Positions 1-41,364 of a stretch of DNA of 41,364 nucleotides are shown piece after piece. Each line of letters starts with the position of its first letter. Position 1 is the stretch's first letter. Below the pieces are notes generated by a model. It saw only the letters and a list, made by a program, of their open reading frames with translations. It had not been told where the DNA came from and did not search any database. The stretch is from Planctomycetota bacterium (lineage in GTDB: Bacteria; Planctomycetota; Planctomycetia; Pirellulales; Pirellulaceae), in the NCBI GenBank assembly GCA_024276655.1, contig JAJRWU010000082.1, positions 1 through 41,364 on the forward strand. The letters are read 5' to 3'. The position numbers were made by a program, and so were the translations under genes.

Positions 1-1
1 G

Positions 2-385
2 CTAGCGGGGTTCCAAGGGGGCGGCAATGAGCCCCCTGGTCTGCGTGAACGCAAGCAACAACGCGGCGAAGCCGCTCCACCAATCACTAACCACCGAGAA
101 GAAAATCAACAGAATTTACAGAACAACGGTTGCTCAATCGACTGTTGCGGCGCTCCAGGCTTGCCAAATGGTGAGTCGCTCATTTTTGTTTCCCCGCACT
201 GGATTTCAAAAAACGGTCGCCGGATTTTACACCTGCCGCCTAGTCGTTGTCGAGCATATTATTTTCTTGTGACACGTTTGGTCCCCAGCCTGTATTTTGT
301 GTGTCGTTGTTCCTCGGCTACCATATTTTGTTCGCTTGCAGGTGTGCATTTATCCACTGTGATCGGTGTCTGTGCTGGCGTGTAA
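2..385 (+). CDS. possible 3' fragment of an unrecognised gene
   Basis: The frame beginning at base 2 stays open for about 127 codons to a TAA at 383-385, so this could be the tail of a gene that starts outside the window. The translated text is polar at first (Glu/Asn/Gln-rich around residues 8-45) and later becomes Cys- and hydrophobic-rich, with no domain I recognise. Third-position base use is mixed, unlike the strongly GC-ending codons of carA or leuS, so a chance open frame in decayed DNA is at least as likely. It lies downstream of the 3' end of tRNA-Lys, a common integration target, so leftover mobile DNA is one explanation. Confidence 0.15.
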   Translation, partial: LAGFQGGGNEPPGLRERKQQRGEAAPPITNHREENQQNLQNNGCSIDCCGAPGLPNGESLIFVSPHWISKNGRRILHLPPSRCRAYYFLVTRLVPSLYFVCRCSSATIFCSLAGVHLSTVIGVCAGV

Positions 386-775
386 TGATTACATGGCGCC
401 ACGACGGAATGTTTCGACTTACGGCAAGGCACACCGTTTGCCTGATAACGAGACTTCGCAGGCGGGGCCACGAAAATAGCAGGAGGCGGGGGAGTGCTTC
501 AACTTACCTTGGTCGATAAGTTTTCAGGCGACCGGTATTCAATCGGCTCGCTGGTCGCCGACACAGCGGAAAACAAGCAGCTATTTTCGGCTGTGAAAAC
601 CGAACACAGACAAAACGAATGCGATTTGAATCTGCATCTATCAACTGGCTAAGTGGCATCGCCACCCGCAATGCACTCAAAACGGCCTGCCCTAGACAAT
701 GCTTGATTTTTGCCAGTCAACGCAAAGCAAGTAACAGAAAGGCAACGCAAAGCAAGTACAGAAAGGTTTTAGAAG
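386..775. other. non-coding stretch with a tandem 24-25 bp duplication
   Basis: I see no convincing gene here. At 718-742 and 743-766 a 24-25 bp unit containing CGCAAAGCAAGTA is repeated head to tail, the first copy carrying one extra A. The duplication ends about 10 bp from the 3' end of tRNA-Lys. There is no CRISPR array (only two units and no spacers). Confidence 0.5.
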
Positions 776-848
<73 letters not shown>

Positions 849-1336
849 TTTTTGATCGCAAGTTATTACTTGATATACACTTGCGATTTATTTGACGCCA
901 GCGGGTCGCCGGGGCAAATGTGAACCGGGCCCTGTACGACATTCGCACCGGATGCAACGGCGCCAGACCATGCCGTGCGCGGTTTATTTAACATTGAGCC
1001 AAGTGTAAGGAAGAAGGTTCGATCTGACAAGGGATTGAAGCCGCCATTGCTCCGTGCGGACGCGTGCCAGAATTATTCGCACGCCCAGAATGCGTGTTTT
1101 GCGCCAACACGATTTTCCAATCCCTTCAGAGCGACGAAAGGCCTCCCAAACGACCGCTTCGATGACCTATCGCCACACGCGACTGCCATCGTGCAAAAAT
1201 GGAATGGTCGGTTTTTGACGTCGAAAAGGCGGCGACTGTCTTCCGCCCTGCTTTGACGAGATATCAGGCAGCCCGTAGGATGGTTGTTTGCCCCGCCCTT
1301 CCAGGGAAAACACTTCTGCTTGCCGATGAAACTGCC
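849..1336. other. intergenic region upstream of alaC
   Basis: Between tRNA-Lys and the aminotransferase start I see no credible gene. The frame of the aminotransferase is open back to 1199, but the extra 46 residues do not resemble this family, so I treat it as leader. I could not pick out a clear -35/-10 pair or a riboswitch. Confidence 0.4.
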
Positions 1337-2575
1337 ATGAACGCCCCGGGCGATGCGCCTTCGAATCGATTTGAAATCCAGTTGGCCTCTCGCGTACTGC
1401 GGTTGCCGCCGTATTTGTTTGGCCGCATCAATCGGTTGCTGTACGAGAAACGCCGGGCGGGGAATGATGTCATCGATTTGGGCATGGGGAATCCGTCCGA
1501 CCCACCCGAAGGCGTGGTCGTGGAGAAGCTCACCGAAGCCGCCCACGACCCGAACAACCATGGGTACAGCACCTCGAACGGGATTATCAACCTGCGCCGC
1601 GAAGTGGCCAGCAAGTACCACCGGAATTATGGCGTGCGGCTCGACCCCGACCATGAAGTGATGGTCTGCCTGGGCTCGAAAGAGGGTTTTTCGCACATGT
1701 GTCTGGCCACGATGGGCCCCGGCGACACCGCAATCGTGCCGGCTCCCTACTTCCCCGTGCATACGTACGCCATTGCCTTGGCGTCGGGCAACGTGATTGC
1801 GTTGGAGGTGGCCGACAGCGAGAAATTCCTCCGCAATATCGCCTACACCTGCCAGCATTTGTATCCTCGCCCCAAGTTGCTGATCATCAACTATCCTCAC
1901 AATCCTTCGACGAAAACGGTCGAACCGGAGTTTTTTGTCGAGATTGTCAAACTGGCGAAACAGTATGGCTTCATGGTCATCAGCGATTTCGCCTACGCCG
2001 ATATCGCCTTCGACGGCTACCAACCGCCCAGTTTTCTCTCGGCGCCCGGCGCCGCCGACGTGGGCGTGGAGTTCACCACCATGAGCAAGGGCTACAACAT
2101 GGCTGGTTGGCGTGTTGGCTTCTGTTGTGGGAACGCTGAAATGGTCAAGGGGCTGGGCGTTATCAAGGGGTACTACGATTACGGCATGTTCCAAGCGGTG
2201 CAAATTGCCGCGATCGTTGCCTTGCGCGACACCGAAGCCGCTGTGGAAAAACAGGCGAAATTGTACAAACGCCGCCGCGATGTGCTGGCCGAAGGGCTGC
2301 GGCGCATCGGCTGGGACGTCGAAAAACCCAAAGCCGGCATGTTTCTTTGGGCCCAGGTTCCGGAAATTTGGAGCCAGCGCATGAATACGCTTGATCTGGC
2401 GATGTATTTGCTCGAACACGGCGACGTGGCCGTCAGCCCGGGCAGCGGGTTTGGTCCGTCGGGCGAGGGCTACTTGCGTTTGGCTCTGGTGGAGAACGAA
2501 AACCGGCTCCGTCAGGCGGTTCGCCAAATCGGCCGCTGCCAAGATCATTTTAGCGCCGCGCGCGGCAAGGATTGA
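1337..2575 (+). CDS. alaC: PLP-dependent aminotransferase, AlaC type (glutamate-pyruvate)
   Basis: A class I/II fold-type I aminotransferase of 412 residues from ATG 1337, the same length as E. coli AlaC. Many blocks match that family as I remember it: LPPYLFGRI near the N-terminus, [29 protein letters not shown], and the PLP lysine in [15 protein letters not shown] (Lys251). [11 protein letters not shown] and the SPGSGFG loop follow. AlaC converts pyruvate and glutamate to alanine and 2-oxoglutarate in the cytoplasm. LL-diaminopimelate aminotransferase is a close relative and cannot be excluded, but the C-terminal half fits AlaC better. A longer in-frame start at 1199 exists and is disfavoured because the added segment is not family-like. 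It is followed at 2634-2678 by a structure that reads as a terminator only on the opposite strand. Confidence 0.85.
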
Positions 2576-2633
2576 CACAATGGCATCATCGTAATGCGAA
2601 TGTCACTGCCTGGGCCGCTTGAGGTATGGCAAG

Positions 2634-2760
2634 AAAATAAAAAAGGAGGGCCCTTGTTCGCCGCAACAAGAACCCTCCATAATTGGCTGCCCGAATTGAG
2701 AAGTGACGAATCGCCTCTCAACCGGAGACCCGCAGCCGTAGTGTCGGTATCGGGATACCG
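2634..2760 (-). ncRNA. candidate structured small RNA with its own intrinsic terminator
   Basis: Read on the minus strand this stretch folds into three successive hairpins. First is CGGTAT-CCCG-ATACCG (2760-2745). Next is a long hairpin closed by GGCTGC/GCAGCC (2737-2685) with inner stem TTGAGA/TCTCAA and a GGCG/CGTC tip. Last is a 14-bp stem (2678-2645) followed by TTTTTTATTTT (2644-2634), a textbook intrinsic terminator. Several positions, two in the terminator stem and three in the long hairpin, are G-U wobbles on the minus strand but A-C mismatches on the plus strand, so the minus strand is the likely RNA. No minus-strand gene ends here; the RNA would start in or just before the carA leader and run away from carA. 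I do not recognise an Rfam class: it is not 6S, SRP or RNase P. The promoter is unclear. Confidence 0.55.
2645..2678 (-). terminator. intrinsic terminator on the minus strand
   Basis: The stem GGAGGG-TT-CTTGTT pairs with AACAAG-GG-CCCTCC around a 6-nt loop, and then a U-rich run is transcribed from 2644 down to 2634. On the plus strand the two central pairs become C-A mismatches and no T-run follows. It therefore does not look like the terminator of alaC. Confidence 0.7.
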
Positions 2761-2811
2761 CCTTGCCTTTCTTTAGGTGACTCGAAAACGCCGTTGGAAT
2801 CAGACAAACTC

Positions 2812-3945
2812 ATGCCGCAAATTGCAAAACTCGCTCTCGAAGATGGATCCGTTTTTACCGGCCGCGCGTTTGGGGCGAACGGGGAGGTTGAAGGCGAGGT
2901 CGTTTTCAATACCTCGATGACCGGCTATCAGGAGATTCTCACCGACCCGAGTTATCGTGGGCAAATTGTCACGATGACCTACCCTCTGATCGGAAACTAT
3001 GGCGTCAACCAGGAAGACCTTGAAAATGAACGCCCTCGGTTGTCGGGATTCATCGTGCGGGAAAACAGCCGGCGGTGGAGCAATTTTCGCGGCCAAGAGG
3101 GGCTCGACGAATACTTGCGGCGTCAGAATGTGTTCGCGTTGGAGGGCATCGACACGCGCCGTTTGGTGCGGCTGATTCGCTCCGCCTGGGCGATGAAAGG
3201 CGTGCTCTCCACCGAATGCCTCGACGACGAGCAGTTGGTGGAGAAAGCCCGGGCCAGCCGCAGTTTGGTCGGCCTGGATTTAGTGCTGGAGGTTTTGCCC
3301 AAACAAAACAAACAGTGGCGGGAAAAACTCAGCCCCTGGGCTTCCCTCCAAACAGAGGAGAGCAACCCAGAGCCCGAGTTGCACGTCGTGGCGCTCGATT
3401 TCGGCATGAAGTGGAACATCGCCCGGCATTTAACCAGCGCGGGCTGTCGGGTGACGGTGGTTCCCGGAAACGCCAGCGCCGACGACATTGCCGCCCTCCA
3501 GCCCGACGGCGTGTTTTTATCGAACGGCCCCGGCGACCCAGAGCCGGTCGGTTACGCGATCAACACCATCAGCAAACTCTTGGGCAAGTTCCCAATTTTT
3601 GGCATTTGCCTGGGCCACCAACTTCTAGGACTGGCCTGCGGCGCCAAAACCTTCAAACTCAAATTCGGCCACCGCGGAGCGAATCAGCCGGTGTTGAACC
3701 TCGAAACGGGGCGGGTCGAAATCACTTCGCAGAATCATGGTTTCGCCATCGAGGAGGAATCGCTGCCGGACGATCTGGAAATCACGCATCGCAATCTTAA
3801 CGACAACACGGTGGCCGGCATTCGCCATCGAAAGCTCCCGGCCTTCGGCGTGCAATACCATCCTGAAGCGTCGGCCGGGCCGCACGACAGCGAATATCTG
3901 TTCCGGCAGTTTCGAGAGCAGATGCAAACCGTCGCTTCAGCCTGA
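2812..3945 (+). CDS. carA: carbamoyl-phosphate synthase small (glutaminase) subunit
   Basis: Hydrolyses glutamine and channels ammonia to CarB for carbamoyl phosphate, feeding pyrimidine and arginine synthesis in the cytoplasm. The 377-residue product has the N-terminal CarA domain (LEDGSVFTGRAFG, then FNTSMTGYQEILTDPSY and PLIGNYG). The C-terminal class I glutamine amidotransferase domain has FLSNGPGDP, the nucleophile Cys266 in FGICLGHQLLGLA, and His350/Glu352 in QYHPEAS. All catalytic residues are present and the length is usual. ATG 2812 is chosen over the in-frame TTG at 2794 because CarA proteins normally begin just before LEDG. carB is not adjacent. The gene converges on the next gene with only 12 bp between the stops. 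Confidence 0.96.
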   Translation: MPQIAKLALEDGSVFTGRAFGANGEVEGEVVFNTSMTGYQEILTDPSYRGQIVTMTYPLIGNYGVNQEDLENERPRLSGFIVRENSRRWSNFRGQEGLDEYLRRQNVFALEGIDTRRLVRLIRSAWAMKGVLSTECLDDEQLVEKARASRSLVGLDLVLEVLPKQNKQWREKLSPWASLQTEESNPEPELHVVALDFGMKWNIARHLTSAGCRVTVVPGNASADDIAALQPDGVFLSNGPGDPEPVGYAINTISKLLGKFPIFGICLGHQLLGLACGAKTFKLKFGHRGANQPVLNLETGRVEITSQNHGFAIEEESLPDDLEITHRNLNDNTVAGIRHRKLPAFGVQYHPEASAGPHDSEYLFRQFREQMQTVASA

Positions 3946-3957
3946 GCGGCGTCGGGT

Positions 3958-4434
3958 TTACAGATACATGCCCATGAAACCGCCGGCGTCGTCGCTGGCG
4001 GCTTGGTATTTTTCCAGCCGCTGCCTAGCCTGCTCAAGATCGCCGGCGCCAATGTAGCGATCGAACTCCGCCTTGACGGAATGTTGCACGGTTTCAGCGA
4101 ACCAGTCGACAATCGGCTGGGAAAGCCATTCACAAGTTTCCCGCCACAGTTCGACCTTCAACTCACAGCGGTAAGTGCGTTGGTCGGTTTGGTCGGTGAA
4201 AACGACGCCATCGAATTTGAATTCGAGCAGCCCTTCGTCGGCGGAATTGACCAAATGGTAGGCACAGCGGGCGTTGAATAGGTAATACGTGTTGTGCGAA
4301 CCGTGCGCATTGAGGCACTGCTTGACACGCTCGCAGTGCTGGCGAAACTTGGGCGAAGCGTCGAGCGGGATATCAAGCCGCTGGATGGTTCGCAGCGGCA
4401 GGCAGTCGAATTCAATTTCCACCCAGCGGGGCAT
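3958..4434 (-). CDS. conserved-looking hypothetical protein
   Basis: A 158-residue soluble protein with no signal peptide or membrane segment and no domain I can name. The first half alternates short strands (residues 4-21, 50-95). The second half is strongly helical and charged (about 98-145), containing VDWFAETVQHSVKAEFDRYI and DLEQARQRLEKYQ. Codon use is like that of neighbours and the frame spans the whole gap to carA, so I take it as real. It starts 50 bp downstream of the next minus-strand gene and may be cotranscribed with it. No function is assigned. Confidence 0.65.
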   Translation of the reverse strand: MPRWVEIEFDCLPLRTIQRLDIPLDASPKFRQHCERVKQCLNAHGSHNTYYLFNARCAYHLVNSADEGLLEFKFDGVVFTDQTDQRTYRCELKVELWRETCEWLSQPIVDWFAETVQHSVKAEFDRYIGAGDLEQARQRLEKYQAASDDAGGFMGMYL

Positions 4435-4484
4435 GGCTTTTTTCCGGAAAGGGCTTGCGTGGACATCCTACCACGAAAGCTTCC

Positions 4485-4889
4485 TCAATACGGCGCCCGA
4501 ATCGAATACACGCCGAATTGATCGGTATGGCTGGGCCAATTGGGAGTCGTGAGGAAACGCTGTCCGCCGCCAATGCCATAGCCGGGGTAGGCGCGGCCGA
4601 ATTGGTGGTAGATAGGAATCATTTGCGTGCTGCCGACACCCCAGCCCAAACGGGTTTGCGTATGTGCGGTGGGCGGCACGACCAACGCCAACGGCTGCCC
4701 GTATTGTTGGTTGGCGTAGGCGCCATGCCACGACATGCGCCGCGCATTCCAAGCGGCGTTTTTGTCGTGCCGGGTTTGGCCAGGATATTTCACCAAGGTG
4801 CGAGGATGTCTGGCCTGTGCGTTCTGGGAAGCGAACGCCAGAAGCATCGCCGAAACCAGCCCCAGCAGGAGGGTGCGATGGAAAGCCAT
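4485..4889 (-). CDS. small secreted protein (signal peptide)
   Basis: A 134-residue protein. Its first ~26 residues form a Sec signal peptide: MAFHRTLLLG, a hydrophobic stretch, then a cleavage-type NAQA|RH. The mature part is rich in Gly, Tyr, His, Gln and Pro, with GYGIGGG near residue 100, and looks like a low-complexity envelope or exported protein. A purine-rich AAGGAA lies 10-15 nt before the start. It sits beside a second small secreted protein (5021-5365) on the same strand, separated by a strong palindrome at 4938-4970. I do not recognise a family. Confidence 0.6.
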   Translation of the reverse strand: MAFHRTLLLGLVSAMLLAFASQNAQARHPRTLVKYPGQTRHDKNAAWNARRMSWHGAYANQQYGQPLALVVPPTAHTQTRLGWGVGSTQMIPIYHQFGRAYPGYGIGGGQRFLTTPNWPSHTDQFGVYSIRAPY

Positions 4890-4937
4890 GGTATTTTTTT
4901 CCTTGAGAGGAACAGCTTGAAATTTGTTTGCCGGATT

Positions 4938-4970
4938 AAAAGCCCGGCATTTTCAAAATGCCGGGCTTTT
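4938..4970. terminator. perfect palindrome, terminator-like (copy 1 of a dispersed family)
   Basis: AAAAGCCCGGCATTTT and AAAATGCCGGGCTTTT flank a single C. Because arms end in A-runs and T-runs, the hairpin can act as an intrinsic terminator in both directions. Here it lies about 50 bp 3' of the minus-strand gene ending at 5021. Close relatives occur at 23188, 25269, 30194, 34790 and 39356. Confidence 0.75.
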
Positions 4971-5020
4971 TCGTTGGCAGCCGATGAATTTTACATCCGC
5001 GACGCCCAAGGCGTTTACGG

Positions 5021-5365
5021 TTACCAATACAAAACGCGCGTTCGGGTCAGGCCCCGATTGGAATTGTAATGGTGGTGATACACGCGTTTGTGTCGGTACA
5101 TCAATTCATGGGGCATGAGCGGTTGGTAGGTGTTGTACGTATGGCCCACCATCGCCGGAACGGGGTGCGGCGACAGATACATTTGCGCTGCCCTGGTCCC
5201 ACAATTCGGCGGAACGTAATAATTATAGAATAGTTCGCCGCCGGCGTACGTGCGGGGCAGGCAGTTGGGGCAGTTCGCATCTCCGGCGTGGGCGGATTTG
5301 TTCGTCCATAATGCGGCGCCGACAACAGCAACCAGGCAAATAGTGCGTAACCAAGATTGAACCAT
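5021..5365 (-). CDS. small secreted protein, Tyr/His-rich
   Basis: 114 residues from the ATG at 5365-5363, which has a good AAGGAG about 8 nt upstream; the open frame extends further back but that part is low-complexity leader. Residues 1-27 are a signal peptide (hydrophobic core CLVAVVGAALW, then SAHA cleavage). The mature protein begins with two Cys (NCPNC), has a third Cys in PPNCGTR, and ends in a Tyr/His/Arg-rich tail with HHHY. The composition suggests an envelope or metal-binding peptide, which is inference. It is divergent from the topoisomerase VI operon. Confidence 0.65.
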   Translation of the reverse strand: MVQSWLRTICLVAVVGAALWTNKSAHAGDANCPNCLPRTYAGGELFYNYYVPPNCGTRAAQMYLSPHPVPAMVGHTYNTYQPLMPHELMYRHKRVYHHHYNSNRGLTRTRVLYW

Positions 5366-5803
5366 GGGAACGGCTCCTTTTTCAGGTGGAGGCGTCGCGG
5401 TTGCGACGTATATCTGGCGGGACAGCGGCGGTGGTGGCCGCCTTTTCTCGGTAGGATGGAAAGGGCGTCGCCCTGGGTGTGGTTGTCGTTCCCGCCGCCG
5501 TTGCGAGGTTCGATACGGGTTCGCGCCAAGGTTGTGGGCGAAACTCCGCACGCACCACGCACACCAGTCTGCGGGTCGACTATTAAGTTTCTCGGCTGCT
5601 CCGATGCTAGGGGTGAATCTTTATTTGTCCGTCGGGGCAATTGCACGCGCTTTGACGCCCGCGACGATGAAGTCGGCTGGGATTTCCTCGGAAAAATCGG
5701 TATAATCCGCACTATTCGCCCTGCCAGCCCGCCAGTGCGCAACGCACATACTCGTCTCATTTGCCCGGTTAAGGAAGCCGCTTTGCCCGCCCCCAATGCA
5801 ACC
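5366..5803. other. divergent intergenic region before the topoisomerase VI operon
   Basis: This 438-bp gap separates a minus-strand secreted-protein gene from the topoisomerase VI B gene. The topoisomerase frame is open through it by chance, but its translation is low-complexity and unlike any topoisomerase. A perfect TATAAT at 5701-5706 is the only promoter-like signal I can point to. Confidence 0.45.
5701..5706 (+). promoter_or_regulatory. possible -10 box of the topoisomerase VI operon
   Basis: TATAAT lies 98 bp before the ATG at 5804. No good -35 hexamer stands at 16-18 bp upstream, so this is a tentative call based on the -10 match and position. Confidence 0.35.
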
Positions 5804-7909
5804 ATGGACGCCGCCGCCAACGGGAAAAAACCTCGCCGCCGCCGCGAAACGGCCCAATCGATGGCCGCCAAGCAGCAATCGATTTCGGTCAGCGAGTTTT
5901 TCGCCAAGAATCGACACCTGCTCGGTTTCGACAACCCTCGAAAAGCCCTGCTCACCACCGTGAAAGAGGCGGTCGACAACTCGCTCGATGCCTGCGAAGA
6001 GGCGGGCATCGTGCCGGAAATTTGGGTGCATATCGAATCAACCAAAAAAAATCGGTACAAAATCGGCATCCAAGATAACGGCCCCGGGATCGTGAAAAAG
6101 CAGATCCCGCTGATTTTCGGCAAGCTCCTCTACGGCTCGAAATTCCACCGCCTGCGAATGAGCCGCGGTCAGCAAGGTATTGGCATCAGCGCCGCCGGCA
6201 TGTATGGAATGCTGACCACCGGAAAACCGGTGAAAATCATTTCCAAAACGTCGGTCCGAAAACCGACGCACTACTACGAAATCCAGATCGACACAAAAAC
6301 CAACACTCCCGAAATTCTCAATGGGAAAGGCAACGGCGTCGATATTCCGCCCAACGACGCCGGCCGAAAATACATTCTCAAACATGGCATCGAATGGGTG
6401 GCCGAATACGAACCCGAAAGTGAAGGCGCCAAACCGAAAGACGTTCGTAGCGGGACGCGGGTCACGATTGAACTAGAGGGCAAGCACCATCGGGGACGCG
6501 GCAGCGTCGACGATTACCTCGAACAAACCGCCATTTCCAATCCGCATGTCACGCTGCATTACCTCGACCCCGACGGCAACCAGCACACGTACCACCGCTC
6601 AACCCGAGAGTTGCCCAAGGAGCCGAAGGAAATCAAGCCGCATCCTTACGGCGTGGAGATGGGGCGGTTGATCACGATGTTCAAGGACCAACCCGCGACG
6701 TCGCTGAGCCAGTTTCTCACGACGTCGTTTTCGCGGGTGAGTCCGGCGGTGGCCCGCAAGATTTGCGAAGCGGCGAACCTGAGCACGCGCGCCAACAGCC
6801 GCAAGTTGAAACGCGAAGACGCCGACGCCATCTATCAAGCGATTCAAGCCACGAAAATTTCGGCGCCTTCCACCGATTGCATCGCGCCGATTGGCGAAGA
6901 ACTTTTGATCACGGGGCTGCACCAGGTCGTTCCGGGTGAGTTTTTCACCGCCGCGACGCGTCCGCCTTCGGTCTATCGGGGCAATCCTTTTCAGATCGAA
7001 GTGGCTCTGGCGTACGGCGGCGCCACGCAGGCGCAAAAAGTGACGCTCTCCGCCTTGCAGCAACTTATTCAGGAGAGCGACGCACGCACGCTGCGGCAGT
7101 TTTTAATGAACACCTTCGATGGCGTGGGCGCCGACGCCGCCGAGCGCATTCGCAACGAAGCCGGCTTTGGCGCAAGGCAATCGCCGGCGAAATTCAAGAA
7201 TTCGGAAATCGAACGACTGCACGCCGCCATGCGGAACGTGAATCTTTCGGAAGGGCAGTCGATGCAGGTGCTGCGCTACGCCAACCGCGTGCCGCTGCAA
7301 TTCAAACAACGCGACTGCGCGATCACCGAAGCCGTAATGAACATGAACTGGCGCGCCTATGGACTCAGCCAATCGCGCGGTTCGCTGCCCAGCGGCCCGC
7401 TCACGCTGATGGTGCATTTGGCCAGCGTTTGGGTGCCGTTTACGAGTGAATCGAAGGAGGCGATTGCCGCTTATCCTGAAATTCTGAAGGAGTTGCGGCT
7501 GGGTCTGCAAGCGGTCGGTCGTAAGCTGGGCATTTACATGCGGCGGCGAAAAAAAGTCAAGCAGGAAAACGAACGCCGCAGCGTGTTCTTGCGGTACTTG
7601 GGTGAAGTCGCCCGCGCGGTGAGCGATATCAACGGGACCGACCGCGACGAACTTTACGCCAATTTACTGCGCGTCGCGGAGCGAAAAACGGCGGAGGCGG
7701 ATGTCAAATTCGATGACCGGGGGCGCAAGGTGGCTGATCAAAGCGGTTTCGGCAAGCATGTATTGATTGTTGATCAAGAACAACAAACAGCCGACGACGC
7801 CGAAGCAGATCTGGGGCCAACCAACCCGGCGCCAGTAAATGGCAAACCGATCAATGGCAAACCGGCGGTCGACGCGAATGGCCAGCAGCAACCAAAACTG
7901 TTCGACTAA
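5804..7909 (+). CDS. top6B: DNA topoisomerase VI subunit B (GHKL ATPase)
   Basis: Subunit B of the type IIB topoisomerase, a heterotetramer that relaxes and decatenates DNA using ATP. From ATG 5804 the product is 701 residues. The Bergerat ATP site is complete: N-box EAVDNSLDAC (Glu55, Asn59), DNGPGI (91-96) and the lid SRGQQGIGIS (120-128). The H2TH-like middle part and the transducer domain follow; the segment around SEGQSMQVLRYANRVPLQF is typical of the transducer. The C-terminal ~50 residues are a polar, Asn/Pro/Gln-rich tail longer than in many archaeal B subunits. The next gene, 20 bp downstream, is subunit A, so the pair forms an operon. The family is typical of archaea and plants and patchy in bacteria. 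Confidence 0.93.
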   Translation: MDAAANGKKPRRRRETAQSMAAKQQSISVSEFFAKNRHLLGFDNPRKALLTTVKEAVDNSLDACEEAGIVPEIWVHIESTKKNRYKIGIQDNGPGIVKKQIPLIFGKLLYGSKFHRLRMSRGQQGIGISAAGMYGMLTTGKPVKIISKTSVRKPTHYYEIQIDTKTNTPEILNGKGNGVDIPPNDAGRKYILKHGIEWVAEYEPESEGAKPKDVRSGTRVTIELEGKHHRGRGSVDDYLEQTAISNPHVTLHYLDPDGNQHTYHRSTRELPKEPKEIKPHPYGVEMGRLITMFKDQPATSLSQFLTTSFSRVSPAVARKICEAANLSTRANSRKLKREDADAIYQAIQATKISAPSTDCIAPIGEELLITGLHQVVPGEFFTAATRPPSVYRGNPFQIEVALAYGGATQAQKVTLSALQQLIQESDARTLRQFLMNTFDGVGADAAERIRNEAGFGARQSPAKFKNSEIERLHAAMRNVNLSEGQSMQVLRYANRVPLQFKQRDCAITEAVMNMNWRAYGLSQSRGSLPSGPLTLMVHLASVWVPFTSESKEAIAAYPEILKELRLGLQAVGRKLGIYMRRRKKVKQENERRSVFLRYLGEVARAVSDINGTDRDELYANLLRVAERKTAEADVKFDDRGRKVADQSGFGKHVLIVDQEQQTADDAEADLGPTNPAPVNGKPINGKPAVDANGQQQPKLFD

Positions 7910-7929
7910 GAAGATTAGAAACGCATTTC

Positions 7930-9093
7930 ATGGCGAAGAAAAAAACACGTAAGAAATCGGCTCCGGAGAAAAAGCCGGCCAAGCCGCCGGTCAAACTCAC
8001 CCCGCAAGATCGCAAAACGCTTTCGTCGTTGAAAAATCTGGCGGGCGGCGTGGTTAAGGCGGCGGCGCGCAGCCGGGCGCCGCATTTGGAAGTTCCCTCA
8101 CGGTCGCTTTCCAACGTGCGCTACAACAAAAGCAAACGCTTCATTGAAATGGGGTCGGGCAAAAATCGTCGAGAGCTGTTTAATCTTTCGCAAGCCAAGA
8201 GCTACATGCAAACCATGTTGGTCGGCTCTGGCTGCAAAACGCTGATCGAACAAGGCAAAACGACCAGCATTCGTGGTATGTACTACCTGCTTAAACACAC
8301 CATCGAAGGCGTTAAGGAAGAGACCTTCGACGACCAATCCGACTGCGACCCGATCATCGAAGACGTGGAAGTCACGCTCAACGCGCTGCGCGAGGAGTTG
8401 CACGTGTATGCCTCGAATCGGGGCGCGATGGTGGGTCCGCTGAGTCTGACCGATAGCGGCGACGATATCGACTGTTCGCGCATGGGTTCGGGCGGCTACA
8501 ACATTCCCTCGATCGTGGAGGATGAAGTTCTCCACTTCCGCAAATGCACCGCCGATTTTGTATTGCATGTCGAAAAAGACACGGTCTGGCGGCGGTTCAA
8601 CGAAGATAAATTCTGGCGCGAGCACAACTGCATTTTAACGCACGGCGGCGGGCAACCTCCGCGCGACGTGCGCCGGCTGCTGCATCGGCTGCATAGCGAA
8701 CTTGATTTGCCAATTTACTGCCTGCTCGATAACGACCCCTGGGGGTACTACATTTATAGCGTGATTAAGCAAGGGTCGATCAATCTGGCTTACGAATCGA
8801 AACGCATGGCCGTGCCCGACGCCAAATTCATGGGCTTGCGAAGCATCGACTACGAGCGTTGTGAACTCACGCCCAGCGTCACGATCAAACTCTCCGACAC
8901 CGACATCAAACGCGCCAAGCAAATTGCCAATTACCCTTGGTTCGCCCACAAAAAAGCCTGGCAAAAAGAGATCAACGGTATGCTTACCAACGGCTTCAAA
9001 CTGGAAGTCGAAGCCTTGATCAGCAAAGACATCAGCTATGTCACGGAGCAATACGCGCCGGCCCGCTTGGCGGCTGAAGATTGGCTCGATTAA
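7930..9093 (+). CDS. top6A: DNA topoisomerase VI subunit A (Spo11-like cleavage subunit)
   Basis: The DNA-cleaving subunit, homologous to Spo11. The 387-residue protein starts with a Lys-rich tail (residues 1-20), which probably contacts DNA. The winged-helix 5Y-CAP domain carries the catalytic tyrosine in SIRGMYYLLKH (Tyr118/119, most likely 119). The Toprim domain has the metal-binding Glu215 in HVEKDTVW and the DxD of LLDNDPWGYYI (Asp267, Asp269), equivalent to archaeal DGDPWG. All residues needed for activity are present. Length is normal for the family. It is 20 bp behind subunit B and converges with the cysteine desulfurase gene. Confidence 0.93.
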   Translation: MAKKKTRKKSAPEKKPAKPPVKLTPQDRKTLSSLKNLAGGVVKAAARSRAPHLEVPSRSLSNVRYNKSKRFIEMGSGKNRRELFNLSQAKSYMQTMLVGSGCKTLIEQGKTTSIRGMYYLLKHTIEGVKEETFDDQSDCDPIIEDVEVTLNALREELHVYASNRGAMVGPLSLTDSGDDIDCSRMGSGGYNIPSIVEDEVLHFRKCTADFVLHVEKDTVWRRFNEDKFWREHNCILTHGGGQPPRDVRRLLHRLHSELDLPIYCLLDNDPWGYYIYSVIKQGSINLAYESKRMAVPDAKFMGLRSIDYERCELTPSVTIKLSDTDIKRAKQIANYPWFAHKKAWQKEINGMLTNGFKLEVEALISKDISYVTEQYAPARLAAEDWLD

Positions 9094-9130
9094 CGCCGGA
9101 AAGCCCGGCCCGCGTAGGCGCCGACACAAG

Positions 9131-9158
9131 AACACACGCTAAAGCATGAACTCCAGCG
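9131..9158 (-). repeat. 3'-end hairpin motif, copy after the cysteine desulfurase gene
   Basis: On the minus strand this reads GCTGGAGTTCATGCTTTAGC followed by GTGTGTT. It lies 8 bp beyond the stop of the minus-strand cysteine desulfurase gene, in the same sense. It belongs to the family also seen at 13609/13637, 18208/18241, 20220/20250, 23059 and 33037. Confidence 0.7.
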
Positions 9159-9166
9159 GCGGGCGG

Positions 9167-10336
9167 TTATTGCAAGGCTTCCCAAGCGGCGGCCAATAGG
9201 TTGGCGGCGCGTTCGATGTCTTCTTCCGAAGTGTACCAGCCGACGCTCAAACGCACGGCGCCGGCGGCCTGTTCGGGCGTCAGGCGAATCGCGCGCAGCG
9301 TGTCCGACATATTCGCTTCGCTACTATGGCAAGCGGCGCCGGTCGAGGCGCAAATTTCAGGACATCGCGCCAGCAAATCGCGACTGATCACATTTGGAAA
9401 ACAGAGGCTCAGCGTGTTCGGCAATCGCTCGGCGCCGGCGCCGAGAATCTTCAGCGGTTCGCCAATCGCGGCTTGCAGTTGGGCGGCGAGTGCATCGCGG
9501 AGCATCGCGAGCCTCTGGGCGGCGTCGTCAAGACATTTGCCCGCCAGTTCGGCGGCCTTGCCGAGCGCGACAATATACGGCGTATTCTCCGTTCCGGGCC
9601 GCAGTCCGCTTTCGTGGCCGGCGCCGTGCAGAATGGGTGTCAGGGAAACGCCGTTGCGCACGAACAGCACGCCAATACCTTTGGGCGCGTAGAGTTTATG
9701 CCCGGCGACGGTGAGCAGGTCGACCTGCATTTCGTCGACGCTGACGCGAATTTTTCCGGTGCTTTGGGCGGCGTCGGTGTGCAGCAGGATTCCCCGCTCC
9801 CGGCAGATTTTGGCAATTTCAGAAATTGGCTGCACGACGCCAATTTCGTTATTGGCATGCATTATGCTGACCAAGACTGTCTCGGGCCGCAGTGCGGCTT
9901 CGAATGCGTCGAGTCGAATCACGCCGTGGGTATTGCAGCCCACGACGCTCACCGCATGACCGCGTTTCTTGAGCGCCGCGGCGGGCGCCGCCACCGCAGG
10001 ATGCTCACAGGCCGAAATGACCAAATGTTTCGGCGCGGCCCTTGCGTCGGAAGCCCTGCTTCCGGAAACGCCATCACCGAGCGAATCGAACACTCCCAAC
10101 AGGGCCAGGTTGTTGCTTTCCGTTCCGCAAGAGGTAAAAACGATTTCCTCGGGGTCGGCGCCGAGCAGCGAAGCGACTTTGAACCGGGCGTCTTCAATCG
10201 CCTCTTGGCAAGCCCGCCCCAGAGAATGCTCGCTGGAGGGGTTGCCGAAATGCTCGCAAAGAAAGGGCAGCATCGCTTCTTGCACGCTAGGCGCAATCGG
10301 CGTGGTGGCGTTGTAGTCGAGATAAATCTGACGCAT
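9167..10336 (-). CDS. cysteine desulfurase (NifS/IscS family)
   Basis: Releases sulfur from cysteine as an enzyme-bound persulfide, for Fe-S clusters or thio-modification. 389 residues, normal length. Seen: IYLDYNATTP at the N-terminus, FTSCGTESNN, the ACEHPA segment, HANNEIGVVQP, HTDAAQSTGK, the PLP lysine Lys214 in VAGHKLYAPKG, and the flexible catalytic loop with Cys336 in STGAACHSSEANMSDTL. This is the class I arrangement (NifS/IscS) rather than SufS. No iscU or other Fe-S gene is adjacent, so the partner is unknown and I leave the symbol blank. The start ATG overlaps nothing; it is divergent from the next plus-strand gene, 292 bp away. Confidence 0.92.
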   Translation of the reverse strand: MRQIYLDYNATTPIAPSVQEAMLPFLCEHFGNPSSEHSLGRACQEAIEDARFKVASLLGADPEEIVFTSCGTESNNLALLGVFDSLGDGVSGSRASDARAAPKHLVISACEHPAVAAPAAALKKRGHAVSVVGCNTHGVIRLDAFEAALRPETVLVSIMHANNEIGVVQPISEIAKICRERGILLHTDAAQSTGKIRVSVDEMQVDLLTVAGHKLYAPKGIGVLFVRNGVSLTPILHGAGHESGLRPGTENTPYIVALGKAAELAGKCLDDAAQRLAMLRDALAAQLQAAIGEPLKILGAGAERLPNTLSLCFPNVISRDLLARCPEICASTGAACHSSEANMSDTLRAIRLTPEQAAGAVRLSVGWYTSEEDIERAANLLAAAWEALQ

Positions 10337-10628
10337 AAGACATCGAACCCGAACGATGGGAAGGGTGCTGAAAGAGCATTGGCGCTCAAGGTAAAAGGTC
10401 GCTGTTCCACCAGTTTATGCGCGTCGGCCCGATGCCGCGAGGCTTGCCTGAGCGTTTTTAGGGGGAATCGCCTGAAAACCAACCGACCCAGGAAGGGCCC
10501 TTGATTTGATCGTCCATCAGGCTGAGAATATCGGCAATTGTAATTTTCCCTGTTTGCAGTCTCGGCTACGGCGTTCCTCTCGACAAACTTCCTCCCCACG
10601 ATATTCCTCCCAACAAGGTTTCTGGCGA

Positions 10629-11423
10629 ATGGTGTTTGAACATATCGAAAAACTCAAACGCGAATACACCGATAAGTACGTGGTCGTTGACGGCGACCGG
10701 CCCGAACTGCGGCGTTTCAAGGGCGATACCGGCTGTGTCAAGACCGTCAACATGAACGGCCGGGCGTTGGTCGAGTTTGGGGTGGCGAACAACATCGGCT
10801 GGTACGATATAGACATCGACTACCTGAAAGTGGTCGACAAGCCGGCCGAGAAAAAGCCCGCCCAAAAGAAACCGGCGGCGGCCAAAAAGAAACCGGCGGC
10901 GGCCGCCAAAGCCCCCTCGAATTTGGAAAAAGCCCGGGGCGAGGCCAAGCCCGCCGGCGCGAAAATGTCGGTCGCCGAAATGCTCGCCGCGGCGCGTGGC
11001 GGAGCGGCGGCCAAAACAGAATCCAAGCCAGCGGAATCGAAACCGGCGGAATCCAAATCAACAGGCGGCGAGGCGAAAACCATGTCGGTCGCTGATATGT
11101 TGGCTGCGGCGCGCGGCGAAAAGTCGGGCGGCGGCGCGAGTTCTGCCCAGACGAAAGCCAAACCGGCGGCGGCCAAAACAGAATCCAAACCAACAGAGTC
11201 CAAATCAACAGGCGGCGGGGCGAAAGCCATGTCGGTCGCTGAGATGCTGGCCGCGGCGCGCGGCGAAAAGTCGGGCGGCGGGACGACGACATCTCCCCAA
11301 GAGGAAGCCGAGCCGGAAGCGGTAGTGGAAACGGAAGCGGCCGACGAGACACATCAACATTCCGGCGAACTACCCACCGAAATAAACGCCCTTTTGGCTT
11401 GGTGCCGCGAACACGACGGCTAG
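10629..11423 (+). CDS. Lys/Ala/Pro-rich protein with three MSVAEMLAAARG repeats
   Basis: A 264-residue protein of unknown function. Residues 1-75 form a compact, beta-rich domain (KYVVVDGDRPELRRFKGDTG, then VKTVNMNGRALVEFG) that could be an SH3/KOW-like barrel. A Lys/Ala/Pro linker of histone-H1 character follows (about 78-108). Three near-identical 12-residue units MSVA(E/D)MLAAARG begin at residues 113, 152 and 201, joined by Ser/Thr/Lys/Gly linkers. The C-terminus is acidic and then ends in TEINALLAWCREHDG. ATG 10629 is preferred over upstream frame extension because the earlier sequence has no protein character and an AAGG lies 10-13 nt before the ATG. The repeats look like short amphipathic helices for a shared partner, which is inference. 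Confidence 0.75.
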   Translation: MVFEHIEKLKREYTDKYVVVDGDRPELRRFKGDTGCVKTVNMNGRALVEFGVANNIGWYDIDIDYLKVVDKPAEKKPAQKKPAAAKKKPAAAAKAPSNLEKARGEAKPAGAKMSVAEMLAAARGGAAAKTESKPAESKPAESKSTGGEAKTMSVADMLAAARGEKSGGGASSAQTKAKPAAAKTESKPTESKSTGGGAKAMSVAEMLAAARGEKSGGGTTTSPQEEAEPEAVVETEAADETHQHSGELPTEINALLAWCREHDG

Positions 11424-11510
11424 TGCGACAGCGCGGGGCGGGAAAACGAACCTCGCCCCATCGAGAATTTCAAGAGCCAGCATCGCCATGTCGGACCAGG
11501 AATCACGCCC

Positions 11511-12410
11511 TTGATTGTTGAAACGCGCGCCCTCACCAAACGCTATAGCGCCACGACGGCCCTCTCCAACTGCACGATGCAGGTTCGCCGGGGCGAAGTG
11601 TTCGGCATGTTGGGGCCCAATGGCGCCGGAAAAACAACGCTGATCCGTATGCTGATGGGGTTTCTCCAGCCGACTTCCGGCTCGGCTTCCATCGATGGGC
11701 TCGACTGCACCACGCAATCGCTCACGATTCGGCAGCGCGTCTCTTACCTGCCGGGCGAGGCAAAACTCTTTCGCCGCATGCGAGGACGTGATGTTCTAAA
11801 TTTTTTTGTCGAGGTGCGGGGCGATGGCAACCTGCAAACCGGCTTGGCGGTGGCCTCGCGACTGGACCTCGACCTTCGCCGCCGCGTGGCTTCGATGTCG
11901 ACCGGCATGCGGCAAAAGCTGGCCATTTCGGTGGTGTTCGCCAATGAGGCGCCGTTGTTGATTCTCGACGAACCCACCGCCAACCTCGATCCTACCGTGC
12001 GCGGCGAGGTTTTGGCGATGGTGCATGAAGCGCGGGAGGCGGGAAAAACGGTCATTCTTTCGTCGCATGTTCTGCCGGAAATGGAAGACGTCTGCGATCG
12101 TGTGGCGTTTTTGCGCCGCGGCGAGTTTGTGCATCTTCAGGAGATGGCGAAGTTGCGCTGCGTCCACTCGCTGACGGCTAACATCAGCGGCGAACTACCG
12201 GACCTGCCCCGCGCCTTGGTCGCCGACATTCACCTCACGCGCGACGCCAATCGCCTCTCGCTCCGAGCCGATGCGGTGTCTCCGGAATTCTTCACATGGC
12301 TGGCCAGCGCGCGGTTGTCTGATGTGCGCATGGAGCCGATCGGGCTGCGGGCGGTTTACGACCGTTTCTATCACAACGCTGCTTCGGGGAGCGCCAAGGC
12401 CGCATCATGA
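11511..12410 (+). CDS. ABC transporter ATP-binding protein
   Basis: The ATPase half of an ABC-2 type exporter, 299 residues. Walker A is GPNGAGKTT (residues 35-43), Walker B is LLILDEPTANLDP with the catalytic Glu, the signature is the variant MSTGMRQKL, and the H-loop His lies in ILSSHVLPEME. It overlaps the permease gene by 4 bp (ATGA), so the two are translationally coupled. The frame has no ATG at its start; TTG 11511 gives MIVETRALTKRY, which is the usual family start. An ATG at 11488 opens an 8-codon frame reading MSDQESRP that ends exactly as the ABC frame begins, so a one-base slip in CCC at 11508-11510 is possible. The substrate cannot be deduced. Confidence 0.88.
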   Translation: MIVETRALTKRYSATTALSNCTMQVRRGEVFGMLGPNGAGKTTLIRMLMGFLQPTSGSASIDGLDCTTQSLTIRQRVSYLPGEAKLFRRMRGRDVLNFFVEVRGDGNLQTGLAVASRLDLDLRRRVASMSTGMRQKLAISVVFANEAPLLILDEPTANLDPTVRGEVLAMVHEAREAGKTVILSSHVLPEMEDVCDRVAFLRRGEFVHLQEMAKLRCVHSLTANISGELPDLPRALVADIHLTRDANRLSLRADAVSPEFFTWLASARLSDVRMEPIGLRAVYDRFYHNAASGSAKAAS

Positions 12411-13378
12411 ATCGGGCATTGTGGAAAAAATGTATCGGCGAGGCGTACGTGCTGGTGGCGTCGTGCTCGTTGCTGCTATTCAGTTTCGCCTGGCTCTGGG
12501 TTTGGACGGTCGGCCTGATCAACAACAGCCAGTTTTCGGCCATCATCGGCCAATTCTGGGAGGACTTTCAGTATATGTCGCCGGTTTCGCTGGGCGAGTT
12601 GCTGAGTTTTCCGGGCCGCGTCGTGTTGGGTTACATCGACCCGATCGTGGTTTTCACGATGTCGTTTTGGGCCATTGCCCGCGGCTCCGATGCCGTGGCG
12701 GGTGAACTGAATCGCGGCACGTTGGAAATGTTGCTTGCACAGCCGTTGGGGCGGCTGCATGTGTTGGCGGTGCATAGCACGGTCACGATTCTCGGCACGG
12801 CGGCAATCGCGACAGCACTTTGGTGCGGCACTTGGGCGGGCATTTCGGTGGTGAGCGTGGAGGAAGAGGCGCCGCCGGCAAGCTGGAAGCTTCCCTTTCT
12901 GCCGCTGGAAATCCCCAATTTGTTTGGTCAGGCGGAGCCGCGTCGCGTGCCGATCAGCGAGAAGGTGGACGCCATCGACATCATCCCCGGCGCGTTCAAT
13001 CTGTTTTCCCTGGGCGTGTGCGTGGCGGGCATCGCGACGTTGGCGTCGTCTTGCGACCGCTACCGCTGGCGGGCCATCGGCGTGGCCACCGGCGTGTTCG
13101 CGATTCAGTTCATCACCAAGGCCATTGCCGTTACGGCGCCGCCACTGGCTTGGCTCAAATGTTTCACGTTTTTCACCGCCTACGAACCGCAGGTGTTTGT
13201 CGCCTCGCAACTCGACTCCCCGCCCCAAGGTTGGACATGGCTGGCCCAAGATGAAAATGGCCTATGGTCGCTGCCGGGGGCGCTCAGTTACAACGGTCTG
13301 TTGCTGGGCATCGGCCTGTTGGCGTATCTGTTGGCGGCCGTGATTTTTGTCCGCCGCGACCTCCCCGCGCCGGCCTAG
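12407..13378 (+). CDS. ABC-2 type permease
   Basis: The membrane half of the exporter encoded just upstream. 323 residues with about six transmembrane segments: roughly residues 13-39, 68-91, 115-140, 195-213, 222-247 and 295-317. A loop between residues 142 and 190 is unusually long and contains Pro- and Glu-rich sequence. The segment AVAGELNRGTLEMLLAQPLGR, just after the second membrane span, is the coupling-helix-type motif seen in ABC-2 permeases of this class. The start overlaps the ATPase stop by 4 bp. A 211-bp inverted-repeat element begins 5 bp past its stop. Confidence 0.85.
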   Translation: MNRALWKKCIGEAYVLVASCSLLLFSFAWLWVWTVGLINNSQFSAIIGQFWEDFQYMSPVSLGELLSFPGRVVLGYIDPIVVFTMSFWAIARGSDAVAGELNRGTLEMLLAQPLGRLHVLAVHSTVTILGTAAIATALWCGTWAGISVVSVEEEAPPASWKLPFLPLEIPNLFGQAEPRRVPISEKVDAIDIIPGAFNLFSLGVCVAGIATLASSCDRYRWRAIGVATGVFAIQFITKAIAVTAPPLAWLKCFTFFTAYEPQVFVASQLDSPPQGWTWLAQDENGLWSLPGALSYNGLLLGIGLLAYLLAAVIFVRRDLPAPA

Positions 13379-13401
13379 GGGCAGTCCCGAAATAAGATCC
13401 C

Positions 13402-13476
13402 TCAGCCGATGAGCGCTAGCTCACGGTTTACAGCGTTCATTTATCAGCCGATGAGCGCTAGCTCACGGTTTACAGC
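13402..13476. repeat. two 33-bp direct repeats
   Basis: The unit 13402-13434 is repeated exactly at 13444-13476 with a 9-bp spacer. Each contains GATGAGCGCTAGCTCACGG, itself a palindrome-like segment (TGAGCGCTAGCTCA). With only two units this is not a CRISPR array. Confidence 0.8.
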
Positions 13477-13489
13477 ATTCGCGGAGAAC

Positions 13490-13513
13490 CGGACGCTAGC
13501 GCGTTCCGGCTGA
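13490..13513. repeat. palindromic segment centred on CGCTAGCG
   Basis: CCGGACGCTAGCGCGTTCCGG can fold into a short hairpin and ends with CTGA, the inverse of the TCAG at the start of the 33-bp direct repeats. It lies inside the 13384-13594 element. Confidence 0.5.
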
Positions 13514-13608
13514 TCTGCGCGGCGTTTTTGGCAAGAATAACCCAGGCTATCGCCCCGCTCAGTCCGAGATGAAATACGGAAGTTATTTCGGGACGATTAC
13601 CTAGTCGA

Positions 13609-13664
13609 GGTTCACGATTTAGCGTGTGTTTCGCGCCGTTGGAGTTCATGCTTTAGCATGGTTT
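13609..13664 (+). repeat. 3'-end hairpin motif, tandem pair
   Basis: Two units: a diverged one at 13609-13630 (GTTCACGATTTAGCGTGTGTT) and a good one at 13637-13664 (CGTTGGAGTTCATGCTTTAG, then CATGGTTT). Same sense as the ABC permease, whose stop would lie about 20 bp away if the 211-bp element at 13384-13594 were absent. Confidence 0.65.
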
Positions 13665-13828
13665 CGTACGCCAGTATCGCACCTCGCTTGGGTGGCGGTA
13701 TTTTCGAGGGTGCGGTAGAATCGGCGGCGTATTTGCCGACGCGCCAACGCGGCGCTGCCCCGCCATCCGTTTTCTTGCCGCGTTGAAAATCGTATTCCAC
13801 ACGTTCTTCGTTACCCGATCGACCAAAG

Positions 13829-16684
13829 ATGCCTCGCTACAACCCCGCCGCCATCGAGCCCAAATGGCAGGAATATTGGGATAAAAACCACACTTTCCGC
13901 GCGCCGGAAATGCCGGCCGAAGAAAAACTTTACGTCCTCGATATGTTCCCCTACCCCAGCGGCGACGGCCTGCATGTGGGGCATCCTGAAGGCTATACCG
14001 CGACCGACATCGTCTGCCGCTGCGCCCGCATGCAAGGCAAGAGCGTGTTGCATCCGATGGGGTTTGACGCCTTTGGTTTGCCCGCCGAAGAGCACGCGAT
14101 TAAAACGAATACGCCGCCGCGCGAGTCGACGGAAAAGAACATCGCCAATTTCCGGCGGCAGTTGAAAATGCTCGGCTTCAGTTACGACTGGGAGCGGGAA
14201 ATCGCCACGACCGATGTCGACTATTTTCGTTGGACGCAATGGATCCTGCTGCTGCTGTTCGATACCTGGTACGATCACCAAGCCAACCAAGGGCGGCCGA
14301 TTGCCGAACTGCCGATTCCCGCCGACGTCGCCTCCGCCGGTGAACAGGCTATTGCCGAGTATCGCGACGACCACCGCTTGGCGTATCAGGCGGAAGCGTT
14401 GGTGAATTGGTGCCCGGCTTTGGGAACGGTGCTGTCCAACGAAGAAGTGCAAGACGGCAAAAGCGAACGCGGCGGGCATCCTGTAAAACGCATGCCGCTC
14501 AAACAATGGATGTTGCGTATTACGGCGTACGGCAGCCGCTTGGGTGATGACTTGGCGCCGCTCGATTGGCCGGAAAGCCTAAAATTGCTCCAACGCAATT
14601 GGATCGGCCGCAGCACCGGCGCGGAGGTTGATTTCTTTATCGGCGGCGTCTCGAAGTTCGAGAGTTGGAAATCGCAGCGGGCCGCCAGCGGTTTTCCCCG
14701 CAAGCCCGGCGACGACGTACTGCGCGTCTACACGACCCGTCCCGATACGCTCTTCGGCGCGACCTACATGGTGCTTGCGCCCGAACATCCGTTCACTGCC
14801 CGTCTGACCACCGACGCACAACGTGAGCGAGTCGAATCGTATTGCATGCAAGCGGCCGCCAAAAGCGATATGGAACGCGCGAAAGTCAGCAAGGAAAAAA
14901 CGGGCGTGTTCACTGGTTCGTACGCGGTGAACCCGGTCAATGGCGAGCAGGTTCCCATTTGGGTCGCCGACTACGTACTGGCCACGTACGGCACCGGCGC
15001 CATTATGGCGGTGCCCGCCCACGACACGCGAGATTTTGAATTCGCCCAGCAGTTCAACATTCCGATTATTGCCGTGGTCGATCCTGGCGAAGCCGATGAA
15101 AACATTGACCGCGCCGCCGTGTTGGCCGGAAAACAGTGCAGCACTTGCGAAGGCGTGGCGATCAATTCCGGCCAGTACGATGGCCTCACAACGGATGAAT
15201 TCAAACAAAAAATTGCCGAGGTGTTGGCGGAAGCGGGGCAAGGCAAAGAGGCGGTCAACTACAAATTACGCGACTGGCTGTTTAGCCGCCAGCGGTTTTG
15301 GGGTGAGCCGTATCCGTTGTTGCATGAGGTCGATGAGAACGATCAGCCCACCGGTCGTATTCTGCCGGTGGCATTGGACGACTTGCCGGTCGACCTGCCG
15401 ATGCTCGACGATTATAAACCGCATGGACGTCCCGAACCGCCGCTGGAAAAAGCCCCGCACGACTGGCTGTTCGTCGAAATCGAAGGCCGCCGATACAAAC
15501 GAGAAACAAACACCATGCCGCAGTGGGCCGGTTCGTGTTGGTACTATTTGCGGTTTATCGATCCTCGCAACAACGCGACGTTTGTCGACCCGGCCAAGGA
15601 AAAAGCCTGGATGCCGGTCGATCTTTACATCGGCGGCGCCGAACACGCTGTATTACACCTGCTCTACGCGCGGTTTTGGCACAAGGTGTTGTACGACCGG
15701 GGCTATGTCAGCACGCCGGAGCCGTTCCACAAACTCGTGAATCAGGGCATGATTCTGGGCGAAGCGGAGTTCACTGGGTATTGCCAAGACGGCGCGCCGG
15801 TGTCGGCGGCGGATGTCAAACGCCAGGAAGATGGAACATGGCGGCGGAAGTCGGATTCACAGGCGCCAGATTCACAGGCGCTGGTCAGTTCGCAGACCGT
15901 CAATCCCGACGACGTCGAAAAACAAGGCGACGTCTGGGTGCTTCGGACCGACCACAACATACAGGTCGACGCCCGCGCGCACAAAATGTCGAAGAGCCGG
16001 GGCAACGTGATCAATCCCGATGAAATTGTACGGGAATACGGCGCCGATTCGCTGCGTCTGTACGAAATGTTCATGGGGCCTCTGGTGGCCACCAAACCCT
16101 GGAACATGGCGGGCGTGGGAGGCGTGCGTAATTTTCTCGACCGCGTTTGGCGGTTGATGGTCGATTACCGCGCCGAAACGCTTGCCTTGAGCGACGCCAT
16201 TACAAACGCTCCGCCCACCGACGACCAACAACGCGCCACGCACCGCATGATCGAAGCGGTGAGCAACGATGTTTCGAGTTTGGATTTCAACACCGCCATC
16301 GCCCGCATGATGGAGTTTGTCAATTTCTTCACCAAGCAGGAAACGCGTCCTCATGAAGCGATGGAAAAACTCGTCCTCTGCCTGTCGCCGTTCGCGCCGC
16401 ATATTGCCGAAGAGTTGTGGTCGCTTTTAGGCCATGAAAAAACGTTGGCCTACGAGCCGTGGCCGGTTTTTGATCCGGCCTGGGTGAAAGACGATGTGTT
16501 GGAAATCCCAGTGCAAATCAAAGGCAAGGTGCGTGCGAAAATCAATGTGCCGGCCGACGCCAGCCGCCAGCAATTGGAAGACGCCGCCCGCGCCAATGAA
16601 AAAATCGCTAAACTGTTGGCCGAGAAGAACGTCGTAAAAGTGATTGTCGTGCCTGGTCGGCTGGTCAACTTTGTAGTGAAATAA
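13829..16684 (+). CDS. leuS: leucyl-tRNA synthetase
   Basis: Charges tRNA-Leu. 951 residues, class I synthetase. The HIGH motif is HVGH (49-52) in [15 protein letters not shown] and the KMSKS motif is exact at 719-723 ([10 protein letters not shown]). The editing (CP1) domain contains [20 protein letters not shown]. The zinc/leucine-specific region and the Leu-type C-terminal anticodon domain follow, ending [14 protein letters not shown]. The protein is longer than E. coli LeuS (860), partly because of insertions near residues 150-180 ([20 protein letters not shown]) and just before KMSKS, where a 15-bp in-frame tandem duplication occurs (15854-15883). The MITE copy at 16685 starts right after the stop codon. 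Confidence 0.97.
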
Positions 16685-16820
16685 GGCGAGCGGCAGATGG
16701 AAATTTACCTAATACAAGCACGAAGCGCAAGCGAGTGAATCAGCAAACGGTCATTCCCGCGTAGGCGGGAACCCCAAAAAAGCTCACGGACTCCCGCTGC
16801 GTGCGGGTAACTTATTTCTG
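16685..16820 (-). mobile_element. MITE copy A (~136 bp, one end truncated)
   Basis: Starts with the 14-bp terminal repeat GGCGAGCGGCAGAT immediately after the leuS stop and runs through the family core (TAATACAAGCACGAAGCGCA, then the TTCCCGCGTAGGCGGGAA hairpin and the CCCGCTGCGTGCGGG hairpin). The other end breaks off at TAACTTATTTCTG without the expected terminal repeat. Orientation is opposite to copies at 28355, 33656 and 34922. Confidence 0.8.
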
Positions 16821-16919
16821 AACGCTTTAACGACACGATTTCCCCCTTTTGTTTTGAACACCGTTTCAATCGTTTAACGACCTTGCCTTGCATCCTTCGT
16901 GAAAGGGGAAACAGATTCA

Positions 16920-18206
16920 ATGAGAAATGTCATATCGCTTGTGCTCGGCGGCGGACGCGGCTCCCGCCTTTACCCGCTAACAAAATATCGCTCCAAGCCG
17001 GCCGTGCCGCTGGCCGGCAAGTACCGCTTGATCGACATTCCGCTCTCCAATTGCATCAACAGCGGACTCAAACGCATTTACGTCTTGACGCAGTTTATGT
17101 CGGTCAGTTTGCATCGCCATATTCGCCAAACCTATCGCTTCGACCGCTTCGACGCCGGGTTCGTCGAAATTCTCGCCGCCCAGCAAACCATGGATAAAGG
17201 AACCGATTGGTACGAAGGCACGGCCGATGCGGTCCGCAAAAATTTGCGTTACATCGAACAACCGGGCGTCGACTACGTGCTCATTCTCTCCGGCGACCAA
17301 CTCTACAACATGGACTTTCGCGAGATGATTTTCACGCACCGCAAGTCGGGTGCGGCCGTGACCATCGCCGGCATTCCCGTTTCCCGAGAAGACGCCGGCG
17401 CCTTGGGCGTGATGCGGCTCGACGATACCGGCCGCGTGATAGGCTTTGTGGAAAAGCCACAAACCGCCGAAGCAATCGATAGCGTCAGCATGGACCCCGC
17501 CTGGATCGACGCCCAAGGTATTCCCAGCAACGGCCGCGATTGCCTGGCCAGTATGGGGATTTATCTTTTTAATCGCGATAAACTCGTCGAATTGCTGCGC
17601 GCCAACGACGACGAAGATTTCGGCAAGCAGGTTTTTCCAGCCGCCATCGGTTCGGAGCATGTGCAGGTCCATCTGTTCGATGGCTACTGGGAAGATATCG
17701 GCACCACGCGCGCCTTCTACGAAGCCAACTTGAATTTGGCGGGGCCCAACCCGCCGTTTGAACTGGCGAACCCGGAGGCGCCGGTTTTCACGCGTGCTCG
17801 CGTGCTGCCGCCTTCGGTGCTGGACGGCGCCACGATCAAGGGCAGCCTGCTTGCCGACGGCTGCCGCATTGGCGCCGGCGTGGTAATCGAAAACAGCGTG
17901 ATCGGCTTGCGCTGCGTGATCGGCGCCAACACCACCATTCGCGATTCCATACTTCTCGGCGCCGATTACTACGAATCGGCGGAAGACGCCGCCAAGCATG
18001 CCGCCCGAAACGAACCACCGCTGGGCATTGGCGCGGGAACGCTGATCGAAGGTGCGATTGTCGATAAAAACTGCCGCATCGGCGACAACGTGCGGATTGT
18101 AAACAGCGCCAAGGTCGACGCCAGCGAAGGCGACGCCTGTGTGATCCGCGAAGGCATTCCGATCATCGTCAAGGACGCCATCCTGAACGATGGTTGGAAT
18201 TTATAA
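16920..18206 (+). CDS. glgC: glucose-1-phosphate adenylyltransferase
   Basis: Makes ADP-glucose from glucose-1-phosphate and ATP, the committed step of bacterial glycogen synthesis. 428 residues. The N-terminal nucleotidyltransferase domain shows LVLGGGRGSRLYPLT (residues 6-20), KPAVPLAGKYRLIDIPLSNC and LSGDQLYNMD. WYEGTADAVRKNL and GIYLFNRDKL follow, and then the left-handed beta-helix with LLADGCRIGAGVVIENSVIG. The C-terminus IVKDAILNDG matches the family. ATG 16920 is preferred to the in-frame GTG at 16899; an AAAGGGG stretch lies about 10-17 nt upstream. No glgA/glgB is nearby. Confidence 0.95.
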   Translation: MRNVISLVLGGGRGSRLYPLTKYRSKPAVPLAGKYRLIDIPLSNCINSGLKRIYVLTQFMSVSLHRHIRQTYRFDRFDAGFVEILAAQQTMDKGTDWYEGTADAVRKNLRYIEQPGVDYVLILSGDQLYNMDFREMIFTHRKSGAAVTIAGIPVSREDAGALGVMRLDDTGRVIGFVEKPQTAEAIDSVSMDPAWIDAQGIPSNGRDCLASMGIYLFNRDKLVELLRANDDEDFGKQVFPAAIGSEHVQVHLFDGYWEDIGTTRAFYEANLNLAGPNPPFELANPEAPVFTRARVLPPSVLDGATIKGSLLADGCRIGAGVVIENSVIGLRCVIGANTTIRDSILLGADYYESAEDAAKHAARNEPPLGIGAGTLIEGAIVDKNCRIGDNVRIVNSAKVDASEGDACVIREGIPIIVKDAILNDGWNL

Positions 18207-18207
18207 A

Positions 18208-18270
18208 CCGTTGAGTACATGCTTGAGCATATTCCACCCACCGTTGGAGTTCATGCTTGAGCATGTTTTT
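18208..18270 (+). repeat. 3'-end hairpin motif, tandem pair after glgC
   Basis: Unit 1 is CCGTTGAGTACATGCTTGAG (18208-) and unit 2 is CCGTTGGAGTTCATGCTTGA (18241-) followed by GCATGTTTTTT. Each has the small hairpin CATGCT-TG-AGCATG or a variant, and unit 2 ends in a T-run, so it looks like a weak intrinsic terminator. Unit 1 starts directly after the glgC stop, same sense. Confidence 0.75.
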
Positions 18271-18288
18271 TCCCGCGCTGCTGCGTCG

Positions 18289-20094
18289 TCAGCCGGATGG
18301 TGATTGATCGGCGGGTGTTTGCCGTTTGGTATTTTTGAGTACAAAGCCGGCGAATACGAGCAAAATGTACGCCACGGCAATTCCCAGCACGACATAACCC
18401 GGCCTGATCGCCTGCCCAAAAACCTCAACGACTTTGGGATCCTTGATTTTATCGTAAATCGCGGTGGCGGCCGCGACGCCCGCCCCCGCCACCGAAACGG
18501 CCATCAAAACATTCCATAGCAACATGCTGGCGCCTTTGGGTTTGGCGTCTCCCAGAATACGCGTGCTGTTCATCATCATGAAGAACGTCAGATAGGCGAT
18601 CGGCAAGAGCATCATGCCGAAACTGGAGGCCAGAATCGCCAACCACAGTTTTGCATCGCCGTCCCACATCAGCGGCCAAGCCGCGCCGAACGCTCCGGCA
18701 ATAATGCAACCCACCACATGCGGCGCGCCGCCCTGCTTGAGCCCCAGCATTTCGCAAAAGGCATAGCCGTTGATCAACATCAAGATAATGATCGACGAAA
18801 AGCCCATCCCCAACACGCCAATGCCAAACACCCATTTCGCGGTGTCTGCTCCCAACAACGGCGCCAACGCGGCTGAAAGTTGGAAGGCGTTGCGGCGAAT
18901 GAGCGCCGAGGCGACGATGCGTTCCGTTTCCGGCAGGTTCGCCGCGTGCTGCACTTTTTCGTCTTCGCTCAGGGCGGAGAATTGCTCCGACCCCAATTCC
19001 GCCTCCACGCGAGCCAGCAGGAGCTTCTCTGTTTTTTCGCTATAGAGAGGACTCGTTTTCATCGTGGCCGGATCGTTGCTCAGGAAGGCGTCGTCGACCT
19101 TTGCGTGGAAGGTCGAGGCTGTCGCGATGACCACGCAACTGGTCACCAACACATAGGGAATGGCCATGCCGGTGGAGAGGTCGAAGCGAGCTAGGCCGCG
19201 GAACGATTTATCCCACCCGCGGCTGAGCATCGAATACGGCAGAAGAAAAGTCATATTGATGCCGACCGCCGTGGCGGCGGCGCCGATCATGACCTTGCGT
19301 TGTTCCGGCACCAGTTGGGCGGTCCAATATTCTTGCCACGTTCCGGGCAAGGTCGCGACCAAGGCCCCGATTTTTCCGCTGGGCTGCGTCCAACTGCTGA
19401 AGTCGGGAATAAACCCCGCAAAAATCTCGCCGCCGTTCAGATAGCCCGAGAGCCCCAGGCGAATCACGACGCCGAAGAAGCACAGCACGATCAATCCAAC
19501 CAGCGCCTTGAGGAACCAATCAAATATTTTTCCCGCCCAGCCGTGCATGCTGTTGAGCACCACCACTACGCCAGCCGCCGCCAAAATCAGTCCGGAAACC
19601 AGCAGCTTGGAATTCAGGCTGTCGCCGATAGCCTCTCCGTTCTGTGGGCTGGCCAACAGGTTTTTCTGCAGCGCCTCGTAACAGAGGGCGAATTGCGGCA
19701 TGCACCAGATCATGTTGGCCATGCTGGTGGCAATCAACCACCCCCAACCCAACACGGGGTTGATGTGGTTATTGATTTGGCGAAACGGCCGCTCGCCGGT
19801 CGAAAGCGTTACATAACTAATGGCCGAGAGCATGACCACGCCCATGATAATCGCCACGAGTTGCAGCCAGAGCAAGCTACTCCCGCCCAACACACCCAAA
19901 AACAACGCGCCGGAAAGCGAGCCGCCTCCCAACGTAATGGCGCTTTGCAGCCAGCCGGGTCCAGAAAGTTTGATGAACGCGCCGAGTGTGGCGCCCGCGC
20001 CCTTGGCTCGTGCTTCTTGGAGAACTAACCGATCGGAATCGGTTTTTGAATGTGCTTGATTCGCACTGGGTTGGTCCGAACTGGCGTTATTCAT
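18289..20094 (-). CDS. Nramp-like (LeuT-fold) membrane transporter
   Basis: A 601-residue protein with about 11-12 transmembrane helices and a cytoplasmic N-tail of ~35 polar residues. LSGPGWLQSAITLGGGSLSGALFLG (about residues 43-67) resembles the first helix of Nramp metal transporters, but the metal-binding DPGN is replaced by LGGGS, so the substrate may differ. An unusual hydrophilic block of about 90 residues (about 325-415, with KVDDAFLSNDPATMK and LSEDEKVQHAANLPETERI) interrupts the helices. The last part FVLKNTKRQTPADQSPSG is a short polar tail. Known families of similar look move divalent cations such as Mn2+; that is inference here. It converges with glgC. Confidence 0.6.
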   Translation of the reverse strand: MNNASSDQPSANQAHSKTDSDRLVLQEARAKGAGATLGAFIKLSGPGWLQSAITLGGGSLSGALFLGVLGGSSLLWLQLVAIIMGVVMLSAISYVTLSTGERPFRQINNHINPVLGWGWLIATSMANMIWCMPQFALCYEALQKNLLASPQNGEAIGDSLNSKLLVSGLILAAAGVVVVLNSMHGWAGKIFDWFLKALVGLIVLCFFGVVIRLGLSGYLNGGEIFAGFIPDFSSWTQPSGKIGALVATLPGTWQEYWTAQLVPEQRKVMIGAAATAVGINMTFLLPYSMLSRGWDKSFRGLARFDLSTGMAIPYVLVTSCVVIATASTFHAKVDDAFLSNDPATMKTSPLYSEKTEKLLLARVEAELGSEQFSALSEDEKVQHAANLPETERIVASALIRRNAFQLSAALAPLLGADTAKWVFGIGVLGMGFSSIIILMLINGYAFCEMLGLKQGGAPHVVGCIIAGAFGAAWPLMWDGDAKLWLAILASSFGMMLLPIAYLTFFMMMNSTRILGDAKPKGASMLLWNVLMAVSVAGAGVAAATAIYDKIKDPKVVEVFGQAIRPGYVVLGIAVAYILLVFAGFVLKNTKRQTPADQSPSG

Positions 20095-20219
20095 GCTGCA
20101 ATATCAATCGGCTGGGAGCGTGGAGTAACGTAGGTTGCTGATGTCGTCGGGGAGTTGCTGGTAAGCACCCGCGACAAAACGGCCCGCATTTTCACCGCCG
20201 CCGGTGATTGCGAGCAACC

Positions 20220-20281
20220 ATCCTACACGCTGAGGCGTACACTCCAACACCCTACAGGCTGAAGCGTAAACTCCAACATGC
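20220..20281 (-). repeat. 3'-end hairpin motif, tandem pair after the ceramidase-like gene
   Basis: On the minus strand: TGTTGGAGTTTACGCTTCAG (copy nearer the gene, from 20278) and TGTTGGAGTGTACGCCTCAG (second copy, from 20247), each followed by CGTGTA/CCTGTA. The first copy starts about 13 bp past the stop of the gene ending at 20291, in the same sense. Confidence 0.7.
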
Positions 20282-20290
20282 GGCTTTCGA

Positions 20291-22453
20291 CTAAGGCCCC
20301 GCCAGCGGCTTGATTTCCTTGGCGGAAAGAGCGCGGTTGAACACGGCTATTTCATCCAGCCGACCTTCCCAATTTGCTTGGTTGTCGGCGCGGCCGCCGA
20401 AGAAGAGTTTCTCCAAGTCGGTCGGCGCGATGGCGGTGGTGGTCTCGATTTCCGGAGCGGCGTTTCCGTTCAAATAGATCCGCACTTTTTCTCCGTCTCG
20501 GACCAACGCCAGATGGCACCAGGTCCAACGTTCGATTTTCGTGCGGCCGACAAGCGGCTTCGCCTTGGCGCCGAATTGGAAAATGATTTTCCCCGGCGAG
20601 GTTGCCGCGCCGCCAATGCCCAGGTGGTCGCCATACGGACTGAGGCGGTTTTCCACATCTCGCGAAAACAGCCAACCGGCGGTGTCGCGGGCATCGGCCG
20701 GCATGCCGTTCCAAATCCAGAGGGAAACGGTGTAGTGGTCGCCCAAATTGCCGAGCCGCGTTTGCAAACGGCCGCCCGCGAAATGAGCCGCCCGATTTTC
20801 CTCGCCATTTTTGCAGACGCCTTTTTGCGGACCGGCCAAGAAAAACACCACGCCTTGTTCATAGATGGCGTCGCGATCGTGGCCGGAGGAATCGCGGGCG
20901 TCGGGTCCGGCGAATTCATCTAACCGCCAGTAGGCCAATGGCTGGGCTTTGAGAACCGCAGCGGTGGTCGGCCCTTTACTTTGGCGATATGTGCGTCGCG
21001 GCTTGTGGGCGACTTGTTCCAACAGCCCTAGCGCGGCGGCGGCGATTTTTGGCTCGGCCTGAACTTCCAGGCCAGCCGACCGCGCCGCCCAGGTGTTGTA
21101 TCCGCCGAGAAAATGTTGTTCGGGCGGGGGGATATAACCATCGCCGCCGTTGGCCAGTTCGATGACCATGGTTTTCGCCAGCGGACTTTGCAGTTTGAGC
21201 TTGAGGCCCGTTAAGGCATACGTTTCATTCGACGTGGCGGCAATCGCGATATCGCCGATGCGAATCGCCTGCACGACGACATCGGTCGCCTGCCGCTCGT
21301 GCAAAATAAGTTGCTCGCGGGCGTACACCTGTTGTGAAGTTTTCAGAGTTTTCCCGTCCATGGCGTCGAGCACGCGATGGGCCCATTCCAAGCGTTGTTT
21401 GTCGGGAGTTCGATACTTGAGGTGCAACCGCACTTCGTTCATGCCCAGCGTGGCGGTATCTCGGTGTTCGATTGAGGCATAGGCCTCAAGGGCGATTTTC
21501 GCCAGACCGGCGGCGAAACTATCGATGGTGAAATTGGGTTGTTGGTCGGCGGGAACTTTGTAGTCGCGGCGCCAGATATCGCCGCTGCAACCGTGCGACA
21601 TCATCGCCACGAAGGGCGGCGCCGTTTTGTTTTGTTTAGTTCCGTTCTCCTTATTGCCGTTCTCCTTGTTCGCGTCCAATTGCTGTTCCAGGTTTTCGCA
21701 GAACAAGCCGTAATAATCGGCGCTGAGGCCCTTTTCTCCCGAGAAGTAGTGCATGGAGAAGTTGCACAACAGCGCGATCGGCCGACCACTCACCGACTGC
21801 AACGATATCATCGTGAGGTCCGGGTCTTCGGGGCCGGACTCTCCCGTGACGTTGTCCCAGTTTCTTCCGGCATGCATGTTAGCGCGGACCGTTGGGTTGC
21901 CGAAAGGATCGTCGGCGATTCGGTCGGGGCGGAGAATCCAACGCCGCAGGGCGGTGAATTCGGCCGCGTTCCTGACGGCCCAGCCGAATTGCGCCGGCTC
22001 CAGATTCGCTTCGGCGGCGGCCAACACTTCCGCGATTTTTTCACGCAAATACGGCACATAGGTTGGGTCGGCGTCGGTGCCCAGGCAACTCATACTGGCC
22101 GGCGCCGAATGCGTGTGGGTGGCGGAAATCAGAATGTGGTCGGGCGAAAGTTTCGTGCGCTGCGAGGCCAGATTCTTGACGTCGTCTAAAAAAGGACGCG
22201 TCATCATGCAGCTATCCACGACCACGACGGCGAGCCGCTGCCGGCCGTCGTCGAGCACAATCGCGCGGGCCTTGACTTTCGTTTTCACGGTATCAATCGA
22301 TCGACTGAGCATGCCTCCGTTGACAAAAACCGGAAATTGCTGCGGCGTCACATCAACCACGGCGGCGCCGGCGCGTAACTCCTCGGCTTGGGTGCGAGAA
22401 GACGCTGACGCCAGCAACGCCGAAAATAGAAGAACGAAGAGAGACGGCTTCAT
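20291..22453 (-). CDS. secreted neutral/alkaline-ceramidase-like protein with C-terminal LamG domain
   Basis: 720 residues. Residues 1-23 are a signal peptide (hydrophobic core LFVLLFSALLASAS). Residues 25-500 match the neutral ceramidase-like hydrolase family: GAAVVDVTP, RAIVLDDG, the zinc-site motif ISATHTHSAPAS (110-120), and MMSHGCSGDIWRRDY. A concanavalin/LamG-type domain follows from about 505 to 715 (YWRLDEFAGPDARDSSGHDRDA, then YTVSLWIWNG, IYLNGNAAPEI and RLDEIAVFNRALS). Ceramidase-like enzymes split N-acyl sphingosines or related amides; the LamG domain suggests polymer or cell-surface binding. The real substrate is unknown. A 15-bp in-frame tandem repeat encodes NKENGNKENG (21641-21670). 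It is divergent from the gene at 22608. Confidence 0.82.
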   Translation of the reverse strand: MKPSLFVLLFSALLASASSRTQAEELRAGAAVVDVTPQQFPVFVNGGMLSRSIDTVKTKVKARAIVLDDGRQRLAVVVVDSCMMTRPFLDDVKNLASQRTKLSPDHILISATHTHSAPASMSCLGTDADPTYVPYLREKIAEVLAAAEANLEPAQFGWAVRNAAEFTALRRWILRPDRIADDPFGNPTVRANMHAGRNWDNVTGESGPEDPDLTMISLQSVSGRPIALLCNFSMHYFSGEKGLSADYYGLFCENLEQQLDANKENGNKENGTKQNKTAPPFVAMMSHGCSGDIWRRDYKVPADQQPNFTIDSFAAGLAKIALEAYASIEHRDTATLGMNEVRLHLKYRTPDKQRLEWAHRVLDAMDGKTLKTSQQVYAREQLILHERQATDVVVQAIRIGDIAIAATSNETYALTGLKLKLQSPLAKTMVIELANGGDGYIPPPEQHFLGGYNTWAARSAGLEVQAEPKIAAAALGLLEQVAHKPRRTYRQSKGPTTAAVLKAQPLAYWRLDEFAGPDARDSSGHDRDAIYEQGVVFFLAGPQKGVCKNGEENRAAHFAGGRLQTRLGNLGDHYTVSLWIWNGMPADARDTAGWLFSRDVENRLSPYGDHLGIGGAATSPGKIIFQFGAKAKPLVGRTKIERWTWCHLALVRDGEKVRIYLNGNAAPEIETTTAIAPTDLEKLFFGGRADNQANWEGRLDEIAVFNRALSAKEIKPLAGP

Positions 22454-22607
22454 GGCGGGCCCCTTATTGGGTGTGCTGCGAGGGTGTGGTTCGGTAGGGC
22501 GGGCAACTGGAGGTTGAGATAAATCTGTTGCCTAGCATGGTTCGAGTATATACTTTGGGCGGCTGGAAGTCGCGTTTTTGCATCTCTAAAAATCGGGCAT
22601 CTTTTTC

Positions 22608-23051
22608 ATGGGCGCCGAAGCTTACTTTTATTTCGTTCCCTACCAGAATGATGTCGCGGCGGCGCTGGAGGCGTTGCGCCAGCGCGAGTTTGCCGCGGGT
22701 CGTTACAATCCCGTGATGCCTTATCCGCCGTTTCCCTTGGGCGAACACCCGCCCGCGCCCGGCGCCGCACACGCCTCCATTGAAGATGCGCTCTTGGCCG
22801 CCGGGGCCGATGGCACGCGTTCGATTCTCGATTTGAACCATGTGGCGGAATTCGCCGACTTTTGCACGGTGGCGGCGTTAGATGTTTTCACGTTGGAAGA
22901 ACGCTACGGCAGCACTGAACCAACACGGGAAATGATCGAAGAAAACAGGGGGTTTTTTGACCATGTCGAGCGCGGGCAGGGCGTTTGCATCGTGGTCTAT
23001 AAAGACGGCCGCCCCAACGAACTATTTTTCGCCGGTTATTCCTTCGATTGA
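22608..23051 (+). CDS. conserved-looking hypothetical protein
   Basis: 147 residues, soluble, no signal peptide. The N-terminus MGAEAYFYFVPYQNDVAAALEALRQ starts with a beta-strand and a helix. The middle is Pro-rich (PVMPYPPFPLGEHPPAPG), and the C-terminal half (DHVERGQGVCIVVYKDGRPNELFFAGYSFD) ends in beta-strands. I do not recognise the family. Codon use is normal and the ATG at 22608 is the first in frame. It is transcribed away from the ceramidase-like gene 154 bp upstream and is followed by a sense-oriented 3'-end hairpin motif. Confidence 0.7.
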   Translation: MGAEAYFYFVPYQNDVAAALEALRQREFAAGRYNPVMPYPPFPLGEHPPAPGAAHASIEDALLAAGADGTRSILDLNHVAEFADFCTVAALDVFTLEERYGSTEPTREMIEENRGFFDHVERGQGVCIVVYKDGRPNELFFAGYSFD

Positions 23052-23058
23052 AACGCGC

Positions 23059-23090
23059 CGTTGGAGTGTACGCTTCAGCGTATTTTTTTT
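23059..23090 (+). terminator. 3'-end hairpin motif with T-run (terminator-like)
   Basis: CGTTGGAGTGTACGCTTCAG then CGTATTTTTTTT. The hairpin TACGCT-TC-AGCGTA followed by eight T residues is the best terminator-like member of the repeat family. It begins 7 bp after the stop of the gene ending at 23051, in the sense orientation. Confidence 0.75.
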
Positions 23091-23187
23091 CGACCCGGCG
23101 CGGCCGTGAGGCGGTTGCAAGCAATCACCCCACAAAGCAAGTTTATTTCGGGATCATGGAACAACCAACTCTCGAACTGGCCGCGCC

Positions 23188-23220
23188 AGAAGCCCGGCTT
23201 TTTCAAAAAGCCGGGCTTCT
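23188..23220. repeat. palindrome family, copy 2
   Basis: AGAAGCCCGGCTTTTT and AAAAAGCCGGGCTTCT around C. The flank CTGAACCGGGA on its right also occurs, inverted, left of the copy at 25269. The copy lies between two convergent genes. Confidence 0.8.
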
Positions 23221-23251
23221 GAACCGGGAGGAAATTTTTTCCACACTTTGT

Positions 23252-23402
23252 ACCTGTCCAAAAACTATTCCGTGTTTTTCAGATACCGGCAAAGCCGAAG
23301 CGACGGCCAGGCGTATTTGGTTTCATATCCCTGGAAGACATTCAAGCCTCCGGCTTGGCGGAAATTCCATAACGCCATTGCACAGAATAGTACTGGACAG
23401 GT
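23252..23402. mobile_element. 151-bp element bounded by ~22-bp imperfect inverted repeats
   Basis: Left end 23252-23274 (ACCTGTCCAAAAACTATTCC) is inverted at 23381-23402 (ends in ATAGTACTGGACAGGT). 19-20 of the positions pair. No transposase is encoded and there is no obvious target-site duplication. It lies between the convergent genes ending at 23051 and 23554. The stretch between it and 23554 has no credible gene. Confidence 0.55.
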
Positions 23403-23553
23403 GCTAAGGGCGGTTCGAACAATGGGTGTCGCTTTTCCTCCGCGAAAGGCGACGACAGGACAATCATTTCTCTTTTCCTCGAACGCTCCCCAGCCGTTCC
23501 GGCAAGACAAAAAACACAATCGCCCGCGGCGCGCCGTTCAACGAACCGCTCGC

Positions 23554-24696
23554 CTAGGACGGCGGCTTTGCATTACGGACTTCGGTCGACGATACGTCGG
23601 CTCGAAACTCCGCTTCCGGCACACACTCGCAAAGCGCCCGCAGCGCTGGCGGGAGTTGTAAATGGTCGAGCATTTGAAAGCGGTTGTTTTCCAGTCGGCC
23701 GAAAACCAGGAACGAGCATTTCGCCAAGGCGATTTTACGCAAAGCTTCGTCGCGATGGGCTTCGTTTTGGTAATACCGCACTTCGCCGATGCGGCGGGCG
23801 GTGTCGGCGCCAATTACAAAGGTCGCACCGGGAAAGATCTCGGACTTGCGCGAGAACGTTGGGGCGCGGGTCAGCCAGAGCACGCCGACGTCTTGAAACT
23901 GCGCCGCCCGCTGCGAGATTTCGAGGTAGTAGAGCGGTGGTTTGTCGACATTTTCGACCGACAACTCAAACTCCGTTTCTTTACCGGTCAAACGCCGCGC
24001 GATGTCGGCCATCTGTTGGTGCCCTGCGTGGAACGGGTTGAACGCACCAGGAAAAATACAACGCGCTGCCGCCGGCGGGGAACAGCCGGGCGGCTCGCGA
24101 ACGGCCGCCAATTCGCCGATCATGAGTTGGCCCCACGCCGCCGGCGCGGTGAACCGCTGGACATGGCACTGCTCTGCATCTGTGAGCGGCAGTTCGAGGC
24201 GTGGGGAGATTTTCGCCGCTTCGGCCAAGGCGTTGAGCAACAACACGGCCGACAACGCTTCTTCTTCGCAGCGCTGCCGGCGGCCTTTTTCTAATTGCAG
24301 CGACCAGCAAAGGGTGGCGTCGATCGTTTGCACGGCCACATAAATGCGGTGCGCGCCGCGTTTCGGTCGGCTCGTCGCCAGACTGGCGGTGCAGCCCAGT
24401 CCACAAAGTGTTTGAGGGTCTTCCGATTCATCGAGAAACAATGCTCGTTGGAACGCCGCCGCCGCCATCGAACGCGCGGTTGCGGCACAACAAAATTGCT
24501 CCGGCTCGCCGCCCAGGAAATCGACCAACGCAGTCCGTGCATACGGGGTGACCGCCTCGATCAGCGTTCGCGATGCACCGGGAACCGCCAGCAGTTGCGA
24601 AATCGCCAGACTACCCGCGCCTGTGTTCGCCGCCACAATGCGAAGCGCCGAAGCGTGCAAGTCGGCGATCAACGGCGTGGCGGCGGACGGCATCAT
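23554..24696 (-). CDS. CinA C-terminal-like amidase domain fused to NMNAT-like nucleotidylyltransferase
   Basis: 380 residues, two domains. Residues ~10-165 resemble the CinA C-terminal (PncC) nicotinamide-nucleotide deamidase: NTGAGSLAISQLLAVPGASR, then AVTPYARTALVDFLG, then CGLGCTASLAT. Residues ~212-380 are a NadD/NMNAT-type nucleotidylyltransferase with the FPGAFNPFHAGH motif (215-226, HxGH) and the C-terminal SSTEVR (369-374), the counterpart of the ISSTxxR motif. In known proteins PncC converts NMN to NaMN and NMNAT-type enzymes convert NaMN to NaAD, so a bifunctional NAD-salvage enzyme is a natural reading, but that is inference. Start ATG 24696 lies 48 bp behind the arsR-like gene, so they may be cotranscribed. 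Confidence 0.75.
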   Translation of the reverse strand: MMPSAATPLIADLHASALRIVAANTGAGSLAISQLLAVPGASRTLIEAVTPYARTALVDFLGGEPEQFCCAATARSMAAAAFQRALFLDESEDPQTLCGLGCTASLATSRPKRGAHRIYVAVQTIDATLCWSLQLEKGRRQRCEEEALSAVLLLNALAEAAKISPRLELPLTDAEQCHVQRFTAPAAWGQLMIGELAAVREPPGCSPPAAARCIFPGAFNPFHAGHQQMADIARRLTGKETEFELSVENVDKPPLYYLEISQRAAQFQDVGVLWLTRAPTFSRKSEIFPGATFVIGADTARRIGEVRYYQNEAHRDEALRKIALAKCSFLVFGRLENNRFQMLDHLQLPPALRALCECVPEAEFRADVSSTEVRNAKPPS

Positions 24697-24744
24697 CGCT
24701 GGCGTTTTTCGTAGACGCGGCCTGCACCGAAATCAACTCCCACG

Positions 24745-25152
24745 CTACTTGGGAATTTCCAGCCGGCAGCAGCCGAGATTGATGTAGTCGAGCGAATTGC
24801 GGCGATTGAATTCGAGAATGCCCTTGCGGAGTTTGTAGATGATGAATCGCCCTTGCCGCTCCCGTTCGACGATCCCCGCGTTTTTCAAAATGCCCAGATG
24901 ATGCGAGACCGTAACGACTTCCGTCGCCAGCGCCTCACTGATCTGCCCCACGCTCCGAGGACCGGAACGCAGAGTGTCGATAATTCTGAGCCGCGTCGGT
25001 TCGCTTAAAGCACGGAGTTTCTCGGCGCAATGGTCGGATTGAAGGGGGTCGGATTGAAGGGAATCATGCACCACAAATCGGAACCGATGCTGGAAATGTC
25101 GTGAAGGGGGTCGTGAAGGGGGCCGTGAAGGGGATCTAACCTCTTCAATCAT
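24745..25152 (-). CDS. ArsR-family winged-helix regulator
   Basis: A DNA-binding repressor of the ArsR type. The winged helix runs from AEKLRALSEPTRLRIIDTLR through SVGQISEALATEVVTVSHHL to VERERQGRFIIYKLR. The C-terminal NLGCCRLEIPK has a Cys pair that could sense metal or redox state, which is speculation. The start is uncertain: ATG 25152 is used here (135 residues), but the N-terminal extension is made from tandem repeats (12-bp units at 25098-25133 and 15-bp units at 25032-25061), so GTG at about 25074 may be the true start. It lies 48 bp upstream of the CinA/NMNAT gene on the same strand. Confidence 0.8.
   Translation of the reverse strand: MIEEVRSPSRPPSRPPSRHFQHRFRFVVHDSLQSDPLQSDHCAEKLRALSEPTRLRIIDTLRSGPRSVGQISEALATEVVTVSHHLGILKNAGIVERERQGRFIIYKLRKGILEFNRRNSLDYINLGCCRLEIPK
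25098..25133. repeat. three 12-bp tandem units
   Basis: GTCGTGAAGGGG, GTCGTGAAGGGG and GCCGTGAAGGGG in a row. They encode a Ser-Arg-Pro-Pro run if the regulator begins at 25152, or form part of the leader if it begins at 25074. Confidence 0.9.
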
Positions 25153-25268
25153 ACGACATACGCCCGCTCCGCTCAATTGCTATTTTTGGCTGCGTTTTGG
25201 CCGTGCATCCTTGGCACAAAAGTGGCGCGGCCCAATGAGGAACACGCGGAAAAACAGCTTCCCGGTTC

Positions 25269-25301
25269 AGAGGCCCGGCTTTTTCAAAAAGCCGGGCTTC
25301 T
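25269..25301. repeat. palindrome family, copy 3
   Basis: AGAGGCCCGGCTTTTT and AAAAAGCCGGGCTTCT around C, with TCCCGGTTC on the left as in the inverted copy at 23188. It lies between the divergent arsR-like and receiver-like genes. Confidence 0.8.
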
Positions 25302-25491
25302 CTCGCCGTCATGCGATTACGCCGGCCAGTTTTTGCGATTGTGCCGGTTGCAACGGTTGCTCGCAGGAATAATGCGGATTCCCCACGAAAAAGGCTTGCG
25401 CTCTTAGCGCAAGTCGTGGCCTATATTTGGGGGAGCCTCCCGAGGGATATGTCGAGCAGTTCTCGAATGGGAAATAAAAACGGAGAGACGA

Positions 25492-25941
25492 ATGACCACT
25501 TCGCCGAGAAAAATTCTGTACGTCGACGCCGACGAATCGGCGGCCGCTTCGGTCTCGCTCTGTCTGGGTGATAGGAATTACGAAGTCACTCACGAGTCGA
25601 CGCCCGACAGCGTCTTGAGTGAACTTCGAACCGGCGCGTATCGGGTGGTGATTTTGAGCATGGATCCCCACGGACCGGTCAACGGTGAGTTGCTGATCAA
25701 AATCAAGCAGCAAGATGGGGCGTTGCAGGTAATCGTCATTATGCCGCCCGATTCGGTAACCAAGGCGCTCGACGCCATGCGCAACGGCGCCGAAGCATGC
25801 TTGCTCAAACCATTGCGCGAATTCAACAGCCTAGCCGAGGCGCTGGAACTCGCCTTTGAAAAAGTGGATCGATGGTGGCTGGTGCTGGCCAAATTGAGTC
25901 GGTCGAAAAAAATAGCCCGCTCTTCGGCTTGTACGCCCTGA
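25492..25941 (+). CDS. receiver-like domain protein with atypical phosphoacceptor site
   Basis: 149 residues consisting of one CheY-like receiver domain. Acidic residues Asp12 and Asp14 follow strand 1 (KILYVDADE) and the conserved Lys is Lys106 in ACLLKPL. At strand 3 the usual LLD is VILSMDPHGP: either Ser56 replaces the phosphoacceptor Asp, or Asp58 serves with a shifted loop. The Thr/Ser of strand 4 is replaced by Pro (VIMPPDS). The last ~20 residues are basic. GGAG lies about 6 nt before the ATG. The next gene (162 bp on) is a CheA kinase, so a signalling partnership is possible. Whether it can be phosphorylated is open. Confidence 0.75.
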   Translation: MTTSPRKILYVDADESAAASVSLCLGDRNYEVTHESTPDSVLSELRTGAYRVVILSMDPHGPVNGELLIKIKQQDGALQVIVIMPPDSVTKALDAMRNGAEACLLKPLREFNSLAEALELAFEKVDRWWLVLAKLSRSKKIARSSACTP

Positions 25942-26103
25942 AACACAAAAGATGCCGTTTGCGAAACTGCGTTATACCTTCTAACACAACTTGGCAGGTC
26001 AGCATCAAACTCCGTGTTTGAAACGCCAAACAGAGGTTATGTTAGGAGCTCTTAGGATTATTTCAAAGGCGGCGTTTAAACGCGATCATACAGGATGCAT
26101 CCC

Positions 26104-28272
26104 ATGAATGCAGGCACCGCGACAAGCAGCAACCAATTCCTCGACGAACTTTTGGGAGATTTCCTGGATGAATCGGCGGAGTTGTTGGAAAAGCTCAACC
26201 AGAACCTGCTTTACCTCGACGAGTGGGCTGAAGGTCGAGACGACCCCGCCGAGAAGTGCGACGGCGAACTTCTTAACGAAATGTTTCGCTCCGCCCATAG
26301 CCTGAAGGGGTTGGCGGGAATGCTTGGGTTCGACAACATCACTGGGTTGACCCACAAGGTCGAGAACGTGTTCGACGCGGCGCGCAACGATCAGCTTTCG
26401 ATCGAATCGCAAATGATTGAGCTGATGTTTCAAGCCGTCGACCGTCTGGAAGCCATGGTCGCGTGTATCAAGAACTCAAGCGATGAAGAGGTCGACTGCC
26501 TGGTCGTCCTGGGCGGGATTCAGTCTTTACTGGAAGAAACAGGAACCGAACGGCCAACGACTGCGCAAGGCGCCGCCGATGATTTTTTCAACGACAATAG
26601 TTGCCTCGACAACGCCAGCAGCGCACCGGCCAACATTCCCAACGACGCAAACGACGCCAGCGCAGATCCGACCAAGCTCGCTGTGGAAAACCCTGCCGCC
26701 GCTGATTCCTCAACGGATGCGGCGCCAACCCTAACACCCGAAGCAACTGCTTCGAGCATCGAGAATGCCGCCGTCCCCGCCGACCTGAGCGATGCTTCCG
26801 CGTTAACGCAACGTGCTTCGCCGCAAGGCAAGGCGTCAAAAAAACCAGCGGCCGAAAAAACCGGCGCCAAGGCGGTGGAAACGCTGCGGGTCGATGTCGA
26901 GCGATTAGATCGGCTGATGAATCTGGCGGGGCAGTTGGTCAACAATAAAGTTCGCTTTGCCCGCATCGGGAATGCTATCAAGGACGCCACCGTCACGCGA
27001 AAAGGCGTTCAGTCGTTGAAGAAAATGCGCGGCTCGCTCGCGGAAGTCGTGCTGGAAGTCGGCGCGCCGGCGGAAACGCGCTCGGACTTGGGAAACATGG
27101 ACGTTATACGGCGTCACGTTCGCGAAATGCAATCGCATCTAGAGATATTAAACACGGAATTTGAACGACTCTCTTCAATTCGAGCCACCTATGCCGACCT
27201 CAACCAGGCAGTGCATGACCTAGACCGCGTTTCGGGCGGAATTCAAAAAACCGTGATGGACGCCCGCATGGTGCCGGTCGGCCCGCTGTTCTCGCGTTTT
27301 CGACGCGTCGTCCGCGACATAAGTCGCAGCGCGTCGAAGGAGATCGAGCTTGTCATTCGAGGCCAGAACACTGAACTTGATAAAAGAATGATCGATGAGT
27401 TGGCCGACCCGCTCACGCACATGGTGCGGAATTCCGCCGACCACGGAATCGAATCGCCCGACGCACGCCTGGACGTCGGCAAACCCGCGCTGGGAACAAT
27501 CACGCTCGACGCTTTTCATCGCGGCAACAGCATCGTCATTCAAGTGACAGACGACGGCAAAGGGCTCGATCTGAAAAGAATTCGCGAAAAGGCTATTGAG
27601 AAAGGACTTTGCTCCCGCGACGCGCTGGAAAGCATGACCGATCACGAAACCTTGCAAATGATTTGGGAGCCCGGATTCAGCACCGCGGAAAGCATCAGCA
27701 ATGTTTCAGGACGCGGCATGGGGATGGACATCGTGCGGTCCAAAATCGAAGCCTTGAGCGGCTCCGTGGAGCTTGACAGTACGCCCGGCGTGGGAGCCGT
27801 GTTCACAATCAAACTGCCGCTCACGATGGCCATCATGCCTTGTTTACTGGTTGAAATCGACGCCGACGTATTCGCGATTCCGATCGAGTCGGTTGTCGAG
27901 ATTATACGAGTCAAGGGCCGCGATGTCACCACGGTCCATGGGAAACGCACGGTTTGCGTGCGTGGAGAGCCGCTTTCGCTGGTCGATCTGGACGAGCTGT
28001 TCCGTTGGAGCCAACGTGAAAACACCGGGAGGTCTGAGCAGCGCGACGATGATCCGGCGGTGGTGATCATTCGCGACGAAAACCGGCAGATCGGTTTGAT
28101 TGTGAACGAATTGCTTGGGGAAGACGAAGTGGTGGTGAAGTCGTTGGGAGAAAACTACCACGATATTCCCGGCGTGTGCGGCGCCAATATTATGGGAGAT
28201 GGGCGAATCTCGTTGATTCTTGACGTCTGTACGCTGGTCGAAACTTCGTCGCGCAAGCTATGCGTCAAGTGA
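26104..28272 (+). CDS. cheA: chemotaxis-type histidine kinase CheA
   Basis: 722 residues from ATG 26104, which has AGGA 8 nt upstream; an ATG at 26095 without an SD signal would add three residues. Domains in order: HPt (about 10-115, phospho-His65 in RSAHSLKGLAGML), an Ala/Asp/Pro-rich linker (about 150-260), dimerisation (about 265-385), ATPase (N-box HMVRNSADHGI, then DDGKGLD and SGRGMGMDIV), and the C-terminal CheW-like domain ending in GRISLILDV. CheA passes phosphate to response regulators. CheB/CheY-binding P2 seems absent or folded into the linker. No cheW or receptor gene is adjacent, so it may serve development or motility rather than classical chemotaxis, which I infer only from context. 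Confidence 0.9.
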   Translation: MNAGTATSSNQFLDELLGDFLDESAELLEKLNQNLLYLDEWAEGRDDPAEKCDGELLNEMFRSAHSLKGLAGMLGFDNITGLTHKVENVFDAARNDQLSIESQMIELMFQAVDRLEAMVACIKNSSDEEVDCLVVLGGIQSLLEETGTERPTTAQGAADDFFNDNSCLDNASSAPANIPNDANDASADPTKLAVENPAAADSSTDAAPTLTPEATASSIENAAVPADLSDASALTQRASPQGKASKKPAAEKTGAKAVETLRVDVERLDRLMNLAGQLVNNKVRFARIGNAIKDATVTRKGVQSLKKMRGSLAEVVLEVGAPAETRSDLGNMDVIRRHVREMQSHLEILNTEFERLSSIRATYADLNQAVHDLDRVSGGIQKTVMDARMVPVGPLFSRFRRVVRDISRSASKEIELVIRGQNTELDKRMIDELADPLTHMVRNSADHGIESPDARLDVGKPALGTITLDAFHRGNSIVIQVTDDGKGLDLKRIREKAIEKGLCSRDALESMTDHETLQMIWEPGFSTAESISNVSGRGMGMDIVRSKIEALSGSVELDSTPGVGAVFTIKLPLTMAIMPCLLVEIDADVFAIPIESVVEIIRVKGRDVTTVHGKRTVCVRGEPLSLVDLDELFRWSQRENTGRSEQRDDDPAVVIIRDENRQIGLIVNELLGEDEVVVKSLGENYHDIPGVCGANIMGDGRISLILDVCTLVETSSRKLCVK

Positions 28273-28354
28273 TTGTGTTGTGCCCGGAAAAAAAACTTGC
28301 TGCGAAAACTTTAGTTTCAGTTGGTGCGTACGTGGTTGCGAGCCGCCGCCTGTA

Positions 28355-28499
28355 GGCGAGCGGCAGATAAAAATTAACCCGCATGCAGCGGGAGTCCGTG
28401 AGTTTTTTTGGGTTCCCACCTGCGCGGGAATGACCGTGTGCTGATTCACTCGCTTGCGCTTCGTGCTTGTATTAGGTAAGTTTTCATCTGCCGCTCGCC
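28355..28499 (+). mobile_element. MITE copy B (145 bp, both ends intact)
   Basis: Bounded by GGCGAGCGGCAGAT and its inverse ATCTGCCGCTCGCC. GTA flanks it on both sides (28352-28354 and 28500-28502), a 3-bp target duplication. The core includes two short hairpins (CCCGCATGCAGCGGG and a TTCCC/GGGAA arm). It lies between convergent genes, 82 bp after cheA and 19 bp before the next minus-strand stop. Confidence 0.88.
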
Positions 28500-28518
28500 G
28501 TAATGGCGCCAAGCTGGC

Positions 28519-29916
28519 TCAATGCTCTCGCCGGCATTGTGACCAAATCATCCAGGTGGTGGGCGCGGTGAACAAGGCCACCACCGCCAGATAACCAGCC
28601 GCGGCGCCAACCGGCCCCCAGGGAGCGCCCAACGACCAAACCAATCCGCCGGAAAGTAAACTCGAAACAACGCCCACCACCAAAAACGGCTCCCGCTTGT
28701 GCGCCCGCACATACATCGACTGGCAATGGGGAACGTGGTAGGCGAATGTCGCTAGAAACAGCAAACCGGCCGACGTCGGATCAAGCAACCGGTTGGCCAA
28801 CGAACTGCCGGCCAGCGTCAACGCCAGTATGCCCGCCCAAGCGGCCGAATTAGCCAACGCGATCATGCCCAGCGAGATCAAGGTGAGTCGTTTGAAGATC
28901 CGATCGAGTTCCGCAAAATCGCCCACGGCAATCAACATGCCGAACTTGGGAACGCGGGTTTGCACCCAAGCCAGGGTGGCCATTTGCAGCGTCGAGACGA
29001 GGGTCCAGGTCATGCCCATGCGGCCGTTGACCTCCAGTCCATGGTAGATGTACATCACGGGCACCATCATATTCATGGCGAAGAAGGCCACGGAGCTACT
29101 GACCGAAAGCCGCCATTGCATCGGCAGCAGGTCGGTCTTCCAGTGGATCACCGGCCCCAAATGTTTGACCAACAACGACTGCCAAAAACGTCGGTATCGA
29201 ATCCCTAGAAAATACAGTTCGCACACCACGCGGGCGGTTGTCGCGGCGGCCGGCGCCCACAGCCCCAAGCCGAGCAGAATCGTGGCCCAGACAGCCAGGT
29301 TCGCACAGATGGCCTGCGCCAGCCGAAACTTATTGAGCGCCAACACCTGATTGCAGCCCTCCAACACGGCGTTCAAGGGAAGCAGGCAGAGCAACACGCC
29401 GGTGGCCAACACCAAGGCCGTCCAGGGCGCCTGCCAATCGAAGGCCGCCGCTTCTCCCAGCGAAAGAAAAAGCCCGCCGCCGGCCCCAACGAAAACAACA
29501 AACAGCAAACTCGCCGCCCCATACCAACGAACTACAAAACGGCCCAAACTGGCCAAACGCGATAGGGCGGCGGCGTCGCCGATAATGGCGCCTCGGTCGT
29601 CCAGCCGCAGATTCACCCATTCGTGGCTGGCGACGTTCACAATAACAATGCTAAAACCCAGCTCAAAGAACGACTGGAGCGCCATCAAGGTGGCGAACGC
29701 GTAGAAGACGCCTTGCGTTTGGGCCGTGAGAAAAGTCGCGATCAGCGCCATCGTGACGGCGCCGCCGCTCAATTGCCAAAACCGCAACAACAACGCGAAA
29801 AAAACAGCCCGGTCGACTTCCAAGCGGTTGATCATCCGCCGCGGCCAACTGCGAGCGGCGGCGGGCGCGTCGCTCGCACCAGAGGTAGATCGGTTTTCGG
29901 GGTCCATGGATGTCAT
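28519..29916 (-). CDS. polysaccharide flippase-like multi-spanning membrane protein
   Basis: 465 residues from the ATG at 29916-29914; the open frame starts earlier at a TTG. About 12 transmembrane segments cover residues 35-460, with a short polar N-tail (about 30 residues, Ser/Ala/Pro-rich). The overall layout resembles the MVF/Wzx-type family that flips lipid-linked glycans. Charged residues lie in the loops (NRLEVDRAVF, HEWVNLRLDDRG, FGMLIAVGDFAELDRIFKR) and the spans contain many Ala/Leu/Val. No catalytic motif is visible. No glycan cluster surrounds it, so the assignment rests on topology only. Confidence 0.6.
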   Translation of the reverse strand: MTSMDPENRSTSGASDAPAAARSWPRRMINRLEVDRAVFFALLLRFWQLSGGAVTMALIATFLTAQTQGVFYAFATLMALQSFFELGFSIVIVNVASHEWVNLRLDDRGAIIGDAAALSRLASLGRFVVRWYGAASLLFVVFVGAGGGLFLSLGEAAAFDWQAPWTALVLATGVLLCLLPLNAVLEGCNQVLALNKFRLAQAICANLAVWATILLGLGLWAPAAATTARVVCELYFLGIRYRRFWQSLLVKHLGPVIHWKTDLLPMQWRLSVSSSVAFFAMNMMVPVMYIYHGLEVNGRMGMTWTLVSTLQMATLAWVQTRVPKFGMLIAVGDFAELDRIFKRLTLISLGMIALANSAAWAGILALTLAGSSLANRLLDPTSAGLLFLATFAYHVPHCQSMYVRAHKREPFLVVGVVSSLLSGGLVWSLGAPWGPVGAAAGYLAVVALFTAPTTWMIWSQCRREH

Positions 29917-30388
29917 ACGGCCAAAACGCAAGGTTTGGCGCTATCTAATTAATGTCGATCTTGTTGCCGATGAAAAAGCGCCCGTGAAAAAACGCGTTCA
30001 GACAAGCCGAAGTTTACCGTTATACGCGATGCCGCCAACGCCACAAACTCCCAAACCGATCAAGACGCTCTCCCGAAATGCATTCGCAAGTCATTAAAAT
30101 GAAACAAGTTAAGGATCGACATCGAATTTTTCCGTTGGTAAGATAATCTCTGGCGGTCGCGATCGATCCATCCGGAGTCTGTGTGCCGAAAATAAAAGTC
30201 CTGCATGTTCAAAAAGCCGGACTTTTTCGCGCAGCAGCCGTTAACCGCCCCCGTTGCAGCGCTGGAGCAGGAATGGCGGCGCCGACTAGGAGGTTCGCGG
30301 CGGCGAAAGTAGAATGGGTTGAGAGCGGAATGGTTTCCCGAAAGAATAAAGATGGCGTCCTCCCGTTGATCGGTATTGCAGTTCGCGT
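29917..30388. other. divergent intergenic region
   Basis: 472 bp between the flippase-like gene and the PP2C gene, transcribed away from each other. I see no gene. A diverged copy of the palindrome family lies at 30194-30226. GATAAT near 30143 could be a -10 box, but without a clear -35 I do not call it. Confidence 0.45.
30194..30226. repeat. palindrome family, diverged copy 4
   Basis: AAAAGTCCTGCATGTTC followed by AAAAAGCCGGACTTTT. Only the outer AAAAGTCC/GGACTTTT arms still pair, so this is a decayed copy. Confidence 0.55.
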
Positions 30389-31690
30389 ATGTCAGAACAA
30401 AAAAAATCTTGGCAAACGGGCTTAGAGTACGCCGCCCTTTCCGATATAGGAATGCGGCGCTCTAATAACCAAGATTCCTTTGCAATATCTTTGGCGCGCG
30501 ATGAAGCTGGCTTTCAGGGGCGGGGCCATCTGTTTTTGGTTGCCGATGGCATGGGAGCGCATGCCGCTGGTGAACTGGCCAGCAAAATCGCCGCCGAACG
30601 AGTGCCGCATCTTTACCGGAAATACCGCGAAGGTTCAGCGCCAGACGCCTTGAATAAGGCCATCCGAGATGCAAATGCGGAAATGAACCGCCGCGGGCTG
30701 GCCAACTCCGATTTCCACAATATGGGAACGACCTGCTGCACGCTGGCCATTTTGCCGCAAGGCGCCGTGGTTACGAACTTGGGCGATAGCCGAATTTATC
30801 GACTTCGCGGCGGCAAGCTGGAGCAACTCACGTTCGATCACAGCCTTGTTTGGGAAATGCGCGCCGCGGGGCAACTTCCTCCCGATGGCGAAATCAAAAT
30901 CCGGGGCCTGAAGAATGTGATCACGCGGTCGATGGGCCCCAGCCTCGATATTGACATCGATTTTGAAGGCCCCTATGAAACGCGGAAAGGCGATGTTTTT
31001 CTGCTTTGCAGCGATGGCCTCACCGGCCCCGTTCCCGATACCGACCTAGCCCCCATCTTGGCGCATCTGGCCCCGGAAAACGCGGCCCAACTGTTGCTCG
31101 ACTTGGCAAACCTGCGAGGCGGGCCCGACAACATCACGGCGATTGTCGTGAGAGTGGCGGGCCCTGAGGCCATCACGCAGCACGCGGCAAGTTCGGAGCG
31201 GCTGATCTACGGCGGGCGGGTGTCGTCGCGCACGGTGCATCCGATGTTATACGTGGTGCTGGGCGTCTGTTTTGTCGTCGCCTTGGGCATGTACTTCAGC
31301 ATCGGTTGGCTGCCCAGCCTGATCGCCTCCTTGGGGGGCCTGCTTTCGCTGGCCGCCATTTTTTGGCAGATCTACGGCGGCGCGGGAAAGTCGTTCACGC
31401 CGCAATATCGAATGGGAAAAGGGCCCTACTCTCAAACGCCGAGCAAAATATCGCCCGACTTGCTTTCGCATCTGACCAACACCGTCAAACAATTGCGTGC
31501 TGCGGCGGCCGACGACGAAAAGTGGGATATCAACTGGGCCCTGTTCGCCGCCTTGGAAAAAAAAGCCGCGGCGGTCGCCACGCCGGAAGAAACTCTCCGC
31601 GCGCAAGGCGCCATGATTTCCTTCCTCATGAAGGAGCTGCGCGCCCAACGCGAGCAGAACAACAACGACTCCTTGATCGACCTACTCTAA
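30389..31690 (+). CDS. membrane-anchored PP2C-type Ser/Thr phosphatase
   Basis: 433 residues. The PP2C/SpoIIE-like metal-dependent phosphatase domain (about 12-255) has SDIGMRRSNNQDSF, VADGMGAHAAGE (Asp53), MGTTCC, LGDSRIYRLR, LCSDGLTG and GGPDNITAIVVR, i.e. all metal-binding aspartates. Two transmembrane segments follow at about 288-332 (LYVVLGVCFVVALGMYFSIGWL and LIASLGGLLSLAAIFW). A cytoplasmic helical tail (about 345-433) contains KKAAAVATPEETLRAQG and KELRAQREQNNNDSLID. It removes phosphate from Ser/Thr kinase targets, and planctomycetes carry many such kinases. No kinase gene is adjacent. Confidence 0.9.
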   Translation: MSEQKKSWQTGLEYAALSDIGMRRSNNQDSFAISLARDEAGFQGRGHLFLVADGMGAHAAGELASKIAAERVPHLYRKYREGSAPDALNKAIRDANAEMNRRGLANSDFHNMGTTCCTLAILPQGAVVTNLGDSRIYRLRGGKLEQLTFDHSLVWEMRAAGQLPPDGEIKIRGLKNVITRSMGPSLDIDIDFEGPYETRKGDVFLLCSDGLTGPVPDTDLAPILAHLAPENAAQLLLDLANLRGGPDNITAIVVRVAGPEAITQHAASSERLIYGGRVSSRTVHPMLYVVLGVCFVVALGMYFSIGWLPSLIASLGGLLSLAAIFWQIYGGAGKSFTPQYRMGKGPYSQTPSKISPDLLSHLTNTVKQLRAAAADDEKWDINWALFAALEKKAAAVATPEETLRAQGAMISFLMKELRAQREQNNNDSLIDLL

Positions 31691-31746
31691 TACGTTCGTG
31701 AAGTGGACGCCCTGTTGCGCCAGCGGCAGATGAAAGCGTGAAATCA

Positions 31747-33036
31747 ATGAGCAATATGATTACTCCGAGTTCGACCGCCGCCGGTCGTCCGCCGGTGCGG
31801 GAGCAAACACAGGACGCCCGCCGCGCCAGCCGTCTGTTTTCGCTCGACGCCTATCGGGGATTGATCATGATCTCGCTGGCCTTCGGCGGGTTCGGACTTG
31901 CCGCCACCGCGCGCGGCATGCTGGAGGAGAATCCAAACGATAGCTTTTGGATGCAAATTCAGCAGCAGTTCAGCCACGCCCAGTGGGTGGGCTGGGGTTA
32001 TTGGGATATGATCCAACCATCGTTTATGTTTATGGTGGGCGTTTCCATGGCGTATTCGTACGCGAAACGCGCCGCCAGGGGCGACTCCTATTTGCGCATG
32101 TTGGGCCACGCCGCCACGCGGTCGCTGGTGCTTATTCTGCTGGGCGTGTTTTTGAGTTCGAGTTGGTCGTCTTCGACCAACTGGTCGTTTATGAACGTGC
32201 TCTCGCAAATCGGCCTGGGGTATCTGTTCTTGTTTCTCGTGCTCGATCGAGGTTGGATCGCGCAGATGGCCGTAGCCGCCGCCGTGCTGGGGGGAACCTG
32301 GGCCATGTACACGTACCACGACGCCCCAACAATCGACCTAACCACCGGCGACGATTCAGTAGGCGTCTCGGCGGAATGGGCGCAAAAAGAACTGGCCTTG
32401 GTCGGCCCCGCCTGGCAAAAAAACGCCAACGTTGGCCAGGCGATCGACGTCGTCGTACTCAATTGGTTTCCTCGCGAAACGCCCTTCGAATACAACAAGG
32501 GCGGCTACCAGACGATCAACTTCCTGCCCTCGTTGGCCACGATGATTTTTGGCCTGCTGTGCGGAGAGTTGCTCCGTAGCGAATTCAGCTCCTGGAGCAA
32601 ACTCTCGCTCCTGATTATCGGCGGCGGCGTGGGCGTTGCCGCCGGTTACGCACTCGACTTTTACGACCTCTGCCCGTTGGTCAAACGTATCTGGACGCCC
32701 TCCTGGGCGCTGTTTTCGAGCGGAATCTGTTGCTGGATTCTGGCCGCGTTCTATTTGCTGTTCGACGTCGTGAAGCTGCGTTTTTTGGCCTATCCGCTGG
32801 TGGTGGTGGGAGTCAATTCCCTCGTGATGTATTTCATGGGGCAATTGCTCAGACCCTGGGCGACAAAAACGCTGCAAACCCATTTCGGCGGCCCGAGCGA
32901 GAGGGCTTTTGGAACCGGCCTGTTCGATTTATTCGGCCCCGCCTACGAACCGATGACCCACTCGATTATGGTCGGCCTCTTCTTTTGGCTGATCTGCCTC
33001 TGGATGTACCGCCAAAAACTTTTCGTTCGCATTTGA
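31747..33036 (+). CDS. HGSNAT-like multi-spanning membrane protein
   Basis: 429 residues from ATG 31747 (a GTG at 31738 is an in-frame alternative). After a polar N-tail, SLDAYRGLIMISLAFGGFG starts the first membrane span, a hallmark of the DUF5009/heparan-alpha-glucosaminide N-acetyltransferase (HGSNAT/YeiB-like) family. About ten transmembrane segments follow; GWGYWDMIQPSFMFMVGVSMAYS is the second and third. An extracytoplasmic stretch with DAPTIDLTTGDDS separates two blocks. In eukaryotes the family acetylates sugar amines across a membrane; in this bacterium the substrate is unknown. It follows the PP2C gene by 56 bp and may be cotranscribed. Confidence 0.78.
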   Translation: MSNMITPSSTAAGRPPVREQTQDARRASRLFSLDAYRGLIMISLAFGGFGLAATARGMLEENPNDSFWMQIQQQFSHAQWVGWGYWDMIQPSFMFMVGVSMAYSYAKRAARGDSYLRMLGHAATRSLVLILLGVFLSSSWSSSTNWSFMNVLSQIGLGYLFLFLVLDRGWIAQMAVAAAVLGGTWAMYTYHDAPTIDLTTGDDSVGVSAEWAQKELALVGPAWQKNANVGQAIDVVVLNWFPRETPFEYNKGGYQTINFLPSLATMIFGLLCGELLRSEFSSWSKLSLLIIGGGVGVAAGYALDFYDLCPLVKRIWTPSWALFSSGICCWILAAFYLLFDVVKLRFLAYPLVVVGVNSLVMYFMGQLLRPWATKTLQTHFGGPSERAFGTGLFDLFGPAYEPMTHSIMVGLFFWLICLWMYRQKLFVRI

Positions 33037-33065
33037 GCTTGAAGTTCGCTTCAGCGTGCCTTTCG
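33037..33065 (+). repeat. 3'-end hairpin motif after the HGSNAT-like gene
   Basis: GCTTGAAGTTCGCTTCAGCG then TGCCTTTCG, starting directly after the stop at 33036, same sense. It is the most diverged copy of the family: the central hairpin CGCT-TC-AGCG remains. Confidence 0.55.
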
Positions 33066-33561
33066 TGGTTCCATTTACGATGACCTGCGTGGCGACATTC
33101 TTTTGTTCCATCCTTTCGCAGGGGGCATTTTACAACCACGAAATACACGAACGGCACGAAAGAAGAAGAGTAACCGTTCACAGGTGTTGATCTGTCGGCT
33201 GGATGTGATCGCAATTTCCCGCAGCGCCGGCGGAAGTTCAGATATTGCTCGACCGTCTCCCGTCTTCGTGACCGTATATCGGCTATTCGCCGTGGGATAG
33301 ATTGCTGTTGCAAATTCCCGCAGCGCCGCGAACGGTTACCAATTTTCCTATAGTCGGCTTTCGCTCTGCGAAAGCCGACACAAATTGACCGAATGGTCGT
33401 TAGGTGCGATCGGGCTTATCTAAAATTCTTCACTTTCCGGCATTCACTACAAACAAATCGCGTTCCGTTTCGTATACACCCTTGACGGTCGGAGCGGTCG
33501 ATTCTTCATCGACGCTGCCTGACCGACTTCCCAAGGGGCGCCAGGATGAGCATTCCGCCGC
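33066..33561. other. repeat-rich non-coding stretch
   Basis: No gene. It contains a short periodic stretch of CACGAA units (33132-33165), two near-identical 19-bp pieces GCAA(T/A)TTCCCGCAGCGCC at 33211 and 33310, and a strong hairpin GTCGGCTTTCGC-TCT-GCGAAAGCCGAC at 33353-33379 with no T-run. These look like short dispersed repeats and remnants rather than genes. Confidence 0.5.
33353..33379. repeat. strong isolated hairpin
   Basis: A 12-bp perfect stem (GTCGGCTTTCGC/GCGAAAGCCGAC) with a 3-nt TCT loop. It is followed by ACAAATTG, so it is not a typical intrinsic terminator. No gene ends just before it. Confidence 0.7.
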
Positions 33562-33954
33562 GTGTTTTTCGTCGTCCATGAGGGCTGGGTTTTCGCGGTG
33601 GCGATATCTCCCGGCGGCGAAAGTATTGCCACTGGCGGCGGAGATAAAAAACTCAGGCTCTGGCGGCAGAAAATAACTTACCCGCACGCAGCGGGAGTCC
33701 GTGAGTGTTTTTTGGGTTCCCACCCACGCGGGAATGACCGTTTGCTGATTCACTCGCTTGCGCTTCGTGCTTGTATTAGGTGAATTTTCATCTGCCGCTC
33801 GCCTAACAACACGCCAGGCGTTCGGAAGGAGCTGGAAAGAATCCGAGACCATTATGAATCCGACCAAAAGCTGACCTACGGCTCTGTGATGCTCCGTGTT
33901 CGAAGCTATGCCGAAAGGCTGCTCGCGGAACCGCCGCCGAGAGCAACTCGCTGA
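33562..33954 (+). pseudogene. WD40-repeat gene fragment broken by a MITE
   Basis: Frame 1 from 33562 reads HEGWVFAVAISPGGESIATG then GGDKKLRLW, one clear WD40 blade. It then runs into MITE copy C (from about 33656), which supplies a TGA at 33781-33783. After the MITE the same frame continues as NNTPGVRKELERIRDHYESDQK and RVRSYAERLLAEPPPRATR up to a TGA at 33952-33954, which has strong protein character. So the host gene was split in place or by a later rearrangement. Upstream of 33562 a TGA cuts off further blades, so only a remnant survives. The full gene probably was a longer WD40 protein. No function now. Confidence 0.6.
33656..33803 (+). mobile_element. MITE copy C (148 bp, left end degraded)
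   Basis: The right end ATCTGCCGCTCGCC is intact and the core matches copies B and D. The left terminal repeat has decayed to GGCTCTGGCGGCAGA. It lies inside the WD40 fragment and sits in frame with it. Confidence 0.85.
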
Positions 33955-34155
33955 AACGGCGCCGCCGGGCAAGAACACATCGGCGTGGCGGTCTGCTGGC
34001 TCACCGCCCAAACTGCCGGGGTTCCGCCATTTGACCTTCGGCCGTCAATGGAATTGGAGTAAAATGATGGTTTGTTTCTTGCCAAACGCTAGCGGCAATT
34101 GCGTGTGTCGAATCCGCGGCGAACCTTGATCGGGCGGGAGCGACCGGAGGCGTCA

Positions 34156-34761
34156 GTGGATCAATCTTCAACAACTCCATTACAACGCATCGATCCTGAA
34201 CAGTGGGTCGATCAATACGGCGACTATCTGTACCGATACGCCTATTCGCGTTTGCGAGATTCCAACTCCGCCGAGGAAGTGGTGCAGGAAACCTTTCTGG
34301 CCGGCATTCGGTTTCGCGAGCAATACTCTGGCCAGGGCTCCGAACGCGGCTGGTTGCTGGGGATTCTAAAACGCAAGATCGTCGACTTCGTTCGCCTGCG
34401 TTCGAAGCATGCTCGGGCCGCCTCCTATGAAGATGAAAACGACCCCAGCGCGCAACTGTTCGATGAAAAAGGCAATTGGCGGCAAAACGCCATACCCAGC
34501 TTCAATGCAGCGGAACAACGCGTTTTGGCGGGCGAGCTTTGGGAGGTTGTGCAAGGTTGCATGGAACATTTACCTTCCGGCCAGGCCGACGTTTTTGTTT
34601 TGAGCGTCATGGAAGAAATGGATTCCAACGACATTTGCCGCGAGTTGGAAATAACATCAGCCAATCTTTGGACCCGCCTGCATCGAGCCCGGTTGGGCCT
34701 AGCCAAATGCGTGGGGGCCCGCTGGTTCACCGACGGAGAGCGGCCGAACCACGCCCATTAG
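34156..34761 (+). CDS. ECF-type RNA polymerase sigma factor
   Basis: 201 residues from GTG 34156, chosen because GGAGG lies 5 nt before it; the frame extends to 34099 without family character. Sigma-2 region: WVDQYGDYLYRYAYSRLRDS, then AEEVVQETFLAGIRF and RGWLLGILKRKIVDFVRLRS. Sigma-4 region: LPSGQADVFVLSVMEEMDSN, then DICRELEITSANLWTRLHRA. It directs polymerase to a stress or envelope regulon. In planctomycetes such genes are often followed by a zinc-finger anti-sigma gene, but here a 101-bp inverted-repeat element begins at the stop codon and no partner gene follows. Whether the anti-sigma gene was lost is inference. Confidence 0.88.
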   Translation: MDQSSTTPLQRIDPEQWVDQYGDYLYRYAYSRLRDSNSAEEVVQETFLAGIRFREQYSGQGSERGWLLGILKRKIVDFVRLRSKHARAASYEDENDPSAQLFDEKGNWRQNAIPSFNAAEQRVLAGELWEVVQGCMEHLPSGQADVFVLSVMEEMDSNDICRELEITSANLWTRLHRARLGLAKCVGARWFTDGERPNHAH

Positions 34762-34860
34762 GAACAATCCTGAATTAACATACCGAATTAAAAGCCCGGC
34801 ATTTTTAAAATGCCGGGCTTTTCTGAACCGCAATCGGTAACTTATTTCAGGACTATTCCT
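34760..34860. mobile_element. 101-bp nested inverted-repeat element at the sigma gene's stop
   Basis: The left end 34760-34785 and right end 34835-34860 are imperfect inverted repeats of 26 bp (AGGAACAATCCTGAATTAAC on the left; right end GACTATTCCT). Their TCCTGAA(A/T)TAA core resembles the GTCCCGAAATAA ends at 13384-13594. Inside lies palindrome family copy 5 (34790-34822). The first base overlaps the sigma-factor stop codon (TAG). Confidence 0.6.
34790..34822. terminator. palindrome family, copy 5, terminator-like
   Basis: AAAAGCCCGGCATTTT-T-AAAATGCCGGGCTTTT: perfect arms and a T-run on both strands. About 28 bp after the sigma-factor stop, so it could end that transcript. The flank CTGAACCG is shared with copy 2. 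Confidence 0.7.
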
Positions 34861-34921
34861 TAATGATTGCCGGGCGTTGTCGATACCGCTCACGGTTGAA
34901 AATGGCGCCATTTTCGTTTAA

Positions 34922-35065
34922 GGCGAGCGGCGGAAAATAACTTACCCGCACGCAGCGGGAGTCCGTGAGTTTTTTTGGTTCCGGCCCACGCGGGAATGAC
35001 CGTTTGCAGATTCACTCGCTTGCGCTTCGTGCTTGTATTAGGTAAAATGTCATCTGCCGCTCGCC
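34922..35065 (+). mobile_element. MITE copy D (144 bp)
   Basis: Left end GGCGAGCGGCGGAA, right end ATCTGCCGCTCGCC. TAA at 34919-34921 and 35066-35068 is a 3-bp target duplication. It lies 26 bp past the stop of the minus-strand transglutaminase-like gene ending at 35092. Confidence 0.88.
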
Positions 35066-35091
35066 TAACGGCAAGCCGGGAGAAGCATACA

Positions 35092-36174
35092 TTATTCACC
35101 AGCATTTTTCTGACGCTCGTCGGCGTAGGAGAACGTCAACGCAACCTTCGCCCGAGGCCACGCCCGGCCATCAACTTCAACATAAGGATAGATGAAAAAA
35201 TTGAGCGGACCGCCATCTTGCTTCGGCGTCAGTTCGATATCGCGACCGGTCGTGAAGGCCACGCGGTTCTCGGTCAGGTTGCCGAAGTAATACTCTTTCA
35301 GTTGCGGGTGTTTGTCGGCTTCCGAGATATCGACCGGCGCCCAGCCCTTGTTTTCGCGGTGGAACCAAGCCCAGCAATGATACCCGCCCACTTTCCCGGC
35401 GCCCCGCTTCGGCGGCAAGGGGAAGCCAATTTCGAATCGCGCCGGCAAGCCTTTCGACCGCGCCCAAGAGATAAACAAACTGTGGAAATCAGTGCAGTTG
35501 CCGAAGCGGCTATCGCACACCCAGAGCACGTCGCCTTGGCCGTAACCCGGCCGGGATTTGTCGTACCGCACATGCTCGTCGACGCGGTCGTAAAGCACGC
35601 GGGCCACGTCCAACGGATCGGGCGAAAACCGCACGCCCTGGAGCAAGTCCAAATGTTTGCCGGCCAACGGCGTTTTCCGGCTGGCCGAAAGAAACAGTTT
35701 TCGCCGCTGCGTGTCAAGATGCCGCTCGCTAAACGGAAGGTCGGTGACCTTGCCGGATTCAGCATCGCTGGCCAAGCCCCGAACTTCACGACGTTTAACC
35801 AGGTACGCCGTAGAGAATGTCAACTCTCCTAATAGCTCGCTTCCAGAGGAAGCCCCACCGGATGAAGCAGTTGTTGTCTCGAAGTACAGAATCTTGTTGC
35901 CGTATTTCGGTTCGATGGAAACTTGGCTTTCGGCGGGCAGGTTGGACGGCAACATCTGAACGCTCTGATATTCGTCGGTCTGCGGCACGGGCAACCACAC
36001 GCGCACCCGAGCGCCGGCGGGCAACTGGTGCAACGTGGCGCCATAATGGAAACGAAACACGCGCGACTTCGGCGCCGCGGCATTTCGGCCTTGCCCTTCA
36101 CCGGCGCCGGCTGCGGAAAACACAAAACACGAAATCAGTACGGCCCCAACCAAAACACGAACAATGGAATTCAT
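35092..36174 (-). CDS. exported transglutaminase-like protein
   Basis: 360 residues from the ATG at 36174-36172 (a second ATG lies two codons upstream). Residues 1-23 form a signal peptide with hydrophobic core VLVGAVLISCFVFSAAGAG. The N-terminal half is beta-rich. The transglutaminase-like catalytic triad is visible: Cys227 in FGNCTDFHSLFISW, His266 in GGYHCWAWF and Asp282 in APVDISEAD. Such domains act as cysteine proteases or cross-linkers of exported proteins; the exact reaction is unknown. It is followed at 35065 by a MITE. The next upstream gene on this strand is the interrupted TIM-barrel gene. Confidence 0.85.
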   Translation of the reverse strand: MNSIVRVLVGAVLISCFVFSAAGAGEGQGRNAAAPKSRVFRFHYGATLHQLPAGARVRVWLPVPQTDEYQSVQMLPSNLPAESQVSIEPKYGNKILYFETTTASSGGASSGSELLGELTFSTAYLVKRREVRGLASDAESGKVTDLPFSERHLDTQRRKLFLSASRKTPLAGKHLDLLQGVRFSPDPLDVARVLYDRVDEHVRYDKSRPGYGQGDVLWVCDSRFGNCTDFHSLFISWARSKGLPARFEIGFPLPPKRGAGKVGGYHCWAWFHRENKGWAPVDISEADKHPQLKEYYFGNLTENRVAFTTGRDIELTPKQDGGPLNFFIYPYVEVDGRAWPRAKVALTFSYADERQKNAGE

Positions 36175-36301
36175 GAACATTTCGATCGTCGGAAAAAAGC
36201 GGAAACAGGACGTAGCCAACCACCTCATGCTAACACAAAAATGCGCGAGCAACGGCCGGCATACGGCCGCCGATTTCCCGCCATGGAAAGCGCGTCGGTT
36301 T

Positions 36302-37234
36302 TCAAAAATCACCCAGCCAGCCTTGAAGCGTTTTCAAATCGGCGGCCAAGGCGGCGATGTTTTCCTTCACTCCTTTTTTCAGCAGATATTCCACATGCAC
36401 GGAAATCGGGCCGCTGAAGTCGGAGGCCAGCAGTAATTTCGCAAAACGAGGGTCGACCTTGCCGGCGCCAAGCGGCACGTTGTACGCCTTGCGGCCATCC
36501 CAGCGAAAGTCTTTCACATAGATAGCGCCGAGCCGTTCTTGGGCCAAGTTAAAATACACCGGCCAACTCAGGCCGCCTTCCACCGTCGCGTGCCGGATAT
36601 CGAAAGCAATTGCCATCTGCGAGGAAGGAATACCCTGGAGCAGGCGGTCAAAATCCCAATGCGTGGCGCCGACGTACCGCGAGCCGGAATGGTTTTGGCA
36701 CAAACCGCCAATGCCCAGCTCCTGGTTCAGCGCGGCGAGGTCTTGCACGGTCGGCCGCAATTGCTGGAGTTGTTGTTTGACCGGCTGCTTCAAGTCGTAG
36801 GTGTAGGCCTTCAATCGGTAACGCTTGATTCCCAGTGTGGCGGCGGTTTGCAGCACCTTCGCCGTATGCGGCTGTTCGACGCTGTTCACATCGGAAGCCA
36901 TTACCGTCACCGCCAGACCGCGTTTGGCCAACGCTTCGACCAGCTTGGGCAGGTCGTCTTCGACACGTTCGGGCAACACATGCCCGTTCTTGCGAACGGT
37001 GGCTTCGACGCCATCGAAGCCAAGTTAGGCCATGCGGTCGGCCAGTTCATCGTAACGCAGCGATTGCACGCCTTTCACGAACGCACAAAACTGAAATCGC
37101 TTCTTCGACTTCGGCGCGGCCGATGCGAATGACGTAGGCAACAACGAAGGCGCCAATAGTGCGCCGGCGGCGCCGAATAAAACAGACCGGCGGCTGAAGG
37201 CGCCAGCCGGCGGTGGAGAATGGGCGTGGGGCAT
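36302..37234 (-). pseudogene. Tat-exported xylose-isomerase-like TIM-barrel protein with an internal TAA
   Basis: One reading frame of 311 codons is interrupted by a single TAA (37027-37025, codon 70). Before it: PPAGAFSRRSVLFGAAGALL, a twin-arginine signal, and KRFQFCAFVKGVQSLRYDEL. After it: LGFDGVEATVRKNGHV, ERVEDDLPKLVEAL, then a barrel with AFDIRHATVEGG and AIYVKDFRWDG, typical of the sugar phosphate isomerase/epimerase superfamily. Because both halves are well preserved in one frame, the stop is recent, an assembly error, or read through. A downstream restart near 36979 would lack the signal peptide. It ends 127 bp upstream of the transglutaminase-like gene, same strand. Confidence 0.7.
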
Positions 37235-37410
37235 GTTATGCTTCTCAGGCAAGGATAAAAGGAACCGGCGTGCGTTATATTATACATACTGTTCGGACGG
37301 TCGTTTGAGCAGCAGCGCCGCCGGGCCTAATCGTTCGCCGCACGAGCATTGTTCTCGCGCGCCCTTGAAAACCCACCCGCCCGCCCGCCTTTTCTCCCAG
37401 ACCCGCCCCG

Positions 37411-38001
37411 ATGTTAACCGGTCCTCAAATTGTTCATTGGTCGATTCGGGCTGCGCTGGTCTGTTATGTGGTGGTGCTGGCGGGGAATTTGGCGACAGGA
37501 AGTTCGGCGGCGGGACATTCGTCGGCGGGAAATTCGGCGGCGGGAAATTGTGCGGGGGGCAAACACTCGCTTTGGCGCCGCGCCGCGAAGTGGATCTGGC
37601 TGGCCGGTTGCCTTTTGTTTCTAGGGCATGTGGCGGCTGCGTTTCATTTTTATCACCATTGGAGCCACGCCCACGCCGTGGCGGAAACGGCCAAGCAAAC
37701 CAAGGCGGTCATCGGCTGGGCGTTCGGAGAAGGAATCTTTTTCAGTTACCTGTTCGCCGCGATTTGGGCCGCCGACGCCCTCTGGTGGCTGGCCCGGGGC
37801 GAGGCCTATTATGAACGCTCGCGGCGCACCACAATCGCACTGCATGCCTACCTGTTGTTCATCGGCCTCAACGGCGCCATGGTGTTTGAATCGGGCGTGA
37901 CGCGCACCTATGGATTCGCCGCCTGCGCCGTGCTAGGCGTTCTGCTTGTTTACCGCTGGCTGGAACCTCGAATAAAGGCGAAGCGCGCCCGCGCTTCCTG
38001 A
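37411..38001 (+). CDS. hypothetical multi-spanning membrane protein
   Basis: 196 residues with four or five membrane segments: about 11-27, 60-79, 105-128, 140-158 and 162-180. Between the first two lies a Ser/Ala/Gly linker made of four 15-bp tandem units (37501-37560) that translate to five-residue repeats SSAAG, HSSAG, NSAAG and NCAGG. The segment AAFHFYHHWSHAHAVAE is His-rich and may bind metal or heme, which is speculation. I do not recognise the family. It precedes the glycosyltransferase by 7 bp, so they are probably cotranscribed. Confidence 0.7.
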   Translation: MLTGPQIVHWSIRAALVCYVVVLAGNLATGSSAAGHSSAGNSAAGNCAGGKHSLWRRAAKWIWLAGCLLFLGHVAAAFHFYHHWSHAHAVAETAKQTKAVIGWAFGEGIFFSYLFAAIWAADALWWLARGEAYYERSRRTTIALHAYLLFIGLNGAMVFESGVTRTYGFAACAVLGVLLVYRWLEPRIKAKRARAS

Positions 38002-38008
38002 GCAACGC

Positions 38009-39322
38009 ATGGCCGATTCTCCCTTACGCGTGATGTACCTGACCGCCGGCGGCGCGGGTATGTTTTGCGGCAGTTGCATGCACGACAACACGCTGGTCAG
38101 CGCGCTTTTGAAACAGGGCCTCGATATTCAACTGTTGCCGTTGTACACGCCGATTCGCACCGACGAGGAAAATATCAGCGTCGACCGTGTTTTCTTCGGC
38201 GGCGTGAACGTTTATTTGCAGCAGAAAATCCCCCTGTTTCGCCACCTGCCGATGCTCGTCGACCGCTTTCTCGATCAACCTTGGTTGCTGCGTTTGGCCA
38301 CCAGGCTGCACGGCGTGGAAACGAATCCTCACGAATTGGGCGGCTTGACGGTTTCGATGTTGCGCGGCGTTTCTGGTTTCCAACGCAAGGAAGTCGCGCG
38401 GCTATGCGCCTGGCTGCGCCGAGAGCAGCCGAACCTGATTTGTCTTTCCAATATGTTGATCGCGGGCAGCGCGCCGATGCTCAAGAAGGAAGTCGGCGTT
38501 CCGATTCTGGCGACGCTCCAAGGCGACGATATTTTCCTCGATGGCCTGACCGAGCCATACCGCACGCAGGCCTTTCAAGAAATTCACAAACTGATCGATT
38601 CGATCGACGGCTTCATTGCCAACAGCCAGTATTACGCAGACTATATGTCGGAATATTTTGGCATTTCGCGGGAGAAAATCCACGTGCTCCCGCTGGGAAT
38701 TGATACGACGGAATTCGCGCAAGCGGCGCCGGCGCCCAGCATGGCCAAGCCGCCCACGGTTGGCTATTTGGCGCGGCTGGTGAGCGAAAAAGGGTTGCAT
38801 GTGTTGATCGAGGCGTTTATCGAATTGCGGCGCCGTCCGCAAATGGAGCATGCCCGTTTGCATATTGCGGGTTGGGTTGGCGACGATCCCGAAGGGTATG
38901 CCGAAGAGCAGTTTCAAAAGTTGCGCGATGCTGGACTGGCTGACGCTTTTGAATACCGCGATCTGTTTGAACGCCATCAAGACAAGGTCGATTTTTTGCG
39001 CGAGTTGGACGTGCTCTCCACGCCCACCACGTACCGGGAGCCGAAGGGTTTGTTTGTGCTGGAGGCCTTGGCGGCGGGCGTTCCCGTTGTGCAGCCCGAC
39101 CACGGCGCCTTTCCGGAATTGCTGGCCGATACGGGCGGCGGGCGGTTGGTGCGGCCGAACGATCCGACGCATTTGGCCGACGTGCTGTACGAACTGCTGC
39201 TTGATCACGAAGCACGCAAAAAACTGGCTGAGCAAGGGCGGCGGGCGGTGCTCGAAAGGCGAAAAGTCGAGCGAACGTCGGCCCAAGTGTTGCAACTTTA
39301 CCACCAGCTGGCGCAGCGTTAG
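38009..39322 (+). CDS. glycosyltransferase family 4
   Basis: 437 residues with the two Rossmann-like domains of GT-B enzymes. The N-terminal domain has VMYLTAGGAGMFCGSCMHDN and later LATLQGDDIFLDGL. The C-terminal donor-binding domain includes VGYLARLVSEKGLHVLIEAF, HIAGWVGDDPEGY, and the E-x7-E motif region EPKGLFVLEALAAGVPVVQP with HGAFPELLADTGGGRLV. These retaining enzymes transfer sugar from a nucleotide donor to lipids or glycans. It follows a membrane-protein gene by 7 bp. A terminator-like palindrome lies 34 bp after its stop. Confidence 0.9.
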   Translation: MADSPLRVMYLTAGGAGMFCGSCMHDNTLVSALLKQGLDIQLLPLYTPIRTDEENISVDRVFFGGVNVYLQQKIPLFRHLPMLVDRFLDQPWLLRLATRLHGVETNPHELGGLTVSMLRGVSGFQRKEVARLCAWLRREQPNLICLSNMLIAGSAPMLKKEVGVPILATLQGDDIFLDGLTEPYRTQAFQEIHKLIDSIDGFIANSQYYADYMSEYFGISREKIHVLPLGIDTTEFAQAAPAPSMAKPPTVGYLARLVSEKGLHVLIEAFIELRRRPQMEHARLHIAGWVGDDPEGYAEEQFQKLRDAGLADAFEYRDLFERHQDKVDFLRELDVLSTPTTYREPKGLFVLEALAAGVPVVQPDHGAFPELLADTGGGRLVRPNDPTHLADVLYELLLDHEARKKLAEQGRRAVLERRKVERTSAQVLQLYHQLAQR

Positions 39323-39355
39323 GATGGGCGTCGTGGTCGAATCCGACGCTATTCA

Positions 39356-39388
39356 AAAAGCCCGGCATTTTGAAAATGCCGGGCTTTT
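39356..39388. terminator. palindrome family, copy 6, terminator-like
   Basis: AAAAGCCCGGCATTTT-G-AAAATGCCGGGCTTTT, with a T-run on both strands. It lies between the convergent glycosyltransferase and PQQ-propeller genes and can serve both. Confidence 0.75.
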
Positions 39389-39429
39389 CGCTATTGGCCG
39401 CCGCCGCTGGATTCCAACGCGTAGGGACG

Positions 39430-41364
39430 TTACTCCGCCACCACAATCTCCACGCCGCAGAGCAACGGCCGACCGGATTTTGAAGCGAACGAAATGTCGA
39501 TCGCGTCGTCGAAGGCCACGTTTTCAAACGTACGAACAAGCACCCGATTGCGCCCGCCGCTCTCGCGCCAGATGTCGAGGTCTTTCACGACCGGCTGGCC
39601 TTGCAGCGAAACATCGAACACACGCGCTCCGGGGGAGGCGTGTTCCGGTTCAACAAAATACAACGTCACGCGGCAATGTTGCTTCGGTTGCGAGCGGCCC
39701 AGGCGAACGTGCAGCGCATCGAGGCCGATGCAGCCCGATGCGCCCACCCACGGCAGGGCGTCGCCGGCAACGGCCAGACTATGCCCGAGAAAATATTGCG
39801 GCTTTTTACCCTTCACCGAGACGTTGATCTTGGGAGCGGGTCCGCCGAGGCTGGGGTAATCGAGCCACAGCGTACCGTTTTCGGCTTGGCGGTTGCCCGG
39901 CGCGCCCAAGTTCACGCCCACGCGTTTGATGGCGCTGGTCGGCGAGCCGAAAGCGTTGTAGGTCCAGAGGTCGGCCTCTGGAACGTGGACCAACGCCAAC
40001 GAAGTGAATGTCGAATAGCTGCACACGCAGCCATGGGCGAAATTCGGCGCGTTGAGAATTCCGCCGGCGGGAATCAGGCTGTTTCGGCAACCGGAGCGGA
40101 AGCCGTTCAGCCGTCCGGTGGCGCCGGTATCGAGATCAAAAAACCCGGCCGAGCCGGCGCGGAACGTGAGCATATGAGGACTGGCCACGGCGTAGTTGCA
40201 GTGGTGGCCGGTTTTGGTGAATTGCCAAGGGGCGGGTTTGCCGGTGAGCGGATGGGAGGTCATGATCGACTTACCGGTTTTCACATCGTACGAGAGGCCG
40301 GGGCCGCGCTGGTCGATGATGCGGTCGTTCCAGAGAATGACTTTATCCCAGACGCCTTCAGGATGGCCCACGAACCATTTGCCCTCTTGGTTTTTTTCCC
40401 ACAGCGCTTGGCCGGATTCGCCGTCCCAGGCTTCGACGCCTTTTTTGTTCGACGCCACCAGCACGCCTTTTTGCGTGGACACGCCCAGCCAAGTGACGGC
40501 CCGCGAAGTTCCGCTCTGCCAGAGCACCCGCCCGGTGCGAATATCGAGCGACTTGAGGTAACCGCCGCTCTTGATTTTCGGCGGCAAACCCTTGCGCTTC
40601 CAAGCGTCGTACAGACCGTCCAGCAGGCCGTCGTAGTAGAACACTTGCTCCGTTCCCAAGGCCGCCAACGAAGCCGCATATTCTGCATTGTGCCGCCAGA
40701 TTTCCTCACCCGTATCACGATCGAGCGAAACGATTTCAGCCGGTTCGAGTTGGCCGCTCTTGCCCGGCAGAAACACCGTGCAGATCAGCCGGTCTTCCCA
40801 GAGCCGCATGGTTCCCCAACGCGCTTCAGGACGCTTGAACTTGAAGACGCGCAGCGTTTCGCCGGTGATCGGGCTGATTTTTTCGCACTGCGTTCCGTCC
40901 GACAGATAGACGGCGTCGTCCGCCGCGAGGAAATGGAAGCCGACGCGTTTTCCTTCAAAAAAAGTGCCCAGTCTTCCAGGACTGACCGCCTTCGATATTT
41001 TCTTTCGCCACAATACGCGGCCGGTGTAAATGTCGACCGCCGCAAACACTTCAGGACCTTGAAAGAACATGCGTCCATGATTGACCGTCAGGCTAGGCGA
41101 CCAAAAGTGACGGTTGAAGAAAAGGTCGTTGGCGGCGGCGGGCCCTCCAAACCAGAGCGCGCCGAAAGGCGCCCGCACCAGTTCATCTTGCGACATCAGC
41201 GAGTTGGCGGGGTCGCCGTATTCGTGGGTCCAATCGGCGGCGCCGGGCAAAGCGCCGGCGCGCACGAGCGTGGCGAAATTACCTTGAGCGGCAATTTCGG
41301 CTTGAACAAGCTTGCTTTTCTTGGCCCGCTGGCGAAGTTGCTCCACCTGCTCATCGCCCGTGCA
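39430..41364 (-). CDS. PQQ-like beta-propeller protein, 5' end outside the window
   Basis: At least 644 residues are in the window and the frame is open to its edge, so the N-terminus is missing. The main part is a repeat propeller with blades such as VFAAVDIYTGRVLWRKKI, IVSLDRDTGEEIWRHN, LKSLDIRTGRVLWQSG and VEAWDGESGQALWEKN, typical of PQQ-binding-like quinoprotein domains. The last ~150 residues (from PKINVSVKGKKPQYFLGHSL) resemble a carbohydrate-binding malectin-like domain (RVFDVSLQGQPVVKDLDIWR and GRPLLCGVEIVVAE at the end). Most such planctomycete proteins lack catalytic dehydrogenase residues, so it may bind rather than oxidise substrates. It converges with the glycosyltransferase. 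Confidence 0.8.
   Translation of the reverse strand, partial: CTGDEQVEQLRQRAKKSKLVQAEIAAQGNFATLVRAGALPGAADWTHEYGDPANSLMSQDELVRAPFGALWFGGPAAANDLFFNRHFWSPSLTVNHGRMFFQGPEVFAAVDIYTGRVLWRKKISKAVSPGRLGTFFEGKRVGFHFLAADDAVYLSDGTQCEKISPITGETLRVFKFKRPEARWGTMRLWEDRLICTVFLPGKSGQLEPAEIVSLDRDTGEEIWRHNAEYAASLAALGTEQVFYYDGLLDGLYDAWKRKGLPPKIKSGGYLKSLDIRTGRVLWQSGTSRAVTWLGVSTQKGVLVASNKKGVEAWDGESGQALWEKNQEGKWFVGHPEGVWDKVILWNDRIIDQRGPGLSYDVKTGKSIMTSHPLTGKPAPWQFTKTGHHCNYAVASPHMLTFRAGSAGFFDLDTGATGRLNGFRSGCRNSLIPAGGILNAPNFAHGCVCSYSTFTSLALVHVPEADLWTYNAFGSPTSAIKRVGVNLGAPGNRQAENGTLWLDYPSLGGPAPKINVSVKGKKPQYFLGHSLAVAGDALPWVGASGCIGLDALHVRLGRSQPKQHCRVTLYFVEPEHASPGARVFDVSLQGQPVVKDLDIWRESGGRNRVLVRTFENVAFDDAIDISFASKSGRPLLCGVEIVVAE

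Follow-up and report, generated by a model that had tools for sequence, protein, structure and literature searches.

The window, which is the whole 41,364 nt stretch analysed here (contig JAJRWU010000082.1 of Planctomycetota bacterium assembly GCA_024276655.1), contains a predicted RNA gene of about 102 nt in the gap between an aminotransferase gene and carA. The draft genome comprises 5.96 Mb, with the window as its contig C327. Both flanking genes are on the plus strand and the RNA is on the minus strand, divergent from carA and convergent with the aminotransferase gene. As the original prediction had noted, no minus-strand gene ends in this gap. The features are listed in Table 1. The ends given for the RNA gene are inferred from the covariance model; against model R1 the window copy scores 85.7 bits. 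Between the aminotransferase stop codon and the RNA terminator (2556-2630) is a dispersed repeat of approximately 70 bp with an inner inverted repeat, and a search with the surrounding stretch returned 14 further matches elsewhere in the genome. The window also carries genes for topoisomerase VI subunit B (5357-7909, plus strand; PF09239) and subunit A (7930-9093, plus strand; PF04406 and PF21180), a topoisomerase type that is unusual in bacteria.

Table 1. Features of the predicted RNA gene and its neighbours in the window.
Feature	Position	Strand	Details
Aminotransferase gene, alaC/dapL-like	1199..2575	plus	scores under the curated NCBIfam cut-offs for the models shown
RNA gene, ~102 nt	2639..2740	minus	starts near 2740; ends near 2639, within the U-run
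Terminator U-run	2639..2644	minus	
Terminator stem-loop, 14 bp	2645..2678	minus	alignment A3 shows two-sided changes at 12 of 14 pairs
Terminator loop CGGCGA	2658..2663	minus	nearly invariant; from the alignments
Stem-loop 1	2685..2737	minus	P1 GGCUG (2737-2733)/CAGCC (2689-2685), with P2 above; from pair counts
Unpaired bulge CGGGUC between P1 and P2	2727..2732	minus	mostly UGGGUC in relatives; from the alignments
-10-like box CCGATA	2748..2753	minus	separated by 16 nt from the -35-like box; overlaps former hairpin 1
-35-like box CTAAAGA	2770..2776	minus	consensus YTAAAGT
carA, carbamoyl-phosphate synthase small subunit	2812..3945	plus	TIGR01368, 498.7 bits; PF00988, PF00117

On the minus strand, positions 2678 to 2645 form a 14 bp stem with a 6 nt loop, followed by TTTTTT, and a second stem-loop lies 5' of this terminator. 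The terminator stem and U-run originally described for this strand are thus both seen. Folding of the 102 nt from 2740 to 2639 gives -50.5 kcal/mol (z -5.8), with none of 200 shuffled sequences folding as well, and the plus strand of the same stretch gives -41.5 kcal/mol (z -5.4). A generic terminator scan of 1900-3400 found two sites against the 2.0 expected from shuffles. By this count the terminator alone is no better than chance, and it is conservation that carries the weight. Three hairpins had been proposed across 2634-2760, of which the terminator and stem-loop 1 stand, while the one at 2745-2760 is not conserved as a hairpin; the RNA instead spans about 2740 to 2639. When 12 registers were tried at each of 51 loci, the palindrome of this former hairpin 1 was perfect in three of them, and it was rejected as part of the RNA. 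The 'five or so' G-U wobbles reported for the minus strand come to 4 of the 34 pairs in the predicted fold.

Further copies were searched for in the window's family, taken to be the Pirellulaceae or a near neighbour, and in its order, taken to be the Pirellulales. A first pass with blastn (E up to 0.1) gave matches in 68 of 199 family genomes, some of them short and doubtful, and the better loci were aligned as one RNA. Model R1, built from 34 sequences, matches 109 of 241 family genomes in a covariance-model search, from 47 of 68 genera, and 71 of the 159 family genomes of good quality. The RNA is present as a single copy in each of the family genomes matched, with one genome (G002) adding an overlapping self-match on the opposite strand. 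Model R2, built from 51 sequences, matches 164 of 396 genomes of the order and 94 of its 144 genera. These matches span 18 family labels, one of which (f107) is matched only at E 0.007; there are at least 17 families otherwise. A single genome among the order matches has two copies (G712; L261 and L262), one beside carA and the other near a contig end with carA out of view.

In the phylum search R1 matched 15 of 392 genomes, and the three weak matches among these (G527, G600 and G616) are distrusted. A good copy of 55.9 bits, beside carA, is found in a genome that shares only its phylum with the window (L135; G297:C23:48706-48789). Old ancestry, transfer or contamination are each possible for this outlier. 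The matches L102 (35.6 bits) and L103 (29.9 bits) were rejected as false, being without a recognised carA and, by eye, without promoter boxes, and the match L105 (27.3 bits) was left out. Four duplicate loci (L022, L030, L036 and L055) were removed before promoter fits, pairing, open reading frames, distances and hairpins were counted. A pattern scan of named genomes identified 25 planctomycete assemblies, six of them titled Pirellulaceae, and the RNA copies in these six are identical to copies from the genomes of the window's family. A plasmid search gave no match.

Of 24 searched genomes lacking the RNA, 21 have a carA match, and the upstream region is readable in 18 (all but L188, L199 and L206). 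One of these genomes (G057; L195), scored as lacking the RNA, has a diverged or decayed copy upstream of carA, with CCGATAC, TACGGCTGAGGG and a terminator, that was missed by the model. The count of 109 of 241 is therefore a lower bound. Visual inspection revealed no RNA in the remaining 17 readable carA upstream regions.

The 5' part of the aligned RNA reads ACGGCUGUGGGUCUyCGG, followed by a variable stem-loop, yCGGACAGCC and a linker. After the linker, the 3' part reads GAGGGyyCUUGUUkCGGCGAaCAAGrrCCCUC and ends in the U-run. Two segments are nearly invariant though unpaired: the GGGUC of the bulge, which comes after GGCUG and one base, and the CGGCGA loop of the terminator. A small open reading frame was considered and is not supported; any ATG is present in 23 of 55 loci, with lengths of 81 to 105 nt spread over all three frames.

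Alignment of the related genomes, which had been proposed as a check for covarying pairs, gave strong covariation. In alignment A3 (51 sequences), 20 of 26 pairs have two-sided changes that keep the pairing, against 11.2 (sd 1.6) in shuffled alignments; none of 500 shuffles reaches 20, and all slid controls are far lower. The covariation score is 0.381, against 0.213 when shuffled. P1 is almost invariant, with G-C changed to A-U in two sequences, and P2 is the weakest helix, with 80% of cells paired. Read as minus strand, alignment A1 (34 sequences) contains 80 cells with G-U and 7 with A-C, and A3 contains 122 and 18. This excess settles the minus strand, since an RNA made from the plus strand would show the reverse.

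The same counts bear on the plus strand as the source of the element, that is, on a structured carA leader such as a riboswitch or attenuator of which the minus-strand reading would be the mirror image. Its position upstream of carA would suit such a leader, as would the plus-strand fold, which is also better than its shuffles. This is nevertheless highly improbable: the 80 G-U against 7 A-C cells favour the minus strand, a U-run follows the stem only on that strand, and the TAAAGT and CCGATA boxes are oriented and spaced for the minus strand and match flagellin upstream regions. The conservation of plus-strand structure expected of a carA leader was not found, and this candidate was set aside.

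Structure with covariation was found on one strand; the 5' end carries promoter-like boxes and the 3' end a G+C stem and U-run, as in an independent terminated small RNA gene. The original prediction of a structured minus-strand RNA with a terminator is thus borne out by conservation, covariation, strand-specific wobbles, the U-run and a promoter-like site. A free-standing non-coding RNA of approximately 100 nt, with its own terminator, is strongly supported as real by this comparative evidence.

A search of the whole window with the 4227 families of Rfam 15 at gathering thresholds found only a tRNA at 776-848, and a search of 2560-2830 with E up to 5 found no match. The description of the RNA as unassigned therefore holds in this covariance-model search. 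By the comparative evidence this appears to be a real, order-wide RNA family that is absent from Rfam 15. In the planctomycete-related open-licence literature no paper on the RNA was found, which is weak evidence of absence. The Rhodopirellula-1 motif, also a candidate RNA motif partly from Planctomycetes, is tabulated for Proteobacteria and Planctomycetes with a 'y' in the second class column and without an RF number (PMC2864571). The comparison is with this table entry only, and the two RNAs may be identical. A 'y' in that column is taken here to mark a cis-regulatory motif.

Conservation of the neighbouring genes was determined in 41 loci, one of them the window, using as much as 7 kb of flanking sequence in either direction; 38 are from the family and three (L133-L135) from elsewhere. 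carA is directly upstream of the RNA, on the opposite strand, in 39 of the 41, the exceptions being L107 and L143. Just upstream of the RNA at L107, the only stretch with any likeness to CarA (6794-6982) resembles its last 68 residues, with 45% identity. A gene for an aminotransferase like that of the window is present in 24 of the 41 loci and has the convergent place seen in the window in 18. Loci from other families of the order have a divergent carA in 37 of 40 cases; L254 and L255 are without one and L262 has too little upstream DNA. When 61 loci are taken together, false matches and duplicates included, a carA start is found within 900 nt in 55. The weak L104 and the distant L135 have such a start and the false L102 and L103 do not. 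The carA link is therefore stronger than could be known from the window alone, since it recurs across the order. This near-constant place beside carA, while the other neighbour changes across families, suggests a functional tie.

Common descent could also have kept this gene order, in which case the carA linkage would be passively inherited and the RNA would have nothing to do with carA. In favour of this, the RNA has no detectable pairing with the start of carA in a duplex test of 52 loci (mean z -0.08, none below -2, which is the chance level); the test is crude and favours long duplexes, and a short seed could be missed. Passive ancestry does not readily account for carA being kept in 39 loci against 24 for the aminotransferase gene, 18 of these in the same place, or for the linkage persisting in other families, at 37 of 40 loci. 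It is conceivable, but on the unlikely side.

Between the 5' end of the RNA and the start of carA there are 71 to 343 nt in 51 loci, 71 nt in the window and 71 to 150 nt in 38 of the 51. The carA match begins nearer to the RNA at a few loci from other families, for example about 58 nt away at L250. It had been predicted that the transcript would begin near the carA start and be antisense to the carA leader. The RNA does not begin near that start but 71 nt upstream of it, runs away from it and has no overlap with the carA coding sequence. It would be antisense only if the carA transcript began at a point still further upstream than the 5' end of the RNA.

A cis-antisense arrangement of this kind, with the carA mRNA starting upstream of or inside the RNA gene, the RNA pairing with the leader and the two transcripts interfering, seems unlikely. 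The head-to-head linkage would fit it, as would a gap of 71 to 150 nt in most loci, which leaves little room for a separate carA promoter. The σ70-like signal upstream of RNA-bearing carA genes has a mean of 6.71 over 51 loci, which is not above the 6.77 of shuffled sequences, and that upstream of carA in genomes lacking the RNA is slightly higher (7.44 against 6.55 shuffled, in the 9 of 21 loci that pass a start-codon filter). The difference between the two groups has a p of 0.044, in a comparison that is small and crude. A fully antisense RNA could do without a conserved structure, whereas here even unpaired segments are nearly invariant across families.

Upstream of the RNA, 55 loci have a site consisting of YTAAAGT, a gap of 15 to 16 nt, CCGATA, and 5 to 10 nt to the start of the model, this last distance being 13 nt in one poorly fitting locus. 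The letters T-A-A-A-G are each present in 43 to 54 of the 55 loci and C-G-A in all 55; the boxes are the best fit per locus, chosen by these letters, and the counts therefore lean upward. The spacing between the boxes is 16 nt in 40 loci and 15 nt in 15. The fit is poor at L108, L120, L126, L131, L135 and L143. In 40 loci outside the family, CGATA is present in 39 and an accepted -35 box in 32. One place in one genome (G888) was included in both sets, as L044 in the 55 and as L268 in the 40, for promoter and linkage counts alike. The conserved part of the former hairpin 1, CCGATA, is the -10 box of this promoter-like site.

The site resembles the consensus of the flagellar sigma factor σ28 (FliA), which in E. 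coli is given as TAAAGTTT-n11-GCCGATAA (PMC2859248), with a spacing 1 to 2 nt longer than in E. coli. A weight matrix for the site scanned over both strands of the window scores the RNA promoter highest, at 21.8, the next best score being 13.7. A relaxed form of the promoter pattern, used to look for a wider regulon in the window's genome, gave 19 sites against 13 in a reversed control, which is not clearly above it, and by this pattern no wider regulon emerged.

The weight matrix, built from 55 RNA promoters, was also applied to the 420 nt that precede each of seven flagellin genes, the best 7 of 16 Flagellin_N loci from 13 genomes searched. Six of the seven regions score 16.6 to 19.9, whereas no more than 1 of 2254 background segments scores as high as 16.6. 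In the window's own genome the flagellin site is CTAAAGT-N16-ACGATA, 309 nt before the domain match. The σ28-like sites at L171-L176 are 267 to 398 nt before the flagellin domain match and would imply long flagellin leaders. The other nine Flagellin_N loci, searched with a relaxed expression only, gave one site, about 1.3 kb away (L177). One genome (G007) has neither a flagellin site nor an RNA match. Another (G626) has flagellin with a site and is absent among the RNA matches listed; the flagellin site and the RNA therefore need not co-occur. Pairing of the RNA with flagellin leaders was considered and dropped, as only matches of 7 to 8 nt were found in four of five leaders, one of them common to two genomes of one genus.

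The genomes encode FliA, with matches to TIGR02479 in 240 of 240 family genomes, 222 of them over the cut-off, and flhA is present in 231 of 240. Both are near-universal and are therefore useless as predictors of the RNA. The order flhA-flhF-flhG-sigma factor gene is found in two genomes (L221 and L222). The window's genome (G000) and G003 each have two TIGR02479 proteins over the cut-off. In the former, one FliA-like sigma factor gene (L215; G000:C38:9927-10592) lies on contig C38, some 2.9 kb away from flhA, and the second (L212/L217; G000:C123:17340-18005) is near an RpoD-like gene and a gene for a cadherin-domain protein.

A different sigma factor whose consensus is similar may instead recognise the promoter, for example the other FliA/WhiG-type paralogue in the window's genome. 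The paralogues in these two genomes would allow this, the spacing is unlike that of the E. coli consensus, and no Flagellin_N match was found in six RNA-bearing genomes of the 13 searched (G002, G003, G005, G006, G008 and G625). Yet the motif precedes flagellin in six of seven loci, and flhA is present in five of these six genomes, the five being the family members searched for it. Another sigma factor is accordingly judged rather unlikely.

Small RNAs under a flagellar sigma factor have precedents, with which the RNA is compared here by description rather than by alignment. The σ28-dependent RNAs UhpU, MotR, FliX and FlgO of E. coli are described as UTR-derived (PMC10578931). The present RNA resembles these in that control by the flagellar sigma factor is expected, and differs in that it looks like a gene standing on its own beside carA, with a separate promoter-like site and terminator. 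CJnc170 (FlmR) of Campylobacter jejuni is likewise a FliA-dependent small RNA, in another phylum, and its abstract names no carA link (PMC11187230). CarZ of Vibrio cholerae, as described, arises by processing of the carAB 3' UTR and pairs with the transcript from which it derives (PMC7398697). Like CarZ, the RNA is tied to carAB genes; unlike it, the RNA is divergent from carA. The duplex test, crude as it is, showed no pairing with the carA start beyond the level of chance and weakly speaks against a mode of action like that of CarZ.

A promoter-like site, approximately 100 nt and a terminator fit a free-standing small RNA. The RNA is probably a small regulatory RNA with its own FliA-type promoter and terminator, kept head-to-head with carA across the order. 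We infer that it would be transcribed, that this would depend on FliA, and that it may have an effect on carA and a target in trans. Given the FliA-type promoter, it would probably be made with the late flagellar genes, in the motile stage. It would act through two segments, the bulge GGGUC and the terminator loop CGGCGA, by pairing or by protein binding. Transcription driven by FliA would also be expected to affect carA in cis, because so short a distance separates the RNA 5' end from carA in 38 of the 51 loci measured. There would then be two routes of action, in trans through the unpaired segments, or in cis through divergent or overlapping transcription at carA.

A simple role in motility is argued against by the 132 of 241 family genomes without an RNA match and by the six RNA-bearing genomes without Flagellin_N. 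As fliA and flhA are near-universal in the family, the RNA is not needed for flagella. A more far-reaching version, improbable as a whole, is that this is a new class of RNA in the Pirellulales and couples the flagellar (swarmer) programme to the supply of carbamoyl phosphate. FliA would turn the RNA on, the bulge and loop would form a site dedicated to binding a protein, an arginine- or pyrimidine-route metabolite or a conserved RNA partner, and divergent transcription would throttle carA.

The new facts are the FliA-type promoter-like site and the carA linkage. Present in at least 17 families, mostly once per genome, the RNA offers a handle on post-transcriptional control in the planctomycetes. 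The promoter match is a testable clue that may link the motile stage to nitrogen and nucleotide metabolism. carA encodes an early step of arginine and pyrimidine synthesis, and a FliA-type signal beside it would tie swimming to metabolism.
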